This document shows, piece after piece, positions 1 through 64,000 of a DNA stretch of 64,000 nucleotides. The first letter of the stretch is position 1, and the number at the start of each line of letters is the position of its first letter. A model generated the notes under the pieces. That model had not been told where the DNA came from. It was given only the letters and a program-made list of their open reading frames with translations, and ran no database searches. The stretch comes from Urbifossiella limnaea (lineage in GTDB: Bacteria > Planctomycetota > Planctomycetia > Gemmatales > Gemmataceae), in the NCBI RefSeq assembly GCF_007747215.1, contig NZ_CP036273.1, forward strand, positions 3,704,322 through 3,768,321. Direction: 5' to 3'. The translations under genes and the position numbers were made by a program.

Positions 1-584
1 GTCGGGCTGTAGACGTTCTGGATGGCCTGCTGCGACTTGATGTTCACGCGGACCGAGAAGTCCTCGAGCGTGGCGGTGGCCCGGCCGTCGGTGCGGAGCG
101 GGTACGTGTACTCGACCACGGCCCCGTCCCGCGGGGCGACCGAGCGGAAGCTGATCTTCACCTTCTGGTCGCCGCGCGGGGGGATCGGGAAGACCTTCAT
201 CCGCATCAGCCCGTTGCCGAGGTACTCCAGCAGGCCGGGGTCCTGAATGCGGCGGACGATGTCGGTGTACACCTTCTCGGCGTCCTTCGCCGGCAGCAGC
301 TCGCCGTTCGTCTCCTTGCCGTCGATCCACATGCTGAACCGGTCCACGCTGGCGCCGCGCGGCACGGGGAACAGGTACGTCGCCTCCTGATTCCGGTCGG
401 TGTGGTTGCGGAACGTCTGCTCGACGGTGGTGACGGCGACCTGGTCTTCGACGGCGACGGTCACCTTGTGGTTGACCATAGCCAGTGGCGGCGTGCCCTT
501 CTCGTTCGGGATCAGGAAGCCGGCGGCCTGGGCTCGGCCCCCGGCCGCGGCCAACAGCACGAACAGCGGGAGAGCGTAACGCAT
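1..584 (-). CDS. Secreted VIT-domain protein (N-terminal part)
   Basis: The 5' part of a gene running off the left edge; 194 codons are visible. Residues 1-21 form a signal peptide (MRYALPLFVLLAAAGGRAQA). Residues about 25-165 match a vault protein inter-alpha-trypsin (VIT) domain, with TTVEQTFRNHT, YLFPVPRGASVDRF and a KDAEKVYTDIVRR segment. VIT proteins usually continue into a von Willebrand A domain, which would lie outside the window. The ATG at 584 has GGAGG about 7 nt upstream. Three GTTAC repeats at 660-686 lie in its upstream region. Exported location is inferred from the signal peptide; the function is unknown. Confidence 0.85.
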   Translation of the reverse strand, partial: MRYALPLFVLLAAAGGRAQAAGFLIPNEKGTPPLAMVNHKVTVAVEDQVAVTTVEQTFRNHTDRNQEATYLFPVPRGASVDRFSMWIDGKETNGELLPAKDAEKVYTDIVRRIQDPGLLEYLGNGLMRMKVFPIPPRGDQKVKISFRSVAPRDGAVVEYTYPLRTDGRATATLEDFSVRVNIKSQQAIQNVYSP

Positions 585-659
585 CGCACACCTCCGGGGT
601 CGGAACACCCGGAGTATACGCTCCCGGGTGCCGCTTCCGCGAGGGGTCGTGAGAGGGTC

Positions 660-686
660 GTTACGGTCGGGTTACGAGTGGGTTAC
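660..686. promoter_or_regulatory. Three direct GTTAC repeats, 11-bp spacing
   Basis: GTTAC occurs at 660-664, 671-675 and 682-686, exactly one helical turn apart. Reading on the minus strand the sites are GTAAC(CC). They sit 76-102 bp upstream of the VIT-protein start. Direct repeats at 11-bp pitch are typical of OmpR/PhoB-family response-regulator sites. The regulator is not identified; this is an inference from spacing. Confidence 0.45.
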
Positions 687-720
687 AAAGGAAAACATGC
701 ACTGCCGCAAGTGGCGGGAG

Positions 721-1977
721 TCAGCCGTTAGCTTGCCGGACGACGACGAGCACCGGCACCGCGGTGGGTCGGCGGTCGCCGCGCCGCTCGAAGAATTGAC
801 GGACCTCGGCGGACCGCCCCGGAACCGTCCGCACCTCGCGCGGGGCGTAGGTCGTCAGCACCGCCAGCCGGTCGCCCCCCTTCCCCTTCGGGTCAGTCAG
901 GTTACGCGTCAGCTGGTTCACGGTGTCGCTCGACACGGACTTCGGCTCGGCGGTCGTCATCGGCCGCTTCCACAGGCCGGGGTCGGTGCCGAGCAACTCG
1001 CGCAGGTCGCGCCCGTCGGCCGGTACGGCCGCGGTCGTGTGGACGGCCTCGAAGGTCTTGGACGGCGCCTTCGCGTCGGCAGTAGCGAGCCGGACGAGGA
1101 GGTCGCGCAGGTCGGTCGCGGTCAGGCTGTCCGTGTACACGAGGTACGCCGCGGCCTGCTTCCGCTGCACGCGCTCGGCGGTTGTGCGGTCCACGAGCAG
1201 GTTCAGCCCGGTTCCCTTCGCCGCGGCCTGGAACAGCTCCACACCGCGTGCCGGGTCGCGGGCGAACAGGTCAATCCGGAACGCCAGGTCTTGCCTGAGT
1301 TCGGAGACGAACTGCTGCTGCACGTCCTCGCGGTCGAACTCGGCGACGGTCGCCAGGAAGGGCACCCGGACGCGGGCCAGGTCGAGCTTGCCAACGGCCG
1401 GAACGGGCGGGAACGTCAGCACGTCGCGGACGACGGCCCGCGGCTCGGGCGCCAACTCGGGCGAGACCTGGGCTTCGACGGCGGCGACGGGCTCGGGAAT
1501 CGGTTCGATGGGCGCGGGTGACGACGACGGCGGCGCCGCATCGCGCGGCAACAGCTTCGCCCACTCGCCGTCGCGCTTCGGGTTAGCCTTCGCCAGCAGA
1601 GCCCCGTGGGTACTCGGGCCGCCGTTCGGCCGGTTCACGAAGAACGTGAACGACGCGCCGGCCATCGCCACGAGCACGGACGCAGCCAACCCCACGGGCA
1701 CGAGTGACATCTTCCGCGACGGGGACACCGGCCGCGCGACCTCGACCGGAGTCGGAGGATGAGCGGGAAGCCGGGCCATGATGCGGGCGTGGAGGTCGGC
1801 CGGTGGTGCGACGGGAGTGAGCTGCTGAAGCCGCTGCCGATCCGCCCGCAGGTTGCGGAAGGTGTGCCAGGCCGACGACGAATCCGCCAACAGGGCGCGG
1901 ACGGCCTCGGCCTCGGCGGGGGTGAGTTCCCCGTCCACGGCGGCGGTCAGCAGTGGTAGAGCGTCGTCGGGCGTCAT
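721..1977 (-). CDS. Membrane anti-sigma factor-like protein
   Basis: 418 residues. The start codon overlaps the stop of the ECF sigma gene (ATGA, 1974-1977), so the two are translationally coupled. Residues 1-75 resemble the cytosolic anti-sigma domain (AAVDGELTPAEAEAVRALL), but I see no HxxxCxxC zinc motif. One membrane helix lies near residues 92-116 (LVPVGLAASVLVAMAGASF). The remaining 300 residues would be extracytoplasmic and match no domain I recognise. Inferred role: it holds the upstream sigma factor inactive until an envelope signal arrives. Function rests on position and the N-terminal pattern. Confidence 0.75.
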   Translation of the reverse strand: MTPDDALPLLTAAVDGELTPAEAEAVRALLADSSSAWHTFRNLRADRQRLQQLTPVAPPADLHARIMARLPAHPPTPVEVARPVSPSRKMSLVPVGLAASVLVAMAGASFTFFVNRPNGGPSTHGALLAKANPKRDGEWAKLLPRDAAPPSSSPAPIEPIPEPVAAVEAQVSPELAPEPRAVVRDVLTFPPVPAVGKLDLARVRVPFLATVAEFDREDVQQQFVSELRQDLAFRIDLFARDPARGVELFQAAAKGTGLNLLVDRTTAERVQRKQAAAYLVYTDSLTATDLRDLLVRLATADAKAPSKTFEAVHTTAAVPADGRDLRELLGTDPGLWKRPMTTAEPKSVSSDTVNQLTRNLTDPKGKGGDRLAVLTTYAPREVRTVPGRSAEVRQFFERRGDRRPTAVPVLVVVRQANG

Positions 1978-2627
1978 GGCGAACCGCGGGTCGGCGGTCC
2001 TGGGGGGGCGGGGTAGTCAGTTGGGGTCGGGGGGTGGACGCTCCCCCCTTCCCCGTTGGTTTCGTTCTCGGCGTCCAGCTGGGCGAGCAGGCCGCGGAGC
2101 TCGAGCCGGGCGCGGTGCAGGCGGCTGCGAACCGTCCCGACCGGCACCCCGAGCAACTCGGCCATCTGCTCGTAGCGGAGGCCGTCGAGGTCTTTCATCG
2201 TCAGCGCCTCGCGGTGCTCGGGCGAGAGCCGGGCGAGCGCCGCGTGGAGCAAGGCGTCTTCTTCACTCCGCTCCAGGGCGTGCCCGGTGCGGACGTAGTC
2301 GGACGGGTCAGCGGGCTCGTACCCCGGTTCCCCGTCGGCCGCCCCGAGACTCTTGGCCGGCCGCTTCTTCCGTTTCAGGCTGATGGCGCCGTTGAAGGCG
2401 ATCCGGTACAGCCAGGTGAAGAACTCGGCGTCGCCCTTGAAGGCGTGGAGCGACTGGTAGGCGTTCAGGAACGCGTCCTGGACGACATCGGCGGCGTCGT
2501 CGGGACTGTCCACCAGCCGGACCGCTGCGTTGTAAAGCCGGGCCTGGTATCGGGTTACCAACTCGCCGAAGGCATCCCGTCGCCCACCCAGGCTCTCCGC
2601 GATCAGCCGGCGATCGTCGTCGTTCAC
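1974..2627 (-). CDS. ECF RNA polymerase sigma factor
   Basis: 217 residues. Region 2 spans about residues 18-88, with DAADVVQDAFLNAYQ and FFTWLYRIAFNGAI typical of ECF core/-10 binding. Region 4 spans about 130-190 (LSPEHREALTMKDLDGLRYEQMAELLGVPVGTVRSRLHRAR), which carries the -35-binding helix-turn-helix. The Pro/Gly-rich tail after about 195 is not part of the family core. The start is GTG at 2627, chosen because GGAGGG lies immediately upstream. An ECF-like promoter precedes it, so it probably activates its own transcription together with the anti-sigma gene behind it. Confidence 0.93.
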   Translation of the reverse strand: MNDDDRRLIAESLGGRRDAFGELVTRYQARLYNAAVRLVDSPDDAADVVQDAFLNAYQSLHAFKGDAEFFTWLYRIAFNGAISLKRKKRPAKSLGAADGEPGYEPADPSDYVRTGHALERSEEDALLHAALARLSPEHREALTMKDLDGLRYEQMAELLGVPVGTVRSRLHRARLELRGLLAQLDAENETNGEGGSVHPPTPTDYPAPPGPPTRGSP

Positions 2628-2644
2628 AACCCTCCACCACGTCT

Positions 2645-2670
2645 GACGTTCGCACCGAGTCGAAAGTTCC
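2645..2670 (-). promoter_or_regulatory. ECF-type promoter for the sigma/anti-sigma operon
   Basis: On the minus strand GGAACTT (2670-2664) is followed after 15 nt by CGTC (2648-2645), the classic ECF -35/-10 arrangement. It lies about 18 bp upstream of the GTG start at 2627, giving a very short leader. Autoregulation by the encoded sigma factor is inferred. Confidence 0.65.
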
Positions 2671-2782
2671 CGGTTGTTGACAGAATTACCGCCCGCGACG
2701 GCGGGTGGGCTTCGCTCGTACCCCCGGCTATACTAATCACCTGTACCCTATCCCGCGCTGCTCAGGAGGAGCCTCGGCCCTC

Positions 2783-5700
2783 ATGGACACCCAGGCCATC
2801 GTCATCCGCGGGGCGCGGGAGCACAACCTCCGAAACGTCGATCTCGAACTGCCGCGCGACAAGCTCATCGTCTTTACCGGCGTCAGCGGTTCGGGCAAAT
2901 CCTCCCTCGCATTCGACACCATCTACGCGGAGGGCCAGCGGCGATACGTTGAAAGCCTGTCCAGCTACGCCCGCCAGTTCCTCGGCCAACTCCCCAAGCC
3001 GGACGTGGACTACATCGGCGGCCTGTCCCCCGCCGTCAGCATCCAGCAGAAGACCGCCAGCCGCAACCCCCGCAGTACCGTCGGCACCGTTACCGAGGTG
3101 TCGGACTATCTGCGGGTGCTGTTCGCGCGGCTGGGACAGGGCCACTGCCCGACCTGCGAGCGGCCGATCACGGCCCAGACCCGCGAGCAGATCATCGGCC
3201 GCGTCCTGGCGCTGCCCGAAGGGACGCGGTTCATGATCTTGGCGCCGGTGGTCCGTGGCCAGAAGGGGGAGTTCAAGGACTTTTTCGCCGACATGTCGAA
3301 GCGCGGCTACGTGCGCGCCCGGGTGGACGGCCGCGTCGTCAAACTGACCGACGACCTGAAGCTCGACAAGCGCATCAAGCACGCCATCGAGATCGTCATC
3401 GACCGGCTGAAGATCGAGGCCAAGGGGGCGACGAACCGCGTCCGCATCGCCGAGGCCGTGGAGCAGGCGCTGGCGCTGGCCGAGGGCAACCTCGTCATCA
3501 GCGTGGAGGGCGACCGTCCGACTGACGCCGAAGGTGAAACGGCCGCCGAGGAGATTCTCCTCTCCGCCCACTACGCCTGCACCCACTGTGGGATCAGCTA
3601 CGAGCCCCCGACGCCGCAGCTGTTCAGCTTCAACAGCCCGATGGGGATGTGTACCGAGTGCGACGGCCTCGGGACGAAGTTCACCTTCGACCCCGACCTG
3701 ATCGTCCCCGACCCGTCGCTCAGCTTCTACGCCGGGGCCGTGCCGCTGGTCGGCTCGCTGAAGGGGATGGGCCGCTGGCGGAAGCACGTTTACGAGGGCG
3801 TGGCCAAGTCGCTCGACATCGAGCTTAAGACGCCGTGGGGCAAGCTCCCCGCCGAGCACCGCGACCAGCTCCTGAACGGCAGCGGCGACCGGCACATCGT
3901 CTGGGAGTGGAAGCAGCGCAACGGCACCGTGTGGAAGCACGGCGGCAAGTGGGACGGCGTCGTGCCGCAGTTGCTGTCGCAATTCAAGAAGGCCGCCCCC
4001 GGGCCGCAGCGGATGCGGCTCGAAAAGTACATGCGGCAGGTGCGCTGCCCCGCGTGCTACGGCCAGCGGCTGAACCCGCAGGCCCGCGCCGTGCGCGTCG
4101 GCGGCAAGACACTCGTCGAACTCGGACACTCGCCCATCGGCGAACTGGTGCCGTGGTTCGACGGCTACGAGGCGAAGCTCACCGACGTGGCCCGCACGAT
4201 CGCCGGCGAGTTGCTGAAGGAGATTCGCGCCCGCCTCGGCTTCCTGCTGAACGTCGGCCTCCACTACCTGACGCTCGACCGCTCCGCGCCGACGCTTTCC
4301 GGCGGCGAGGCGCAGCGCATCCGCCTCGCCGGCCAGATCGGCAGCGGCCTCGTCGGCGTGTTGTACGTCCTCGACGAGCCGAGCATCGGCCTCCACCCGC
4401 GCGACAACGCCCGGCTGCTGGCGAGCCTCGAACGGCTGCGCGACATGGGAAACACCGTCCTGGTCGTCGAGCACGACGAAGACACGATGCGCGCCGCCGA
4501 CTTCCTCGTGGACTTCGGCCCCGGACCGGGCGTGCGCGGCGGCCACGTCGTGGCCGCCGGCACCCCGGCCGAGGTGTTCGCCAACCCGGCCAGCCTGACC
4601 GGTCAGTTCCTCAACGGAACGAAGGAAATCGCCATCCCCGCGGAGCGCCGGAAGGTCGATCAGAAGCGGCAGATCAAGGTGATCGGCGCGACGCAGAACA
4701 ACCTCAAGAACGTGACCGTGGACATCCCGGTCGGCGTGCTCACGGTCGTGACCGGGGTCAGCGGCTCGGGAAAGTCGTCGCTCATCAACGACATCCTGAA
4801 GGAGGCTCTCACGGCCGCCGGCCGCCCTGCCGCGGCCGGCGAGGACGACGAGCCGGACGAGACCGACCACACCGTCGGCGCGCACGAGCGGATCGAGGGC
4901 GCCGAGCACATCGACAAGGTCATCGACATCGACCAGACGCCGATCGGCCGCACGCCGCGGTCGAACCCGGCGACGTACATCAAGCTGTGGGACGAGGTGC
5001 GGTCGCTGTACGCCGACATGACCGACGCCAAGACCCGCGGCTACACGCCGAGCCGGTTCAGCTTCAACCGCCCCGGCGGCCGCTGCGAGGCGTGCGAGGG
5101 GAACGGCGCCACCAAGCTGGAAATGGACTTCCTGGCCGACGTGTGGGTGACGTGCCCGGTGTGCGAGGGGCGGCGGTTCAACCGCGAGACGCTCCAGGTG
5201 AAGTACCGCGGCCGCTCCATCCACGACACGCTCGAAATGGAGGTCGGCCAGGCACTCGACCACTTCGAGCACGTCCCCAAAGTGCGGACGATGCTGCAAA
5301 CGCTGCACGACGTGGGGCTCGACTACGTCAAGCTCGGGCAGCCCTCCCCGACTTTGTCGGGCGGCGAGGCGCAGCGGATCAAGCTGGCGAAGGAGTTGGT
5401 CCGCAAGGGGACCGGGAAGACGCTGTACATCCTGGACGAGCCGACGACCGGCCTCCATTTCGAGGATGTGCGCAAACTCCTCGATGTCCTCCACGGGTTC
5501 GCCGCGGCCGGGAACACGGTTCTGGTCATTGAGCACAACCTCGACGTCATCAAGACGGCCGACTGGCTCATCGACATGGGGCCGGAGGGCGGCAGCGGCG
5601 GCGGCCACGTCGTCGCCACCGGCACGCCGGAGCAGGTGGCAAAGGTGAAGGCCTCTCACACCGGCGCGGCGCTAAAGCCGATCCTGTTCCCGACAGGAGA

Positions 5701-8700
5701 CCGGAAACAGGAGACAGGAGCCAAGAAGAAGCAGCCGCGGAAGCCGACCGGCTACATCACCCACATTGAGGTGGAAGGCGCGTCCCAGCACAACCTGAAG
5801 CACGTGAACTGCAAGCTGCCGCGGGAGCAGATGACGGTGTTCTGCGGCCCCAGCGGCTCGGGTAAGTCGTCGCTCGCGCTCGATACCATCTACGCCGAGG
5901 GGCAGCGGCGCTACGTCGAGAGCCTGTCCAGCTACGCCCGCCAGTTCCTGGGGCAGGTTCAGAAGCCGAAGGTCGAACACGTCACGGGGCTGTCGCCGGC
6001 GATCAGCATCGAGCAGAAGACGACGAGCAAGAGCCCGCGCAGCACCGTCGGCACCATCACCGAGGTGTACGACTACCTCCGCATCCTCTACGCCCGCCTC
6101 GGCCAGCGGCACTGCCCGAGCTGCGGCGACGCCGTCGGCACGCAGACCGCCGACGAGATCGTGGACAAGGTGCTGTCGCTCCCGGAGGGAACGAAGCTGT
6201 ACATCCTGGCGCCGGTCGAGCGGAAGGGGCAGGAGAAGTACGACACGCTTTGGGAAGAGATTCGCCGCGCCGGGTACGTGCGAATGCGCGTGGACGGCAC
6301 CAGCTACAACCTCGACGAGCCGCCGGCGATCGACCACCGCCGCAAGCACCGCGTCGAGGTGGTGGTGGACCGCAACGTCGTGAAGCCCGGCACCCGCACC
6401 CGCGTGGCCGAGGCCGTGGAGCAGGCGCTGGAGTTGGGCCGCGGCGTGATGAACATCGCGTTCGTGGACGCGAACAAGCCGGAGCCGCAGTGGAAGGTGG
6501 ACCGCTACTCGCAGCACCTGGCCTGCGAGCGCTGCAACCTCAGCTTCGAGCCGCTGAACCCGCACCACTACTCGTTCAACAGCCCGCTCGGTTGGTGCCC
6601 GACGTGCGAGGGGCTGGGTGTCCAGCGCGGAGCGAACCCGGCGCTGCTGATCCGCGACGGGGCTCTGTCTATCCGCGACGGTGCCATCGCCGGCTGGCCC
6701 GACTTGGATGCCGGTTCTGCGTGGCTACCGTTCGCCGAGGCCATCGTCCGACACGCCGGCTTCGACCTCGACACGCCCTACGACAAGCTCGACGCGGCCC
6801 AACAGCGCGTCATCCTCCACGGCACCGGCGAAGCGTGGTTGGATTTGGCGAGCGGCCGGCGTGAGCCGGCAGGTCGGGGTGGCAGGACTTCACGCTCGAC
6901 GACCAGCCGGCTCACGCCGGCCGCTCGCCCGGCGCGGTTCCAGTACAAGGGCCTGTTCCCAGCCGTGGACGAGGCCAACCGCGTCTCGTTCGTCTACCGC
7001 CAGCGCCTCGACCAACTGGTCGACGAAGTCCCCTGCTCCACCTGCCGCGGCTCGCGCCTTCGCGCCGACGCCGCGGCCACCCGCTTCGCCGGCCTCACGC
7101 TCGGCGAACTCGGCGCCAAGCCCCTCGGGGATACACTCCGCCACGTCGCCGGACTCGACCTGTCGAAGCACGACACGCAGGTCGCCGGCGAAGTGCTCCG
7201 GGAGATCCGCAGCCGCCTCACGTTCCTCGTAGACGTGGGGCTCGACTACCTCGCGCTGTCGCGCCCCGGCCCGACGCTCTCCGGCGGCGAGGCCCAGCGC
7301 ATCCGGCTGGCGTCGCAGATCGGCAGCGGCCTGACCGGCGTGCTGTACGTCCTCGACGAGCCGACCATCGGGCTGCACCCGCGCGACAACGAGCGGCTGC
7401 TCGAAGCGCTGAAGCGGCTCCGGGACCTGGGGAACACGCTGGTACTGGTCGAGCACGACCGCGAGGTCATCGCCGCGGCCGACTACCTCCTCGACTTCGG
7501 CCCCGGCGCCGGCGACCGCGGCGGCGAGATCACCGCGGCCGGCCCGCCGAAGCAAGTCGGCAAGTCGCCCGCGTCGCTCACCGGCAAGTACCTCTCGGGC
7601 GCGCTGGCGATCCCGATTCCGTCGAACCGACGCATCCCCGGCGGCACCGCGCACACCCCCGCGGCGCTGGCCGAGGTCGCCCCGACGGCCGGTGTCCTCT
7701 CCATCATCGGCGCCCGCCAGAACAACCTCCGCAACGTCGACGCCCACCTGCCACTCGGGGCGTTCGTCGCCGTCACCGGCGTGAGCGGGTCGGGGAAGTC
7801 GTCGCTCGTGAACGAGGTGCTGTACAACACGCTCGCCCGCCGGCTCCACCGCGCCCGCACCGTCGCCGCCGCGCACGACGACATCCGCGGGCTCGACCAC
7901 GTGGACAAGATCATCAACGTCGATCAGGACCCCATCGGCAACTCGCCGTCGAGCAACCCGGCGACGTACACCGGCGTGTTCGACCTGGTGCGCGAGTTGT
8001 TCGCCCGGCTCCCCGAGTCGAAGGTCCGCGGCTACCACCCGCGGCGGTTCAGCTTCAACCAGAAGGGCGGCCGCTGCGAGGCGTGCGAGGGGAACGGGCA
8101 GAAGCGGATCGAGATGCACTTCCTGCCGGACGTGTGGGTCGAGTGCGACACCTGCAAGGGCACCCGGTACAACCCCGAGACGCTGGCCGTGAAGTACCAC
8201 GGCAAGAGCATCGCCGACGTGCTGAACCTGCGCGTGGCCGAGGCGCTGGAACTGTTCGGCAACATCCCCAAGATTCGCGTGGTGCTGCAAACGCTCGACG
8301 ACGTGGGCCTCGGCTACATGGCACTCGGCCAGCCGGCCCCGACGATGAGCGGCGGCGAGGCCCAGCGCGTGAAGCTCGCCGCGGAGCTGGCCCGCCCGAG
8401 CACCGGCAAGACACTCTACCTCCTCGACGAGCCGACGACCGGGCTCCACTTCGACGACATCCGCAAGCTGCTCGACGTGCTGCAACGCCTCGTAGATCTC
8501 GGCAACACTGTCGTCGTGGTCGAGCACAACCTGGACGTGGTGAAGTCGGCCGACTGGGTGCTGGACATGGGGCCGGACGGCGGCGTCGGCGGCGGCCGCG
8601 TCGTCGCCGCGGGGACGCCCGAGGACGTGGTCGGCGTCGAGGAGTCGCACACCGGCCGCATCCTGAAAGGTGTGCTGGGCGCCGGCCCTCGCGTCGAGCG

Positions 8701-9736
8701 CGTCCCGTTCGACCCCGATGCGGCGCGGCGACAACGCGCCGGCGACCTGGACATCACCGAGGTCGGCAAGGACCACGCCTTACCGTGGGAGGCCGACGGC
8801 CCGCGCTGGCACACCAAGGAGCGCGTGACGACGACCGGTAAGCCCGCGAAGTGGGACGGCGCCGCGCTGGCGTGGGTGATCGCCGAAGTTGAGAAGACCG
8901 GCGCGTTCGCGCCCCCGAACTGGAACCACCGCAGTATCGTCGAGGTGACCCCGCCGAAGAAGGCGGACGGCTGGTTCCTCCACGCGATGACCGGCCACGA
9001 GGCGTACCTGAAGCTCGTCTTCCGCGTCCCCGGGAAGCCGTTCAAGCAGGACCAACTCGCGGCCAGCCTCGGCCTCCGCCCGCTCTCGGACACGCCCGGC
9101 CTCGAAGGATTGTCCCGCGACGAGAACCGCGTGGAGGTCGGCACGTGGCCCGGGGCGCAGTACGCCGTCGTCATCGTCCACACGAAGGCCGAGATCGACA
9201 CGCCGGCCTTCCGCGAGTTCCTGGCGAAAGCCGTCGCCGCGTCCCAGGCCAGGACGCGGACCGCGGCGGACGGCGTCGAGGCGCAAATGCCGTGGAAGAA
9301 GGACGGCGAGAAGTGGCACCTGTCCGACAAGGGCTTCCCACCCGGCCGCGGGGCGCGTTGGGACCGCACCCTGCTGCCGAAGCTGCTCAAGCTCGTCCGC
9401 GACATCGAGCCGGACGCCGAGGTGAAGTGGGACAACCGCGACGCCGTCCTCGTCAAGGTGCCGGGGGCGACGCGGTCGTGGGCACGCTGGCGGACGAAGG
9501 ACGCCGACGCCCTCGACGTGCAGTTCGTCGGCCGCCGCGGGCAGTTCAACCTGAGCCGTATCGAGCAGTTCGGTCGCGGCGCGGAGTTGATCGACGACCG
9601 CGCCGGTGGGGCGACCGTGTTACACCTTCAGTTCGTGACCGCCGACCACTTCCACGCCCCGGCCCTGAAGCAACTCCTGACGGAGCACCTGGCCGGCTTC
9701 CGCGAGGCGCACGGGCGCGACAAGGAAGCCGGCTGA
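2783..9736 (+). CDS. uvrA: Giant tandem-duplicated excinuclease UvrA
   Basis: 2,317 residues, against about 940 for a standard UvrA. It is the damage-sensing ATPase of nucleotide excision repair. Two complete UvrA units are fused: residues about 1-965 and 985-1960. Walker A motifs lie near 33, 660, 1023 and 1667. Four LSGGEAQR/MSGGEAQR signatures lie near 502, 858, 1499 and 1854. CxxC zinc modules are present in both halves (CTHCGIS..CTEC, CEACEGNG..CPVC and equivalents). The linker KQETGAKKKQPRK joins the units. A C-terminal extension (about 1975-2317) contains two related segments. Residues about 1356-1383 are encoded by a palindromic repeat. The start at 2783 fits the conserved N-terminus (IVIRGAREHNL), with AGGAGGA about 13 nt upstream. 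Confidence 0.95.
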   Translation: MDTQAIVIRGAREHNLRNVDLELPRDKLIVFTGVSGSGKSSLAFDTIYAEGQRRYVESLSSYARQFLGQLPKPDVDYIGGLSPAVSIQQKTASRNPRSTVGTVTEVSDYLRVLFARLGQGHCPTCERPITAQTREQIIGRVLALPEGTRFMILAPVVRGQKGEFKDFFADMSKRGYVRARVDGRVVKLTDDLKLDKRIKHAIEIVIDRLKIEAKGATNRVRIAEAVEQALALAEGNLVISVEGDRPTDAEGETAAEEILLSAHYACTHCGISYEPPTPQLFSFNSPMGMCTECDGLGTKFTFDPDLIVPDPSLSFYAGAVPLVGSLKGMGRWRKHVYEGVAKSLDIELKTPWGKLPAEHRDQLLNGSGDRHIVWEWKQRNGTVWKHGGKWDGVVPQLLSQFKKAAPGPQRMRLEKYMRQVRCPACYGQRLNPQARAVRVGGKTLVELGHSPIGELVPWFDGYEAKLTDVARTIAGELLKEIRARLGFLLNVGLHYLTLDRSAPTLSGGEAQRIRLAGQIGSGLVGVLYVLDEPSIGLHPRDNARLLASLERLRDMGNTVLVVEHDEDTMRAADFLVDFGPGPGVRGGHVVAAGTPAEVFANPASLTGQFLNGTKEIAIPAERRKVDQKRQIKVIGATQNNLKNVTVDIPVGVLTVVTGVSGSGKSSLINDILKEALTAAGRPAAAGEDDEPDETDHTVGAHERIEGAEHIDKVIDIDQTPIGRTPRSNPATYIKLWDEVRSLYADMTDAKTRGYTPSRFSFNRPGGRCEACEGNGATKLEMDFLADVWVTCPVCEGRRFNRETLQVKYRGRSIHDTLEMEVGQALDHFEHVPKVRTMLQTLHDVGLDYVKLGQPSPTLSGGEAQRIKLAKELVRKGTGKTLYILDEPTTGLHFEDVRKLLDVLHGFAAAGNTVLVIEHNLDVIKTADWLIDMGPEGGSGGGHVVATGTPEQVAKVKASHTGAALKPILFPTGDRKQETGAKKKQPRKPTGYITHIEVEGASQHNLKHVNCKLPREQMTVFCGPSGSGKSSLALDTIYAEGQRRYVESLSSYARQFLGQVQKPKVEHVTGLSPAISIEQKTTSKSPRSTVGTITEVYDYLRILYARLGQRHCPSCGDAVGTQTADEIVDKVLSLPEGTKLYILAPVERKGQEKYDTLWEEIRRAGYVRMRVDGTSYNLDEPPAIDHRRKHRVEVVVDRNVVKPGTRTRVAEAVEQALELGRGVMNIAFVDANKPEPQWKVDRYSQHLACERCNLSFEPLNPHHYSFNSPLGWCPTCEGLGVQRGANPALLIRDGALSIRDGAIAGWPDLDAGSAWLPFAEAIVRHAGFDLDTPYDKLDAAQQRVILHGTGEAWLDLASGRREPAGRGGRTSRSTTSRLTPAARPARFQYKGLFPAVDEANRVSFVYRQRLDQLVDEVPCSTCRGSRLRADAAATRFAGLTLGELGAKPLGDTLRHVAGLDLSKHDTQVAGEVLREIRSRLTFLVDVGLDYLALSRPGPTLSGGEAQRIRLASQIGSGLTGVLYVLDEPTIGLHPRDNERLLEALKRLRDLGNTLVLVEHDREVIAAADYLLDFGPGAGDRGGEITAAGPPKQVGKSPASLTGKYLSGALAIPIPSNRRIPGGTAHTPAALAEVAPTAGVLSIIGARQNNLRNVDAHLPLGAFVAVTGVSGSGKSSLVNEVLYNTLARRLHRARTVAAAHDDIRGLDHVDKIINVDQDPIGNSPSSNPATYTGVFDLVRELFARLPESKVRGYHPRRFSFNQKGGRCEACEGNGQKRIEMHFLPDVWVECDTCKGTRYNPETLAVKYHGKSIADVLNLRVAEALELFGNIPKIRVVLQTLDDVGLGYMALGQPAPTMSGGEAQRVKLAAELARPSTGKTLYLLDEPTTGLHFDDIRKLLDVLQRLVDLGNTVVVVEHNLDVVKSADWVLDMGPDGGVGGGRVVAAGTPEDVVGVEESHTGRILKGVLGAGPRVERVPFDPDAARRQRAGDLDITEVGKDHALPWEADGPRWHTKERVTTTGKPAKWDGAALAWVIAEVEKTGAFAPPNWNHRSIVEVTPPKKADGWFLHAMTGHEAYLKLVFRVPGKPFKQDQLAASLGLRPLSDTPGLEGLSRDENRVEVGTWPGAQYAVVIVHTKAEIDTPAFREFLAKAVAASQARTRTAADGVEAQMPWKKDGEKWHLSDKGFPPGRGARWDRTLLPKLLKLVRDIEPDAEVKWDNRDAVLVKVPGATRSWARWRTKDADALDVQFVGRRGQFNLSRIEQFGRGAELIDDRAGGATVLHLQFVTADHFHAPALKQLLTEHLAGFREAHGRDKEAG
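6847..6929. repeat. Palindromic repeat inserted in frame in uvrA
   Basis: 24-bp perfect inverted arms at 6847-6870 and 6906-6929; the match continues to about 30 bp with one mismatch. The arm core is GAGCGGCCGGCGTGAGCCGG. It encodes LASGRREPAGRGG... in a place where the first UvrA unit has nothing similar. Related arms occur at 54563-54586 (leuS) and 62003-62078. Confidence 0.85.
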
Positions 9737-9786
9737 GTGGCGTGCCGTAGAACAGTCACCGGACGCATCCGCCCCGGGGACCACGC

Positions 9787-11160
9787 ATGCCCGCACCGAC
9801 GCTCGCCGCCCGCCTCGCCAAATACGCCACCGAACTGACCTTCGAGAAGCTGACGCCCGAGGCGGTCCACGAGGCCAAGCGGCGCGTCATCGACTCGCTC
9901 GCCACCGCCGTCGGGGCGATGCCGGCCGAGGCGTACCACACCGCGAAGCGGTGCGCCCTCCGCGTCAGCGGGAATCCCGGGGCCTCGCTGCTCGGCGGCG
10001 GCCGCAGCAGCCCCGAGTGGGCGGCGTTCGTGAACGGCCTCCTCATCCGCTACCTCGACTTCAACGACACGTACCTGTCGAAGGAGCCGGCACACCCCAG
10101 TGACAACTTCGCCGCCGTGTTCGCCGCCGGCGAGGCCGCGGGCCGCGGCGGCCGCGACCTCATTACCGCCGCGGTGCTCGCCTACGAGATCCAGTGCCGG
10201 TTCTGTGACGCCGCCAGCCTCAGGAGGCACGGCGTCGACCACGTCACTTACGGCGCCATCTCGTCGGCGGTCGCGGCCGGGAAGCTGCTCGGGCTCGACG
10301 CCGGGAAGCTCGTCCACGCCGTCGGTATCGCTGGCGTCTGTAACGTCGCCCTGCGGCAGACGCGCAGCGGCGAGTTGAGCGAGTGGAAGGGGTGCGCGTT
10401 CGCCAACGCCGCCCGCAACGGCGTGTTCGCGGCGACGCTCGCCGGCGAGGGGCTCAGCGGTCCCGCCCCGATCTTCGAGGGCGACCTCGGGTTCTTCCGG
10501 CTGGTGTCGCAGGGGGCGTTCGACCCGGCCCCGTTTGGTGCCGAACTCGGCAACTTCGACGGGTTCATGATCAACAAGACGTACATCAAGTTCTGGCCGG
10601 CCGAGTACCACTCGCAGAGCGCGATCGACGCCGCGCTGAGGCTCCGGCAAGAACTCGGCGGCGACGTGTCGAACGTGAAGTCGATCGACATCGAGACGTT
10701 CGAGGCGAGTTACAACATCATCGGCAAGTACCCGCAGGCGTGGACCCCGAAGACGCGCGAGACGGCCGACCACTCGCTCCCCTACTGCACCGCCGCCGCC
10801 CTCATGGACGGCGACGTTTACCTCCCCACCTTCGACGAGGCCCGGTTCACGGACCCGGCCCTGCTCGACCTCACCGGCAAGGTGCAGGTCCACCTCGACG
10901 ACGCCCTCTCGACGCGCTACCCGAAGGGAATTCCGAACCGCATCACGGTGACGCTCAACGACGGCCGCAAGCTGGTACAGGAGGTCGAGTTCCCGCGCGG
11001 CCACGCCGGGAACCCGATGACGGATCAGGAGGTGGAGGCGAAATTCCGACGGGCGGTGGAGCCGAAGTACGGGAAGCCGAAGGTCGACGCGATGCTCGCC
11101 CGCTGCTGGGATTTCGAGTCGCTGCCCGGGGTCGGCGAGCTGATCGGTCTGTTCGACTGA
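9787..11160 (+). CDS. MmgE/PrpD family protein
   Basis: 457 residues, the usual length for the family, which includes 2-methylcitrate dehydratase (PrpD) and cis-aconitate decarboxylase. Family features include the N-terminal helical region (EAVHEAKRRVIDSLATAVGAM), RYLDFNDTYLSKEPAHPSDN near residues 95-115, and KFWPAEYHSQSAIDAAL near 270. Substrate specificity cannot be told from sequence, and no prpB/prpC neighbours are present. The gene follows uvrA by 50 bp on the same strand and may be co-transcribed. It ends at a hairpin (11170-11197) shared with the convergent gene. Confidence 0.9.
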   Translation: MPAPTLAARLAKYATELTFEKLTPEAVHEAKRRVIDSLATAVGAMPAEAYHTAKRCALRVSGNPGASLLGGGRSSPEWAAFVNGLLIRYLDFNDTYLSKEPAHPSDNFAAVFAAGEAAGRGGRDLITAAVLAYEIQCRFCDAASLRRHGVDHVTYGAISSAVAAGKLLGLDAGKLVHAVGIAGVCNVALRQTRSGELSEWKGCAFANAARNGVFAATLAGEGLSGPAPIFEGDLGFFRLVSQGAFDPAPFGAELGNFDGFMINKTYIKFWPAEYHSQSAIDAALRLRQELGGDVSNVKSIDIETFEASYNIIGKYPQAWTPKTRETADHSLPYCTAAALMDGDVYLPTFDEARFTDPALLDLTGKVQVHLDDALSTRYPKGIPNRITVTLNDGRKLVQEVEFPRGHAGNPMTDQEVEAKFRRAVEPKYGKPKVDAMLARCWDFESLPGVGELIGLFD

Positions 11161-11169
11161 GATCGGGTG

Positions 11170-11197
11170 ACGCCTACCCGCCGCGGCGGGTGGGCGT
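11170..11197. terminator. Bidirectional GC-rich hairpin
   Basis: Inverted repeat with 14-nt arms, one G-T mismatch and no loop, built around CCCGCCGCGGCGGGTGGGC. It sits between two convergent gene ends (11160 and 11204). The same core recurs at 30241-30274. Confidence 0.7.
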
Positions 11198-11203
11198 TTA
11201 GCG

Positions 11204-12823
11204 TCATTTCACCGAGAGGCGATACACCTTCACTTTGGCCTGCTCCTCCGGCACGTTTTCGGGCCAGTGGTAGACAACCCGACTGTTCCCGTTCGTCATC
11301 ACGTCGATGGCCTGGTCCAGCCGCGGCAACCGGCCGTGCTCGCCGGGTCGCGTGCGGTCGTCCACAACGGCGTACCGGAACGTCGGCTCGGCCGGGTCAG
11401 GCGGCACGGCGTAAAGCGACCGGCCGGAATAGAACTCCGCCCAGTTGAACGGGTCGATGACGCAGTCGGCCGGCGTGACGTTCTCGGCCATCCACCGGCC
11501 GGCGTGCTTGAACCCTTCGCGGTTGGCGTGCAACGGCTTCATTGTTGCCGGCAGCGCGGCCAGCGCGACGCCGACGAGCAGCCACTCGGCGCGGACGCGG
11601 TTCCGCAGCAGCGCCGCCACCGGCTCGAGGGCAGCGGCCGCGAACACGCAGCCGATCAGCACGAGGAGTAGCGTGTGCCGCTCGGACACGTAGCCCGCCT
11701 TGATTCCAACCGCCGTCAGCAACATCGCGCTGAGACCGGCCAGGATCAGGAGGCACCACAGGCCCGGGTCGGCGGCGACGCGGCGGCGCAGCAGCACGAC
11801 CCCGGCCACGGCCAGCGCGGCGGGCACGTAGAACAGCGCCATCACGGTTTCGGAGGCGACCGCGGCCACGGACCACGTCACCCGTGAGCCGTCGCCCTCG
11901 CGCCACTCGGCGAACAGCGGCACGGCTACGACCGCGCACGCTTCCGCCTTGTGAAACAGGTTCGCCCGCGGATTCACGCTCGGGTTCAGCATCTCCTGGC
12001 CGGTGGGCTTGTTCGTCAGCCCCTTGATCACAACCATGTACGGGCCGGCGACGAGGGCGACGCCGACGGCGAGTGCCGTCAGCCGGCCGAGCGTCAGGTC
12101 GAGTGGCCAGCGTCGCGCGGCGAGTAGCCCGACGGCCGTCGCACCGACGCCCACGGCAACGAGCAACCCTTCGAGCCGGACGAGGTACGTGAATCCCGTC
12201 GCCATGCCGCACAACAGGAACCCCCCGACCGTCGGCCGCCGCACGGCGCGCACCCCGAGCATCACGGCCACGCTCAGCCCGAGCAGGTACATCCCTTCGG
12301 TAAGGGCGTCGCTGGTCAGGCGGGCCGGCGTCGGGAGCACCTGCAGCAACAGCGCCGCGGCGAACCCGACGGAGCGGTCGAACAGCATCCGGCCCGTGAG
12401 GTAGACCGGCACCACCAGGAGCACGCCGGCCGCGGCGCTGACCAGCTGCGCGGCCAGCAAGTACGCCTCGGGGTGCGGCAGGCTACTGGCGTTGCGGACG
12501 ACCTTCCCGACGGCCCAGATCGCGGCCGGGTACGCTGGCGGGTGCTGGGCTTCTTTCAGGACGGTGAGAACGGTGCGATTCGGGTCGTGACCGGTCGCCA
12601 CCTGGTGCGGTGACTGGAAGTTCAGGGCGTGGCGCGCGAACCCGAGGCCGTCGCGGGCCGTCGTGGCGGTGTGCGCGAGGAGCCAGCCGTGGACGGCGGC
12701 GGCAACAAGGAGCAGCACGGAGAGGCGGAGGTAGTCCGGGCCGGCGAGGACGCGCTTGCGGGCGACGGCCTCCATCCGGGCGCCGACGGCCGGCCCGAGT
12801 CGTGCACCCACCGCACCGGCCAT
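11204..12823 (-). CDS. GT39-like membrane glycosyltransferase
   Basis: 539 residues with about ten hydrophobic segments (for example LRLSVLLLVAAAVHGWLLA, VGVLLVVPVYL-type stretches and LLLVLIGCVFAAAALEPVAALL). The first exported loop carries an acidic motif (TTARDGLGFARHALNF), followed by EAQHPPAYPAAIWAVGKVV, as in polyprenol-phosphate-sugar-dependent GT39/ArnT-like enzymes. The soluble C-terminal part (residues about 450-539) would be extracytoplasmic. Likely role: transfer of a sugar from a lipid carrier to an envelope acceptor; substrate unknown. Met17 is an alternative start. Confidence 0.8.
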   Translation of the reverse strand: MAGAVGARLGPAVGARMEAVARKRVLAGPDYLRLSVLLLVAAAVHGWLLAHTATTARDGLGFARHALNFQSPHQVATGHDPNRTVLTVLKEAQHPPAYPAAIWAVGKVVRNASSLPHPEAYLLAAQLVSAAAGVLLVVPVYLTGRMLFDRSVGFAAALLLQVLPTPARLTSDALTEGMYLLGLSVAVMLGVRAVRRPTVGGFLLCGMATGFTYLVRLEGLLVAVGVGATAVGLLAARRWPLDLTLGRLTALAVGVALVAGPYMVVIKGLTNKPTGQEMLNPSVNPRANLFHKAEACAVVAVPLFAEWREGDGSRVTWSVAAVASETVMALFYVPAALAVAGVVLLRRRVAADPGLWCLLILAGLSAMLLTAVGIKAGYVSERHTLLLVLIGCVFAAAALEPVAALLRNRVRAEWLLVGVALAALPATMKPLHANREGFKHAGRWMAENVTPADCVIDPFNWAEFYSGRSLYAVPPDPAEPTFRYAVVDDRTRPGEHGRLPRLDQAIDVMTNGNSRVVYHWPENVPEEQAKVKVYRLSVK

Positions 12824-12933
12824 GCTTTGCTCCGCGTCCGTGCCGGCCGGTGCGCGCCGGCCTGGGGCATCCCGAACGGCCGACCATAGGATAAGCCGAC
12901 CCCCCGCGTCAAGCCGGGTCCGGGAGCGCTGTC

Positions 12934-13356
12934 GTGATCCAGGTGACCGAGTCGATCGCCGTCCCCGACGAGGAACTGGACTGGAGTTACGCCCGGTCCG
13001 GCGGCCCCGGCGGGCAGAACGTCAACAAGGTGTCGTCGAAGGCGGTCCTGCGCTGGGCGGCGGGGCGGACCGTCGCACAAATCCCGCTCACGGCGTGGGA
13101 GCGGATGAAGGCGCGCTTCCCGAGCCGGTTCACCGTGGACGGCGACGTCGTCATCTCGTCGCAGGAGTTCCGCGACCAGGAGCGGAACCGTGAGGCCTGC
13201 GCGGTCAAGCTCGCACACATGATCCAGGTGTCGCTGGTGGAGCCGGTGGCGCGGAAGAAGGCGAAGGTGAGCAAGGCGGCGAAGCGGCGGCGCGTCGAGG
13301 ACAAGCGGCGGCAGTCGGCCAAGAAGCAGGGCCGCCGCGCGGGCGGGGACGAGTAG
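12934..13356 (+). CDS. arfB: Peptidyl-tRNA hydrolase ArfB (ribosome rescue)
   Basis: 140 residues. The catalytic GGQ is at residues 26-28 in SGGPGGQNVNK, the signature of class I release-factor peptidyl-tRNA hydrolysis. There is no codon-recognition domain. The tail (about residues 105-140) is Lys/Arg-rich (KKAKVSKAAKRRRVEDKRRQ), as in ArfB/YaeJ, where it occupies the empty mRNA channel of a stalled ribosome. The start is GTG at 12934 with GGGAG upstream. It is divergent from the GT39-like gene and ends before a strong hairpin. Length and tail favour ArfB over RF2-like PrfH. Confidence 0.92.
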   Translation: MIQVTESIAVPDEELDWSYARSGGPGGQNVNKVSSKAVLRWAAGRTVAQIPLTAWERMKARFPSRFTVDGDVVISSQEFRDQERNREACAVKLAHMIQVSLVEPVARKKAKVSKAAKRRRVEDKRRQSAKKQGRRAGGDE

Positions 13357-13363
13357 AAACGAC

Positions 13364-13395
13364 GAAGCCCGGGGGGTGGCCGCCCCCCGGGCTTC
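13364..13395. terminator. Bidirectional terminator hairpin
   Basis: Near-perfect inverted repeat beginning GAAGCCCGGGG and ending CCCCGGGCTTC, between the convergent stops of arfB (13356) and the acidic protein (13406). Confidence 0.8.
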
Positions 13396-13405
13396 AACCC
13401 ACTGG

Positions 13406-14968
13406 TTACTGGTCCTTCACGTCCATGTCGAGTTGCTTGGCGATGCCACGGACGATCGGAGACGCCGGCTTCCGCGGCTGGGCGTAGCCCGTCATCGTGT
13501 GTAGCAGCTCGTAGCTCATCAGCGCGCCGACGATGAGCAGCAGGAACGACGGGAACAGCACGATCGCCGGGATCACGCCCCACTGGGCCGGCGCGGCCAC
13601 GCCGACCGGCTCGTCGTCCTCGTCGTCGTTCTGCCTCCGCCGGCCGCCGCCGACGCCGGCCCACTCGTCCTCGTCGGCCGCACCCCGACGGCTTCGGCCG
13701 CTCCGCGGAGCCGGCGCCTCCTCCTCTTCGTCGTCGAGTACGACGGCCTCGCTGCCGGAGGTGTCCTCGTCCATTTCCAGGTCGACGTCGGGCACCTCGT
13801 CGGATCCGACTTCCAGGTCCGTGTCCGACTCGAGCGCCACGGCCTCGGAGCCGGACTCGTCCGGCAGGTTGGGGATCTCGAAGTCGGTCTCGAAGATGTC
13901 GCCCTTCCCCTCCTCTTCGATCGCCGCGGCCTCCAGGCTGCCGAGGCTCCCCGCGTCGCCGGAGTCGTCGAGCGTCAGCTCGAACTCACTGTCCGAGTCG
14001 GTCGTCGCGGGGATCTTGGGGGTGGCCCGCTGTGCCGGTTTGCTTTTCGGCGACACCGGCTCGGCCTCGCTCGAATCGGCCTCCAGCGACAACTCGAAGT
14101 CGTCGCTGTCGTCGACCGGCGGGGGCGGTGCCTTACCCAGGTTGCGGCCCGAGCCGCCGGCCCGGTTGCGGTCGAGCGGGATGCCGGCGTCGTCCGGGTT
14201 GCGGAGGTTGACGCCGCTCTTCCCGGCCCGTCCGCCCTCGTCCAGCGGCGAGCTGCCGAGGTCCACCTCTTCGCTCGAGTCCCCGGACATCTGCATCTCG
14301 AAGTCGTCGCTGTCCGCGTCCAGGCTCAGCTCGAACTCGCTGCTGTCGCCCAGGTTCTTGTTCTTGCCGGCGTTCTTGCCCGATTCCGCGGACAGCTTCT
14401 TACCCGAGTCGCCGGAACTGAGCTTGGAAGACGACTTGGGCGCGGACAACTTCGCCGAACTTCCACCCTTGATGACCGCGCTGCCCGGACCGCCGCCCAG
14501 GTCGAGCGAGATTTCCTCCGTCGGCACGTTCGGCCCGCCGCTCTTGGGCTTGCTCGACGGCACCTCGAGCCGCACGTCGCTGTCCGTGGACTCGTCCGCC
14601 GGCTTCTTCGGCTTCGCCGGCTCGGCCGACAGCGAGAAGATGTCGTCGTCCGAGCCGTCGAACGCGAGCGGCTCCTCGGCGGGCTTGCCGGGCTTGGGAA
14701 TCCGGCCCGTTTTGGGGCCGGGGGCGAGCTTGAAGTCGTCGGAGCCCGGCTCGGCCTGGCCGAGGCCGGCCAGGGGCAGACCGGGGTCGCTGGCCGCGCC
14801 GAGTTGGCGGGACAGCTCCTCGATCTGGTTCTCGCGGAACCGGAGGTTGGGGCCGTCGCGCATCGGCGTGACGTGGGTCCACTCGGTCTTGAGGCGCCGC
14901 TTGAACTCCTCGAGCGGAATCCCGAGCCGGCGGGCCGCCTCTTCCTGGGTGATGAACTGGGTCGCCAT
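13406..14968 (-). CDS. Acidic repeat membrane protein with N-terminal HTH
   Basis: 520 residues. Residues about 4-55 resemble an excisionase/MerR-type helix-turn-helix (FITQEEAARRLGIPLEEFKRRL). Residues about 60-430 are low-complexity, Ser/Asp/Glu-rich, with recurring short motifs of the form S-[DE]-F-E-[LM]-x-L-[DE] (SEFELSLD, DDFELSLE, SEFELTLD, DDFEMQMS). A single membrane helix lies near 457-483 (IPAIVLFPSFLLLIVGALMSYEL). The N-terminus and acidic region would be on one side of the membrane and about 35 residues on the other. No enzymatic domain is visible. Repeat motif as a protein-docking site is inference. A good sigma-70-like promoter precedes it. Confidence 0.85.
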   Translation of the reverse strand: MATQFITQEEAARRLGIPLEEFKRRLKTEWTHVTPMRDGPNLRFRENQIEELSRQLGAASDPGLPLAGLGQAEPGSDDFKLAPGPKTGRIPKPGKPAEEPLAFDGSDDDIFSLSAEPAKPKKPADESTDSDVRLEVPSSKPKSGGPNVPTEEISLDLGGGPGSAVIKGGSSAKLSAPKSSSKLSSGDSGKKLSAESGKNAGKNKNLGDSSEFELSLDADSDDFEMQMSGDSSEEVDLGSSPLDEGGRAGKSGVNLRNPDDAGIPLDRNRAGGSGRNLGKAPPPPVDDSDDFELSLEADSSEAEPVSPKSKPAQRATPKIPATTDSDSEFELTLDDSGDAGSLGSLEAAAIEEEGKGDIFETDFEIPNLPDESGSEAVALESDTDLEVGSDEVPDVDLEMDEDTSGSEAVVLDDEEEEAPAPRSGRSRRGAADEDEWAGVGGGRRRQNDDEDDEPVGVAAPAQWGVIPAIVLFPSFLLLIVGALMSYELLHTMTGYAQPRKPASPIVRGIAKQLDMDVKDQ

Positions 14969-15038
14969 GCGGGCCTCGCGGCGGGCCGGACCGGGGTGGA
15001 CGCGCCCGCGCCGGGTGGCGCGGGTTCACGTCACAGGA

Positions 15039-15066
15039 ATTGTAAACCCTGTCCGGGTGGACACAA
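15039..15066 (-). promoter_or_regulatory. Sigma-70-like promoter
   Basis: On the minus strand TTGTGT (15066-15061) and TACAAT (15044-15039) are separated by 16 nt. It lies about 70 bp upstream of the acidic protein start at 14968. Confidence 0.55.
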
Positions 15067-15172
15067 GGGAAGAACGCGGCCGGCGGGTCGCTGTCGGTTC
15101 GCGGGATGCCGGCGGCGCCGGTCGTGCGGCCCGTAAAATAGGACTTTCGCCCCGCGAGCCCCCGGAACGCTG

Positions 15173-15790
15173 ATGAAGTTCGACCTGCACCTCCACACCA
15201 TTCGCCACTCGCCGGACTCGGTGACCGACCCGTTCGATCTGTTGCGGAGCGCCCGCCGTGCCGGCTTGGACGGTGTGGTGCTCACCGAGCACGACTACTG
15301 GTGGCCCGACGAGGAGCTCACCGAGCTGCGGGCGTTCGCGCCCGAACTGGTGATCCTGTCCGGGACGGAGGTGACCGGCCGCGGCGGCGACGTACTCGTC
15401 TACGGCATCACCGACCCGTCGCCGTTCTTCCGCGGGATCGGCTGGGTCGATCTGGTCCGCGAAGTTCACAAGCAGGGCGGCGCGGCCGTGGCGGCGCACC
15501 CCAATCGATGGGGCCAGCCGTTCGAGAAATTGGTCGCCGAGACCGGCGTCGAACTCGACGGCATCGAGGTGATGTCGAACAACATGGACGCCGAGCTGCG
15601 CGAGAAGGCAGCCCGGTTGCTGACGCGCTACCCGCAGTACGCCCAGCTCGGCAACAGCGACTCGCACGACCCGAATACCGTGGGATGTTGCTACACCGAC
15701 TTCGCGGCGGAGATTCGCACCGCGGCCGACCTGGTTGCCGCAATCCGCGGGCGGACGGGCGTGGCGCTGGTGAACGAGCGATTCGCCTGA
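15173..15790 (+). CDS. PHP-domain metal-dependent phosphoesterase
   Basis: 205 residues. PHP motifs are in order: DLHLHT (residues 4-9), TEHDYWW near 40, a conserved Glu in SGTEVTG near 65, AHPNRW near 107 and GNSDSHD near 160. These supply the His/Asp ligands for two or three metal ions in the PHP fold. Members hydrolyse phosphate esters (histidinol phosphate, nucleotides); the substrate here is unknown. It stands alone between divergent and convergent neighbours. Confidence 0.88.
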   Translation: MKFDLHLHTIRHSPDSVTDPFDLLRSARRAGLDGVVLTEHDYWWPDEELTELRAFAPELVILSGTEVTGRGGDVLVYGITDPSPFFRGIGWVDLVREVHKQGGAAVAAHPNRWGQPFEKLVAETGVELDGIEVMSNNMDAELREKAARLLTRYPQYAQLGNSDSHDPNTVGCCYTDFAAEIRTAADLVAAIRGRTGVALVNERFA

Positions 15791-15797
15791 CCTTGGT

Positions 15798-15844
15798 GCC
15801 GGCTTCCAGCCCGCGTGTGAAGCGCTGTCGGGCTGGAAGCCGGC
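15798..15844. terminator. Bidirectional terminator hairpin
   Basis: 16-bp perfect arms (15798-15813 and 15829-15844) around a 15-nt loop, between the convergent stops of the PHP gene (15790) and the DUF1501 gene (15852). Confidence 0.7.
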
Positions 15845-15851
15845 CCCACGA

Positions 15852-17261
<1,410 letters not shown>

Positions 17262-17353
17262 GGCGGCTCCGGTTCCTACTCTCCCGAACTACTCGACACG
17301 GCCTGGTTGTTCAGGCGGCGGTCACGACGGCGGGCTGAACGCACTCGTTACTC

Positions 17354-20020
17354 TCAGTCCACGAACGCGAACTCGTTGCTCAGCAGCAACACCTGGGCGT
17401 ACTGCTCCCAGCGGCCGGTCGCGGCGTCGGCCACGAACTCGCGGCCCAGCGCAAGTTCGGCAGGCGTTGGGGCGCGGCCCAGCGCCAGGCGGTACAGCGC
17501 GGTCACTTTGGCGTCGGGGGTGCCGGCGCTCGTCATCTCCGGGCGCGTCGCCAACGCCACCGCCTGCTCGCGCACGAACGGGCTGTTCATCAGGAATAGC
17601 GCCTGCTGGGGGACCGTGGTCAGGAACCGCTGCGGGCTGTGTTGGTCCGGGTTCGCCGCATCGAAAACGCGGAGTGTGCCCGGAGGGTTCAGTCGGTCGA
17701 TCAGGCCGTACACCGATCGCCGCGTCGGGAACGGTGCCTTGAACAAATCCACCGGCCGGCCGTACACGGTGCGGTCGAGTTTGCCTGAACCCACGAGCAG
17801 TGAGTCGCGCAGCGACTCGAAGTCGAGCCGGCGGCGGTTCTGACGGGCGAGCAGCTTGTTTTCCGGGTCGGCGCGAAACAGCGCGTCCGGGGACGCACTC
17901 GCCTGCTGATACGTCGCCGAGAGCATGATCAGCTTGTGCAACCGCTTCGGGCTCCAGCCGTCGGTCACGAAGCGGTGGGCGAGCCAGTCCAGCAGTTCGG
18001 GGTGCGTCGGCGGGTCGCTGCGGACGCCGAAGTCGCTCGGCGTGCGGACGAGGCCGTGGCCGAAGTGCCCGGCCCACACGCGGTTCACGAACACCCTCGC
18101 GGTCAGCGGGTTGTCGGGGCTGGCGATCGCGTTCGCCAACTCCAGGCGGCCGCTCCCCTGCTTGAAGGGCTGGCGGTTCGTCGCGGCCACCGCGACCATC
18201 TGCCGCGGCACGGCGGGGCCGCGATTTCCAGGGTTGCCGCGGAGGAACACGACCGGCTCCTGCACGTTACCGTCGACCAGGACGTGCGCCCGCTGCGGGG
18301 CGTTCGGGCTGCTCGCCTGAAAGGCGTCCACCTTCCTCCGGGCCGCGACGAGGGCGTCGCGGTCGACCCGGTTGAAGAGCTTGTCGGCGTCCGCGACGGC
18401 GATGTCGAGCGGGCCGCCCTTCCCCGTAACGCCGGCGAGCGCGGCGTCGTCCTTGCCCTGAGCGATGGCCTTGCCGACGGCGGTCGCCGCCTCGCGGAAC
18501 GTCTTCGGCTTCGCGGCCGTCAGCGCGGCCGTGACGGCGGGATGGGCCTTCACTTTCAGGCCGTCGAGGGCGGCCGCGCTCTTGGCGGCGAACTCGGCTT
18601 CGGGGAGGGCGTGCAACGCCGCGAGCGGCGTGAGGACGGGGTTGCCCGCCTTGAGCTGCTCGGTCAGGTACGGTCGCCAGCGGCCGAGGACGAAGCCGTT
18701 CAGGTCGCGCTCCCGGGCGAACGCTTGAACCTGCTCGGGCGACTTGCCGCGGGCGTCGAGCCCGGCGCGGAGGTAGTCGGCGAGCGCGTCCGCGGCGCGG
18801 AGCTTGGCCACCGCGGCCTCGAACCGCCGCACCTTCTCGGCTTCAATGTCGGCCTCCTTCTTGGCCAGCTCGCGGTCGAAAGCCTGCTGCTCGGGCGACC
18901 GCTTCTCCGACAGGAGTGGCAGCTGCTTCGGCTCGACCGAACTCGCGAACACGCCGTAGAGGCTGTAATAATCCTTCGCGGGGATGGGGTCGTACTTGTG
19001 GTCGTGGCAGCGGGCGCAGGCCACCGACAGGCCCATCAGCCCGCGGGTGACCACGTCGATGCGGTCGTCGATGATGTCGTGCGTGTTGTTGAGGAACCGG
19101 CGGCCCAGCGTGAGGAAGCCCATCGCGGCCAGGGCCGACTTGTCCTCGCCGAGCGGCAGCCGGTCCGCGGCCAGTTGCTCGACGACGAACCGGTCGAACG
19201 GCTTGTCCTCGTTGATCGAGCGGATCACGTAGTCGCGGTAGGTGTAGGCGAACGGGAAGGCCTTCTCCTCCTGAAAGACGTAGCCCTTGGTGTCGGCGTA
19301 CCGCGCCACGTCGAGCCAGTGCCGGCCCCACCGCTCGCCGTAGTGCGGGCTCGCCAGCAGGTGGTCGATCACCGCCTCGAACGCGCCGGGCGTTTGGTCC
19401 TTCTCGAACGCAGCGATCTCGTCCGCGGTCGGCGGCAGGCCGATCAGGTCGTAGTAGGCCCGCCGAAGCAAGGTCCGCCGGTCCGCGGGCGCGGACGGCG
19501 TCAGCCCCTTCGTCTCCAGCTTCGACACCACGAAGGCGTCGATCGGGTGCGTCGTCGGCCGCCTGGTCGCCGGCGGCGCCTGCGGCTTCACCGGCTGGAA
19601 GGCCCAGTGCTTCGTCGGGTCGGCGCCCTTCACCACCGCCTGCTCGGCGGGGAACGGGGCGCCCATCCGCACCCAGTCCGTCAGGTCGGCGACCTGTTCG
19701 GGCCGTAGCGCGTCCTTCGGCGGCATCGCGTAGTCGCCCTCGCGCTTCACCGACTTGATGAGCCGGCTCTTGGCCGGGTCGCCGGGCACGATGACTGCCC
19801 CGTCGTCGGCACCCTGCTTGACCCCCGCCGCGGTGTCGAGGCGGAGGCCGGCACTCTGCTTCTTCTCGCCATGGCAGGAGAAGCATTTCTCGGCCAGGAC
19901 GGGGCGAACCTTCGTCTCGAATAACTGGGTCTGTTCGGCGGTCAGCTTGGCGGCGGGCTGTGCGGCCGCGGGCGTGGCGACGAGCGCGAGGAGGGGTACT
20001 ACGGCAATCCAGCGGGTCAT
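17354..20020 (-). CDS. Planctomycete cytochrome c, DUF1549 and DUF1553 protein
   Basis: 888 residues. Signal peptide at 1-20. A PSCyt1 heme module follows with CFSCH at residues 46-50 and a PGDPAKSRLIKSV segment. DUF1549 spans about 150-360 (HPIDAFVVSKLETKGL, HWLDVARYADTKGY and a second CxxCH as CARCH). DUF1553 spans about 610-860 (PDNPLTARVFVNRVWAGHFGHGLV, FESLRDSLL, LMNSPFVREQA). It is exported and predicted to bind heme covalently. Redox or polymer-degrading roles have been proposed for the family but not shown here. Its partner DUF1501 gene lies just downstream. Confidence 0.93.
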   Translation of the reverse strand: MTRWIAVVPLLALVATPAAAQPAAKLTAEQTQLFETKVRPVLAEKCFSCHGEKKQSAGLRLDTAAGVKQGADDGAVIVPGDPAKSRLIKSVKREGDYAMPPKDALRPEQVADLTDWVRMGAPFPAEQAVVKGADPTKHWAFQPVKPQAPPATRRPTTHPIDAFVVSKLETKGLTPSAPADRRTLLRRAYYDLIGLPPTADEIAAFEKDQTPGAFEAVIDHLLASPHYGERWGRHWLDVARYADTKGYVFQEEKAFPFAYTYRDYVIRSINEDKPFDRFVVEQLAADRLPLGEDKSALAAMGFLTLGRRFLNNTHDIIDDRIDVVTRGLMGLSVACARCHDHKYDPIPAKDYYSLYGVFASSVEPKQLPLLSEKRSPEQQAFDRELAKKEADIEAEKVRRFEAAVAKLRAADALADYLRAGLDARGKSPEQVQAFARERDLNGFVLGRWRPYLTEQLKAGNPVLTPLAALHALPEAEFAAKSAAALDGLKVKAHPAVTAALTAAKPKTFREAATAVGKAIAQGKDDAALAGVTGKGGPLDIAVADADKLFNRVDRDALVAARRKVDAFQASSPNAPQRAHVLVDGNVQEPVVFLRGNPGNRGPAVPRQMVAVAATNRQPFKQGSGRLELANAIASPDNPLTARVFVNRVWAGHFGHGLVRTPSDFGVRSDPPTHPELLDWLAHRFVTDGWSPKRLHKLIMLSATYQQASASPDALFRADPENKLLARQNRRRLDFESLRDSLLVGSGKLDRTVYGRPVDLFKAPFPTRRSVYGLIDRLNPPGTLRVFDAANPDQHSPQRFLTTVPQQALFLMNSPFVREQAVALATRPEMTSAGTPDAKVTALYRLALGRAPTPAELALGREFVADAATGRWEQYAQVLLLSNEFAFVD

Positions 20021-20152
20021 GCGTGATCCTCGTCGGGCCGGGTCCGGCCGGCGGGGCGCGGGATGGGCGTGTCTGGCAGGTAAGTGGATTTTACGTCACC
20101 GGGCGATTCCGGGCGAACCCCAATTCCTGAAGCGGCGATGAGACTTGGGCCG

Positions 20153-20181
20153 TTGCCTCGTCACCGCCGCGCGGGTACGCT
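20153..20181 (+). promoter_or_regulatory. Possible promoter of the kinase gene
   Basis: TTGCCT (20153-20158), 17-nt spacer, TACGCT (20176-20181), six bases before the ATG at 20188. If used, it would give a nearly leaderless mRNA. The hexamers are weak matches. Confidence 0.3.
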
Positions 20182-20187
20182 CATCCC

Positions 20188-22749
20188 ATGTCCGCACCGC
20201 CGTCCGATTCCGGCGAAGCAACGCGGGAGCCCGTCGCTCCCGCACCGTCGCCCGGCCGCACCGCCACTCGGGCGGACCCGGTCAGCGAGAACGGCACGAA
20301 GGCGTTCGACACCGCCACCGGGCCGGCCGCCCTTCCCACGTCCGACGACCGCTACGAACTCCGCTCCTTCCTCGCCCGCGGCGGCATGGGCGAGGTGTGG
20401 ACGGCGTACGACCGCGTTCTGAACCGGGAGGTCGCCCTCAAACTGCTCCGCGACGACGGCAAACACCACACCCCGTCGGCGTCGCGGTTCGTGGACGAGG
20501 CCCGCATCACGGGCAAGCTCCAGCACCCGGGCATCCCGCCGGTCCACGACCTCGGCACGCTCCGCGACGGGCGGGCGTTCATGGCCATGAAGTTGATTCG
20601 CGGCCGAACCCTCGCGGACGAGTTGGCGCCCACCCCGCCGCCGCTGGCCGAGCTCCTCCGCACCTTCGAGGACGTGTGTCAGGCGGTCGCGTACGCCCAC
20701 GATCGTCGCGTCATCCACCGCGACCTGAAGCCCGCCAACGTCATGGTCGGGGCGTTCCACGAAGTGCAGGTCATGGACTGGGGGCTGGCGAAGGTGCTCG
20801 CCGAAGCGTCGCCCGCGCCCGTTGCGCCGGCGGACGACGCGGCCGCTCCTCCCGTGTCGGTAATTGAGTCCGACCGCGACCCGAGTTCGCAGACGCGGGC
20901 CGGCAGCCTCCTCGGCACGCCGGCGTACATGCCGCCCGAACAGGCCAAGGGCGAGATCGACCGCACCGACACCCGCTCCGACGTGTTCGCCCTCGGGGCG
21001 ATGCTCTGCGAGCTCCTGACCGGCCGGCCGCCGTACTGGGCCGCGACCGCGCAAGAGGTGGTAGCCCTGTCGATCACGGCCCAACTCGGCCCGGCGTTCG
21101 AGCGGCTCGACGCTTCGCCCGTTGACCCCGAGTTGGTCGCACTGGCGAAGCGGTGCCTCCAGGCCGACCCGGACGCCCGCCCGGCCGACGCCAAGCAGGT
21201 TGCTGCCGCGGTGGCCGGATACCGCGCGGGCGTCGAGGGCCGGCTGCGTGACGCCGAGCGCGAGCGGGCCGCAGCCGAGGCGCGGCTCGTGGAGCAGCGG
21301 AAGCGCCGGCAGGTGCAACGGGCGCTGGCTGCGGCCGCGGTCGTGATCGTGGCGGGTGTGGCCGGCGGGGCGTGGTGGGCCGACCGGCAGGCGGCCGAGC
21401 GCGAGCTCGACCGCCGCCAGAAGCAGGCCGAGCTCGACCGGCTGGAGGCGCAGCGGTCGGCGGACGAACTCGCGCGTGCCGCGCGTGGCGCTCAGGCCGT
21501 CGAGTTTCTGCTCGACGAGGTGAACGCCGCCCTCGCCGCCGACTACGCCGAGAGGGCCGCGATTCCGTTCGGCCTGATCGAGAAGCGGCTTGCCGAGGGG
21601 GTTGTGGGAACGTCCGCGGCCCGCGTCGCCCGCGCCCGTGCCGACCTGACGATGTTGCGGGAGCTCGACGCGGCCGCCGAGGCCCAGTGGGCCGCGGAAG
21701 ACTATCGGCTCCGGGTGGGGCGCTCGACCGGCGCTTGGGACGCGGCCTTCCGGCGGTACGGCGTCGACCCTGGGAATACGCCGGTCGAGACCGCGGCGGC
21801 GGTGGTGAACGGCTCCGTCATCCGCGAGCGGTTGCTGCTGGCTCTCGACCTGTGGTTCCTCAACTTGTCCGACTCCGACCGTCGCACCGCGCTCCGGAAC
21901 ATCCTCCGCATTGCGGACCCGGACCCGTACCGGAACGAGTTCCGCACCACCGCCCTCGGCTTCGACCTGCGGTACAAGCAGTCTCTACTGGACCACCCGG
22001 CCGCCCTTCACCAGCCGCCCCGCTTCGCGGCCGTCATCGGGCAGGTGTACCAGTTCTCGGCCGCGACCCGGGAGCGTGTCCTTCGGCCGGCACTGGAGCG
22101 GAACCCGGACAACGTGCCGTTGATTCACACCATGTTGGGGGTGCTCGAAGCCGGCGGGACCGCGCGCGCCGAAACTCTCGCCCAGCAGCTGCGATGGGCG
22201 CAGGCGGCGACCTCGCTGCGGCCGGAGAGCAAGGTGGCGTGGCGGAGCCTCGGCCGGGCCCACTGGGACCGCGGCCAGTTCGAGGACGCCGCCCGCTGCT
22301 ACCGCCGGGCCGTGCGCCTCGACCCGCGGGACTACAACTCGTGGACGCAGCTCAGCGCCGTGCTACTCCGGATGCACGACCCCGAAGCCGCACTCGAAGC
22401 CGCGGACCGCGCCTTGGTGCTGAACCCGGACTACTCACACGCCCACATCAACCGCGGCTCCGTCTTCCAGCGACAGGGCCGGTACACCGAGGCGCTGAGG
22501 GAGTTCGACCTGGCCGTCGAGTTGGAAGCCCGGACCGGCATGGAGTCGTCCGGCTCCTACAACAACCGCGGCCACGCCCGCCTGCGACTCGGGGACTACA
22601 CCGGGGCCATAGCCGACTTCAAAGAAGCCCTTCGCATCACGCCGGACTCGACCCTGGCGGAGGCGAACCTGACGATCGCCGTGCGCTGGCGGCGCGGCGC
22701 GGCGGCCGAGGCGGTCGCGGCCCCGCCGCCGCGGGAAGTCTCTCCCTGA
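20188..22749 (+). CDS. Membrane Ser/Thr protein kinase with TPR sensor region
   Basis: 853 residues. The kinase domain spans about 55-335: glycine loop LARGGMGEVW near 60, catalytic VIHRDLKPANVMVG near 175-188, and MDWGLAK near 196 (DWG replacing DFG). GTPAYMPPEQAKGEIDRTDTRSDVFALGAML forms the activation segment and APE-like region. A coiled, Arg/Glu-rich juxtamembrane stretch precedes one membrane helix at about 378-397 (AAAAVVIVAGVAGGAWW). The extracytoplasmic part ends in TPR repeats (about 690-840; HWDRGQFEDAARCYRRAVRLDP, HINRGSVFQRQGRYTEALREFD). Substrates are unknown. It lies between two DUF1501/cytochrome pairs. Confidence 0.92.
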   Translation: MSAPPSDSGEATREPVAPAPSPGRTATRADPVSENGTKAFDTATGPAALPTSDDRYELRSFLARGGMGEVWTAYDRVLNREVALKLLRDDGKHHTPSASRFVDEARITGKLQHPGIPPVHDLGTLRDGRAFMAMKLIRGRTLADELAPTPPPLAELLRTFEDVCQAVAYAHDRRVIHRDLKPANVMVGAFHEVQVMDWGLAKVLAEASPAPVAPADDAAAPPVSVIESDRDPSSQTRAGSLLGTPAYMPPEQAKGEIDRTDTRSDVFALGAMLCELLTGRPPYWAATAQEVVALSITAQLGPAFERLDASPVDPELVALAKRCLQADPDARPADAKQVAAAVAGYRAGVEGRLRDAERERAAAEARLVEQRKRRQVQRALAAAAVVIVAGVAGGAWWADRQAAERELDRRQKQAELDRLEAQRSADELARAARGAQAVEFLLDEVNAALAADYAERAAIPFGLIEKRLAEGVVGTSAARVARARADLTMLRELDAAAEAQWAAEDYRLRVGRSTGAWDAAFRRYGVDPGNTPVETAAAVVNGSVIRERLLLALDLWFLNLSDSDRRTALRNILRIADPDPYRNEFRTTALGFDLRYKQSLLDHPAALHQPPRFAAVIGQVYQFSAATRERVLRPALERNPDNVPLIHTMLGVLEAGGTARAETLAQQLRWAQAATSLRPESKVAWRSLGRAHWDRGQFEDAARCYRRAVRLDPRDYNSWTQLSAVLLRMHDPEAALEAADRALVLNPDYSHAHINRGSVFQRQGRYTEALREFDLAVELEARTGMESSGSYNNRGHARLRLGDYTGAIADFKEALRITPDSTLAEANLTIAVRWRRGAAAEAVAAPPPREVSP

Positions 22750-22756
22750 GAGCGAG

Positions 22757-22785
22757 TTGAACGCCGGGTGACGGTCGGGTATCAA
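22757..22785 (+). promoter_or_regulatory. Promoter before the second DUF1501 gene
   Basis: TTGAAC (22757-22762), 17-nt spacer, TATCAA (22780-22785), about 45 bp upstream of the ATG at 22830. Confidence 0.45.
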
Positions 22786-22829
22786 TATCAACAACGCCTT
22801 ACGTCGCGGCCCACCTCCCCGAGGTCGTC

Positions 22830-24197
22830 ATGATCCGGCTGGACGCCCCCCGCCCCGCCAACGTCTGCAACGGCCCCAGCCGGCGCGACTTCTTCCACGC
22901 CGGGGCGATCGCCCCGATCGGCCTCACGCTCGCGGCCTTGGAGCGAGCAAAGGCGGCCGGCCAGGCCGACAACGACACGAACTGCATCATGCTGTTCCTG
23001 GTCGGCGGCCCGAGCCAGATCGACACCTGGGACCCGAAACCGAACGCCCCCGAGGAGGTCCGCGGCCCGTTCCGCCCGACACGGACGAACGTGCCAGGCA
23101 CGCAGATCAGCGAAATCTTTCCGCAGACGGCGCGGCACGCCGACAAGTTCTCGCTCGTGCGCTCGGTGTACCACACGGCCGCCGCCGTCCACGACACCGG
23201 CCACCAGATGATGCAGACGGGCCGGCTGTTCAGCGGCGGCGTCGAGCACCCGCACGTCGGCTGCGCGCTCGGCTACCTGAAGGGCGGGCGGGCCGAGTTG
23301 CCGCCGCACGTGCTGCTGCCGAAGCCGATCGGCCGCACCGGCGGGAACCTGCCCCACGGCCACGCGGCGGGTTACCTCGGCAAGCCGCACGACCCGTTCA
23401 TCCTGAACGCCGACCCGAACGCGCCCGGCTTCCGCGTCCCGGACCTGCTGCCGCCGGACTACATCACCGGCGTCCGCGCCGAGCGTCGGCAGCGGCTGCG
23501 GGAAGCGGTCGACGGCGCGACCGCGGCGTTCGAGGGGAGCGCGGCCGCCCGTCAGTTGGACGAGAACTTCGGCCTGGCCTACCGGCTGATGTCGTCGCCG
23601 CGGGCGCGCGACGCCTTCGCCCTGGAGAAAGAGCCGGACCGGGTGAAGGAGCGCTACGGCCGGACGCGGTTCGGCCAGAGTTGCCTCATGGCCCGCCGGC
23701 TGATCGAGGCCGGCGTACGCTTCGTTACGGTCAACATGTTCGAGACCGTGTTCGACGAGGTGACGTGGGACATCCACGGCTCGAAGCCGTTCACCGACAT
23801 CGTGCAGATGAGCCGCGAGGTGGTGCCGAACTTCGACCGGGCCTACTCCGCGCTGCTCGAAGACCTGAGCGAGCGCGGGCTGTTGTCGAACACGATGGTC
23901 GTGGCGCTCGGCGAGTTCGGCCGGACGCCGAAGGTGAACCCGGCCGGCGGCCGCGACCACCACCCCGGCGTGTGGACGATCCTGATGGGCGGCGGACCGT
24001 TGAAGGGCGGCCGCGTCGTCGGCGAGTCGGACGAGTTGGGCGGCACGCCGAAGACGCGGCCGGTGACGCCCGGCGAGGTGGCCGCGACGCTGTACCGCGG
24101 GCTCGGCCTGGACCCCCACAAGGAGTTGCCCGGCCCGCAAGGCCGGCCGATCCCGCTGGTGGACTTCGGCGTCCGCCCGATCGCCGAGCTGTTCTGA
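22830..24197 (+). CDS. DUF1501 family protein (Tat-exported)
   Basis: 455 residues. A twin-arginine signal (PSRRDFFHAGAIAPIGLTL) begins at residue 16. The DUF1501 core contains LFLVGGPSQIDTWDPKPNAP, SLVRSVYHTAAAVHDTGHQMMQTG, VALGEFGRTPKVN and GRDHHPGVWTILMGGGPLKGG. It is distinct from the copy at 15852 (the VYHT..HDTGHQ region differs). The gene directly downstream, 52 bp away, is a DUF1549/DUF1553 protein. Here DUF1501 comes first, the reverse of the other pair. Biochemical function is unknown. Confidence 0.93.
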   Translation: MIRLDAPRPANVCNGPSRRDFFHAGAIAPIGLTLAALERAKAAGQADNDTNCIMLFLVGGPSQIDTWDPKPNAPEEVRGPFRPTRTNVPGTQISEIFPQTARHADKFSLVRSVYHTAAAVHDTGHQMMQTGRLFSGGVEHPHVGCALGYLKGGRAELPPHVLLPKPIGRTGGNLPHGHAAGYLGKPHDPFILNADPNAPGFRVPDLLPPDYITGVRAERRQRLREAVDGATAAFEGSAAARQLDENFGLAYRLMSSPRARDAFALEKEPDRVKERYGRTRFGQSCLMARRLIEAGVRFVTVNMFETVFDEVTWDIHGSKPFTDIVQMSREVVPNFDRAYSALLEDLSERGLLSNTMVVALGEFGRTPKVNPAGGRDHHPGVWTILMGGGPLKGGRVVGESDELGGTPKTRPVTPGEVAATLYRGLGLDPHKELPGPQGRPIPLVDFGVRPIAELF

Positions 24198-24249
24198 TTG
24201 TCGATCGGCCGCTCCGTGCCCCCGAAGAGTTCTCCCCAGGATACCCGCG

Positions 24250-26715
24250 ATGCGGCAGACGGCCCTCGGACTCGTGCTTCTGCTCGCCCCCGGCGTTTGT
24301 GCGGCCGGCGAGTTGAAAGTCTACCCGCCCGCGGTCGCAGTGTCGGGACCGAACCGCGTCCAGCAACTCCTGGTCGTCGAGGAGGAGAACGGCCGCGTCG
24401 TCGCCGATCACACTACGAAGGCGACCTACACCAGTTCCACCACTTCCGTGGCGAAGGTGACCGCGGACGGGCTTGTTACCGCCGTCGGTGACGGCGACGG
24501 CACCGTCACGGTGACAGTCAACGGCCGGTCGCTACAGGTGAAGCTGACGGCGTCGACGGGCGTGTCGGGCTGGGGCTTCCGCAACCACGTCGTCCCGACG
24601 CTGACGCGGACCGGCTGCAACTCGGGGGCGTGCCACGGGGCCCTCGCCGGCAAGGGTGGGCTCAAGCTGTCGCTCCGCGGCTACGACCCCGACGCCGATC
24701 ACTTCGCTCTCACGCGCCAGGTCGTCGCCCGCCGCGTCGACCTTGCACGCCCCGCCGACAGCCTGATGCTCCAGAAGGCGACGCGCGCCCTGCCGCACGC
24801 CGGCGGCACGCGCTTCGAGGCCGACTCCGACCACCACGCGCTGCTCCTCCAGTGGGTCACCGCCGGGGCGACTGTTCCCGCGGCCGCGGAGCCGGAGTTG
24901 GTGCGGCTCGACGTGTTCCCGCGCGCGGCGTTGCTGAAGCCGCGGGACACGGTCCGCGTCGTTGTTCGTGCCGTCTACGCGAACGGCACCGTCGAGGACG
25001 TGACCCGCTGGGCCAAGTTCGTGTCCAGTGAGGAGCAGGCGGCGACGGTCACCGAAGACGGCGTGGTCACGGTCGTCGGGCACGGCGAGGCGGCCGTGTC
25101 GGTGTTGTTCGGCACGAAGGTCGCGGCCCTCACCGTTACCGCCCCGTTCGCGACGCCGGTCGATGCCGCCGCGTTCACGCCGCCGGCCGGGGCCGGCTTC
25201 GTCGACGTGCTCGTACTCAAGAAACTGCAACTCCTCCGCGTCGCGCCGAACGGCACCTGTTCGGACAGCGAGTTCGTCCGGCGCGTGTTCCTCGACGTGT
25301 GCGGCGTCCTACCCAAGCCCGAGGAAACGGCCGCGTTCCTCGCCGACACCGACGCGCGGAAGCGCGAGCGGCTCATCGACCGGCTGTTGGACCGGCCCGA
25401 GTACGTGGACTACTGGACGATGAAGTGGTCCGACCTGTTGCTGGTGTCGAGCCGGCGGCTGCCGCAGCCGGCGATGTGGGCGTTCTACCGATCGGTGCGG
25501 CAGTCGGTGGCCGACAACCAGCCGTGGGACCGCTTCGCCCGCGACATCCTCACCGCGTCGGGTAGCACTCTGACGAACGGCCGCGGCAACTACTTCGTCC
25601 TCCACCGCGACGTGTCCGACCTGGCCGAATCGACCGCGGTCACGTTCATGGGCACGTCCATCACCTGCGCCCGCTGCCACAACCACCCGCTGGAGCGCTG
25701 GACGCAGGACCAGTACTGGCAGTTCGCCAACCTGTTCGCCCGCGTCGGCCTGAAGAACGGCGACCGCCCCGGCGAGGTGCTGATCCAGCCGCGGGCCGAC
25801 GGCGACGCCCTGCACCTGCGGCGCGGCGTGGCCATGCCGCCGACGCCCCTGGACGGCAAGGCCGTGCCCGAGGGCGACTCGCGTGACCGCCGCGTGCACT
25901 TCACCGACTGGCTCACGGCCGCGGAGAACCCGTACTTCGCCAGGGCCGCGGTGAACCGCGTCTGGAAGAGCCTGATGGGTCGGGGGCTGGTCGAGACCGA
26001 GGACGACCTGCGCGACACCAACCCCGCCACCAACGTCGAGTTGCTCGACGCCCTCGCCGCGGACTTCGTGACGAACCGGTTCGACGTGAAGCACCTGATC
26101 CGCACCGTGACGCGCTCGGCGGCCTACCAGCGTGCGTCGAGGGCGAGCCCGGCCAACGCCGCGGACGACCGCTTCTACTCGCGTTACCTGTTGCGCCGGC
26201 TCCCGGCCGAGGTCATTCTCGACGCCTACTCGGACGTGACGGGTGTGCCGACGGCCTTCAACCAGCTGAAGTCGGCGGCCGGTGATTCTACGACGCCGAC
26301 GACCAGTTACCCGCTCGGCACGCGGGCGATGCAGCTGCCGGATTCGCTCGCCGTGTCGCGCTTCCTGGAGGCCTTCGGCCGGCCGGAGCGCGTGGCCACG
26401 TGCTCCTGCGAGCGGACCGCGGACGCGAGCGTCGGGCAGGCACTTCACCTCAATAACGGCCAGACGTTGAACGAAAAGCTTCGTAGCGGCACGTCGGTCG
26501 TGGCCCGCTGGGTGGACGCGAAACTGAGCGACCGCGAGGTCGTGGACCGGCTGTACCTCGCCGCGCTGAGCCGCGCCCCGACGGCGGAGGAGCGCGACCG
26601 GTTCGTCGGCATCCTGGCCGAGGCCGGCCGCGAGAGCCCCGCCGCCCGCCGCGAGGCGCTCGAGGACTTCGCCTGGGCCGTACTGACCGGCCGCGAGTTC
26701 TTGTTCAACCACTGA
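24250..26715 (+). CDS. Ig-like (Big2), DUF1549 and DUF1553 protein
   Basis: 821 residues. Signal peptide at 1-18. A bacterial Ig-like (Big2) domain spans about 20-98 (TTKATYTSSTTSVAKVTADGLVTAVGDGDGTVTV), with a second at about 217-300. Between them lies a Cys motif at about residue 123 (GCNSGACHG), with the CxxxxCH spacing common in this subfamily instead of CxxCH. DUF1549 spans about 315-510 with CARCH near 474. DUF1553 spans about 550-800 (NPYFARAAVNRVWKSLMGRGLVETEDDLRDTNP, LHLNNGQTLNEKL). Probably exported and paired with the DUF1501 protein upstream. Confidence 0.9.
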   Translation: MRQTALGLVLLLAPGVCAAGELKVYPPAVAVSGPNRVQQLLVVEEENGRVVADHTTKATYTSSTTSVAKVTADGLVTAVGDGDGTVTVTVNGRSLQVKLTASTGVSGWGFRNHVVPTLTRTGCNSGACHGALAGKGGLKLSLRGYDPDADHFALTRQVVARRVDLARPADSLMLQKATRALPHAGGTRFEADSDHHALLLQWVTAGATVPAAAEPELVRLDVFPRAALLKPRDTVRVVVRAVYANGTVEDVTRWAKFVSSEEQAATVTEDGVVTVVGHGEAAVSVLFGTKVAALTVTAPFATPVDAAAFTPPAGAGFVDVLVLKKLQLLRVAPNGTCSDSEFVRRVFLDVCGVLPKPEETAAFLADTDARKRERLIDRLLDRPEYVDYWTMKWSDLLLVSSRRLPQPAMWAFYRSVRQSVADNQPWDRFARDILTASGSTLTNGRGNYFVLHRDVSDLAESTAVTFMGTSITCARCHNHPLERWTQDQYWQFANLFARVGLKNGDRPGEVLIQPRADGDALHLRRGVAMPPTPLDGKAVPEGDSRDRRVHFTDWLTAAENPYFARAAVNRVWKSLMGRGLVETEDDLRDTNPATNVELLDALAADFVTNRFDVKHLIRTVTRSAAYQRASRASPANAADDRFYSRYLLRRLPAEVILDAYSDVTGVPTAFNQLKSAAGDSTTPTTSYPLGTRAMQLPDSLAVSRFLEAFGRPERVATCSCERTADASVGQALHLNNGQTLNEKLRSGTSVVARWVDAKLSDREVVDRLYLAALSRAPTAEERDRFVGILAEAGRESPAARREALEDFAWAVLTGREFLFNH

Positions 26716-26729
26716 AACGGAGCCCGCCC

Positions 26730-27086
26730 GTGCCTCCGACCGAATTCGGCCCCGACGGCCTTCCGCTCGAGCCGTTGCCCCCGGTGCCGCCCGAGGACGA
26801 GCAGACCACCGTCAACCGCTTCGGCGACGTTTTCGGCGGCGCTGCCGACGGCATCGACGTGATCGGCACCGTCGGCGACGGCATCTCCGGCGTTGCGGAG
26901 ACTGTCGGTTCGTTCGCGTCCGGTGCGGCCGAGGCTGTCGGCGGGGCGGCGGACGGGATCGGGGCCGTCGCCGACGGTGTCGGCAGCGCGGTCGGCGCCG
27001 CGGCCGACGGCTGTGGCAGTTGCTCTCTCGCGGTGCTCGTCATGCTCGCCTCGGTCGGCGCCGCTGTCGCCGCCGTTCTCCGCTAA
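26730..27086 (+). CDS. Small Gly/Ala-rich protein with C-terminal membrane helix
   Basis: 118 residues. The start is GTG at 26730, with ACGGAG about 9 nt upstream. An N-terminal Pro-rich stretch (residues 4-22) is followed by six or seven imperfect copies of a short G/A-D-G-[IV] motif (ADGID, GDGISG, ADGIG, ADGVGS; residues about 35-95). A helix then follows: CGSCSLAVLVMLASVGAAVAAVL. The pattern suggests an amphipathic glycine-zipper-like region anchored in the membrane. It lies between the DUF1553 gene (14 bp) and the WD40 gene (19 bp), likely one operon. Function unknown. Confidence 0.7.
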   Translation: MPPTEFGPDGLPLEPLPPVPPEDEQTTVNRFGDVFGGAADGIDVIGTVGDGISGVAETVGSFASGAAEAVGGAADGIGAVADGVGSAVGAAADGCGSCSLAVLVMLASVGAAVAAVLR

Positions 27087-27105
27087 CCCATCAGGCTGTT
27101 CACCG

Positions 27106-30100
27106 ATGCCGCGGCTCCTCTCCCTCGCGCTCGTGCTCGTCGCCCCGGGGTTTGCGGCGGCGGCCCCCGCCGTGTCCGCGGCGGCGTACCACCCACAGGC
27201 CAAGACCGTCGCCTTCGGCCTGCACGGCGGGGTGAAGCTGTTCGACCCCAGCACGGCGGCGGAAGTCGGCAGCGTCGCCGGTGTGACCGGCCGCGTCACC
27301 GCACTGGCGTTTGCGCCGTCCGGGGCGTGGCTGGCGGTCGCGGCCGGGGAGCCGGGAAAGTCGGGAGTGGTGGCGGTCGTGCCGCTCGACGCCGCGGGCA
27401 AGCCGGCCGGCCCGGCGAAGGCCGCCGCGACGCACAAGGACAGCGTGTACGCCGTCGCCGTGTCCGACGACGGTACCCGGCTTGCTACCGCAGGCTACGA
27501 CCGCGTCATCCAGGTCTACGAGCTGGCCCCGGACGGCACTGCGAAGCTGGTTCATTCGCTCCGCGACCACAGCGACACGATCTACGCTCTGGCCTTCCAG
27601 CCGGGCGGGCTACTGCTCGCGTCCGCGGCCGGCGACCGGGCCGTGAAGGTTTGGGACGTGCTGACCGGCACCCGCCTGTACACGCTCGGCGAGTCCACCG
27701 ACTGGCTGTACGCCCTGGCGTGGAACCCGGACGGCCGCCACCTCGCCGCCGCCGGCGTGGACCGCAGCATCCGCGTGTGGGCCGTCGATCGCGCCGGCGG
27801 GCGGCTCGTGCATTCCGTCTTCGCCCACCCGCGGCCCGTCAGCCGACTCGGGTTTAGCGGCGACGGCAAAGCGCTGTTCAGCGTCGCGGAGGACGGCGGC
27901 GTCAAGGCCTGGGACGCGTCGAAAATGACCGAGACGCGCGTGTTCCCCGCCCAACCCGACGTCGTGCTCGGCTTCGCCGTCCGCCGCGACGGCAAGCAAC
28001 TGGCGCTCGGCCTGTTCGACGGCACCGCCCTGCTCGTCGACGCGTCGACCGGACAACCGACGGCCCGGCCGCTCCCCGCGAAGGCGGCCCCGCCGAAGGC
28101 CGAGAAGGCCAACCCGACCGGGGTGCCGCGCGGCAAGACGACCCGCGTCGCGGTCGCCGGGAAGCAACTCGATCAGGCGACCGGCCTGACCGCGAACGTG
28201 CCGGGCGTCACCGGGAAGATCGTCCCGACGGGGCGTAGCGCGACGGGGCTCGAACTCGAAGTGACGGTGCCGCCGGGTGCCGCGGTCGGGCCGGTGGTGC
28301 TGACGCTCGAGGGGCCGGGCGGCAAGTCGCCGCCGCTGACGCTCGCCGTCGACCGGCACGCCGCCGTCCCCGAGTCCGGCAACACCGACTCGGCGCGGCA
28401 GTCCATGCTCGTCGGCCTCCCCGGCACCGTGACGGGGGCCATCGACCGCGCCGGCGACGTGGACTACTTCCGCTTCACCGCCAAGGCCGGCGACCCGATC
28501 GGGGTGCAGGTCGTCGCCGCCGAGCTTGGCTCGAAGCTCGACCCCGTCCTCGTTCTCACCGACGCCGACGGCCGGGTTCTGGCCGAGGGCGGCGCCGTGC
28601 TCGGCTTCCGCGTCCCGGCGGCGGGCGGCTACGCCGTCGGCGTCCGCGACCGCGAGTACCGCGGCGGCACCGACTTCACGTACCGGCTGCACCTGGGCGA
28701 CGTGCCCGTCGTCACCGGCGTCTTCCCGCTCGGCGTGCAGCGCGGCCGCATCACCACCGTACACGTCAGCGGCGTCCACCTCGGCGACGACACGCTGACG
28801 ATCCCCGTCACTGTGCCGGCGGACGCGGCGCCCGGCTCGAAGGTGAACGTGCCCCTGCCCCAGACTGGCGAGCGACCGCTCGGCGCGGCCCAGGTGATCG
28901 TGGACGAGTTCCCGTCGGCCGTGATCGACCCCACCGGCGGCGAGGTCCGCGTTCCCGGCACCGCCGACGGCATCCTGGCCAAGCCGGGCGACGCCCGGAC
29001 GGTGCGGTTCGCCGCGAAGAAGGGTGAGAAGCTGCTCGTCGAAGTGACCGCGGCCCGCGCCGGGTCGCCGGTGGACTCCGTCGCCGAGGTGCTGGACGCG
29101 GCCGGGAAGCCGGTGCCGCGCGCGGTTCTGCGAGCGACGACGAGGACGTTCGTGGCCTTCCGCGACCACGACTCCGCCGTACCCGGCATCCGCCTGACCG
29201 TCTGGCCCGACCTGGCGATCGACGACTACCTGTACGTCGACGGCGAGGTGATGAAGATCCTGGCCCTGCCCCGCAACCCGGACGACGACTGCCAGTTCTA
29301 CCAGGCCGGTGGCCGCCGCGTCGGGTTCCTTGACACCACGCCGTGCCACCACAGCATGGACAGCCCGATGTACCGCGTCGAGGTTCACCCGCCGGGCCGC
29401 ACCTTCCCGCCGAACGGTCAGCCGGTGTTCGCCCTGAACTACCGCAACGACGACGGCGGCCCCGGCTTCGGCACCGACTCGCGCCTCCTGTTCGAGGCGC
29501 CCGCCGAGGGCGTGTACCAGGTCCGCGTCAGCGACACCCGCGGGGCCGGCGGGCCGACGCACGCCTTCCGCGTCACCGTGCGGCCGCCGCGCCCCGACTT
29601 CGCGCTCGCGTTCAACCCGACGGCGCCGGCCGTGTGGCGGAACGGGGCCGTGCCGGTGAGCGTGACCGCGACCCGCCGCGACGGCTTCGACGGGCCGATC
29701 CGCCTGAAGCTCGAGGGGCTGCCGCCCGGGTTTCATGCCCCGGAATCGAGCATCGAGGCCGGCCAGCTCGGCACCGCGTTCGCGCTGTCCGCCTCCGCCG
29801 ACGCCGTCGTGCCGGCCGGGGCGATGCTGAAGCTCGTCGGCACGGCCCGGATCGACGGTAAAGACGTGACGCGCGAGGCCGCTGGCGGTGCCCCGAAGGC
29901 GCTCGACACCGCCGACGTCCGCACCACCGTCCGGCAGGCGGAGTTGGTCGTCCGGCCGGGTCAGGAGGTGAAGTTCACGGTGGACATCGAACGCCGCAAC
30001 GGCTTCGGCGGTCGGGTGCCGTTGGACGTGCGGGGCTTGCCACACGGCGTCCGCGTCATGAACGTGGGGCTGAACGGCATCCTCGTGACGGAGCGCGACA

Positions 30101-30234
30101 CGAGCCGCGAGGTGACCTTGTACTGCGAGCCGTGGGTGAAGCCGACGGAGCACCCGATCGTGGTACTGGCCCGGCACGAGGCGAAGAACACGGAACACGC
30201 GGCACGGTCGCTGCCGCTCAAGGTGGTGCCGTAG
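27106..30234 (+). CDS. Secreted WD40-repeat protein with PPC-like domains
   Basis: 1,042 residues. The ATG at 27106 starts a signal peptide (MPRLLSLALVLVAPGFAAAA). WD40-type repeats fill about residues 25-330 (SVYAVAVSDDGTRLATAGYDRVIQVYEL, DTIYALAFQPGGLLLASAAGDRAVKVWDV, RLGFSGDGKALFSVAEDGGVKAWD). Residues about 440-560 and later contain pre-peptidase C-terminal-like beta domains (GAIDRAGDVDYFRFTAKAGDPIGVQV). The C-terminal third has a further DFRVxV-type sandwich pair. It probably acts as an extracytoplasmic scaffold. It follows the DUF1501 and DUF1553 genes on the same strand, as in many planctomycete clusters. Upstream in-frame starts near 26893 overlap the small gene and lack the signal peptide. 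Confidence 0.88.
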   Translation: MPRLLSLALVLVAPGFAAAAPAVSAAAYHPQAKTVAFGLHGGVKLFDPSTAAEVGSVAGVTGRVTALAFAPSGAWLAVAAGEPGKSGVVAVVPLDAAGKPAGPAKAAATHKDSVYAVAVSDDGTRLATAGYDRVIQVYELAPDGTAKLVHSLRDHSDTIYALAFQPGGLLLASAAGDRAVKVWDVLTGTRLYTLGESTDWLYALAWNPDGRHLAAAGVDRSIRVWAVDRAGGRLVHSVFAHPRPVSRLGFSGDGKALFSVAEDGGVKAWDASKMTETRVFPAQPDVVLGFAVRRDGKQLALGLFDGTALLVDASTGQPTARPLPAKAAPPKAEKANPTGVPRGKTTRVAVAGKQLDQATGLTANVPGVTGKIVPTGRSATGLELEVTVPPGAAVGPVVLTLEGPGGKSPPLTLAVDRHAAVPESGNTDSARQSMLVGLPGTVTGAIDRAGDVDYFRFTAKAGDPIGVQVVAAELGSKLDPVLVLTDADGRVLAEGGAVLGFRVPAAGGYAVGVRDREYRGGTDFTYRLHLGDVPVVTGVFPLGVQRGRITTVHVSGVHLGDDTLTIPVTVPADAAPGSKVNVPLPQTGERPLGAAQVIVDEFPSAVIDPTGGEVRVPGTADGILAKPGDARTVRFAAKKGEKLLVEVTAARAGSPVDSVAEVLDAAGKPVPRAVLRATTRTFVAFRDHDSAVPGIRLTVWPDLAIDDYLYVDGEVMKILALPRNPDDDCQFYQAGGRRVGFLDTTPCHHSMDSPMYRVEVHPPGRTFPPNGQPVFALNYRNDDGGPGFGTDSRLLFEAPAEGVYQVRVSDTRGAGGPTHAFRVTVRPPRPDFALAFNPTAPAVWRNGAVPVSVTATRRDGFDGPIRLKLEGLPPGFHAPESSIEAGQLGTAFALSASADAVVPAGAMLKLVGTARIDGKDVTREAAGGAPKALDTADVRTTVRQAELVVRPGQEVKFTVDIERRNGFGGRVPLDVRGLPHGVRVMNVGLNGILVTERDTSREVTLYCEPWVKPTEHPIVVLARHEAKNTEHAARSLPLKVVP

Positions 30235-30240
30235 AAACGA

Positions 30241-30274
30241 ACGAAGCCCACCCGCCGCGGCGGGTGGGCTTCGT
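30241..30274. terminator. Perfect 34-bp palindrome terminator
   Basis: Two 17-nt arms with no loop (ACGAAGCCCACCCGCCG and its complement), between the convergent stops at 30234 and 30286. A half copy (CGGGTGGGCTTCG) lies at about 2702-2714. Confidence 0.75.
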
Positions 30275-30285
30275 GCCGGAGCAAC

Positions 30286-30735
30286 TCAGTCGCTGTACCG
30301 CACCCGGACGCTACCGTCGTGGCGGAAGTCCACGTCCACGTCGTAGTCCGGGTTGTCGATGTCGATGTGGATGCTGTCGCGGTTCACCCGCACGCGGTCC
30401 AGCCGGCCGCAGTTCGGCAGTACGAAGCACACCTCCACCGGCTGGCACGTCCGCGGGTGAATGATCCAGTAGTGGTGCCGGCCGGGCGTCGGGGCGAACA
30501 CGCGCGAGAACTGTTCGAGCGTCAGCGCCGCGACCGGCGGCGGGGCCTCCACGACCGGCGGCGGCACGACGACCACCGGACGCGCCACGACCACCGGCGG
30601 CGGCACGACGATCGGCCGGGCCACGACGACGGGCGGTAGCGGGCGGAGGTGCGGGGCGACGACCGGACGGCCGACGACGACGACCGGCGGCTGGGCGGGG
30701 GTGCTGAGGGCGAGGCCGAGGACGAGGGTGGTCAC
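30286..30735 (-). CDS. Secreted Val/Pro-rich small protein
   Basis: 149 residues. An N-terminal hydrophobic segment (TTLVLGLALSTPAQ) looks like a signal peptide. Residues 17-68 repeat PPVVVxRPxVV. Residues about 70-149 form a compact domain (LEQFSRVFAPTPGRHHYWIIHPRTCQPVEVCFVLP) ending in DIDNPDYDVDVDFRHDGSVRVRYSD. The GHHxYxxxHPxTxxPVxVxFxLP pattern suggests a conserved small planctomycete domain, but I do not recognise the family. It is transcribed toward the WD40 gene. Function unknown. Confidence 0.7.
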   Translation of the reverse strand: MTTLVLGLALSTPAQPPVVVVGRPVVAPHLRPLPPVVVARPIVVPPPVVVARPVVVVPPPVVEAPPPVAALTLEQFSRVFAPTPGRHHYWIIHPRTCQPVEVCFVLPNCGRLDRVRVNRDSIHIDIDNPDYDVDVDFRHDGSVRVRYSD

Positions 30736-30812
30736 GGGTGGTTCCTCACGGTGGCCCGCGGGCTGCGAGCCTGTCGGCGCACGAACGCGGCAGGCTGGGG
30801 GACTTGCGCGGG

Positions 30813-31553
30813 TTACTCCCCCATCTCTTCGGTCAGTGCCGCGTCGGTGTGGACGGTCTGCACGTCGTCGTGGTCGTCGAGCGCCTCCATCAGCCGCACC
30901 ACCTTTCTGCCGGTCTCCACGTCCACGTCCTGCAACGTCTTGGCAAGGTACTTCACCTCAGCCTCAGCTGGCTCCACGTCGGCCGCCGTCAGGGCGTCGA
31001 GCACGGCCGAGAAGCTGGACGGGTCGCAGGTGATCTCGAACACGTCCCCTTCCCGCGTCAGGTCTTCGGCGCCGGCCTCCAGGACTGCGGTCATCAGCCG
31101 CTCTTCGTCCGGGTACTTGGTCGCGTCTACGGCGAAGAACCCCTTGCGATCGAAGAGGTACGCCGCCGACCCGGGCTTGCCGACCTCGGCGTTCGCCCGC
31201 TCGAAGATCTTTTTGATCTCGCCCGCGGTGCGGTTGCGGTTGTCGGTGAGGATCTCGGCCAGGACGGCGATCCCGCCCGCGGCACGGCCCTCGTACAGGA
31301 TTTCGGCGTAGTCCACGCCCTCCAACTCGCCGGTGCCGCGCTTGATCGCCCGCTCGATGTTCTCCTTGGGCATCGACACCGACCGGGCCTTGTCGATCGC
31401 GTAGCGGAGCTTGAGGTTCATCGTCGGGTCGCCGCCGCCGTTCCGGGCGGCGATGATGATGTACCGGCTGAGTTTGCTGAACAGCTTGCCCCGCTTGGCG
31501 TCCACGGCATTCTTGTGCCGCACCATGTTCTTGTAATGACTGTGTCCGGCCAT
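30813..31553 (-). CDS. yebC: YebC/PmpR family protein
   Basis: 246 residues, the normal family length. The hallmark N-terminus is MAGHSHYKNMVRHKNAVDAKRGKLFSKL, followed by ARNGGGDPTMNLKLRYAIDKAR and MPKENIERAIKRGTG. Family members are cytoplasmic. Some act as transcriptional regulators and others as translation factors that relieve stalling at proline-rich stretches. Its C-terminal acidic half (DVDVETGRKVVRLMEALDDHDDVQTVHTD) is typical. It sits 48 bp downstream of the large TPR gene on the same strand and may share its mRNA. Confidence 0.96.
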   Translation of the reverse strand: MAGHSHYKNMVRHKNAVDAKRGKLFSKLSRYIIIAARNGGGDPTMNLKLRYAIDKARSVSMPKENIERAIKRGTGELEGVDYAEILYEGRAAGGIAVLAEILTDNRNRTAGEIKKIFERANAEVGKPGSAAYLFDRKGFFAVDATKYPDEERLMTAVLEAGAEDLTREGDVFEITCDPSSFSAVLDALTAADVEPAEAEVKYLAKTLQDVDVETGRKVVRLMEALDDHDDVQTVHTDAALTEEMGE

Positions 31554-31601
31554 GTCCTCGACCTCGGTCCCGCGGCTCGAAAGAGTGAGTATACGGACCG
31601 G

Positions 31602-33800
31602 TCACGGCACCCGCCGCAGCTTCCGCCGCACCTCGTCGAGCCGGCCGTCGCGGCGGCCGCGGTGGTCGGTCGGGTACAGGGCCGCGGCCCGCTCCCACGC
31701 CGCCTTCGCCGCCGGCTTGTCGTCCAGCCGGAAGCACACGTCGCCGAGGTGGTCCCACACCACGGGGTCGGCTGCGCCTTCGGGAATGACCGAGACGCGC
31801 TCCAGGAGCGCCCGCGCTTCGGGCAGCTTGTCGCGGCGGAACAGCACCCACGCCAGGCTGTCGAGGTACGCGGGGTTGTCCGGGTCCACGTCACCGGCCC
31901 TGCGGCGGTCGAGCCGGTCGCGGGCGACCGCCCGGCGCACCAGGCGCTCGGCTTCCTCCAGGCTGCGGTTGCGGTCGGCGAGGTGGTAGCCCAGGTCGTT
32001 GCACGCGCCGGCGTGGTCCGGGTCCCGGTCGAGAATCGCCCGCAACTCCGCCTCCGCTTCGGCCTCGCGCTTCGCACCCCAGTACGCTCCGGCGAGGGCG
32101 TAGCGGGTCCGCTCGCGGTCGGCGGGCGCGTCGAACTCGTCCAGCAGCCGGCGGCCGAGGGCGATGGACTCGTCCCACCGGCCGAGCACCTTCAGGACCG
32201 TGAGCTTGCGGAGCCGCACGGTCAGGCGGTCGGCGTCGCCGGCCATCGTGATGGCTCGGTCCGCGGCGGCCAGCGCGTCGGCCACGTCGCCGAGTTCCGC
32301 CAGTGCGTAGGCGAGGTGGAAGTGGAAGTACGCCGGCGCGACGCCGTCGGCGACGCGGAGCCCTTCACGACAGACGGCTGCGACGTCGGCCGGCTTGCGA
32401 GCGCGCCAGAGCGCGTCGATGAGCGCCCCGTAGGCGGCCGGCTGCGTGTCGCGTGGGGCCGCGGCAACGGCCTGCCGGAACTGCACGACGGCCAGGTCGA
32501 TCCGGCCGTGCCGGGCCGCGAGGACGCCGAGTACGTGCGTCGTGCCGTACTCGTGCTTCCGTCCCGCGGCCAGGTCGTCGGCCCCGGCGGTGACGACGGC
32601 GTTCGCCCAGCCCGCCTCCGCCCGCAGCAGCTCGCCCAGCACCCGCGTCCGTTCGGCGGCGAAGTCGCGCTCGGCGACGCGTGCCGAGCCGCCCTCGTCG
32701 CGGTCCTTCAGTGTCTTGAAGCAGGTGTCGAAGTCGTTCAGAACCCGCCCCGGCCGGCCGGTCTGCACGTGCGAGCGAACCACGGCACGGACGATTTTCG
32801 GGTCGTTGGTCTGCTCCCCGAGGCGGGCGAACAAGTCGTCCGCTTCCGCCCGCGAACCGGGCACCCGCGCCGACTCTGCGGCGAGGACTGCTTGCAGTGG
32901 TAAATTCCGCGGGTCGGCCGCACTCTGCCCGCGGAGGAGCGGCAGCACGTCGTCGGGCCGGTTCGCTTGCCTCAGCAGGTCGGCGAGGCGCTCGTAGGGC
33001 TCGACGGCCTGCGGGCGGAGCCTGAGGAAGGCGTCGAGGTGTCGTAGGGCAGCGGCCGGTTCGCCCTTCGCGGCGAGGGCCCCGGACAGGTTCCAGTCAA
33101 GCCGCGCCGCGGCGCTGGCGTCGTTCAGCCGCTTGGAGTCAGCGTAGATCGCGTGGGCCGCTCGAAAGGACTCGGCCGCAGCGTCGGCTTTCTTCTGGGC
33201 CACGAGCGCTTTTCCGATCCGCTCGTGACAGTCGGCCAGGGCCGTATCCGCTTCGGTCGCGCTGAACCCGCCGGGGACGACGAGCCGCTTGCGGTGCTGG
33301 ATCAACACGTCGCGCGCCCGGCCGAGTGCGTCTGCCGCGCCGGCCGCGTCGTTGGCCTTCTCCAGGATGGTGCCCAGGTCGCGGCACGCGGTGACGACCC
33401 GCTCCGGCGTCGCGTCGGCATTCATTCCCCCGGCGACGCCCTTCGCGACCGTCGCTGCCTCGCCCAGTTCGCCGAGGCCGAACAGGAGCCGGGCGAGTGC
33501 GAGGCCGGCGGCGGTGTTGGCGGGGTCGCGTTCGAGCACGGTGCGGGCGGCGCGCACGGCGTCGGGCTCGCGGCCGCTCTGGCTGTAGATGCGGACCAGT
33601 TCCATCAGGGGTTCGGTCGCCGCGGGGTCGTCCTTCGCGGCCTTCTCGAAGCCGGCGGCCGCCGTGAGGAGGCGGTCGCGGCGGGACTGGAGCAGCGCGG
33701 CCCCGTAGCGCGCCACGGCGTCGCGGTGGGCGGGCGACCACTCGCGTGGCGGGTCGGGAGGTGCGAGGAGCAGTAATCCGGCGAAGAGCCCGGGGGACAT
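31602..33800 (-). CDS. Large secreted TPR-repeat protein
   Basis: 732 residues. The ATG at 33800 is chosen because GGAGG lies 6 nt upstream. It begins with a signal-like segment (MSPGLFAGLLLLAPP). The whole length is helical TPR or TPR-like repeats, including AAGFEKAAKDDPAATEPLMELVRIYSQSGREPDAVRAARTVLERDPAN, AELRAILDRDPDHAGACNDLGYHLADRNRSLEEAERLVRRAV and LDSLAWVLFRRDKLPEARALLERVS. No catalytic domain is visible. Likely an envelope-side scaffold. Just downstream is yebC; just upstream, across a hairpin, is the SRP RNA gene. Confidence 0.85.
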   Translation of the reverse strand: MSPGLFAGLLLLAPPDPPREWSPAHRDAVARYGAALLQSRRDRLLTAAAGFEKAAKDDPAATEPLMELVRIYSQSGREPDAVRAARTVLERDPANTAAGLALARLLFGLGELGEAATVAKGVAGGMNADATPERVVTACRDLGTILEKANDAAGAADALGRARDVLIQHRKRLVVPGGFSATEADTALADCHERIGKALVAQKKADAAAESFRAAHAIYADSKRLNDASAAARLDWNLSGALAAKGEPAAALRHLDAFLRLRPQAVEPYERLADLLRQANRPDDVLPLLRGQSAADPRNLPLQAVLAAESARVPGSRAEADDLFARLGEQTNDPKIVRAVVRSHVQTGRPGRVLNDFDTCFKTLKDRDEGGSARVAERDFAAERTRVLGELLRAEAGWANAVVTAGADDLAAGRKHEYGTTHVLGVLAARHGRIDLAVVQFRQAVAAAPRDTQPAAYGALIDALWRARKPADVAAVCREGLRVADGVAPAYFHFHLAYALAELGDVADALAAADRAITMAGDADRLTVRLRKLTVLKVLGRWDESIALGRRLLDEFDAPADRERTRYALAGAYWGAKREAEAEAELRAILDRDPDHAGACNDLGYHLADRNRSLEEAERLVRRAVARDRLDRRRAGDVDPDNPAYLDSLAWVLFRRDKLPEARALLERVSVIPEGAADPVVWDHLGDVCFRLDDKPAAKAAWERAAALYPTDHRGRRDGRLDEVRRKLRRVP

Positions 33801-33876
33801 GGCCACCTCCTGCCGCACGGTCCGCGGGTGGGTGGGATTCTATCGCACCGGACGGCGTGAGCGAACGCCAAACGCA

Positions 33877-33907
33877 ACCGGCCCGCCAGGGTTGCTGGCG
33901 GGCCGGT
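33877..33907 (-). terminator. Terminator after the SRP RNA gene
   Basis: 13-bp perfect arms (33877-33889 and 33895-33907) with a 5-nt loop. It lies 29 nt beyond the 3' end of the SRP RNA on the minus strand, followed by TGCGTTTGG. Confidence 0.65.
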
Positions 33908-33936
33908 CGGTTGACCACCGGGGCTCGGAAAGGATG

Positions 33937-34027
33937 GGGGTGCCCTGAGCCGCACCCTCCAGCACTTATGGCTGCTGCTTCCGCCCTGACCAGGTTCATA
34001 CCTTCAGGTCGGTCAGGCCCCCACCCC
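33937..34027 (-). ncRNA. ffs: Signal recognition particle RNA, bacterial small type
   Basis: On the minus strand the segment contains the near-invariant SRP domain IV: CTGGTCAGGGCGGAAGCAGC followed by AGCCATAA, carrying the GGAA tetraloop-like element and the asymmetric loop bound by Ffh. The ends pair: the 5' strand GGGGTGGGGGCCTGA with the 3' strand TCAGGGCACCCC. That gives a single hairpin of about 91 nt, the small bacterial type without an Alu domain. Exact ends are uncertain by a few bases. It lies 29 nt downstream of the prkA stop and could be processed from that transcript or have its own promoter, which I could not see. Confidence 0.9.
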
Positions 34028-34056
34028 TCCGAACCCCGGCGGCCGTGTCTCGTTGC

Positions 34057-36105
<2,049 letters not shown>

Positions 36106-36462
36106 GGGCTGTATCCTCCGGGGCGGCGTGGGCCGCCTGGTGTCGGGCTCCGCCCGGCCGCGCCCGGGAAGGGGCGAGTGGCGCGGCCCGCCGGCGTGAC
36201 TCGGCGGGATCGGGAGGGGGAATTCGGGTCGCGGTTGGCCGACAGGTTACCCCGTCGGGCCGACCGGGTACAAGTGCTGGCGAGGATTTACCCGCCGCGC
36301 CCCATTCTACCTGATCGAAGGGGTCCGTCCAAGTGTCCGCGCATGTTGGCCGCGCGGCCGGCGTTCGTGTCGCGTACACTGGGCTAGGCGCCGCGGCCCG
36401 CCGGTGGGTAGACCGGCCGGGCGGCCGGCGGGTTCGGGTCGCTTCCACGGAGGGCTTCACCG
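36106..36462. other. Divergent intergenic region between prkA and a small gene
   Basis: 357 bp without a supported gene. It contains the prkA promoter at 36304-36332 and about 190 bp of presumed prkA leader. A small inverted repeat (36397-36404 with 36425-36432, CCCGCCGG/CCGGCGGG) lies close to the plus-strand gene. GTACACT at about 36375-36381 could be a -10 for that gene, but no -35 is evident. Confidence 0.6.
36304..36332 (-). promoter_or_regulatory. Sigma-70-like promoter of prkA
   Basis: On the minus strand TTGGAC (36332-36327), 17-nt spacer, TAGAAT (36309-36304). The transcript would carry a leader of about 190 nt before the ATG at 36105. Confidence 0.6.
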
Positions 36463-36801
36463 ATGCGAAACATGCTCGCCCTGGTCGGGGCGCTGGTGGT
36501 CGGGTTCGGCGGCGTCGGCTGGTACCTCGGGTGGTACAAGTTGAGCGTCACCAAAAGCTCCGACGGCACCCTCCAGGTGACCACGAACGTGGACACGAGC
36601 CGCGTCGTGAAGGACGCCGGCGAGGGCGCCCGGCACGTCGGCGAGTTCATCGGCACGCAGGTCGAGAGCGCCAAGAAGGACGCGGCGAACACGCCCGTGA
36701 CGCCGGCCGGCACCCCCGGCCCGAAGGCCGTGCCGACGCCGGCCGAAAGCGGCGCGTGGCTGTTCGGCATCGACTTCGGCACGCCCGCCGCGAAGAAGTA
36801 A
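36463..36801 (+). CDS. Small membrane-anchored protein
   Basis: 112 residues. One N-terminal hydrophobic helix (residues 3-22, MLALVGALVVGFGGVGWYLG) reads as an anchor or uncleaved signal. A soluble stretch follows with TLQVTTNVDTSRVVKDAGEGARHVGEFIGTQVESAKKDA, then a Pro/Thr-rich linker and the C-terminal GAWLFGIDFGTPAAKK. I do not recognise the family. ACGGAG lies about 9 nt upstream of the ATG. Next is a radical SAM gene 31 bp downstream on the same strand. Confidence 0.65.
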   Translation: MRNMLALVGALVVGFGGVGWYLGWYKLSVTKSSDGTLQVTTNVDTSRVVKDAGEGARHVGEFIGTQVESAKKDAANTPVTPAGTPGPKAVPTPAESGAWLFGIDFGTPAAKK

Positions 36802-36832
36802 CGCCGGGCTGTCGGCGCGCGGAACCCCTCAC

Positions 36833-37639
36833 GTGGACGTGATCGAATCGCGTTCCATCTTCTCGCCCGCCACCGGCTTCATCCGCCGCGGCGGGTTCGA
36901 CTGGACCTGTAATCCCTACGTCGGTTGCACATTCGGCTGTACCTACTGCTACGCCGCGTTCCTGCCGCAGAATCGCCGCCCGGTTGAAGAATGGGGCCGC
37001 TGGCTCACCGCGAAGACGAACGCGGTCGAACTGGCCCGTCGGAAGGCTAAGAAGGTCGCCGGTGCGGCCGTGTACATGTCCAGCGTCACCGACCCGTACC
37101 AACCCGCGGAACGAAGTCTGTTCCTGACCCGCGGCATTCTCGAAGCCCTCCTCCCGCATCAGCCCCGGCTCGTGATCCAGACCCGGGGGCCGCTCGTGGT
37201 CCGCGACATCGACCTGCTGCGGGAGTTCCGCCACGTCCGCGTGAACCTGTCCGTCCCGACCGATTCGGAAGACGTGCGGCGGGCGTTCGAGCCGAAGGCG
37301 CCGCCGCTCGAACGCCGGTGGGTCGTGGCCGAGGAACTGAAGGCCGCCGGCGTCCCCGTCGGGCTCTGCGTCACGCCGACGTTGCCGCTCGCCGACCCGG
37401 ACGCCTTCGCCGCGCGGCTGGCGGCCTTCGCCCCCGCGGTACTGGTGTGCCAGGACTTCCACGCCGCCGGCGGCGGCTTCGGGGCCGACACCGGCGGCGC
37501 CGCCCGCGTCCTACTCGCCCGGACCGAGTGGTCGCCGGAACGATACCGCGCGTTTGCCGACGTGCTGCGCACCCGCTACCCCACGTTCGAAGGCGAGGCT
37601 GGATTCTTCCCGCCCGCTGAAATGACTCGCCCCGCGTGA
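36833..37639 (+). CDS. Radical SAM protein (SPL/Rv2578c-like)
   Basis: 268 residues. A CxxxCxxC iron-sulfur motif lies at residues 32-39 (GCTFGCTYCYA) within TCNPYVGCTFGCTYCY, as in the spore photoproduct lyase-related Rv2578c family. Further core elements are AVYMSSVTDPYQPAE, LVIQTRGPLVVRDIDLL and RVNLSVPTDSEDVRRAFEPKAPPLERR. The start is GTG at 36833. Members cleave S-adenosylmethionine to a 5'-deoxyadenosyl radical; the substrate here is unknown. Nearby mug makes a DNA-lesion role conceivable, but that is inference from position only. Confidence 0.87.
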   Translation: MDVIESRSIFSPATGFIRRGGFDWTCNPYVGCTFGCTYCYAAFLPQNRRPVEEWGRWLTAKTNAVELARRKAKKVAGAAVYMSSVTDPYQPAERSLFLTRGILEALLPHQPRLVIQTRGPLVVRDIDLLREFRHVRVNLSVPTDSEDVRRAFEPKAPPLERRWVVAEELKAAGVPVGLCVTPTLPLADPDAFAARLAAFAPAVLVCQDFHAAGGGFGADTGGAARVLLARTEWSPERYRAFADVLRTRYPTFEGEAGFFPPAEMTRPA

Positions 37640-37681
37640 CGTTGTCCCGTCGGATGGTCTCGCACGTCGTGGAGGGCCGCC

Positions 37682-39028
37682 ATGAGCCGCCTGTCGCCGT
37701 CCGGTCAGCGCAAAGTGTTCGGCCTGGGGATGGTCGTGACCGCCGTCGCGGTCGGGTACTGGACGTTCTTCTCGGACGGCCTGCCGATCTGGCGCGGCCC
37801 GTCGGCCTCGGCCTCGGAGATCGCCGCGGGCCGGGAGTTGTTCGAGCGCGAGTGGAGCGCGAACGACCCGATGGCCCGCGGCGACGGGCTCGGGCCGGTG
37901 TTCAACGCCCGGTCGTGCGCCGCCTGCCACTTCCAGGGCGGGCTCGGCGGCGGCGGGGCGAACGAGCACAACGCGTTGGGCTTCGAGGTGCTGCCGCGGC
38001 CCGGCGACCACACCTTCCGCAGCGGCACCATCCACAACTTCAGCACCAACCCGGCCGTGCGCGAGACGATCGGCCGGCTCAGCCAGATCCACCCGACTGT
38101 GACCGGCAGCACGACCGTGACCGGTACTCCCGACTGTCAGCGGACCATCACCGTCCCCGACTTCAACCCCGTGCGGACGCAACCGGTGCAGGCCACGGCC
38201 CTGTTCGGCGCCGGCTGGATCGACCTGATTTCGGACCGCGCCATCCTCCGCAACGCCCGCAACCGGGGCGTGCAGAACGCGGTTCGTGAACTGTCCCTCC
38301 AGTTCGACGACATCCCCGTCGGGAAGGTCCGGCACGTCGCCGGCGGCGTCGGCAAATTCGGCTGGCGCGGTCAGTTCCACACGCTGTCCGAGTTCGTGTC
38401 GGTGGCGTGTGCGAACGAACTCGGCCTCGGCACGCCGGACAACCCTCAGGCGCAGCCGTTCACGAGCCACAGCCCGGCGAGTGAGCCCGACCTGGACCGC
38501 ACACAGGTCCGGCAACTGGTGGCATTCGTGAAGACACTCCCGCGGCCGATCGAGGCCGATGGCGGGGCGCACGCGGCCCGCGGCAGGCAACTGTTCGGCG
38601 AGATCGGCTGTGCCGCGTGCCACGTCCCCGACCTGGGCGGCGTCACCGGCGTGTACAGCGACTTCCTCCTGTACGTGATGGAAGACCCGGTGCCGAGCGG
38701 CGGCCGCGGCGGAAGCGCTTACGACCCCGCCCCGCCAGAGCTGAACCTGCCCGGCCGGCCGGGGAGCGAGACGGAGCCGAACGAGTGGAAGACGCCGCCG
38801 CTGTGGGGCGTGGCCGACTCGGCCCCGTACTGGCACGACGGCACGGCCCCGAGTCTGAAGGACGCCGTGCTGAAGCACCGCGGCAACGGCAAGGCGGTGT
38901 CGGAGCGGTTCAAGAAGCTGCCGGCCGCGGACCAGGAGTCGGTGCTGGCCTTCCTCGGTACACTGAAGGCGCCGCCGGACGCGCAGCCCCTGCGAAACTC
39001 GGCCGTGACCCGCCTGGCTCGGAAGTGA
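37682..39028 (+). CDS. Di-heme oxidoreductase (DUF1111 family)
   Basis: 448 residues. An N-terminal membrane helix or signal (VFGLGMVVTAVAVGYWTFF, residues 13-31) precedes the mature domain. Two CxxCH heme sites are visible: SCAACHFQGG near residue 80 and GCAACHVPDLGG near 312. Family motifs include GLGPVFNARSCAACH, TALFGAGWIDLISD and TPPLWGVADSAPYWHDG. The family is distantly related to di-heme peroxidases (MauG-like) and acts in the periplasm. Start ATG at 37682 has GGAGG 6 nt upstream. Its stop overlaps the GTG of mug. Confidence 0.9.
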   Translation: MSRLSPSGQRKVFGLGMVVTAVAVGYWTFFSDGLPIWRGPSASASEIAAGRELFEREWSANDPMARGDGLGPVFNARSCAACHFQGGLGGGGANEHNALGFEVLPRPGDHTFRSGTIHNFSTNPAVRETIGRLSQIHPTVTGSTTVTGTPDCQRTITVPDFNPVRTQPVQATALFGAGWIDLISDRAILRNARNRGVQNAVRELSLQFDDIPVGKVRHVAGGVGKFGWRGQFHTLSEFVSVACANELGLGTPDNPQAQPFTSHSPASEPDLDRTQVRQLVAFVKTLPRPIEADGGAHAARGRQLFGEIGCAACHVPDLGGVTGVYSDFLLYVMEDPVPSGGRGGSAYDPAPPELNLPGRPGSETEPNEWKTPPLWGVADSAPYWHDGTAPSLKDAVLKHRGNGKAVSERFKKLPAADQESVLAFLGTLKAPPDAQPLRNSAVTRLARK

Positions 39029-39576
39029 AGAGACCAACCCGCGCCGATCTCCTCGCCGCCGCCGGCAAGACTGTTCCCGACGTGACCGCCCCTGGGTTGA
39101 AGGTACTGTTCTGCGGCATCAACCCGGGGCTGTACACGGCGGCGATCGGCCACCACTTCGGCCGCCCCGGCAACCGCTTCTGGCCGACCCTCCACGCCGC
39201 CGGGTTCACCCCGCGGCTGTTTGACCCCTCCGAGGAGCAGCAGTTGCTGCCACTCGGCTACGGCATCACGAACGTGGTCTCCCGCGCCACCGCCGCCGCA
39301 GACGAACTGGCCGATGACGAGGTCCGTGCCGGCGGGTTGGTGCTCGTCGAGAAGCTGAGACGGCTCGCGCCGACGTTCCTGGCGGTGTTGGGTGTTGGCG
39401 CATATCGCGTGGCGTTCGGGAGGCCGAAAGCTGCCGTCGGCGAGCAACCGGAGCGGATCGGCGAGACGCGGGTGTGGGTGCTCCCAAATCCGAGCGGGCT
39501 GAACGTCTTTTACCAGCAGAAGATGGTTGCACTTTTCTCAGAACTGCGTGGGGTAGCTTGCCCCTCGCATGGTTGA
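39025..39576 (+). CDS. mug: G/U mismatch-specific uracil-DNA glycosylase
   Basis: 183 residues. The GTG start (39025) overlaps the stop of the upstream gene (GTGA). Motif 1, FCGINPG, lies at residues 29-35, followed by HHFGRPGNRFW. Motif 2, LPNPSGLN, is at residues 153-160. These form the active site that excises uracil or ethenocytosine opposite guanine. The C-terminal 23 residues (VFYQQKMVALFSELRGVACPSHG) come from lower-GC DNA. A second Mug-like ending (SGLNAHYQADALARVFGELR) is encoded about 320 bp downstream, so the 3' end looks mosaic. Confidence 0.92.
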   Translation: MKRPTRADLLAAAGKTVPDVTAPGLKVLFCGINPGLYTAAIGHHFGRPGNRFWPTLHAAGFTPRLFDPSEEQQLLPLGYGITNVVSRATAAADELADDEVRAGGLVLVEKLRRLAPTFLAVLGVGAYRVAFGRPKAAVGEQPERIGETRVWVLPNPSGLNVFYQQKMVALFSELRGVACPSHG

Positions 39577-39587
39577 GAGGCTCTGTC

Positions 39588-39824
39588 ATGGATTTCACTT
39601 GGGGGCGGGCACGTTACACGTCGAGGAAGATCAAAGACGTTCAACAAGGCTACGAGGGATTTGAACTCGTCCGGCAACAGGACGGAGCAGATCTGCGTGT
39701 GGCAAGCGTCGTGTTCTGGGACGCTACAGGACAATTCTGGGTCGAAACATTCGGCACCGACATTCCGCTCCAAGTACTCGAAGAACTGATTGCTGAGACG
39801 AAGGAAAAGGTGCGGATCCGGTAG
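39588..39824 (+). CDS. 78-residue hypothetical protein in a lower-GC patch
   Basis: 78 residues from the ATG at 39588: MDFTWGRARYTSRKIKDV, then GYEGFELVRQQDGADLRVASVVFWDATGQFWVETFG and IPLQVLEELIAETKEKVRIR. The last two parts could form an all-beta core with a C-terminal helix. I do not recognise the family. Base composition is clearly lower in GC than neighbouring genes, and codons such as AGA, TCA, CAA and TTT are more common. It lies between the present mug ending and a mug 3' remnant, so it probably arrived with the DNA that replaced the mug tail. Confidence 0.6.
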   Translation: MDFTWGRARYTSRKIKDVQQGYEGFELVRQQDGADLRVASVVFWDATGQFWVETFGTDIPLQVLEELIAETKEKVRIR

Positions 39825-39832
39825 CACCCTGA

Positions 39833-39931
39833 ACGCACAGATGTCTACACAGCCCGAGTGGTTTGAACGCCCACTACCAGGCCGACGCCTTGGCCCGCGT
39901 GTTCGGCGAGTTACGAGGCGCTGCTGGCTGA
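39833..39931 (+). pseudogene. Remnant of a mug 3' end
   Basis: Frame starting at 39833 and ending in TGA at 39929-39931 reads ...HSPSGLNAHYQADALARVFGELRGAAG. This matches the conserved Mug C-terminus (NPSGLN plus the following helix). No start codon or upstream Mug domain is in this frame. The present mug, ending at 39576, has the same motif as NPSGLNVFYQQKMVALFSELR. The remnant therefore appears to be the displaced original ending. Confidence 0.7.
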
Positions 39932-39935
39932 GGGG

Positions 39936-41087
39936 TCATCGCCCGGCCAACTCGTGGAAGAAATCTTCGAATCGCCGCGTCATCGCGTCCCGGCTGAACT
40001 CGGATTCGACCTTTCGCCGGGCCGCCGCTCCGAACGCCGCCGCCATCAGCGGCCGCTCCAGGTAGCGGCCCACCGCCTCGGCCAGGGCCGTGGGGTCATT
40101 CGGCGGCACGATCTGGCCGCTCCGGCCGTCGTCGATCAGCGTCGGGTTCGCGCCCACGGCGGTGGCCACGACCGCCCGGCCGGCGGCCATGTACTCCAGC
40201 AGAGCGTTCGACATCCCCTCCGAGTGGGACGGCAACACCGCGATCTCGACCGTCCGCAGGAAGGCCGCCGCGTCGGGGATCGAACCGCGGAACACGAACC
40301 GGCTGCCGAGGCCGAGCTCGGCGTGAAGCCGCTCCAGTTCCTCGCGCTGCTCGCCGTCGCCGGCCACCTCGAACACCAGGCACGAGTGCCGCTCCAGCAG
40401 CAGCTTCGCGGCGTGCATCAGGCCGGCGATGTTCTTCACCGGCCGAAGGTTCGCCACACAGCCGACGCGGACGCGTTTCTTGGTCGTGTCGGGCAGCAGG
40501 AACCGGTTGAACCGCTGGGTGTCGACGCCGTTCTCCAGCACGACCACGCGGTCGGGCGTGTAGCCGTCGCCGGCGACGATGGCGTCGCGGCCGGCGGCGG
40601 TGTTCGTGAGGAAGCGGCTGACGAACGGCCGGATGACGCGCCCGGCGACGCGGTCCTTACGAGTGAGGGCGTAGCCGAGATTGTTCCGCACCCGCACGAC
40701 GGCTTTCACACCCGCCGCGCGGGCGACCGGCACACCGAAGTACGACGAGTCCTGGAAGTACGTCTGCACAACGTCCGGTTGCGTGTCGCGCCAGTACGCC
40801 CGGAGCCGGGAAGCGGCTTGAACGCCGCCGCGGCTCAGCAACTTCCGCACGCCGAGCCGCACGACGGGGCAGTCGGCCGGCTCGAGCGCCCGGGACAGAT
40901 CATCTTCGCCGTCGAGCAACACGAGCGACGGCCGGACGCGGCTCCGGTCGAGGTGGTTGATGAGGGCGACGAGTTGGCTCTCGGTGCCGGCGCGGGTGAG
41001 GCGGTCGATGACGAACGACACCCGGACCGGCGCGGCGGCCGGCGGGGCGACGGGATCGGCAAGGCGCGGCGCGAGGAGTGCGGACAT
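39936..41087 (-). CDS. GT4 family glycosyltransferase
   Basis: 383 residues, GT-B fold. The N-terminal domain has SFVIDRLTRAGTESQLVALINHLD. The C-terminal nucleotide-sugar domain has VGCVANLRPVKNIAGLMHAAKLL, FRGSIPDAAAFLRTVEIAVLPSHSEGMSNALLEYMAAGRAVVATAVG and the conserved EGMSNALLE Glu pair region. Cytoplasmic, probably building a cell-surface polysaccharide; donor and acceptor unknown. It begins 18 bp after the stop of a second GT4 gene, so the pair forms an operon. Confidence 0.9.
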   Translation of the reverse strand: MSALLAPRLADPVAPPAAAPVRVSFVIDRLTRAGTESQLVALINHLDRSRVRPSLVLLDGEDDLSRALEPADCPVVRLGVRKLLSRGGVQAASRLRAYWRDTQPDVVQTYFQDSSYFGVPVARAAGVKAVVRVRNNLGYALTRKDRVAGRVIRPFVSRFLTNTAAGRDAIVAGDGYTPDRVVVLENGVDTQRFNRFLLPDTTKKRVRVGCVANLRPVKNIAGLMHAAKLLLERHSCLVFEVAGDGEQREELERLHAELGLGSRFVFRGSIPDAAAFLRTVEIAVLPSHSEGMSNALLEYMAAGRAVVATAVGANPTLIDDGRSGQIVPPNDPTALAEAVGRYLERPLMAAAFGAAARRKVESEFSRDAMTRRFEDFFHELAGR

Positions 41088-41105
41088 CCGTGTCCCTCCG
41101 GTCAG

Positions 41106-42236
41106 TCAAACGGCAACGGGCGACGGGCGGAGCCGGGCGAACAGGTCGAGATACGCGGCCGCCTGGGCGTCGAACGTGAACAGCCGCTGCATCCGTGCGC
41201 GACCGGCGTTCCCCAGGCGTGCCCGCAGCGCGCCATCCTTCAGCGACTGAACCAACCGGTCGGCCAGTTCGTCAGGCCGACCGGGTTGTACGAGGTAGCC
41301 CGTCTCGCCGTCGGCGATCACTTCGGGCGTGCCGCCGACCGCCGTCGCGACGACAGGGACGCCGGCCGCGCTCGCTTCGAGCGCGACGTTCGGCAGCCCC
41401 TCGGTGAACGACGGCAGCGTCACCACGTCCGCGGCGGCGAGGAGCGAATCCAGGTCGTCGCGGAAGCCGGGCAGCACGACTCGACCGGTGAGCCCGCGAG
41501 CGCGAACCTGTTGCTCCAACTCCGCCCGCAGAACGCCCTCGCCGAAGATCACCACGCCCGCCACGGGGTCCGCCTTCAGGACCGCCGTCGCGGCGTCAAT
41601 CAGGACACCGAACCCCTTCTCGGGGCTGAGCCGACCCGCCGCGACGACGACCCGCGACACCCGGCTGTCACGCGGGAAGAAATCGAGTAGCCGCCCGCGG
41701 GCCGGTTCGGTCGTGGCGAAGGCGCCGAGGCGGGCCGAGTTGCGGACGACGCTGACGCGGCCGGCCGGCACGCCGCACCAGTTCCGCACCCGCGCGGCCT
41801 GCCCCTCCGACACCGCGACGACGTGATCCATCAGCCGCAGGTGCCGTCGGTCGAGCCACTCGTAGGCGCGGACGCGTCGGTCCTGCCACGTCCACCCGCG
41901 CGACACGGCGACGGCCGGCACCCCGACCCGCCGCGCGGCGACGCGGCCGAGCAGATTCGCCTTATAGCCGTGGCACAACAAGATCTCACATCCCAACTCG
42001 CGGATCGTGGCCGTGAGTTCGGCGGTGACGCGGATCAACCGCGGGAAGTCGGCCCGCAGTGCGACCGCTTCGCGCCCCCGGTCGCGGACCACGTCGAGGA
42101 ACGCGGCACACCGGCCGCCCTCCGGGAAGCTGACGAACGCGGTGCGGACGGAGTCCGGGAGGGCGTCAGCGAGCCCGAGCATCTGCCGCTCGGGGCCGCC
42201 GTAGAACGTGCTCGCGGTCAGGTGGACGACGGTCAT
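41106..42236 (-). CDS. GT4 family glycosyltransferase
   Basis: 376 residues from the ATG at 42236 (MTVVHLTASTFYGGPERQMLGLADAL); an upstream extension to 42398 has no family similarity. GT-B fold: HGYKANLLGRVAARRVGVPAVAVSRGW in the N-terminal half; VVAAGRLSPEKGFGVLIDAATAVL and LPSFTEGLPNVALEASAAGVPVVATAVGGTPEVI in the donor-binding half. It is the promoter-proximal gene of a two-glycosyltransferase operon. The sugar specificity is not readable from sequence. Confidence 0.9.
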   Translation of the reverse strand: MTVVHLTASTFYGGPERQMLGLADALPDSVRTAFVSFPEGGRCAAFLDVVRDRGREAVALRADFPRLIRVTAELTATIRELGCEILLCHGYKANLLGRVAARRVGVPAVAVSRGWTWQDRRVRAYEWLDRRHLRLMDHVVAVSEGQAARVRNWCGVPAGRVSVVRNSARLGAFATTEPARGRLLDFFPRDSRVSRVVVAAGRLSPEKGFGVLIDAATAVLKADPVAGVVIFGEGVLRAELEQQVRARGLTGRVVLPGFRDDLDSLLAAADVVTLPSFTEGLPNVALEASAAGVPVVATAVGGTPEVIADGETGYLVQPGRPDELADRLVQSLKDGALRARLGNAGRARMQRLFTFDAQAAAYLDLFARLRPSPVAV

Positions 42237-42398
42237 TCCCGGTCGCGTCCGTGCGGCAGGGGCGATTGAAACGAATGGGGAGTGTAGGGCCCGCAGCGGG
42301 GGCGTGTCCAGTGGGATCGGTTTGACGGTGGGTGACGCGAGCTTTGGCAGAGTGTTCGGCCGCGGTGCGGACCGCGGCCGAGTGGTCGGTGCGAACAA

Positions 42399-43550
42399 TC
42401 ACCCCTTCGCCACCTGCACCCACTGGTGGGACTTGGCCGAGTCGAGGATCGCGTCCAGTACGGCCTGCGTCTCCAGGGCGTCGCGGAAGGTCGGGCCGGC
42501 GGGCGTGCCGGTCTCCAGCCCCGTGATGAAGTCCGCGACCTGGTGCGTGAAGCTGCAGTCGTAGCCGACCGCGAGGCCCGGCACCCACCACTTGTCCATG
42601 TACGGGTGCTCGCCGCCGTTGTCGGTCACGTGGATCGACTTCCAGCCGCGAATCTTGCCCTCGTCCTTGTAGTCGAACATCTGGAGGCGGTGCAGGTCGT
42701 GCAGGTCCCAGGCCAGGCTCGCCTTCTCGCCGTTGATCTCGAACGTGTACTGCGCCTTGTGTCCACGGGCGTAGCGGGTGCTCTCGAAGTTCGCCAGCGA
42801 CCCGTTGCTGAACTTGCCCATGAAGATGCAGGCGTCGTCGATACCGACCGGCTCCACCTTGCCGGTCAGGTTGTGCTTCCGCTCCTTCACGAACGTCTCG
42901 GTAAGCGCCGAGATGCTCTCCACCGAGCCGTTCAGCCACACGGCCGTGTCGATGCAGTGGGCGAGCAGGTCGCCGCTGACGCCGCTGCCGGCCGCGGCCA
43001 CATCCAGCCGCCACAGCCCCTGCCCACCCTGCGGCAGGTCGGCGTTGATCGTCCAGTCCTGGAGGAACTTGGCCCGGTAGTGAAAGATCTTCCCGAGCCG
43101 GCCTTCCTCGATCAACTTCTTGGCGAGCGTGACCGCCGGGATGCGGCGGTAGTTGTACCACACCATGTTGGGCACCTTGGCCCGCTCCACGGCGGCGACC
43201 ATCTCGCGCCCCTCGGCCACGTTCATCGCCAGCGGCTTCTCGCACAGGATCATCTTCCCCGCCGCGGCGGCGGTGATCGCAATCTCCTTGTGGAGGTTGT
43301 TCGGGGTGCAGATGTCGATCGCGTCGATGTCGGGGCGGGCGATGAGCTTCTTCCAGTCGGTCTCGACCGACTCGTAGCCCCACTGGTCGGCGAACTCCTT
43401 GGCCTTGGCCGCGTCCCGGGCGCACGCGGCCTTGAGGACCACGCGGTAGTCCGACGGGAAGAACTGGCCGACCTGCTTGTACGCGTTCGAGTGGGCGCGG
43501 CCCATGAACCCGTACCCGATCATCCCGACCCGGAGTTCCTTGCTCGGCAT
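42399..43550 (-). CDS. Gfo/Idh/MocA family oxidoreductase
   Basis: 383 residues from the ATG at 43550 ([27 protein letters not shown]). A Rossmann GxGxxG-type motif (GYGFMGRAH) opens the NAD(P)-binding domain. [39 protein letters not shown] contains the EKP motif near residue 105 that carries the catalytic Lys. The C-terminal alpha/beta domain follows ([17 protein letters not shown]). Such enzymes oxidise or reduce sugars and inositols; the substrate is unknown. The stop is followed by 162 bp to the glycosyltransferase operon. Confidence 0.93.
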
Positions 43551-43603
43551 GGGAGAGCGACCTCGGCGTGGAAGGAGTGTGATGGGGAGGATACCGCCCC
43601 CGC

Positions 43604-44500
43604 TCACGGCCGGCCAGCTTCCTTCGCCGGCGGCGTGAAGTGGTCGTAAACGGCCTTCGCCACGTTCGCCAGTAGCACCTGTGCGGCGTTGTCCACGGCC
43701 CACCGCTGGTCGGCGTTCTCGTTCGTCAGGACGCACAGCGCCACCGGGCCGGAGGGGAGCGTCATGATGCCGGCCTGGGTGCGGGCGTTGCTGACCGCGC
43801 CGGTCTTGTGGGCCAGAAGCACGCCGGGCGGGAGGTAGCGCTTGAACATCGCAGTGTCGTCGCAGGCCCGGAGGTGGGCGATCATCGCCTTGCACGCCTC
43901 CTCGGAGACGAGCTTGTTCTCCTGAAGCATTTCCAGCAGCTTCACCATCTCGCGGGCGGTGGTGCTGCCGAGGCCGTACTTCTTGGTCCGCTCCGGGTCC
44001 ACGCTCGTGGTGCTGCCGCGGAACACCTGGGCGTTGATCCGCGTCTCCGTCAGCCCGAGCTTCGCCATCCGCTCGTTCACGGGGCGGATGCCGGTCTGCT
44101 CCAGGACGAGGTTCGTGGCGGTGTTGTCGGAGACGGCGATCATCAGCCGCACGGCGTCCCGCAGCGGAAACGTCGCGCCGTCGGAGAAGTGCGACGTGAG
44201 GACGCCGCTGCCCGGGACGCGGTGCTCCTTCTTCAGGGTGAGCGTCGTGCCGAAGTCGATCTTCTTGTCGGCCGCCTGGTAGAACGCTTCGACCATCACC
44301 GGGAACTTGATCAGGCTCGCCGTCGGCATCGGCTCGTCGGCCTGGTGGTAGAACTCGGCGCCGGTCTTGAGGTGCTTCACGGCCACGGCGACGCGACCGC
44401 GGTGGGCCTTGAGCAACGGGGCGAGCGTGTCGGCCAGCTCGGCGGCCGTGGCCGGCCGGGCGAGGGACGCGAGCAGAACGAGTGCGGCGACGGTACGCAT
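43604..44500 (-). CDS. Class A beta-lactamase-fold serine hydrolase
   Basis: 298 residues. Signal peptide at 1-19. SxxK is at residues 62-65 (SLIK), SDN at 124-126 and KTG at 232-234 (HKTG), so the serine acyl-enzyme machinery is complete. The omega-loop Glu of class A enzymes (ExxLN before DTTxP) is missing: the corresponding stretch is [24 protein letters not shown]. It may therefore acylate without efficient deacylation, acting as a penicillin-binding or peptidase-like protein, not a true beta-lactamase. Periplasmic by the signal peptide. It lies 53 bp upstream of the Gfo/Idh/MocA gene on the same strand. Confidence 0.85.
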
Positions 44501-44575
44501 GTGTCACCTCCGGGGTGCGGTGCGGGTGTTGTAGCCGGGGGTGAACCGGCCCGGCTCGGTCCGTAGAAAATCGTC

Positions 44576-45919
44576 ATGAGCGACGAGTTGATCGTGTCCG
44601 TGTCGGGCATCCGAGGCGTGGTCGGTCGCGGGCTCACCGCCGAGGCCGCGGCCCGGTTCGCCGCCGCCTACGGCGGCACCGTCGGGCCGAAGCCCGTTCT
44701 CGTCAGCCGCGACGGCCGGCCGAGCGGCGACATGCTGCGGCACGCCGTCATCGCGGGGCTGCTCGGGGCCGGCTGCACCGTCGAAGACATCGGCATCACG
44801 CCGACGCCGACGTGCGGGTTCGCGGTGCGGGCGCTCGGGGCCGCGGGCGCGATCCAGATCACGGCGAGCCACAACCCGGCGCCGTGGAACGGCCTCAAGA
44901 TGTTCGGCGCCGACGGCGCCGTGCTCCCCGCCGACCGCGGGGCCGAGGTCCGCGGCCGCTACGAATCCGGCGACTTCCCGCGCGCCGCGTGGGACGGCAT
45001 CGGTTGCACCCGCGTCCCGCCCGACGTGCTCGGAGACCACCGGCAGGCCGTCCTCGACCTCGTCAGCGTGGCGAGCGTGGCGGCGCACCGCTTCCGGGTC
45101 TTCCTCGACGCCAACGGCGGCGCCGGCGGCCCGCTCGGCGTCCAGCTCCTCGCCGACCTGGGGTGCGAGGTCGTGCAGCACGGCTGCGAGCCGACCGGCC
45201 ACTTCACCCACGAGCCCGAGCCGACGCCGGCCCACCTCACGGACGTGGCCCCGTGGGTGAAGCAGTCCGGCTCCGCCGTCGGCTTCGTCCTCGACCCCGA
45301 CGCCGACCGCCTGGCACTGATCGACGAGCACGGCGTCTGCGTGAGCGAGGAGGCGACGCTGGCGCTGGCCGTGCAGTACCGCCTGAACCAGGAGGCCGGG
45401 CCGGTCGTCCTCAACCTCAGCACGTCGCGGATGGCCGAGGACGTCGCCCGCGCCGCGGGGTGTACTTGCGTGCGGGCCGCGGTCGGCGAGGCGAACGTGG
45501 TCGGCCGGATGCGGGCGGAAGGGGCCGTGATCGGCGGCGAGGGGAACGGCGGCGTCATCGACCCGCGCGTCGGCTGGGTGCGCGACCCGTTCGTCGGCAT
45601 GGCGTTCATTCTGAGCCTGATGGCCGAGACGGGGCGGCCGTTCTCCGAGCTGGTGGCCGGGCTGCCGCGGTACGCCATGCTCAAGACGAAGTTCGAGGTG
45701 CCGCGCTCGAAGCTTGCCGCCGCCTACGACGCGCTCGAGCGCCGCTGGCCCGACGCCCGCGTGAACCGCGACGACGGCCTGCGCCTCGACGGCAGCGACT
45801 GGTGGCTGCACGTCCGCGGCAGTAACACGGAGCCGGTCGTGCGCGTGATCGCCGAGGCGCCGACCGACGCGGACGTGAGGCGACTGTGTGACGAGGCGGG
45901 GGCGGTGGTCACCGGCTGA
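44576..45919 (+). CDS. glmM: Phosphoglucosamine mutase-like phosphohexomutase
   Basis: 447 residues, near the usual 445. The phospho-serine loop is TASHNP (Ser98), the metal site DPDADRLALID near 240, and the sugar-binding loop EGNGGVID near 325. The C-terminal phosphate-binding motif is RGSNTEPVVRVIAEAP. GIRGVVGRGL opens the protein. It converts hexosamine- or hexose-6-phosphate to the 1-phosphate, needed for UDP-GlcNAc and peptidoglycan or glycans. PMM/PGM paralogues are hard to tell from GlmM, so the symbol is tentative. First gene of a run with sirtuin, folD and cheB, gaps 6, -4 and 17 bp. Confidence 0.85.
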   Translation: MSDELIVSVSGIRGVVGRGLTAEAAARFAAAYGGTVGPKPVLVSRDGRPSGDMLRHAVIAGLLGAGCTVEDIGITPTPTCGFAVRALGAAGAIQITASHNPAPWNGLKMFGADGAVLPADRGAEVRGRYESGDFPRAAWDGIGCTRVPPDVLGDHRQAVLDLVSVASVAAHRFRVFLDANGGAGGPLGVQLLADLGCEVVQHGCEPTGHFTHEPEPTPAHLTDVAPWVKQSGSAVGFVLDPDADRLALIDEHGVCVSEEATLALAVQYRLNQEAGPVVLNLSTSRMAEDVARAAGCTCVRAAVGEANVVGRMRAEGAVIGGEGNGGVIDPRVGWVRDPFVGMAFILSLMAETGRPFSELVAGLPRYAMLKTKFEVPRSKLAAAYDALERRWPDARVNRDDGLRLDGSDWWLHVRGSNTEPVVRVIAEAPTDADVRRLCDEAGAVVTG

Positions 45920-45925
45920 GGGCTC

Positions 45926-46684
45926 GTGATGACCGACGACTTCGACGGGGAATTGAAGCGCGCCGCCGACGCCCTCCGGGCCGCGTCGCGGGTGTGCGTG
46001 CTGACCGGAGCCGGCGTGTCGGCCGAGAGCGGCGTGCCGACGTTCCGCGCCTCCGACGGACTGTGGGAGGGCCACCGCATCGAGGACGTGGCCAGCCCGA
46101 TGGGGTTCGAGCGCGACCCGCGGCTGGTGTGGAACTTCTACAACGCACGCCGCGCGAACGTCCGCACGGTCCGGCCCAACCCCGGGCACCACGCCCTCGT
46201 CCGGCTCGAAGACCGCTACGGCACCCGCTTCACGCTCGTGACGCAGAACGTGGACGGCCTCCACCGCGTCGCCGGCACAAAGTCGCTGCTCGAAATCCAC
46301 GGCAGCCTCTACCGCACGCGCTGTACCTACTGCGGCGAGGTGCTCGACCGCGGGCTTGACGCCCTGCCCGCGATCCCGCACTGCCACTGCGGTGCGATGC
46401 TCCGGCCGGACATCGTGTGGTTCAACGAGAACCTCCCCCCGGACGTGTGGGACGCCGCTCAGATCGCGGCGTCCGAGTGCGACGTGATGCTCGTCGTCGG
46501 CACCTCCGCTGTCGTACACCCGGCCGCGTCGCTGATCCCGATCGCGAAGCGGACCAACGACGCCACCGTCGTCGAGGTCAACATGACCCGCACCGAGGCC
46601 AGCCACTACGCCGACGTCGGCCTGTACGGCCCGGCCGGCGAGGTGCTCCCGAAGCTCGTGGCCGAACTGGAACGAACCGCATGA
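45926..46684 (+). CDS. cobB: Sirtuin NAD-dependent protein deacylase
   Basis: 252 residues. The NAD-binding motif GAGVSAESGVPTFR is at about 28-41, TQNVDGLH at about 109-116 with catalytic His ESLLEIHGS near 128, and four zinc Cys (CTYC... CHCGA). The C-terminal motif VGTSAVVHPAASLIP is present. Class III sirtuins with an Ala-Arg/Tyr pocket remove acyl groups such as succinyl; here NARRANVRTVRPN could supply that pocket. Cytoplasmic. The start follows glmM by 6 bp and the stop overlaps the folD start. Confidence 0.93.
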   Translation: MMTDDFDGELKRAADALRAASRVCVLTGAGVSAESGVPTFRASDGLWEGHRIEDVASPMGFERDPRLVWNFYNARRANVRTVRPNPGHHALVRLEDRYGTRFTLVTQNVDGLHRVAGTKSLLEIHGSLYRTRCTYCGEVLDRGLDALPAIPHCHCGAMLRPDIVWFNENLPPDVWDAAQIAASECDVMLVVGTSAVVHPAASLIPIAKRTNDATVVEVNMTRTEASHYADVGLYGPAGEVLPKLVAELERTA

Positions 46685-47556
46685 CCGCGACGCGACTGGA
46701 CGGCAAGGCGCTGGGGCAGACGATGCGGGCCGAGGTCGCCGCGGAGGTGGCGGCCCGGGTCGCGGCGGGGAAGTCGCGGCCGGGGCTCGCGGCGGTCATC
46801 GTCGGCGACAACCCGGCGAGTCACGTCTACGTCCGCAACAAGCACAAGGCCTGTACCGACGCCGGTCTCGCCACCTGGGTTCACACGCTACCCGCGACCA
46901 CCACCCAGGCCGAACTCCTGGCCCTCGTCGCCCGGCTGAACGCCGACCCGGCCGTTCACGGCATCCTCGTGCAGTTGCCGCTGCCGAAGCAGATCGACGA
47001 GGACGCCGTCCTCCGTGCCGTCACGCCGGCGAAGGACGTGGACTGCTTCCACCCCGAGAACGTCGGCCTCCTCGCGGTCGGCCACCCGCGTTACTACCCG
47101 TGCACGCCGCACGGCGTCTTCCACCTCCTCGCCCGCAACGGCTTCGACCCCGCGGGGAAGGAAGTCGTGATCGTCGGCCGCAGCAACATCGTGGGCAAGC
47201 CGCTGGCGCTGATGCTCGCCCAGAAGCGCACGGCCGCGAACCCGGCCGGCGGCGACGCGACCGTCACGATCGCGCACACCCGCACTGCCGACCTGACCGC
47301 TGTTTGTCGGCGGGCCGACATACTCGTCGCCGCCGCCGGCGTGCCGCGCGTCGTCACGCCCGAAATGGTCCGCCCCGGGGCCGTCGTCGTGGACGTGGGG
47401 ACGAATTCCATGGACGGCAAGCTCGTCGGTGACGTTCACGAGGGCGTCGCGGCCGTGGCGGCGGCCCTCTCTCCCGTCCCCGGCGGCGTCGGCCCGATGA
47501 CCATCACCATGCTACTCGTGAACACGCTCGCCGCGGCCGAACACATCGACGGGTGA
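46681..47556 (+). CDS. folD: Methylenetetrahydrofolate dehydrogenase/cyclohydrolase
   Basis: 291 residues. Start ATG overlaps the sirtuin stop (ATGA). The active-site Tyr-Lys pair lies in SHVYVRNKHKACTDAG near residues 48-60, QLPLPKQIDEDAVL near 97, and the conserved VGRSNIVGKPLALML at about 163-177 for NADP+ binding. The family's D-G-F loop reads KDVDCFHPENVG. FolD oxidises 5,10-methylene-THF to 10-formyl-THF for purine and formyl-methionine synthesis. Its position behind the sirtuin suggests co-transcription, not shared function. Confidence 0.95.
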   Translation: MTATRLDGKALGQTMRAEVAAEVAARVAAGKSRPGLAAVIVGDNPASHVYVRNKHKACTDAGLATWVHTLPATTTQAELLALVARLNADPAVHGILVQLPLPKQIDEDAVLRAVTPAKDVDCFHPENVGLLAVGHPRYYPCTPHGVFHLLARNGFDPAGKEVVIVGRSNIVGKPLALMLAQKRTAANPAGGDATVTIAHTRTADLTAVCRRADILVAAAGVPRVVTPEMVRPGAVVVDVGTNSMDGKLVGDVHEGVAAVAAALSPVPGGVGPMTITMLLVNTLAAAEHIDG

Positions 47557-47573
47557 GTGGTACAATTCCCGGT

Positions 47574-48599
47574 ATGCGGGTCGCAATCGTCAACGATCTG
47601 GCGCTGGCTCGGGACGTGCTCCGGCGGGTCGTCCGGTCCGTACCGGGGTACGTCGTCGCGTGGGAGGCGGTGGACGGCGACGACGCCGTGACGAAGGCCG
47701 TAGCCGACCGGCCCGACGTGATATTGATGGACCTGGTGATGCCGCGGCTCGACGGGGCCGAGGCCACGCGGCAGATCATGCGGCAGGCCCCCTGCCCCGT
47801 TCTGCTCGTCACCGCGACCGTCGGCGGCAACATCGCGCTGGTCTACCGGGCGATGAGCGCCGGGGCGCTGGACGCGGTCGAAACGCCGACGCTCGGCCCC
47901 GGCGGCGTGCCGCACAACGCCGAGCCGCTGGTCGCCCGCCTCACGAAACTCGACGCCGCCCTCCGCGGGCAGACGGGCTCCGGTTTCGTCCCCGTTCCGG
48001 CGACGAAGCCCCCGTCGATCGACGTGCCGCGGATCGTCGGCGTCGGCGTGTCGACCGGGGGGCCGGACGCGCTCGCGGCGGTACTCGCGGCGTTGCCGGT
48101 CGGCTTCCCCGCGGCCGTGGTCGTCGTTCAGCACATCGCCGCCGAGTACGCCCCGGGTCTGGCCGAGGCACTCCGGCCGCGCTGCCGGTTGCCGGTCCGC
48201 GTGGTCGCCTCCGGTGAAGTGCCGCACCCCGGGACGGTCTACCTGGCCGCGACCGACGACCACCTCGAACTCGCGTCCGATCTGCGGCTGCGGTACACGC
48301 CGGCGCCGCACTCGGCGCCGTACCGGCCGTCGGTGGACGTGTTGTTCGCCAGCCTCGCCGCCCGCGCGCCGCGGCCGGGAGTCGGCGTGCTCCTCACCGG
48401 CATGGGCACCGACGGCGCCGACGGGTTGCTGAGGTTGCGGCAAATCGGGTGGCATACTATCGCCCAGGACGAGGCGACGTGCGTCGTGTACGGGATGCCG
48501 AAGGCCGCGGTCGAGCGCCGCGCGGCGACCGAGGTGCTGCCGCTGGGCCTGATCGGGGCCGCCGTCGTGAACCAGGTGCGGAGCCGGACCAGGTCTTGA
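47574..48599 (+). CDS. cheB: CheB-type chemotaxis methylesterase
   Basis: 341 residues. REC domain at about 1-120 with phospho-acceptor Asp53 (VILMDLVMPRLDG). The CheB methylesterase/deamidase domain is at about 155-335, with GVGVSTGGPDAL near residue 156 (catalytic Ser), VVVQHIAAEYAPGLAEAL (His) and GMGTDGADGLL (Asp). It removes methyl groups from receptor glutamates when phosphorylated. No cheA, cheR or receptor gene is nearby. The ATG at 47574 is chosen because the REC strand starts there; a GTG at 47553 overlapping the folD stop is an alternative. Confidence 0.9.
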   Translation: MRVAIVNDLALARDVLRRVVRSVPGYVVAWEAVDGDDAVTKAVADRPDVILMDLVMPRLDGAEATRQIMRQAPCPVLLVTATVGGNIALVYRAMSAGALDAVETPTLGPGGVPHNAEPLVARLTKLDAALRGQTGSGFVPVPATKPPSIDVPRIVGVGVSTGGPDALAAVLAALPVGFPAAVVVVQHIAAEYAPGLAEALRPRCRLPVRVVASGEVPHPGTVYLAATDDHLELASDLRLRYTPAPHSAPYRPSVDVLFASLAARAPRPGVGVLLTGMGTDGADGLLRLRQIGWHTIAQDEATCVVYGMPKAAVERRAATEVLPLGLIGAAVVNQVRSRTRS

Positions 48600-48619
48600 C
48601 CCGCCCGCGCCGGTTGCCC

Positions 48620-48649
48620 TTGCTCCCCACTTCGCCCGCGGGTTAGACT
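48620..48649 (+). promoter_or_regulatory. Promoter of the hopanoid operon
   Basis: TTGCTC (48620-48625), 18-nt spacer, TAGACT (48644-48649), about 40 bp upstream of the GTG at 48691. Confidence 0.5.
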
Positions 48650-48690
48650 CTACCCACACCCGCCACGCGCCGCCGGAAAGGATTCCGCCC

Positions 48691-50706
48691 GTGACGCGCC
48701 CCGCGCCCCCGGACGCCCGCACCGCCGCCTTCCTCGAAGCCGTCGACGACGCCGTCGGTCGCGGCCGCCGTGGACTACTCGCCCGCCAGAAGCCGGACGG
48801 ACACTGGGTCGGCGAGCTGGAAGGCGACACGATCCTCGAATCCGAGTTCATCCTCCTCCTGGCCTTCCTGGGCAAGGCCGACGACCCGCGCGTCCGCCCC
48901 GCGGCCAACTACCTTCTTCAGAAGCAGCTGCCGAGCGGCGGCTGGCCGAACTACCCCGGCGGCCCCGCCGAGGTCAGCGTGTCGGTGAAGGCGTACCTGG
49001 CGCTGAAGATCGCCGGGCACGCCGCCGACGAGCCGCGGATGCGCCGCGCCGCCGCCGAGATTCGCAGCATCGGCGGGGCCGAGGCGACGAACTCGTTCAC
49101 GCGCTTCTACCTCGCCCTGCTCGGCCAGCTGCCGTACGCCGCGTGCGCGAGCGTGCCGGCCGAGATCATCCTGTTCCCGCGCTGGTTCTACTTCCACGTC
49201 TACGCCATGTCGGCGTGGAGCCGCACCATCTTCGTGCCGCTCAGCATCGTGGACGCCTACAAGCCCGTGACGCAGCTGCCGGGGTCGCAGGGCTGCCGCG
49301 AACTGTTCCTGAACCCGCCCGAGACGCCGCGCTGGCCGGCGACGCCGACGACGCAGTGGTTCTCGTGGACGAACTTCTTCCTCGGCGTGGACTGGTGCTT
49401 CAAGGCCGCCGAGAAGTTGCGGCTGACGCCGCTGCGTGGGTGGGGCGTCCGCGAGGCGCGGGCCTGGATGCGCGAGCGGATGGCGGAGAGCGACGGGCTC
49501 GGGGCGATCTTCCCGCCGATCGTGTACCACGCCATCGTGCTGAAGTGCCTCGGCGTGCCCGACACCGACCCCGAAGCCCGCTGGGTGATGAAGCAGCTCG
49601 ACGACCTGTGCATCCCCGAGGGCGACACGCTGCGGCTGCAGCCATGCCTGTCGCCGGTGTGGGACACCGCGTTGTCACTCATCGGCATGGCGGACGCCGG
49701 CGCGGCCGCGGCCGCCGACTGCGACGCGGCCGTGCGCTGGCTCCTCGACAAGGAAGTGCGGCGCGAGGGCGACTGGGCGAAGACCGTGCGCGGCGTCGAG
49801 CCCGGGGGCTGGTTTTTCGAGTACCGCAACGCCTTCTACCCCGACACCGACGACACCTCGATGGTGCTCATCGCCCTGGCGCGCACCGGCCACGCGACGC
49901 GCGTCGCGGCCGCGCCGGCGGTCCGCCGGGCGCTCGACTGGCTGCTCGCGATGCAGAACTCGGACGGCGGCTGGGCCGCGTTCGACCGCGACATCGACAA
50001 GCAGGTGCTTGAAAAGGTGCCGTTCGCCGACCACAACGCGATGCTCGACCCGAGCTGCCCCGACATTACGGCCCGCGTCCTCGAATCGCTCAGCCACTAC
50101 GGCTACCGCGTCGGTCAGCCGCCGGTCGATCGAGCCGTGCGGTTCATCCTCGCACGGCAGGAAGACAACGGCAGCTGGTTCGGCCGGTGGGGCGTGAACT
50201 ACGTCTACGGCACCTGGCAGGTGCTCGTCGGCCTCGCCGCGGTCGGCTTCGACATGACGCAGCCGGTGGTCCGCCGGGCGGTCCGCTGGCTCAAGGACGT
50301 GCAGAACGAGGACGGCGGCTGGGGCGAGAGCTGCCGCAGCTACGACGACCCGACGCAGGCCGGCGTGGGCCCCTCGACCGCGTCACAGACCGCGTGGGCG
50401 CTGCTCGGGCTGATGGCCGCGGGTGAGACCGACACGGCCGAGGTGCGGGCCGGCGTCGAGTACCTGATCGGCACCCAGGCCGCGGACGGCGGGTGGGCCG
50501 AGGAGCCGTTCACCGGCACCGGCTTCCCGCGGGTTTTCTACCTGAAGTACCACCTGTACCCGGTGTACTTCCCGCTGATGGCGTTGGGCCGCTTCGCGGC
50601 AGGCTACGGGCGTCGGGAGTCGGGACTTCGGGCAGACCAGGCCCACCCGGCTCCGCGCCCCCGGATGCAGGCCGCGGCGGTTCGGTCCCGGAATACCGAA
50701 TCCTGA
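48691..50706 (+). CDS. shc: Squalene-hopene cyclase
   Basis: 671 residues. The catalytic DxDD motif is DTDD at 385-388, which protonates squalene to start cyclisation. QW-type repeats are abundant (ARQKPDGHWVGELEG, LQKQLPSGGWPNYPG, MQNSDGGWAAFD, ARQEDNGSWFGRWG, VQNEDGGWGES, TQAADGGWAE), and GTGFPRVFYLKYHLYPVYFPLMALGRF closes the alpha-barrel. Monotopic membrane enzyme; product hopene or hopanol. The last 40 residues (after about 630) are outside the conserved fold and lie next to a tandem GAATCCCG repeat. The start is GTG; hpnH follows at 46 bp. Confidence 0.96.
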   Translation: MTRPAPPDARTAAFLEAVDDAVGRGRRGLLARQKPDGHWVGELEGDTILESEFILLLAFLGKADDPRVRPAANYLLQKQLPSGGWPNYPGGPAEVSVSVKAYLALKIAGHAADEPRMRRAAAEIRSIGGAEATNSFTRFYLALLGQLPYAACASVPAEIILFPRWFYFHVYAMSAWSRTIFVPLSIVDAYKPVTQLPGSQGCRELFLNPPETPRWPATPTTQWFSWTNFFLGVDWCFKAAEKLRLTPLRGWGVREARAWMRERMAESDGLGAIFPPIVYHAIVLKCLGVPDTDPEARWVMKQLDDLCIPEGDTLRLQPCLSPVWDTALSLIGMADAGAAAAADCDAAVRWLLDKEVRREGDWAKTVRGVEPGGWFFEYRNAFYPDTDDTSMVLIALARTGHATRVAAAPAVRRALDWLLAMQNSDGGWAAFDRDIDKQVLEKVPFADHNAMLDPSCPDITARVLESLSHYGYRVGQPPVDRAVRFILARQEDNGSWFGRWGVNYVYGTWQVLVGLAAVGFDMTQPVVRRAVRWLKDVQNEDGGWGESCRSYDDPTQAGVGPSTASQTAWALLGLMAAGETDTAEVRAGVEYLIGTQAADGGWAEEPFTGTGFPRVFYLKYHLYPVYFPLMALGRFAAGYGRRESGLRADQAHPAPRPRMQAAAVRSRNTES

Positions 50707-50728
50707 ATCCCGAATCCCGAATCCTGCC
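50690..50728 (+). repeat. Tandem octamer array GAATCCCG
   Basis: About five consecutive imperfect copies of GAAT(C/A)C(C/T)G span the end of shc and the gap to hpnH. The repeat covers the stop codon of shc (50704-50706), so it encodes the last residues RNTES. Confidence 0.6.
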
Positions 50729-50752
50729 GGCGCCGCCGGCCCGGAGAAGGAC

Positions 50753-51769
50753 ATGCGCTTCCCGCTCAGCCTGACCACCGACATGGCCGGGTACATGATC
50801 AAGAAGAAGATCAAGCGCGAGCGGCGGTTCCCGCTCGTGCTGATGCTGGAGCCGCTCCACGCCTGCAACCTCACTTGCACCGGGTGCGGCCGCATCCGCG
50901 AGTACGAGAGCACCATCAAGGAGAAGCTCACCGTCGAGGAGTGCCTCGACTCGGTGGACGCGGCCGGCGCCCCGATCGTGAGCATCTGCGGCGGCGAGCC
51001 GCTGATCTACCCGCAGATCGGCGAGTTGGTCCGCGGCGTGCTCAAGAAGCGGAAGCACATCTACCTCTGCACGAACGGGATGTTCATCAAGAAGAAGCTC
51101 CACCAGTTCAAGCCGACGAGCCGGTTCTTCTTCAACGTCCACCTCGACGGCCTGGAGAAGACGCACGACAAGGCCGTCGAGCGGGACGGCGTGTTCAAGG
51201 AGGCGGTCGAGGGGATCAAGGCGGCGAAGGCGGCCGGGTTCATGGTGTGCACGAACACGACGGTGTTCCAGGACACCGACATGGCCGAGGTCGACGCCCT
51301 GTACGCCTACCTCTCGCAGCTCGGCGTCGACGGCTTCATGCTGTCGCCGGCCTACGGGTACGCGGCCGTGTGCAGCACGAACCCGGACGCGGCCGAGATC
51401 TTCCTGACCCGCGACCAGATCAAGCAGAAGTTCAACGAGGCGGCCGGGCTGTTCAAGAAGTACGCCATGAACACGTCGCCGGTGTACCTGGAATTCTTGC
51501 AGGGGAAGCGCGACCTGACGTGCGCCGCGTGGGCCAGCCCGACCCGGAACGTGAAGGGCTGGAAGGGGCCGTGCTACCTCATCACCGACGAGCACCACCC
51601 GTCGTTCGGCGACCTGATGGAGAACACCGACTGGTCGAGCTACGGGTACGGCAAGGACCCGCGGTGCGAGCACTGCATGATGCACAGCGGGTACGAGGTC
51701 GCGGCCGCGCTCGGCGTGAACAGCCGGCTCGGCGACAGCCTGAAGATGCTCCGCTGGCAGCTGACGTGA
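50753..51769 (+). CDS. hpnH: Hopanoid radical SAM protein HpnH
   Basis: 338 residues. The radical SAM CxxxCxxC motif is CNLTCTGC at residues 38-45, followed by GRIREYESTIKEKL, with SICGGEPLIYPQIGELV near 80. The C-terminal region has CAAWASPTRNVKGWKGPCYLITDEHHP and CEHCMMHSGYE, as in HpnH. It joins the 5'-deoxyadenosyl radical to hopene, giving adenosylhopane. The SPASM-like Cys set near the C-terminus is visible. It follows shc and overlaps hpnG by GTGA. Confidence 0.95.
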   Translation: MRFPLSLTTDMAGYMIKKKIKRERRFPLVLMLEPLHACNLTCTGCGRIREYESTIKEKLTVEECLDSVDAAGAPIVSICGGEPLIYPQIGELVRGVLKKRKHIYLCTNGMFIKKKLHQFKPTSRFFFNVHLDGLEKTHDKAVERDGVFKEAVEGIKAAKAAGFMVCTNTTVFQDTDMAEVDALYAYLSQLGVDGFMLSPAYGYAAVCSTNPDAAEIFLTRDQIKQKFNEAAGLFKKYAMNTSPVYLEFLQGKRDLTCAAWASPTRNVKGWKGPCYLITDEHHPSFGDLMENTDWSSYGYGKDPRCEHCMMHSGYEVAAALGVNSRLGDSLKMLRWQLT

Positions 51770-52383
51770 CCGGCGTGCTGTTCGCGCTGGAGCGCGAGGC
51801 GGCCCCGTTCCGGCGGCTGGTCCGCGGGCGGCAGGACGTGGCCGTTCGCGTGTCGGGCGTCGGTCGCGCCGCGGCGCAGGTTACGGCGCTGAGGCTGGTC
51901 GACGAGGTGCGGCCCGACCGCGTCATCGCCGCCGGCTTCTGCGGGGCGCTCGACCCAGGATTGAAGGTCGGTGACATCGTGGTGTCACCGCGAATCGTGA
52001 CGGTCGATCGAATCGTCGGACCGCCGGGCGAGAAGGCTGCCCTACGAGCCTCGGCCGGGGCGGACGCGGTGGACATGGAATCGGCGGCGGTCGAGGAAGC
52101 GTGCCGCGAGCGCGGCGTGAGTTTTTTCGCGGTACGGGCGGTGTCAGACACCGCCGACGCCGAGTTGTCACCCGAGTTGGTACGGTTGCTGAGCGGGGGC
52201 ACGGTCTCGGTGCCCCGTGTGCTGTTGGCCCTGGTCCGACGGCCCGCCTTGCTCCCCGAATTCTTGCGGCTCGGGCGCGACACCGCGACCGCGGCCGGCA
52301 CACTCGCCCGGGCGCTGGTCGCCAAGCTGGATCAGGAAGCGGGCGCGTCCGACACGATCACCAGTTCCCGCTCGCGGACGTAG
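51766..52383 (+). CDS. hpnG: Hopanoid nucleosidase/phosphorylase HpnG
   Basis: 205 residues. GTG start overlaps the hpnH stop (GTGA). The phosphorylase-superfamily fold is visible: SGVGRAAAQVTALRLV, AGFCGALDPGLKVGDIVV and DMESAAVEEACRERGVSFFAVRAVSDTA, with the conserved Met-Glu-Ser and Asp near the C-terminus. In hopanoid synthesis HpnG removes adenine from adenosylhopane to give (phospho)ribosylhopane. The 3' end overlaps 52 bp with a convergent small gene. Confidence 0.9.
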   Translation: MTGVLFALEREAAPFRRLVRGRQDVAVRVSGVGRAAAQVTALRLVDEVRPDRVIAAGFCGALDPGLKVGDIVVSPRIVTVDRIVGPPGEKAALRASAGADAVDMESAAVEEACRERGVSFFAVRAVSDTADAELSPELVRLLSGGTVSVPRVLLALVRRPALLPEFLRLGRDTATAAGTLARALVAKLDQEAGASDTITSSRSRT

Positions 52384-52766
52384 GCTTCACCCGAGCCCAG
52401 CTCCGCCGGCGTGGCGCGGTCGTGGTACTCGGGCGGTTCCGCCTCCTCGCCGCTCCAGCAGGCGTACACCTCGACCTCGCGCTGGTGTTGCAGCGCGACC
52501 GCCAGGTAGTCGCCGAACGCCCGGCGGCACGCCGCGGTCGCGGCGTCCACCTCCGCGTCCGGGTCGTCCGTGCCGTACGGGCCGTAGTGGAACCCGCACC
52601 CGCAGCCGTCCTGCGACCCGGCGAAGTACACGTACGGCTTCGTGAACCGCTGACGGACCGGGTCAGCCGGGTCCGACTGCTCGACGACGTGGAACGCAGG
52701 CCGGGACTGGTCCCACGGCCAGGTCGGCAGTGGGTAGTCGGAGCCAACGTAGACGACCATACACAT
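52332..52766 (-). CDS. Conserved small hypothetical protein
   Basis: 144 residues. Cys-rich start (MCMVVYVGSDYPLP), then FHVVEQSDPADPVRQRFTKPYVYFAGSQDGCGCGFHYG and a helical middle (DAATAACRRAFGDYLAVALQHQREVEVYACWSGEE). CGCGF plus FHYG could be a metal-binding loop, but no family is recognised. The sequence is coherent and ends in ERELVIVSDAPAS. Its last 52 bases overlap the end of hpnG in antisense, so transcription of the two may interfere. Confidence 0.65.
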   Translation of the reverse strand: MCMVVYVGSDYPLPTWPWDQSRPAFHVVEQSDPADPVRQRFTKPYVYFAGSQDGCGCGFHYGPYGTDDPDAEVDAATAACRRAFGDYLAVALQHQREVEVYACWSGEEAEPPEYHDRATPAELGSGEAYVRERELVIVSDAPAS

Positions 52767-52815
52767 CGGCTTCCCTCCGGTGGTTCGGAGCGGACACGCG
52801 GGCCGCGAGGTAGGT

Positions 52816-55413
52816 TCAGACCACGACGACGTTGACCAGCTTCCGCGGCACCACCTTCACCAGCTTCACGGTCTTGCCGGCGATCGCGGCCTGAACCGCG
52901 GCGTCGCCGCGGGCCGCGGCTTCCAGGTCGGCGTCCGACACCTCGGCGGGCACCTTGAGCCGGGCCTTCAGCTTGCCGTTCACCTGCACCGGCACCTCGA
53001 TCTCGTCCGCCTTCGTCAGCGCCGGGTCGAACGCCGGCCACGGCTCGTAGGCCAGCGTCGGGCCGCGGCCGAGCGCCCGCCACAGCTCCTCGGCCGCGTG
53101 CGGGGCGTAGGGGGCGAGCAGCAGCACGAACGGCTCCAGCACCGCCCGCGGCCGCGCTTCCAGCTTGTTGACGTGGTTGACGAACTCCATCATCGCCGCG
53201 ATCGCCGTGTTGAAGCGAAGACCGTCGGTGTCCTCGGTGACCTTCTGGATGGTACGGTGGAGCACCCGCAGCGTGTCCTTGTCCGGCTCAACTTCCTTCA
53301 CCGCCGCGTGCAGCTTCAGCTCCTCGGCGGTGTCGTCCACGATCAACCGCCACGCCCGCGTCAGGAAGCGGTACACGCCCTCGATCGACTTCGTGTTCCA
53401 GGGCTTTACCGCCTCCAGCGGCCCCATGAACATCTCGTACAGCCGCAGGCTGTCGGCCCCGTACTCCTGCACCACGTCGTCGGGGTTGATGACGTTCCCG
53501 CGGGCCTTCGACATCTTCTCGCCGTTTTCGCCGAGGATCATGCCCTGGTTCACGAGCCGCTGGAACGGCTCGGCGCACGGCACGTAGCCGCGGTCGAACA
53601 GCACCTTGTGCCAGAACCGGCTGTACAGCAGGTGGAGCACCGCGTGCTCGGCCCCGCCGACGTACAGGTCCACCGGCAGCCAGTACTTCAGCTTCTCCGG
53701 GTCGGCCAGCACCTCGGTGTTCTGCGGGTCGATGTAGCGGAGGAAGTACCAGCACGAGCCGGCCCACTGCGGCATCGTGTTCGTCTCGCGCCGGTAGGCC
53801 ACGCCGTCGCGCGTGACGTTCACCCAGTCCGTCGCCTTCGACAGCGGCCCCTCGGGCGTGCCGGTCGGCTTGAAGTCGGCGAGGTCGGGCGGGATCAGCG
53901 GCAGCTCGGTCGTCGGAAGCGGCACCAGCTCGCCGTGCGGGCCGTGCAGCACCGGGAACGGCTCGCCCCAGTAGCGCTGCCGGCTGAACAGCCAGTCGCG
54001 CAGCTTGTAGTTCACGCGCCGGCTGCCGAGCCCGCGCTCCTCCAGCCAGGCGGTGATCTTGGACTTCGCGGCCGCGGTGTCGAGCCCGTCCAGCGGGCCG
54101 GAGTTCACCGCCACGCCGTCGTCGGTGTATGCCTCGGTCAGGCGAGCCATCGTGCTCCCGGTTCGCTTCAGCCACTCGGCGGTCGGCGTCACCACGGTCA
54201 CGACCGGCAGGTCGAACAGCTGCGCGAACTCGAAGTCGCGCTCGTCGTGGCCGGGGACGGCCATGATGGCCCCGGTGCCGTAGCCGGACAGCACGTAGTC
54301 GGCGATCCAGATCGGGACGCGCTCGCCGTTCACCGGGTTTACGGCGTAGGCGCCGGTGAACACGCCGGTCTTCGTCTTGGCCAGCTCGGTGCGCTCGAAG
54401 TCGCTCTTGCGGGCGGCGGCGTCCTGGTACGCCTTCACGGCGGCGGCCTGTTCGGGGGTCGTGATCCGCGGCACCAGCGCGTGCTCGGGCGACAGCACCA
54501 TGTACGTGGCGCCGAACAGCGTGTCGGGCCGCGTGGTGAACACGGTGATCGGTTCGGAAACGGCGGGCTCACGCCCGCCGCTCGCCAGTGCGAAGTGAAC
54601 CTCCGCCCCCTCGCTCTTGCCGATCCAGTTCCGCTGCATCTGCTTGATCGACTCCGACCAGTCGAGGCCGGCCAGGTCGTCGATCAGGCGCTCGGCGTAG
54701 GCGGTGATCCGCATCAGCCACTGGCGCAGCGGCCGACGCTCGACCGGGTGGCCGCCGCGCTCGCTCTTGCCGTCGATCACCTCCTCGTTCGCCAGCACGG
54801 TGCCGAGCGCCGGGCACCAGTTCACCGGCACCTCGGCCTGGTACGCCAGCCGGCGGTCGTCGCGATACTGGCGAACGGCGGCGTCGCCGCGCGCGGCGAC
54901 ATCGGGGGGAATGGGTAGCTCCGCGATCGGGCGGCCCTTCCCCGCCGCGGCGTCGTACCAGGTGTCGTACAGGACCAGGAAGATCCACTGGGTCCAGCGG
55001 AAGTACGTGGGGTCGGTGGTGTCGACCTCGCGGTCCCAGTCGTAGGAGAAGCCGAGCGACTGAATCTGCCGGCGGAACGTGGCGATGTTCTGCTGGGTCG
55101 TGATGCGCGGGTGGACGTTCTTCTCGACCGCGTACTGCTCGGCCGGCAGGCCGTAGGCGTCCCAGCCCATCGGGTGGAGGACGTGGAAGCCGCGCATCCG
55201 CTTGAAGCGGGCGAGGATGTCGGTGGCCGTGTACCCTTCCGGGTGGCCGACGTGGAGGCCGGCGCCGCTCGGGTACGGGAACATATCCAGGACGTAGAAC
55301 TTGGGCCGGCCGGCGGCGGCCGGGTCGCCGGGGTCGGGCGTGCGAAAGGTCTTGTTCGCCAGCCAGTACTGCTGCCACCGGCGCTCGACGTCGGCGGGGT
55401 TGTAGCTCGGCAT
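52816..55413 (-). CDS. leuS: Leucyl-tRNA synthetase
   Basis: 865 residues. The HIGH-like motif is HVGHPEG (near residue 50), KMSKS is KMSKARGN (about 632), and the CP1 editing domain includes TTRPDTLFG (near 290) and [22 protein letters not shown]. The start [17 protein letters not shown] at 55413 fits the family; the longer frame adds unrelated residues. Residues about 277-284 (SGGREPAV) come from a genomic palindromic repeat. A TTGACA lies about 65 bp upstream, but no matching -10 was found. Confidence 0.96.
54563..54586. repeat. Single repeat arm within leuS
   Basis: 24-bp segment; on the minus strand its core is GAGCGGCGGGCGTGAGCCCG, differing in 2 positions from the uvrA repeat arm and read in the same frame (ASGGREPA against ASGRREPA). 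Lies in the CP1 editing domain. Confidence 0.7.
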
Positions 55414-55532
55414 CAGCCTCGGCCTCGGTGGGGGTGCGGAATCTGGCTTACGGCAGAGGAATAACGTGTCAACGCCCCGCGAAGTGATGTCCGACGCTTG
55501 AGCCGGGTTCACGGTCGGCGCCGGGCGGGAGA

Positions 55533-55585
55533 CGAAAACGACGGCGGCCGGCGACCCGATGGGTCGCCGGCCGCCGTCGTTTTCG
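55533..55585. terminator. Perfect 25-bp-arm hairpin
   Basis: Arms 55533-55557 and 55561-55585 with a 3-nt loop (GAT). It lies downstream of the lipoprotein gene on the minus strand (stop 55593). The arms end in AAAACG / CGTTTT, giving a U-run on the minus strand. Confidence 0.8.
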
Positions 55586-55592
55586 GCCGAGA

Positions 55593-56081
55593 TTACGAAT
55601 CGCCGACGGCCTTGCCAGCACCGCCGCCACCCTGCTTCGGACCGGCCCCCGGGGCCGGGGCGACCGCGCCGCCGCCCTTCAGGTCGAAGTTGTGGGTGTT
55701 CGAGCCGGAGGTAATTTCGACTGAGAGCTTGGAGCCGGTGTTGTACTCGCCGGGGATGTACTGCACCTTCTCCTCGTCCTCGGTGCCGGGGTCGCTCTCG
55801 TTCTTGACCTTCTTGCCGGTCCCCTTCAGCCAGGTGATCTGAACGGTGTACTTACCCGGCACGAGCTTCTTGTTCGTCGGAATCTTGTAGGCGCCGCCGA
55901 CGATCTGGCCGGTCGCGACCGCCTCCTTCCCGCCCTCCGTGAGGAACGCGATTCCGCCGCCGTCCACGTTCTGGCCGTCGATCTTCACGGTGCCCGAGAT
56001 GTTGGGCCCGCCGCAGCCGACGACGAACACGAGAGACAGTGCCGCCGAGCCGAGCGCGATTCGGAGTCGCCGCGGGAACAT
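55593..56081 (-). CDS. Hypothetical lipoprotein
   Basis: 162 residues. Lipobox VVGC at residues 20-23 (cleavage before Cys23), so it is membrane-anchored. The mature part resembles the beta-sandwich of carboxypeptidase-regulatory-like or transthyretin-like domains: [58 protein letters not shown] Pro/Gly-rich tail ends the protein. Such lipoproteins often sit beside DUF1559 genes in planctomycetes, as here. The role is unknown. Confidence 0.8.
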
Positions 56082-56115
56082 GGGAGGGGGTTCTCTCAGG
56101 GGGTGAACGGAAACG

Positions 56116-56149
56116 ACCCGGGCGGACGACGGCCGTCGTCCGCCCGGGT
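56116..56149. terminator. Perfect 34-bp palindrome
   Basis: Two 17-nt arms without loop (ACCCGGGCGGACGACGG and its complement), 3' of the DUF1559 gene (stop 56166) on the minus strand, upstream of the lipoprotein gene. Confidence 0.75.
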
Positions 56150-56165
56150 GATACGCGGGTGATGG

Positions 56166-57128
56166 TCAGTCGATCGAGACCGGCCGCCGGTCGTTCGGGT
56201 GCTGGAGCTTCTGGAGCGTGAAGTTCGTGTTCAGCGCCGGGAAGCCGACGTGGCTGTCGGTTGTGTCCGCGTCGATCGAGTCGGTCAGGAAGACCACGTG
56301 ACCGTCGGCCATTGCGAACAGAACGCCACCCGTGTGACCGCTGCTGTAGGCCAGTCGCTCGTTGTTGCCCGTGTTGAACGGGGGGTTCGTGATCGGGACC
56401 GGGCGGGGGTTGATCCCGTACCCGGGCCGACCCTCGAAGCTGGCCGAGGTGGTAGTCGAGCGGACGTACATCGCCCCGACGTTGAAGATGCCGTCGCGCT
56501 CGCCGAGCAGGATCGTGTTGCTCGAGCCGTCGCGGATGGTGTCGACACTGAGGGCGTCCGGCACGTTGCTCCCGTTCGTCCGACCCGGCCCGAGTACCTC
56601 ACGGTTGCAGACGTAGTTGTTGGTCGCGAAGTCCACGGCCCAGCTCGGGGCGGTATTCAGGTCCGGCAGGACGTCCGACGGGCAGCGGTACAGCGTGAGG
56701 CGGGTCGAGCAGAGCGTCACCAGGGCGGCGGTGTTCGGCCCCGAGTTGAACTGCGCGGGGAGCGGAACGGTGTCCAGGACGTTGGCCGGGGGAACGGCCA
56801 GCTGGGAGTAGAGGTTACCCTGCTCGATGTACGGCATGATCAGCGTGGCCCAGGTCCAGCCCGGGCTCGGCGCCACCGCACCGCTGGTCGAAGTCAGGTG
56901 CCCGGCTGGCAGCTTCTTCTGGCTGTCCTGGAACAGGTGCATGCCGAGGGCCAGCTGCTTCAAGTTGTTCAGGCACTTGGCCCGGTTGGCCGACTCGCGA
57001 ACCTTCTGCACCGCCGGCAGGAGCAGGCCGATCAGAATGGCAATGATGGCGATAACGACCAGCAGCTCGATCAGGGTGAACCCCCGCCGGCGCCGAATCG
57101 GAGGAGGCATGAACGAGAGCTTCAGCAC
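56166..57128 (-). CDS. DUF1559 protein with prepilin-type N-terminus
   Basis: 320 residues from the GTG at 57128 (GGAG 7 nt upstream); the ATG at 57110 (MPPPIRRRRGFTL) is equally possible. The type IV prepilin cleavage/methylation motif GFTLIELLVVIAIIAILIGLLLPAVQKVRE is followed by DUF1559: ANRAKCLNNLKQLALGMHLFQDSQKKLPAG, YRCPSDVLPD and SSGHTGGVLFAMADGHVVFLTDSID. DUF1559 proteins are numerous in planctomycetes and their function is unresolved; the N-terminal helix suggests export or pseudopilin assembly. Confidence 0.92.
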   Translation of the reverse strand: MLKLSFMPPPIRRRRGFTLIELLVVIAIIAILIGLLLPAVQKVRESANRAKCLNNLKQLALGMHLFQDSQKKLPAGHLTSTSGAVAPSPGWTWATLIMPYIEQGNLYSQLAVPPANVLDTVPLPAQFNSGPNTAALVTLCSTRLTLYRCPSDVLPDLNTAPSWAVDFATNNYVCNREVLGPGRTNGSNVPDALSVDTIRDGSSNTILLGERDGIFNVGAMYVRSTTTSASFEGRPGYGINPRPVPITNPPFNTGNNERLAYSSGHTGGVLFAMADGHVVFLTDSIDADTTDSHVGFPALNTNFTLQKLQHPNDRRPVSID

Positions 57129-57328
57129 GACCTTCTCCAGGAAGAGTTGGGGGCGAACGTAGACCGGTACGGAGTACAATGACGGGCTCTAAGAGCCTAT
57201 GTTACGAGCAAACCGGAGCGAACGCCAGCGAAAAGACGGGGGTCGGGGTCAATTTTTGCCGCCCCGCAGTGCCCGGAGCCCCGTCGGCGCCGGCGGTACA
57301 GTTACGACGCCGCCGCGCCCGAATGGTT

Positions 57329-58846
57329 TCACGAACTCGCGGCGCGGGCCGTGTCGGCGTCCAGGTAGCGCGCCCCGACCACCCACAAGATGCCGCCCGC
57401 GAGGATCATCACCGACGTGGCCAGGAACGCCGTCGTCAGCCCCCAGGCGTCGGCGGCCAGGCCGATCAGCGGCGGCGAGATCACGTCGCCGAGGATGTGG
57501 ATGACGAAGATGTTGATGGCGAACGCGGTCCCGCGGATGTCGGCGCGGGTGACGTTCGCCAGGATCGTGTTGGCCGGGCCGGTGTTGACGAACAGGCCGA
57601 ACACGGCCACGAACAGCGGCAGCCACGCCCACGGGAACGGCACGTACAGCATCGCCACGAACAGCGGGAACGACAGCACCGTCCCCCACCCGGCGACCTG
57701 GAAGTACGCCCCGCGCACGCCCTTCGCCCGGAGGTTGTCGCCGAGCCAGCCGCCGAGCAGCGTCGCCCCCAACCCGGACAGCACGACGATGGCGCCGAAC
57801 CGGGTGCTCACGCCGCCGACCGTCGCCGAGTCGGCCGTCGGGGCCGCCTCGTAGACCCGCTCGCCGTACTGCCGCAGCCGGTCCGGCCCCAGGAGCTCCA
57901 GCAGCAGCGCCTTGAAGGCGGGGAAGTCGTACTCCTTCTCGCCGGCCACGCTGCGGAGCCGGGTCGTCACCTCGTCCGGCACCACCCGCGACTCGTCGCT
58001 GGCCTTCAGCTCCTCCAGCTTGGTCACCGCCGCGGGCGTCAGGGCGAAGCGGGCCTCGCGCTGGAAGATGTACGTCGGCGCCCACGCCGCCACGCCGCCG
58101 AGCATGAACGTGGTACACGTCATGCCGGCGCAGCAGAGGACGAACGACTTCACGCCGGTGAGCTCGCGGAGGACCGCGAGATACCCCGGCGACCTGGCCT
58201 TCGGTGCGTCCGCAGCCGGCGCGAGGTGCACGCGCGGGTCGCGCATCAGGAAGCACAGGCCGCCCAGGATCAACCCGGGTATCACGACGACCTGGAACGC
58301 CATCCGCCAGCCGAACGCGCCCGCCACCAGCCCGCCGACCACGAACCCGAGCGCACTCCCGACCGGAATCGCCAGGTAGAACCACGACATGACCTTGCCG
58401 CGGTCGGCCACGGGGTACATGTCCGAGAGCATCGACGGGGCCACCGGCCCGTAAGCCGCCTCGCCGACGCCGACCAGGCAGCGCGTCAGCACCATGATCC
58501 CGTAGGCGCCGGCGAGCCCCGACCCGCCGCTCGCCAGGCTCCACACGATCACCGCGATGCCGACCAGCGGCCACCGCGAGCCGCGGTCGCCGAACCACCC
58601 GAACACCGGCGAAAACATCGTGTACGTGACCAGGAACACGCTGGTGAGGATGCCGAGTTTGAAGTTCAGGTCGGGGTCGGTGGGGTCGAACAGGGCGGCG
58701 TCCAGTTGCAGCATCGGCAGCACGGCCGAGAGCACCTGCCGGTCGATGTAGTTGAACAGGTTGATGGCCAGCAGCAGCAGCAGGGCGGCCCGCGCCCCCG
58801 GCACCGGCTCCCGCGGCCCGGTCCCGCCCGTCGGCACGCCCGGCAT
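57329..58846 (-). CDS. MFS transporter
   Basis: 505 residues from the ATG at 58846 (MPGVPTGGTGPREPV). Twelve hydrophobic segments are plausible, with the MFS loop motif FGWFGDRGSRWPLVG near residue 80. LLLLLAINLFNYIDRQVLSAVLPML is like Spinster/ACS family helices. A central cytoplasmic loop is enlarged (residues about 270-340, with EELKASDESRVVPDEVTTRLRSVAGEKEYD). Substrate unknown. Confidence 0.85.
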   Translation of the reverse strand: MPGVPTGGTGPREPVPGARAALLLLLAINLFNYIDRQVLSAVLPMLQLDAALFDPTDPDLNFKLGILTSVFLVTYTMFSPVFGWFGDRGSRWPLVGIAVIVWSLASGGSGLAGAYGIMVLTRCLVGVGEAAYGPVAPSMLSDMYPVADRGKVMSWFYLAIPVGSALGFVVGGLVAGAFGWRMAFQVVVIPGLILGGLCFLMRDPRVHLAPAADAPKARSPGYLAVLRELTGVKSFVLCCAGMTCTTFMLGGVAAWAPTYIFQREARFALTPAAVTKLEELKASDESRVVPDEVTTRLRSVAGEKEYDFPAFKALLLELLGPDRLRQYGERVYEAAPTADSATVGGVSTRFGAIVVLSGLGATLLGGWLGDNLRAKGVRGAYFQVAGWGTVLSFPLFVAMLYVPFPWAWLPLFVAVFGLFVNTGPANTILANVTRADIRGTAFAINIFVIHILGDVISPPLIGLAADAWGLTTAFLATSVMILAGGILWVVGARYLDADTARAASS

Positions 58847-58874
58847 GACCCTACCCCTGTTCGGAAGCGGACAG

Positions 58875-58904
58875 TTGATCGGCGGGGCTACGCTACCGTA
58901 TAAT
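58875..58904 (+). promoter_or_regulatory. Consensus promoter for the small TerB-like gene
   Basis: TTGATC (58875-58880), 18-nt spacer, perfect TATAAT (58899-58904); leader of about 110 nt to the ATG at 59024. It is the strongest promoter seen in the window. Confidence 0.7.
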
Positions 58905-59023
58905 CGGCCCCACGTCGATAACGACCCCGTACCGGCACGCGCGGAAAAAATCCGGCGCCCGCGGAATACCCGCGGGCCGGCCGCGAATACCCGGTCAGTC
59001 CACCCCCCCACTGGAGCCCGGCC

Positions 59024-59455
59024 ATGTCGATCGACGACATCAAGAAGCGGTTCACGAACGAGATCAAGCTGCGGGCGTACGACGACAAGTACATCGACAA
59101 GAGCGAGGAGCGCGAGATCCTCCAGATCGCCATCCAGCTCGGCGTCAACATCGACAGCGCCCGCGGCGCGCTGGCGTCGGTGTGCGAGGACAGCAACTAC
59201 ATCCTGGAGAGCTCGATCCTCCGCGAGGTCAAGGATCAGGTCGAGACCGCCGCCGGGAACGACGGCAAGGTCGACCAGAAGGAGTTCGAGCTGATCTTCC
59301 AGAACACCAAGCGGAAGATGCAGGGGAAGAAGAACGACCGCGAGATCAAGAAGATGATCATCACCGTCATGGAAGAGTCGGGCAACAACAAGGTGAAGAC
59401 CGGCTGGTTCAGCGACTGGTACACCGCCCTGAAGCGCGACCTGGGGATGGCCTGA
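59024..59455 (+). CDS. Small helical TerB-like protein
   Basis: 143 residues, all-helical. Two similar halves, RAYDDKYIDKSEEREILQIAIQLGVNIDSARGAL and DQVETAAGNDGKVDQKEFELIFQNTKRKM, each have an acidic loop and an E-helix that recall TerB-like or EF-hand-like metal loops (NDGKVDQKEFE). The C-terminus SDWYTALKRDLGMA is amphipathic. Assignment is only a resemblance. Preceded by a strong TATAAT promoter and followed by an 85-bp palindrome. Confidence 0.6.
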   Translation: MSIDDIKKRFTNEIKLRAYDDKYIDKSEEREILQIAIQLGVNIDSARGALASVCEDSNYILESSILREVKDQVETAAGNDGKVDQKEFELIFQNTKRKMQGKKNDREIKKMIITVMEESGNNKVKTGWFSDWYTALKRDLGMA

Positions 59456-59460
59456 GTTGC

Positions 59461-59545
59461 GACTTAGGGGCCGTGGGACACAGGGACGGCGGGACAAGAT
59501 CTCGAATCTTGTCCCGCCGTCCCTGTGTCCCACGGCCCCTAAGTC
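59461..59545. repeat. 85-bp perfect palindrome before rpsR
   Basis: Perfect 40-bp arms (59461-59500 and 59506-59545) with a 5-nt loop (CTCGA). It begins 5 bp after the TerB-like gene stop and ends 74 bp before the rpsR start. It lacks a T-run and looks unlike the GC hairpins that end other genes here. Confidence 0.9.
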
Positions 59546-59619
59546 CCTCAGCCGGGTTGCCGTCCGCGGCCGAGTTCCTATCAAGTCACTTTCCCAGTTC
59601 CGGCCCCCTGGTTGGTGAC

Positions 59620-59865
59620 ATGGTCGCAACGAAGAATCTCGGCAAGAGCAAGCAGGGCCGCTGCCGGTTCTGCACGAAAGAAGGCTGCCCCCGCCCGACG
59701 TTCGTCGACTACAAGGACGTGGGGAACCTCAAGAAGCTGATCACCAGCCACGGCAAGCTGTACAGCCGCAAGCGGAGCGGGCTCTGTGCCCCGTACCAGC
59801 GGGCTGTGTCGGTGGCGGTGAAGCGCGCCCGGTTCATGGGCCTGCTCCCGTACGTCGGCGAGTGA
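59620..59865 (+). CDS. rpsR: 30S ribosomal protein bS18
   Basis: 81 residues from the ATG at 59620, standard length. CRFCTKEGCPRP (residues 15-26) has Cys residues that suggest a zinc-binding variant. DYKDVGNLKKLITSHGKLYSRKRSGLCAPYQRAVSVAVKRARFMGLLPYV is the conserved core that contacts 16S rRNA and bS6. No rpsF or rplI is nearby, unlike the usual rpsF-rpsR-rplI operon. The 85-bp palindrome lies upstream and a terminator hairpin 18 bp downstream. Confidence 0.95.
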   Translation: MVATKNLGKSKQGRCRFCTKEGCPRPTFVDYKDVGNLKKLITSHGKLYSRKRSGLCAPYQRAVSVAVKRARFMGLLPYVGE

Positions 59866-59883
59866 GTCGCCCGTGAGCGCCGC

Positions 59884-59912
59884 GAAGCCCGGGGACGACC
59901 CCCCGGGCTTTC
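59884..59912 (+). terminator. Terminator after rpsR
   Basis: Arms GAAGCCCGGGG and CCCCGGGCTTTC around ACGACC, 18 nt after the rpsR stop. Same sequence family as 13364-13395. Confidence 0.75.
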
Positions 59913-59942
59913 GCCACTTTCGGAGGTTCATGGAGTGAGCCT

Positions 59943-62018
59943 GTGAGTGCGCACGTCGACGCCGCCTTCACCGAGGCCGTCCGCCTCCACCAGGCCGGCG
60001 ACCTCGCCGCCGCCGAGCCCGGCTACCGGCGCGTCCTCGACATGAACCCGGCCCACCCGGGGGCGCTCGTCAACCTCGGCGTGCTCGCGGCGAAGCGCGG
60101 CGACCTGGTGACGGCCACGCAGCTGTACCAGGACGCCATCGCCGTCAACCCCGGCCAGCTCGACGCCCACTTCAACCTCGGCAACCTCCTCCGCAAGCTC
60201 GGCAAGCCGCACGACGCCGCCGCCGCGTACCAGCACGCCGTCCGCATCGACCCCAACCACCCGCGGGCGTTCCTGAACCTCGGCCTCGCCGTGTCCGACG
60301 CCGGCGACTGGCCCACGGCCGTGGACTGCTTCCGGCGTGCCGTGGCGATCGACCCCGGCCTCGCCGACGCCTACAACCTGCTCGGCGACGCCCTGTACCG
60401 TCTCGGCCGGCCGGCGGAGGCCGTCGGCGTGTTCCGCGAGTACGTCGCCCGCTGCCCCGACGACCCGCGCGGCCACCACAACCTCGGCCTCGCGCTCGCC
60501 GGGAGCGGTACCTACGAGGACGCCGTCCCGGAGCTGGAGCTCGCCGTCAGGCTGCGGCCCGACTACGCCGACGCCTGCAACTCGCTGGGCGTCGCGCTCG
60601 AGGCCCTGGGCCGCGCCGACGAGGCGCAGGAGCAGTACCGCCGGGCCATCGAGCTGCGCGAGACTTTCGCCGACGCCTGGAGCAACCTCGGCACCAGCCT
60701 CACCGAACAGGGCCGCGTTCCGGAAGCCCTCGACGCGCTGAACAAGGCGCTGTCCCTCCGCGCCGACGCCCGCACCGACAGCAACCGACTCCTCGCCCTC
60801 TGCTACAGCTCGGGCCACGACGCGAACGACCTGTTCCACGCCCACGCCGACTGGACCGGCCGGTACGCCGACGCGCTGCTCGGCCCGCCGCCGCGGGTAG
60901 TGGACGCGTCGCCCGAGCGGCGGCTGAAGGTCGGCTACGTCTCGGCCGACTTCCGCCAGCACACCGTCGCCGCGTTCATCGAGACGCTGTTCACGCACCA
61001 CGACCGCAACCGCGTCCACGTCACCGGCTACGCGAACGTCACGCGCGCCGACGACACCACGGACCGCCTCCGCCGCCTCGCCGACGGCTGGCGGCCGATC
61101 ACGCACCTCCCCGACGCCCAGGTCGCCGACCTGATCGCGGCCGACGAGATCGACGTCCTCGTGGACCTCAGCGGCCACACCGCCGGGAACCGCCTCCTGG
61201 TCTTCGCCCGCAAGCCGGCGCCGGTTCAGATCACTCTCTTCGGTTACCCCGCGACCACGGGCCTCAAGGCGATCGACTACAAGGTGTCGGACCCGGTCGC
61301 CGACCCGCCGAGCGAGTCCGGCGAACAGTACGCCGAGCGCGTGCTGCGGCTGCCGGAGGTGGCCTGGGCGTATCGCCCGCCGGCGAACGCCCCGGAGCCG
61401 AACGCCCTGCCGGGGCTGTCCGGCCGGTCGTTCACGTTCGGCTGCCTGAACAACCCGGCGAAACTGTCGGAGGCCTGCGTTGCGGCGTGGTCGCGCGTCC
61501 TGAAGGCGGTGCCGAAGTCGCGGCTGGTGTTGCTCGCCGGCCGCTCCTCGGCGGCGGCCCGCGGCATCGCCGACCGCTTCACCCTGCACGGCATCGTGTC
61601 CGACCGGCTGGAGATCGTGTACCGGCTGCCCGCGGCCGAGTACCTGGAGGCGTACCAGCCCATCGACCTGGCCCTCGACCCCTTCCCGTACAACGGCGGC
61701 GTCACGACGTGCGACGCCCTGTGGATGGGCGTGCCGGTGCTCACCGTGGCCGGCACCGACTACCGGAGTCGGCAGGGGGCGAGCATCCTGACGAACCTGG
61801 GCCTGCCCGAGTTCGTGGCCGACTCGTCGGACAAGCTGGTGGAACTGGCCGCGAGCTGGGCCGACCAGCGGGCCGCCCTCGCGGACCTGCGCGGCTCGCT
61901 GCGCGAGATGATGACGGCCAGCCCGCTGACCGACGCGCCGCGGTACGTGCGGCACCTGGAGGCGGCGTACCGAGAGGCCTGGGCGAACACGATCGGCGCA
62001 GGCGAGCGGCCCGCGTGA
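59943..62018 (+). CDS. TPR protein with O-GlcNAc transferase-like (GT41) domain
   Basis: 691 residues from the GTG at 59943. Residues about 5-280 are seven or more TPRs (EAVRLHQAGDLAAAEPGYRRVLDMNPAHPGALVNLG and relatives). The C-terminal half is the GT41/SPINDLY domain: LKVGYVSADFRQHTVAAFIETLF near 328, DVLVDLSGHTAGNRLLVFARKPAPVQITLFGYPATTGLKAIDY, and FGCLNNPAKLSEACVAAWSRVLKAVPKSRLVLL. Likely adds a sugar, perhaps GlcNAc, to Ser/Thr of target proteins. The stop codon lies within a long palindrome. Confidence 0.9.
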   Translation: MSAHVDAAFTEAVRLHQAGDLAAAEPGYRRVLDMNPAHPGALVNLGVLAAKRGDLVTATQLYQDAIAVNPGQLDAHFNLGNLLRKLGKPHDAAAAYQHAVRIDPNHPRAFLNLGLAVSDAGDWPTAVDCFRRAVAIDPGLADAYNLLGDALYRLGRPAEAVGVFREYVARCPDDPRGHHNLGLALAGSGTYEDAVPELELAVRLRPDYADACNSLGVALEALGRADEAQEQYRRAIELRETFADAWSNLGTSLTEQGRVPEALDALNKALSLRADARTDSNRLLALCYSSGHDANDLFHAHADWTGRYADALLGPPPRVVDASPERRLKVGYVSADFRQHTVAAFIETLFTHHDRNRVHVTGYANVTRADDTTDRLRRLADGWRPITHLPDAQVADLIAADEIDVLVDLSGHTAGNRLLVFARKPAPVQITLFGYPATTGLKAIDYKVSDPVADPPSESGEQYAERVLRLPEVAWAYRPPANAPEPNALPGLSGRSFTFGCLNNPAKLSEACVAAWSRVLKAVPKSRLVLLAGRSSAAARGIADRFTLHGIVSDRLEIVYRLPAAEYLEAYQPIDLALDPFPYNGGVTTCDALWMGVPVLTVAGTDYRSRQGASILTNLGLPEFVADSSDKLVELAASWADQRAALADLRGSLREMMTASPLTDAPRYVRHLEAAYREAWANTIGAGERPA

Positions 62019-62078
62019 GCGGGCTGGTCCGCGGCGGAACGAGGCGCCGCGGACCAGCCCGCTCACGCGGGCCGCTCG
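62003..62078. repeat. 34-bp-arm palindrome overlapping a stop codon
   Basis: Arms 62003-62036 and 62045-62078 are perfect complements with an 8-nt loop. The first arm begins CGAGCGGCCCGCGTGAGCGG, the same family as the uvrA and leuS repeats. It contains the TGA (62016-62018) of the transferase gene. It also lies 16 bp from the convergent response-regulator stop (62094), so it probably terminates both transcripts. Confidence 0.85.
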
Positions 62079-62093
62079 ACATTTCGGTGACCT

Positions 62094-63566
62094 TCACCCC
62101 GCCCGCTGCTGCCGCTCTTCCTCGTACTTGTGCAGCTTGTTGTACAGCGTCTTGAGGCTGATCCCCAACTCGGCGGCGGTCGCCTGCTTGTTCGAGTTGT
62201 TCTTCGCGTACACCTGCAGGATGTACTCCATCTCGATGTCCGCGAGCGTCTTGCCGCTGCTGCTCGGCACGTGAGCCGGGTGCGGGTGGTACCCCGTGCT
62301 CACGGCCGTGGGGAACGGCACCGCGGCCGGCGCCTCGTAGGCCGCCGGGCGCGCCGGCGTTCGCGGCGTGCGGTTCGCCAGCGGCAGGTGCGTCGGCGTG
62401 ATCGGCTGCCCGCCGGACATGATCCAGGCGTACTCCATCGCGTTCGCCAGCTCGCGGACGTTCCCCTGCCAGTAGTCGTCCATCAGCACGCCGAGCACGT
62501 CGTGGCCGAGCAGGTGGGCCACCGCCTCGACGGGCCGCTTGGCCGCCCGCGCCAGCAGGTGCCGGGCGAGGTCGGGGATGTCCGGCTTGCGGTCGCGCAG
62601 CGGCGGCAGGTGGATGTGGAACATGTTCAGCCGGAACAGCAAGTCCTCGCGGAACGTGCCCTCGGCCACCATCTGCCGCAGGTCGCGGTTCGTGGCCGAG
62701 ATCACCCGCACGTCGGCGATGATCGGCTCGTTCGACCCCACCGGCCGGATCTCGCCCGCCTCCAGGAAGCGGAGCAGCTTCACCTGGATGTTCTTGTCCA
62801 GCTCGCCGAGTTCGTCGAGGAACAGCGTGCCGCCGTTGGCGACCTCGAACAGCCCCTTGCGGTCCTTCTCCGCGCCGCTGAACGAGCCGCGCTTGTGGCC
62901 GAACAGCTCGCTCTCGGCCAGCGTCTGCGTCAGCGCGCCGCAGTTCACCGGCACGAACGGCATGTCCGCCCGCTGGCTCTGCGTGTAGATCGCCCGCGCC
63001 ACCACTTCCTTGCCGGTGCCCGTCTCGCCGGTGATGAGGACGCGCCCCTCGGTCGGCCCGATCCGCTCGACGAACTGCCGCACCGGCAGCATCGCCGGGC
63101 TGGTGCCGATGAGGCCGCCCGGCCCCTCGGCGGCCTGCACCCGCGTCTCGAGCGCGGCCGCCTTGTGCTTCAGCTTCCGCTTCTCCTGGATGCGGAGGAG
63201 CAGCGCCTCGATGTCGGCCAGCTTGCACGGCTTGGTCAGGTAGTCGAACGCCCCGAGCCGCAGCGCCTCGACGGCGGTTTCGGTGCTGCCGTAGCCGGTC
63301 ATGATGACGGCTTCGGTGTCCGGCGACGCCTGCTTGAGCGCGGCCAGGACGGTGAGCCCGGCCTTGTCGTGCTCCATCCGCATGTCGAGGATGGCGGCGT
63401 CGAACGTGGCCTTCTTGATGACCTCGAGCGCCGTCTTGCTGTCCGGGCAGACGGTGACCTCGTGGCCGAGCCGTGGCAGCTCGGTCTTCATGAACTCCCG
63501 CAGGTGCTGCTCGTCGTCGACGAACAGCAGCCGGAGCCGGTGGTGTGCGGGAGTCGGGATCGCCAC
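62094..63566 (-). CDS. Sigma-54-dependent response regulator (NtrC family)
   Basis: 490 residues. GTG start at 63566, chosen because AGGAG (63574-63578) lies 7 nt upstream. REC domain at about 11-125 with Asp61; AAA domain at about 150-390 with GETGTGKE at 180-187, the sigma-54 contact loop GSFSGA at 227-232 (usual GAFTGA) and LFLDELGEL. A Fis-type HTH ends the protein (about 445-485, KQATAAELGISLKTLYNKLHKYEEE). Activates sigma-54 promoters when phosphorylated. A histidine kinase gene is adjacent upstream on the same strand. Confidence 0.95.
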   Translation of the reverse strand: MAIPTPAHHRLRLLFVDDEQHLREFMKTELPRLGHEVTVCPDSKTALEVIKKATFDAAILDMRMEHDKAGLTVLAALKQASPDTEAVIMTGYGSTETAVEALRLGAFDYLTKPCKLADIEALLLRIQEKRKLKHKAAALETRVQAAEGPGGLIGTSPAMLPVRQFVERIGPTEGRVLITGETGTGKEVVARAIYTQSQRADMPFVPVNCGALTQTLAESELFGHKRGSFSGAEKDRKGLFEVANGGTLFLDELGELDKNIQVKLLRFLEAGEIRPVGSNEPIIADVRVISATNRDLRQMVAEGTFREDLLFRLNMFHIHLPPLRDRKPDIPDLARHLLARAAKRPVEAVAHLLGHDVLGVLMDDYWQGNVRELANAMEYAWIMSGGQPITPTHLPLANRTPRTPARPAAYEAPAAVPFPTAVSTGYHPHPAHVPSSSGKTLADIEMEYILQVYAKNNSNKQATAAELGISLKTLYNKLHKYEEERQQRAG

Positions 63567-63635
63567 AAGCCATCTCCTGATTCGCCGTCCGCCCCCGTAG
63601 ACCAGGGGCACGCTGTCACGTCAAGGTGTGTTCGG

Positions 63636-64000
63636 TCACGCGGCGCGCTTGCCCGGGAACGGCAGGATCGCCGCCGGGTCGCTCTCGCCCGGCACCCCGG
63701 GCGCGGTCACGTCGCCCGCGTCCGCCAGGGGGATGCGCACGGTGAACGTGCTCCCCTTCCCCGGCCCCGCGCTCGTCGCCTGGATCTGGCCGCCGTGCTG
63801 GTCCACGATCTGGTGGCTGATGAACAACCCCAGGCCGGTCCCCTTCCCGGTCCGGCTGCGGGTGTAGAACGGCTCGAAGATGTTCTGCAACGTCTCCTCC
63901 GTCATGCCGCAGCCGGTGTCGGCGAACGACAGCACCGCGGCCCCGTCGGCGGTGCCGAGGTGGATGGCGAGCGCGCCCGTTTCGTCCATGCTGTCGAGGG
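63636..64000 (-). CDS. Histidine kinase C-terminal part (runs off the edge)
   Basis: 121 visible codons, with the 5' end outside the window. HATPase_c domain features: VLSFADTGCGMTEE (G1 box, DTGxGM), NIFEPFYTRSRTGKGTGLGLFISHQIVDQHGG (F and G2 boxes) and STFTVRIPL. An extra tail of about 25 residues (DVTAPGVPGESDPAAILPFPGKRAA) closes it. It is 69 bp upstream of the response regulator gene on the same strand, so they are likely partners. Confidence 0.93.
   Translation of the reverse strand, partial: LDSMDETGALAIHLGTADGAAVLSFADTGCGMTEETLQNIFEPFYTRSRTGKGTGLGLFISHQIVDQHGGQIQATSAGPGKGSTFTVRIPLADAGDVTAPGVPGESDPAAILPFPGKRAA

Follow-up and report, generated by a model that had tools for sequence, protein, structure and literature searches.

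REPINs with a GGCGARC tag in a Gemmataceae planctomycete: in-frame copies in UvrA and other proteins, and recurrent palindromes in the UvrA loop

Known REP elements within and between genes

REPINs were described as units of two inverted REP hairpins and a spacer, present in many copies, mostly outside genes, with REPs also found beside a tyrosine transposase gene (RAYT) (Bertels and Rainey, 2011, PMC3116915). The family described here shares these features. It differs from that system in its tag, GGCGA(G/A)C instead of GTAG, in its planctomycete host, and in that 13 of 70 copies are located well inside genes in one fixed frame. Since intragenic REPs, including some in uvrA, were already reported in 2013, elements of this kind are known. 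These were GTAG and CGTC REPs, with copies listed inside uvrA of Thioalkalivibrio, uvrA of O. terrae and tRNA synthetases, as well as REP families from Planctomycetes (Di Nocera et al., 2013, PMC3733652). As in the present genome, REP dimers or groups encode 20-30 residues, REP ends give stop codons and gene 3' ends lie nearby; however, tag and family are different. Within a functional category the insertion sites in that report differ, the exception being recB of two Xanthomonas with about one site, whereas in the present comparison a single site is occupied repeatedly, in many genomes and by many repeat families.

Rickettsia palindromic elements (RPEs) are likewise in-frame palindromic repeats that are translated within unrelated genes (PMC10969869, PMC3733652). 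The RPEs reported first measure about 150 bp (PMC10969869), whereas the elements here are typically 81 bp, RAYT-linked and mostly intergenic. A further point of comparison is class 3 of the TnpA-Y1 transposases, which occur mainly in Planctomycetes, Acidobacteria, and Proteobacteria and whose genes have atypical hairpins as flanks that can be abundant; in the text available, coding insertions in transposase genes are described for subclass 2.4 and not for class 3 (Quentin et al., 2018, PMC6006769). In the literature searched, mainly the main texts of open-access journals, neither a REP family with a GGCGARC tag nor a UvrA loop with recurring palindromes was described. What is new here is the GGCGARC-tagged family with its fixed coding frame, together with the recurrence at loops.

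A REPIN in uvrA and its family

The window analyzed is the whole 64-kb stretch of DNA, taken from a 7.8-Mb Gemmataceae genome. Its uvrA gene (2783..9736, plus strand; longest ORF start 2705) is of double length and encodes two fused UvrA units, the second of which contains the inverted repeat noticed in the first-pass annotation. The repeat is real, with arms of 30 nt (6847-6876 and 6900-6929) that are 97% complementary and separated by 23 nt. As a correction to that annotation, each arm was found to be a hairpin in its own right, and the whole (6847..6929) is one REPIN copy made of two inverted 23-nt REP hairpins with the consensus GCGAGCGGCC(C/G)GCGT(G/C)AGC(G/C)GGC, preceded by an outer G. 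The left arm (6847..6876, plus strand) consists of the outer G, the tag GCGAGCG and the hairpin GCCGGC-GTGA-GCCGGC, and the right arm (6900..6929, minus strand) is its inverted copy. This copy belongs to a subfamily whose stems are GCCGGC and whose spacer resembles GGTCGGGGTGGCAGG. Folded as single-stranded DNA, the element reaches -47.6 kcal/mol (z -10.3); for the second doublet folded, z is -13.9.

The in-frame reading of the uvrA copy is ASGRREPAGRGGRTSRSTTSRLTPAARP. Including the outer bases this copy measures 83 nt, which is no multiple of three, and the frame of its right arm differs from that of the right arms of 81-nt coding copies. In another frame the spacer reads WQDFTLDD; this was considered as a native UvrA relic and is taken as a coincidence, because the spacer resembles the subfamily spacer elsewhere (GGTCGGGGTTGCAGG and the like). 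In the predicted UvrA model the insert is coil between two strands, with pLDDT below 50 at residues 368-391. The estimate that the repeat adds about 28 residues fits the element itself but not the comparison with G002, the closest relative by UvrA identity (88%): the linker has 33 residues here and 27 there, a net difference of 6.

Two further sites in the window were confirmed as relatives. In leuS (52816..55413, minus strand; longest ORF start 55512) a single REP arm at 54563..54586 (minus strand) is read as ASGGREPA, in the same frame as the ASGRREPA of uvrA, and its stem (GCGGGC/GCCCGC) is a compensated variant. The other site, across a stop codon, is a REPIN at 62002..62079 between convergent genes, with perfect arms of 34 nt (62003-62078). 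It overlaps the end of the upstream TPR/Glyco_transf_41 gene (59943..62018, plus strand), whose stop TGA (62016-62018) is the TGA of the REP, and the convergent gene (62094..63566, minus strand) ends at 62094, 14 nt past the REPIN. Taken together, arm matches with up to 3 mismatches in the window were not above chance (15 against a chance mean of 10.4). Membership in the window was limited to arms that are perfect and to the one in leuS, which has 2 mismatches.

The suggestion of a common REP- or MITE-like repeat was borne out by the complete genome, where the arm is common: 45 strict doublets were found, and none with the reversed pattern. Arms with up to 2 mismatches numbered 82+82 against 22+9 in the control. 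Among the 70 elements classified, 55 are doublets and 15 single arms; this predominance of doublets, with the high copy number mainly outside genes, is that of REPINs. In the 126 arms aligned, the ends are sharp: an outer G that was absent from the search pattern precedes 117 of them, and beyond it there is no strong common sequence past the arm edge. At the only stem position left free on both sides by the pattern, pairing is conserved through compensated changes (89 C-G, 31 G-C, 6 unpaired). The hairpin foot is GGCGARC in most of these arms, which were retrieved with a pattern containing GCGAGCGG, an earlier pattern without GCG having retrieved the same family; the GTAG/CGTC tag of the superfamily is absent.

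Most elements (56 of 70) lie between genes or overlap gene ends. A gene 3' end was found within 25 nt of 38 of the 40 intergenic elements, and 14 gene 3' ends terminate at the REP's own TGA. None of the 56 elements outside genes falls between divergent genes, which make up 93 of 550 gene pairs. The 13 copies located well within genes, among them those for UvrA, LeuS, and RNase R, place the same REP in unrelated proteins, all in one frame; other hosts in this genome are DcuC, two PMT glycosyltransferases, a Ser/Thr kinase, PDH E2, a squalene-hopene cyclase-like protein, a chalcone synthase-like protein, a YdiJ-like protein, and a histidine kinase. An EamA gene contains one further copy, in frame 1, close to the C-terminal end of the protein. 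This single-frame bias is significant with or without that copy (p 9e-5 for 13/14, p 1e-5 for 13/13), although of 108 readings 98 are open in frame 1 and 78 in frame 0. An excess of lengths of 3n among mid-gene doublets (7/8 vs 26/46) was not significant (p 0.10). Spread as an in-frame coding insertion, as first proposed, thus describes a minority of the copies.

RAYT-like transposases and the REPs beside them

A RAYT-type transposase had been named in the first-pass annotation as support for a mobile origin. This genome and three relatives (G033, G005, and G053) have RAYT-like genes with same-tag REPs on either side, and the four RAYTs group on one side of a branch with an SH-aLRT of 96. The flanks in G053 include an exact family-A REP. 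In G005 the REP beside the RAYT matches without differences the left arm in that genome's RNase R gene and differs at two positions from the REP in its UvrA gene. The same-tag RAYT of the present genome has a sister REP (GGCGAGCCGGGAGCGTGAGC...) on its flanks and not the exact uvrA REP; 6 arms of this sister were found in a 717-kb sample, 4 of them being the RAYT flanks. None of the 3 Y1 matches in this genome has family A as its own flank. Since the flanking REP is of a sister family, the association in the genome itself holds only at the level of the tag. By the pattern used, RAYTs L276, L338, and L339 on the same side of the tree have no such REP. In G002, whose assembly is 84% complete, 319 arms accompany one weak Y1 match only.

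Judged from their sequences, the RAYT-like proteins appear to be HUH, single-tyrosine enzymes with an IS200-like domain, as they match PF01797 and carry NH.H and YVLxQ-like motifs. The NCBIfam RAYT family NF047646 was the best match for all five RAYT proteins (E 4e-12 to 3e-7), at 30-46 bits, below its curated cut-off of 80. Compared by motifs and foot, they are like the class 3 TnpA-Y1 in the NH.H motif (NHVH in class 3), the W[TA] motif and the Y....Q signature. The foot is CnGA in class 3 and GGCGARC here, and the Y motif YV[VI][AENY]EQ in class 3 and YVLxQ here (YVLFKQ in the RAYT of this genome), as far as the available text details them (Quentin et al., 2018, PMC6006769). At genome position 118405 there is a Y1 transposase, at a distance of about 850 bp from a REPIN, that was at first regarded as the cognate RAYT. 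It was dropped because it is of IS200/IS605 type (NF033573), has other palindromes beside it, and the REPIN lies inside the neighboring dcuC.

Palindromes in protein loops and their possible origins

In a comparison that rests on one genome per species, a strong palindrome was found in the UvrA loop of 24 of 64 Gemmataceae genomes and in none of 511 control windows. These palindromes have many unrelated sequences, which differ even between sister species. Where the UvrA linker contains a GGCGARC forward arm, the arm is in phase 0 in 9 of 9 cases, from nine genomes that are not all independent. The linker of G002 contains neither palindrome nor tag and is of different sequence, instead of the same residues in other codons, which would have spoken against a mobile repeat; G001 UvrA has no palindrome either. 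Short linkers, from 9 residues, are found in the sole genomes that suggest a gain of about 20. Within the genus, 5 of 6 genomes have a palindrome in the RNase R loop; outside it, 0 of 24 do. The recurrence is weaker in LeuS and in the PSCyt2/PSD1 protein, where only 2 of 6 loops score as a strong palindrome. A clean empty site was sought by alignment in RNase R and PSCyt2/PSD1; none was found and no target rule was obtained. Both loops seem shortened where the REPIN sits, and relatives carry other linkers of similar length. Because loop lengths differ among relatives, no target duplication or exact junction is readable.

The whole is probably best explained, and we hold this with considerable confidence, by a non-autonomous REPIN that is moved by RAYT and survives after filtering. 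The REPIN would be a miniature mobile element built from an inverted pair of REP hairpins. Its movement would be supplied in trans by RAYTs, HUH transposases with a single tyrosine, from a group in the Gemmataceae that uses the GGCGA(G/A)C-tagged REP. Insertion was probably broad and then strongly filtered. Surviving copies would be of three sorts: those just downstream of stop codons, those at gene 3' ends where one REP reading frame supplies TGA, and those in genes where the frame of the arm gives a hydrophilic, stop-free peptide (ASGxREPA-like). The latter may be tolerated where the protein surface forms a disordered loop, for instance, in unit 2 of UvrA, at the tip that lies between two strands, and some tolerant loops may have been hit again in related species by different REPINs and unrelated palindromes. 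Movement by RAYT, the direction of each event as a gain, and selection on the peptide behind the fixed frame are what we infer from these patterns.

A less probable account, though one of some weight, is a single old insertion per loop (UvrA, RNase R or PSCyt2/PSD1) in an ancestor. Gene conversion or RAYT-mediated replacement would since have exchanged its stems for those of the REP active at the time. It would fit RNase R, where the G000 and G005 REPINs, which have different stems, begin at one shared codon and the G004 REPIN begins one codon earlier. In PSCyt2/PSD1, judged by eye, the REPINs of this genome and G002 share a position and differ in subfamily, the G002 copy being decayed; in UvrA, REPINs and unrelated palindromes of several genera begin 3 codons past the same Trp (by eye). 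However, the REPINs of G025, G035, G042, and G038 begin 4, 5, 6, and 8 codons after that Trp, those of G003 and G004 in PSCyt2/PSD1 are shifted downstream by 6 and about 10 codons, G001 and G002 have palindrome-free UvrA loops, and the unrelated palindromes show no visible homology that would permit conversion.

Rather doubtful, by a small step more so, is the reading in which the frame reflects the target and not selection on the peptide, REPINs inserting beside an existing GGCGAAC/GGCGAGC that native genes usually read as xxG GCG ARC. Relatives in the IS200/IS605 group insert at a short target read via a guide sequence, according to the text available (PMC6006769), and GGCGAAC is present in the PSCyt2/PSD1 loop of G001. 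By eye, the LeuS site at which GGCGAGCGG precedes two different hairpins in this genome, G021, and G028 is free of a hairpin in G026 and reads GGCGAACGGC (LANG). Yet this LANG could be the relic of a lost REP, the G002 UvrA linker is untagged, and the 126 arms share no strong outside sequence other than the outer G.

It is very improbable that the hairpin is a selected nucleic-acid structure which serves the gene in DNA or mRNA, for example through pausing or RNA processing. The stems do fold strongly, and unrelated palindromes recur in the UvrA loop of many genomes and in RNase R of most of one genus. Nevertheless, a strong palindrome is absent from 39 of 64 UvrA genes (G035 being counted as having one) and 25 of 30 RNase R rows, and the family is mostly intergenic in this genome and occurs in unrelated proteins. 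Chance or composition in a GC-rich genome (71% GC in the sample, where single-arm matches at 2-3 mismatches carry background) is refuted by the reversed-pattern search, the uvrA control windows and the codon- and base-shuffled copy, which holds 1 palindrome scoring at least 16 against 161.

Most likely, it is only in disordered loops, and in frames free of stops, that REPINs moved by RAYT survive. In-frame mobile palindromes were known before from Rickettsia and scattered in other bacteria; here they can be counted, with their frame fixed, against a group of transposases, in orthologous loops of conserved proteins and across dozens of genomes. Whether such palindromes are merely tolerated or some loops are preferred landing sites becomes a testable question, for which the UvrA and RNase R linkers form a natural replacement series. 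More tentatively, and we think it unlikely, the loops of UvrA unit 2, RNase R, PSCyt2/PSD1, and LeuS may be true docking sites at which, once a hairpin is in place, RAYTs and other hairpin-handling enzymes swap palindromes in frame. Successive selfish elements would then rewrite, species by species, a linker in a conserved repair protein.

The palindromic repeat and its copies in the genome

The inverted repeat at 6847-6929 lies within a double-length uvrA gene and consists of two 30-nt arms (6847-6876 and 6900-6929) which are 97% complementary. A single arm is found in leuS (54563-54586, minus strand), and a palindrome with perfect 34-nt arms occupies 62003-62078. All three were located where the first-pass annotation had placed them, and the common reading it had claimed for uvrA and leuS was obtained, the arm encoding ASGRREPA in the former and ASGGREPA in the latter. 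Folded as single-stranded DNA, the full palindromes of uvrA and 62003-62078 were far above shuffled sequences (z -10.3 and -13.9). The uvrA arm alone forms its own hairpin (z -3.1, with an equally good fold in 3/200 shuffles); the leuS arm has a similar hairpin shape, yet an equally good fold occurred in 15/200 shuffles. Two further perfect inverted repeats were noted, a 40-bp intergenic one with a 5-nt loop (59461-59545) and a 25-bp one directly upstream of leuS (55533-55585); no further copy of the first 24 bases of either was found in a 717-kb sample of the genome. The minus strand at 33930-34025 encodes the bacterial small SRP RNA (Rfam RF00169).

The arms are REPs (short tagged hairpins), two of which in inverted order form a doublet, or REPIN; the family of the uvrA repeat is termed family A. 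That this repeat is common, as had been suggested from the window alone, was borne out by the whole genome, a single contig of 7,795,793 bp, where a strict two-arm pattern gave 45 doublets versus 0 for the reversed pattern. At up to 2 mismatches, 82+82 arms were found versus 22+9 with the reversed pattern. The 717-kb sample was taken around listed sites, and is biased towards them; it contained 134 arm matches at up to 4 mismatches (86 perfect), and the 70 elements studied are a minimum for the genome. Arm statistics use the 126 arms with at most 3 mismatches. Of these, 117 start sharply at an outer G, a base absent from the search pattern, after which the consensus reads GCGAGCGGCC(C/G)GCGT(G/C)AGC(G/C)GGCTGTT. 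The stem position left free on both sides by the pattern was C-G in 89 arms, G-C in 31 and unpaired in 6, while the remaining stem positions are mostly fixed by the pattern and little informative. Including the outer bases, doublet length was 81 nt (27 codons) in 31 of 54.

Placement relative to genes and coding frame

Genes were our own predictions rather than curated annotation: long ORFs served to train a three-periodic Markov model, and the resulting calls had a coding density of 90%. Of 70 elements, 40 were intergenic and 14 were inside genes; the other 16 lay across a gene end or start. Counted per gene, 73 gene 3' ends versus 11 gene starts fell within 25 nt of an element, and 38/40 intergenic elements had a 3' end at this distance. 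Of the elements outside genes, 0/56 lay in divergent-gene gaps, compared with 93/550 neighbouring pairs that are divergent (p 3e-5). The TGA of the GTGA loop is the exact stop of 14 gene 3' ends.

Thirteen of the 14 in-gene copies (8 doublets and 5 single arms) lie well inside genes, and all 13 are read in one frame, in which forward arms give ASGxR(E/Q)xA and reverse single arms QPAxAxRSP. The latter is also the reading of the right arm in 81-nt copies; in the uvrA copy the right arm alone is in a different frame from this. The 14th copy, 14 nt ahead of an EamA gene stop, is in a different frame. Besides UvrA and LeuS, the hosts identified by Pfam/NCBIfam included DcuC, two PMT-type glycosyltransferases, a protein kinase, a pyruvate dehydrogenase E2-type acyltransferase, squalene-hopene cyclase-like and chalcone synthase-like proteins, a YdiJ-like oxidase, a histidine kinase, a PSCyt2/PSD1 protein and RNase R. 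When 54 doublets were read both ways (108 readings), the coding frame (frame 0) was open in 78, compared with 98 for frame 1 and 13 for frame 2. Stop codons alone are therefore insufficient to account for the fixed frame, since frame 1 is open more often than frame 0. Against open-frame rates the fixed frame gave p 1e-5 (13/13), 9e-5 (13/14) and 8e-4 (8 doublets alone). The frame 0 peptide is the most hydrophilic (mean hydropathy -1.18 versus -0.23 and -0.57). An in-frame palindrome of a different kind, built of GGTGAAGGGGTGAAGGGG units and reading GEGVKGRRGEG...SLTPSPLHPFTPSP, was observed in a 551-aa gene (G000:C1:5678696, locus L088; G000 is the own genome).

REPs inside genes have precedents. 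One study (PMC3733652) describes GTAG and CGTC REPs in genes including uvrA and tRNA synthetase genes, with in-frame dimers of 20-30 residues, REP-end stop codons and 3'-end location, and in-frame palindromes are known from Rickettsia (PMC10969869). In the literature searched, no account was found of a family with the GGCGARC tag seen at the hairpin base here or of its fixed coding frame, nor of one UvrA loop used repeatedly by unrelated palindromes.

Recurrence in protein loops of the Gemmataceae

A single arm (up to 1 mismatch) was found in 35/95 family genomes and 12/39 genera, at 1 to 319 arms per genome; the reversed control matched once each in 4/95. UvrA was matched in 81/95 genomes, DNA was taken from 70, and the GTGExW-FQYK linker was parsed in 64 (dropping G034, G065, G077, G078, G079 and G081). 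Some genomes have linkers of 9-21 residues, others of 26-40. Strong palindromes (score >=14) were present in 24/64 linkers versus 0/511 windows of flanking uvrA DNA, in 24/47 linkers of at least 24 residues and 0/17 shorter ones. The G035 linker, whose palindrome was seen in a separate comparison, was wrongly cut in scoring and would give 25/64.

By eye, GGCGARC-tagged REPINs with several stems were recognized in G000, G003, G005, G025, G035, G038 and G042 (weaker in G044 and G047), GGAACCC- or GGAATTC-like units in G004, G020, G023, G026, G058 and G059, and other palindromes in G018, G024, G033, G036, G048, G050, G051, G052, G067 and G071. On a UvrA tree built without the linker, sister species were unlike: a REPIN in G003 versus GGAACCC in G004, a REPIN in G000 versus no palindrome in G002, and a REPIN in G035 versus a different palindrome in G036. 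The forward GGCGARC arm had one common frame in 9/9 genomes, equal to that of the own LeuS, and the six reverse arms found represented all three frames. In a modest AlphaFold2 model of UvrA unit 2 (15-row alignment, mean pLDDT 69.5, pTM 0.37) the insert (residues 368-391) is predicted as coil with pLDDT <50 and is bordered by a short strand on each side, as expected of a disordered loop; further stretches likewise had pLDDT <50.

The four proteins compared were chosen because the own genome has a REP in them, and the flanking uvrA windows are the only control. RNase R was matched in 40/41 genomes searched and 30 loci were aligned; strong palindromes occurred in 5/30 loops, all in the own genus (G000-G005), with none in G001 or in the 24 rows outside the genus. 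REPINs with unlike stems lie at one codon in G000 and G005 and one codon earlier in G004, and G002 and G003 have palindromes other than REPIN. The PSCyt2/PSD1 loop was compared in six genomes, two of which (G000 and G003) had palindromes scored as strong. Judged by eye, a decayed REPIN occupies the own-genome codon in G002, the REPIN of G004 has unequal arms, and G001 and G005 have no palindrome; the G003 and G004 elements lie further along the loop. LeuS (matched in 86/95 genomes, 70 taken, 60 loops parsed) is the weakest case of the four, because the own LeuS has a single arm only. Strong palindromes were found in 3/60 loops (G051, G067, G071), all of other families; by eye, G021 and G028 have the GGCGAGC tag as in the own genome, then a different hairpin, at the same site.

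Transposase genes and a proposed mode of spread

Y1 proteins of planctomycetes whose flanks resemble REPs have been described, as class 3, in PMC6006769. PF01797 was detected in 16/18 genomes tested (E up to 1e-5). Scanning 52 Y1 loci (two being one place) found GGCGARC REPs near 6. They flank both sides at L032 (own genome; REPINs GGCGAGCCGGGAGCGTGAGCGACCGG), L289 (G033; GGCGAACGGCCGGC...), L323 (G005; GGCGAGCGGGGGGCGTGAGCCCCC, which matches the G005 RNase R copy and differs from its UvrA copy at two positions) and L335 (G053; exact family A among the flanking REPs), and are more distant and one-sided at L031 (own) and L290 (G081). The four both-sided products are RAYT-like (RAYT, REP-associated tyrosine transposase), 190-195 aa long with NH.H and YVLxQ-like motifs, and all lie to the same side of a branch supported by SH-aLRT 96. 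Their best NCBIfam match, NF047646 (REP-associated tyrosine transposase), scores 37-46 bits, which falls short of its cut-off (80). Because of the both-sided REPs at these loci, the GGCGARC superfamily is RAYT-linked. A RAYT-type transposase in the genome had been named as support for a mobile origin, and L032 provides a RAYT-like gene flanked by GGCGARC REPs, not family A; among the own-genome Y1 loci scanned, none was flanked by family A itself.

A second own-genome RAYT-like gene, L033 (G000:C1:986405-986863; 1429-1887 of the locus, minus strand), has REPINs of another family, TTAGGCCGGGGCGC (TTAGGCCGGGGCGCAAGCCCCG), on either side; this family has 24 arms in the 717-kb sample. At L031, an IS200/IS605-type transposase gene (G000:C1:118405-118851; 1405-1851 of the locus, minus strand) lies beside the palindrome GCAGGCTGAAGGCCTGC. 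At L289 (1289-2110), the RAYT stop codon is inside a REP, the protein ending GERPA, and tandem arrays of REP units lie on either side of the gene.

Taken as a whole, movement of REPINs by a RAYT followed by survival of copies at certain kinds of site is considered probable, with confidence slightly reduced because RNase R recurrence did not extend beyond the own genus and the PSCyt2/PSD1 comparison was partly made by eye. The RAYT would recognize REP hairpins by their GGCGARC foot and move the doublet via single-stranded DNA, on the model of IS200/IS605 and TnpA-REP (PMC6006769 and PMC3116915). Copies would land at many kinds of site, and recurrence at a few loops may reflect tolerance, site preference or replacement at existing hairpins, the data favouring none of these. 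Copies beside gene 3' ends would survive, some providing the stop codon, and those inside genes would survive in the stop-free, hydrophilic frame within disordered loops.

Follow-up and report, generated by a model that had tools for sequence, protein, structure and literature searches.

Why does the mug gene of Urbifossiella limnaea appear to end twice? In the 64,000-nucleotide stretch of DNA analysed here (the window), mug occupies positions 39025-39576 of the plus strand, begins with a GTG start and closes with the C-terminus PNPSGLNVFYQQKMVALFSELRGVACPSHG and a stop codon. The gene scores 185 bits with NCBIfam NF007570 (G/U mismatch glycosylase), whose cutoff is 144, and E. coli Mug structures match it at 1e-42. 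PSGLN is a switch point: native mug sequence precedes it, and an atypical low-GC tail, VFYQQKMVALFSELRGVACPSHG and a stop, follows. GC3 drops from 0.85 in the mug body to 0.57 in the replacement tail, compared with 0.91 in the neighbouring GT4 glycosyltransferase gene and 0.92 in the upstream cytochrome gene; total GC is 0.51 in the tail versus 0.70 in the window, which bears out the initial annotation in its statement that mug ends in lower-GC DNA. Further downstream, SPSGLNAHYQADALARVFGELRGAAG and a stop (39929-39931) come back in frame as a second ending.

We consider it likely, with a probability of roughly 0.75, that a mug-specific integrative element entered here, and that the window holds an integrase-less remnant made up of attL, one passenger gene and attR. 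The features of the locus, under this reading, are the following:

39025-39494, plus strand: native mug body, up to the inferred crossover at AG in the Ser codon of NPSGLN; 83% identity to mug of congener G001.
39490-39505, plus strand: putative attL core, CCGAGCGGGCTGAACG, from sequence comparison.
39495-39576, plus strand: putative element-borne replacement mug 3′ end, finishing in GLNVFYQQKMVALFSELRGVACPSHG and a stop; GC 0.51, FY-type tail.
39495-39858, no strand: 364-bp insert between the two probable crossovers, missing from the empty site of congener G004.
39588-39824, plus strand: 78-aa passenger ORF of an orphan planctomycete family; no Pfam, NCBIfam, PHROGs or PADLOC family above cutoff, homologs in G057, G375 and L091.
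39825-39856, plus strand: presumed remnant of the element's other attP arm, with no long inverted repeat remaining.
39854-39869, plus strand: putative attR core, CCGAGTGGTTTGAACG, with 3 mismatches to the attL core, all after AG.
39857-39931, plus strand: displaced original mug 3′ end, SGLNAHYQADALARVFGELRGAAG and a stop; a family-type tail matched by the tail HMM.
39936-41087, minus strand: GT4 glycosyltransferase gene, which by flank comparison lies on the distal side of the empty site.

The stranded tail sits 364 bp from its proper join with the mug body. To judge its origin, we used an HMM built from the mug tails of 24 relatives, nearly all of the AH[YH]Q...LxxVFxxLR type. The stranded peptide scores 57.5 bits, far above both controls (18.1 bits for the best of 3000 window peptides and 23.4 bits for the best of 1000 shuffles), so the match is not due to chance; the second ending had been noticed before from the letters alone, and the Mug family alignment now supports it as a remnant. 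The stranded tail lacks a start codon of its own and has an in-frame stop upstream, and it is therefore probably untranslated. A tandem duplication of mug's own end was considered and rejected, since GC and sequence both show the present tail to be foreign, and the stranded one is of the family type.

An uninterrupted version of the locus exists in congener G004, where mug carries an AHxQ-type tail (NAHHQ...) and runs straight into the GT4 gene, as the initial annotation had predicted for a relative without the insertion. On contig C1141 of G004, positions 9963-10434 correspond to window 39505-39034 and positions 7598-9968 to window 42264-39864. Window positions 39505 and 39864 thus map to overlapping positions on one contig, and the joined flanks indicate that about 360 bp have been inserted in the window (364 bp between the probable crossovers). 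Another congener, G005, has about 3.5 kb between a normal-tailed mug and GT4 (C864:4600-8060, L040), the result of some other insertion or rearrangement between these two genes.

The insert has a GC content of 0.55 versus 0.70 for the whole window, and its 78-aa ORF, which starts 11 bases past the mug stop, has a GC3 of 0.61, in line with the low GC first ascribed to this ORF. A homolog with 47% identity adjoins IS-like genes in G057, and further homologs occur in G375 and in an uncultured Gemmata MAG (L091). In the latter (L091:4059-5446), the homolog is divergent from an integron integrase gene (TIGR02249, 2e-93) with a frameshifted C-terminus; GTTAGAT, which is attI-like, lies between them, and the homolog takes the place that a first gene cassette would have. 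The 78-aa family is a rare planctomycete orphan and, judging from these neighbourhoods, is linked to mobile DNA in other genomes. A search for a donor lineage of the protein found none, nor was the gene detected in G001. The insert is present once in the window genome (G000) and has no second copy in five congeners; searches for homologs in these genomes gave nothing beyond weak DNA matches, 20-40 bases long, attributable to chance. Viral contigs were searched by attP-like pattern, integrase and 78-aa protein, and no free copies were found. The insert contains no integrase ORF, and the whole of G000 gave no match to the integrase of G001.

The closest congener, G001 (86% identity to the window in GT4), is interrupted at the same nucleotide as the window, and a large element occupies the gap. 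Contig C718 of G001 carries an atypical mug end, NAFYHHRFADEFRKLREAVEAGDPK; window homology stops at 39518, and the 41.9 kb beyond that point are without a counterpart there. Homology picks up again on contig C758, where GT4 and its neighbours can be aligned with the window as far as 39850 and the stranded tail, NPSGLNAHYQADALARVFGELRAACG and a stop, comes next; a displaced tail was also sought on C718 and is not there, the copy beside GT4 on C758 being the one found. A gene for a 575-aa serine recombinase starts 121 bp from this junction and reads away from it. The protein combines Resolvase and Recombinase domains, matches a PHROGs integrase family at 2e-57, and has the domains and size (about 500-600 aa) of a large serine integrase, with about 31-35% identity to phage serine recombinases across half of its sequence. 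Next to it are genes for a P4-type primase/helicase, a RepB-like primase (weak match), and DUF932 and HTH proteins. The element has a GC content of 0.65-0.66 versus 0.70 in its flanks and spans at least about 55 kb, summed over two contigs whose middle is not closed. It also holds many unassigned cargo genes, including one for a GMC oxidoreductase (L059:481-14207 and L034-L036). The family has many relatives of the integrase (30-48% identity), a number of which adjoin other protein genes. Upstream of two related serine integrases in other genera of the family (L064 and L065), the neighbouring gene is presumably for a ComM/YifB-type ATPase, as recognised from the flanking peptide; with such neighbours in two genomes, this integrase group seems to use several protein-gene targets.

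The junctions themselves suggest where strand exchange would have taken place. The two core copies in the window, CCGAG-CGGGCTGAACG and CCGAG-TGGTTTGAACG, are identical before AG and differ only after it, as a crossover at AG leaves one side element-borne and the other native; we infer that the crossover lay at this AG, within the NPSGLN Ser codon. When the element-side halves of the two G001 junctions are put together, they give a reconstructed attP, GGGGTGGTGGCATTTGGGCTTCAACCCG-AG-CGGGCTGAACGCTTTTTACCACCACCGC, which forms an imperfect inverted repeat of 28 bp with AG at its centre (19/28; outer positions 15/23, p ~1e-4 from shuffles). The attP of Bxb1 is 48 bp long, with an asymmetric central dinucleotide and partial symmetry (PMC3642061), and the partly symmetric G001 site is, as far as its bases tell, of the kind used by serine integrases. 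The attP reconstructed from the window lacks such partial symmetry (10/28; outer 5/23, with a 7-bp inverted repeat only), which we read as decay or a different integrase.

Comparison of the tails indicates more than one event. Over the first 20 codons, the stranded tails of the window and G001 differ by 10 silent nucleotide changes and no amino-acid change. Such silent-only divergence implies that they were under selection within mug for most of the species divergence, and that they were stranded later and separately; from these codon counts, the two displacements look independent and recent. The element-borne tails differ, over 30 codons, by 44 changes in codons of differing residues and by 2 silent ones, as expected for two elements. 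The atypical tails of the window, G001 and a third congener, G003, score 20-24 bits on the mug-tail HMM versus about 57 for native tails, at or above the best of 1000 shuffles, and all three have FY in place of HY. Among 398 genomes of the class, the FY signature occurs only in these three congeners, and the reversed control pattern has no match; an AHY tail separated from mug is found only in G000 and G001. In G003 (C140:14482-14590; L006, L094), the FY-type tail is accompanied by loss of mug-GT4 synteny, and neither a displaced tail nor an integrase was found up to 15 kb from mug or 10 kb from GT4; G003 may represent a third, more eroded event.

We propose that mug of this planctomycete genus would serve as attB for integrative elements that cross over at the AG within the Ser codon of the conserved motif NPSGLN. 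An incoming element would supply a look-alike mug 3′ end, so that mug stays open, and would push the original end to its far side; the likeness of the new tail to the family tail suggests that mug is kept functional. G001 would represent a stage in which the element is still large, with the serine integrase next to attR, and the window a stage in which it has shrunk to 364 bp, i.e., attL, the 78-aa passenger gene and attR, after loss of the integrase. That the G001 protein is active as an integrase, and that the window insert once held such a gene, are suppositions of this scheme. Several observations count against it: no integrase is present in the insert, the symmetry of the window attP is weak, no copy of the 78-aa gene turned up in G001, the G001 element is split over two contigs, and G003 has an FY tail with no displaced tail or nearby integrase.

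The same data bear on other origins of the insert. Homologous recombination, or illegitimate recombination assisted by homology, with DNA of another lineage could have delivered a mug tail of foreign origin together with the 78-aa gene, with no integrase involved; the foreign composition of the tail and ORF, the short 16-bp homology at the junctions and a window attP that is not an inverted repeat all suit such an exchange. However, G001 has acquired the identical break point independently, next to an integrase, and no FY-tailed donor mug was found outside the genus in the 398 class genomes, so that we regard this origin as unlikely. The initial annotation had favoured recombination into NPSGLN that delivered a new tail and a passenger gene and stranded the old tail; its outline was right, but the mechanism is more likely site-specific integration, generic recombination with a foreign mug being a weaker reading than integration by a serine integrase. 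A naturally tiny non-autonomous element, consisting of att sites and one gene and mobilised in trans by the integrase of a larger mug-specific element, would account for the small size of the insert (364 bp) and for the open 78-aa gene a short way past mug, and a larger element is present in the sister species; its occurrence as a single copy, with none in the five congeners, and the degraded look of the attP arms make this very improbable. An integron gene cassette at a secondary site in mug, a thought encouraged by the insert size and by the integron integrase and GTTAGAT site next to the Gemmata homolog, is rejected on the junction sequence, as the 32 bases from ORF stop to crossover are too short for attC, a mug tail is not something that cassettes carry, and GTTRRRY is absent at the junction.

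Site-specific integration into mug recalls several known systems. The e14 element in icd exemplifies the island type that restores its target gene. Following the Islander principle, a regenerated target together with a displaced fragment marks the ends of a genomic island (PMC4383910). Like such islands, the window has an intact regenerated mug, a displaced 3′ fragment in the same orientation and an empty site in a relative (G004); unlike them, the target here is a protein gene, mug, the window copy is only 364 bp long, and the sister species has a large serine integrase beside the site instead of a tyrosine integrase. The integrase gene expected inside such an element is present in G001 and missing from the window, so the insert is classed as a remnant only. 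Cis-mobilizable elements (CIMEs) are decayed ICEs or IMEs that keep attL and attR (PMC5704250). The window likewise retains both att junctions, assigned from sequence and comparison with G001, and lacks integrase and transfer genes; it differs in its very small size, with one orphan gene left, and is best called CIME-like. The G001 element resembles Bxb1-type large serine integrase systems (PMC3642061) in its Resolvase and Recombinase domains, its partly symmetric attP of about 50 bp with a central dinucleotide and the adjacency of attP to the integrase gene; it differs in the low identity of its integrase to phage serine recombinases and in giving its target a mimic tail. Serine-integrase sites are described as situated inside genes, and in known cases dispensable genes are disrupted (PMC5704250); an element that returns a mimic of its target's end is thus somewhat unusual, though we do not claim it to be unprecedented. 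Our literature search, limited to open-licence texts, found no report of mug as an integration site.

We also entertain, as a rather improbable extension, that integration and excision swap the C-terminal helix of Mug, in which case the host would alternate between two Mug versions whose repair activity may differ; if true, this would be a mobile-element-controlled swap in a DNA repair enzyme. Taken at the strength given above, our reading is that mobile elements have repeatedly docked at mug in a planctomycete genus, for which G001 supplies a serine integrase with mappable attB and attP. An integration event can leave behind no more than a 364-bp scar, with a passenger gene and an exchanged enzyme tail, and atypical ends of core genes call for caution because they can be element-borne.
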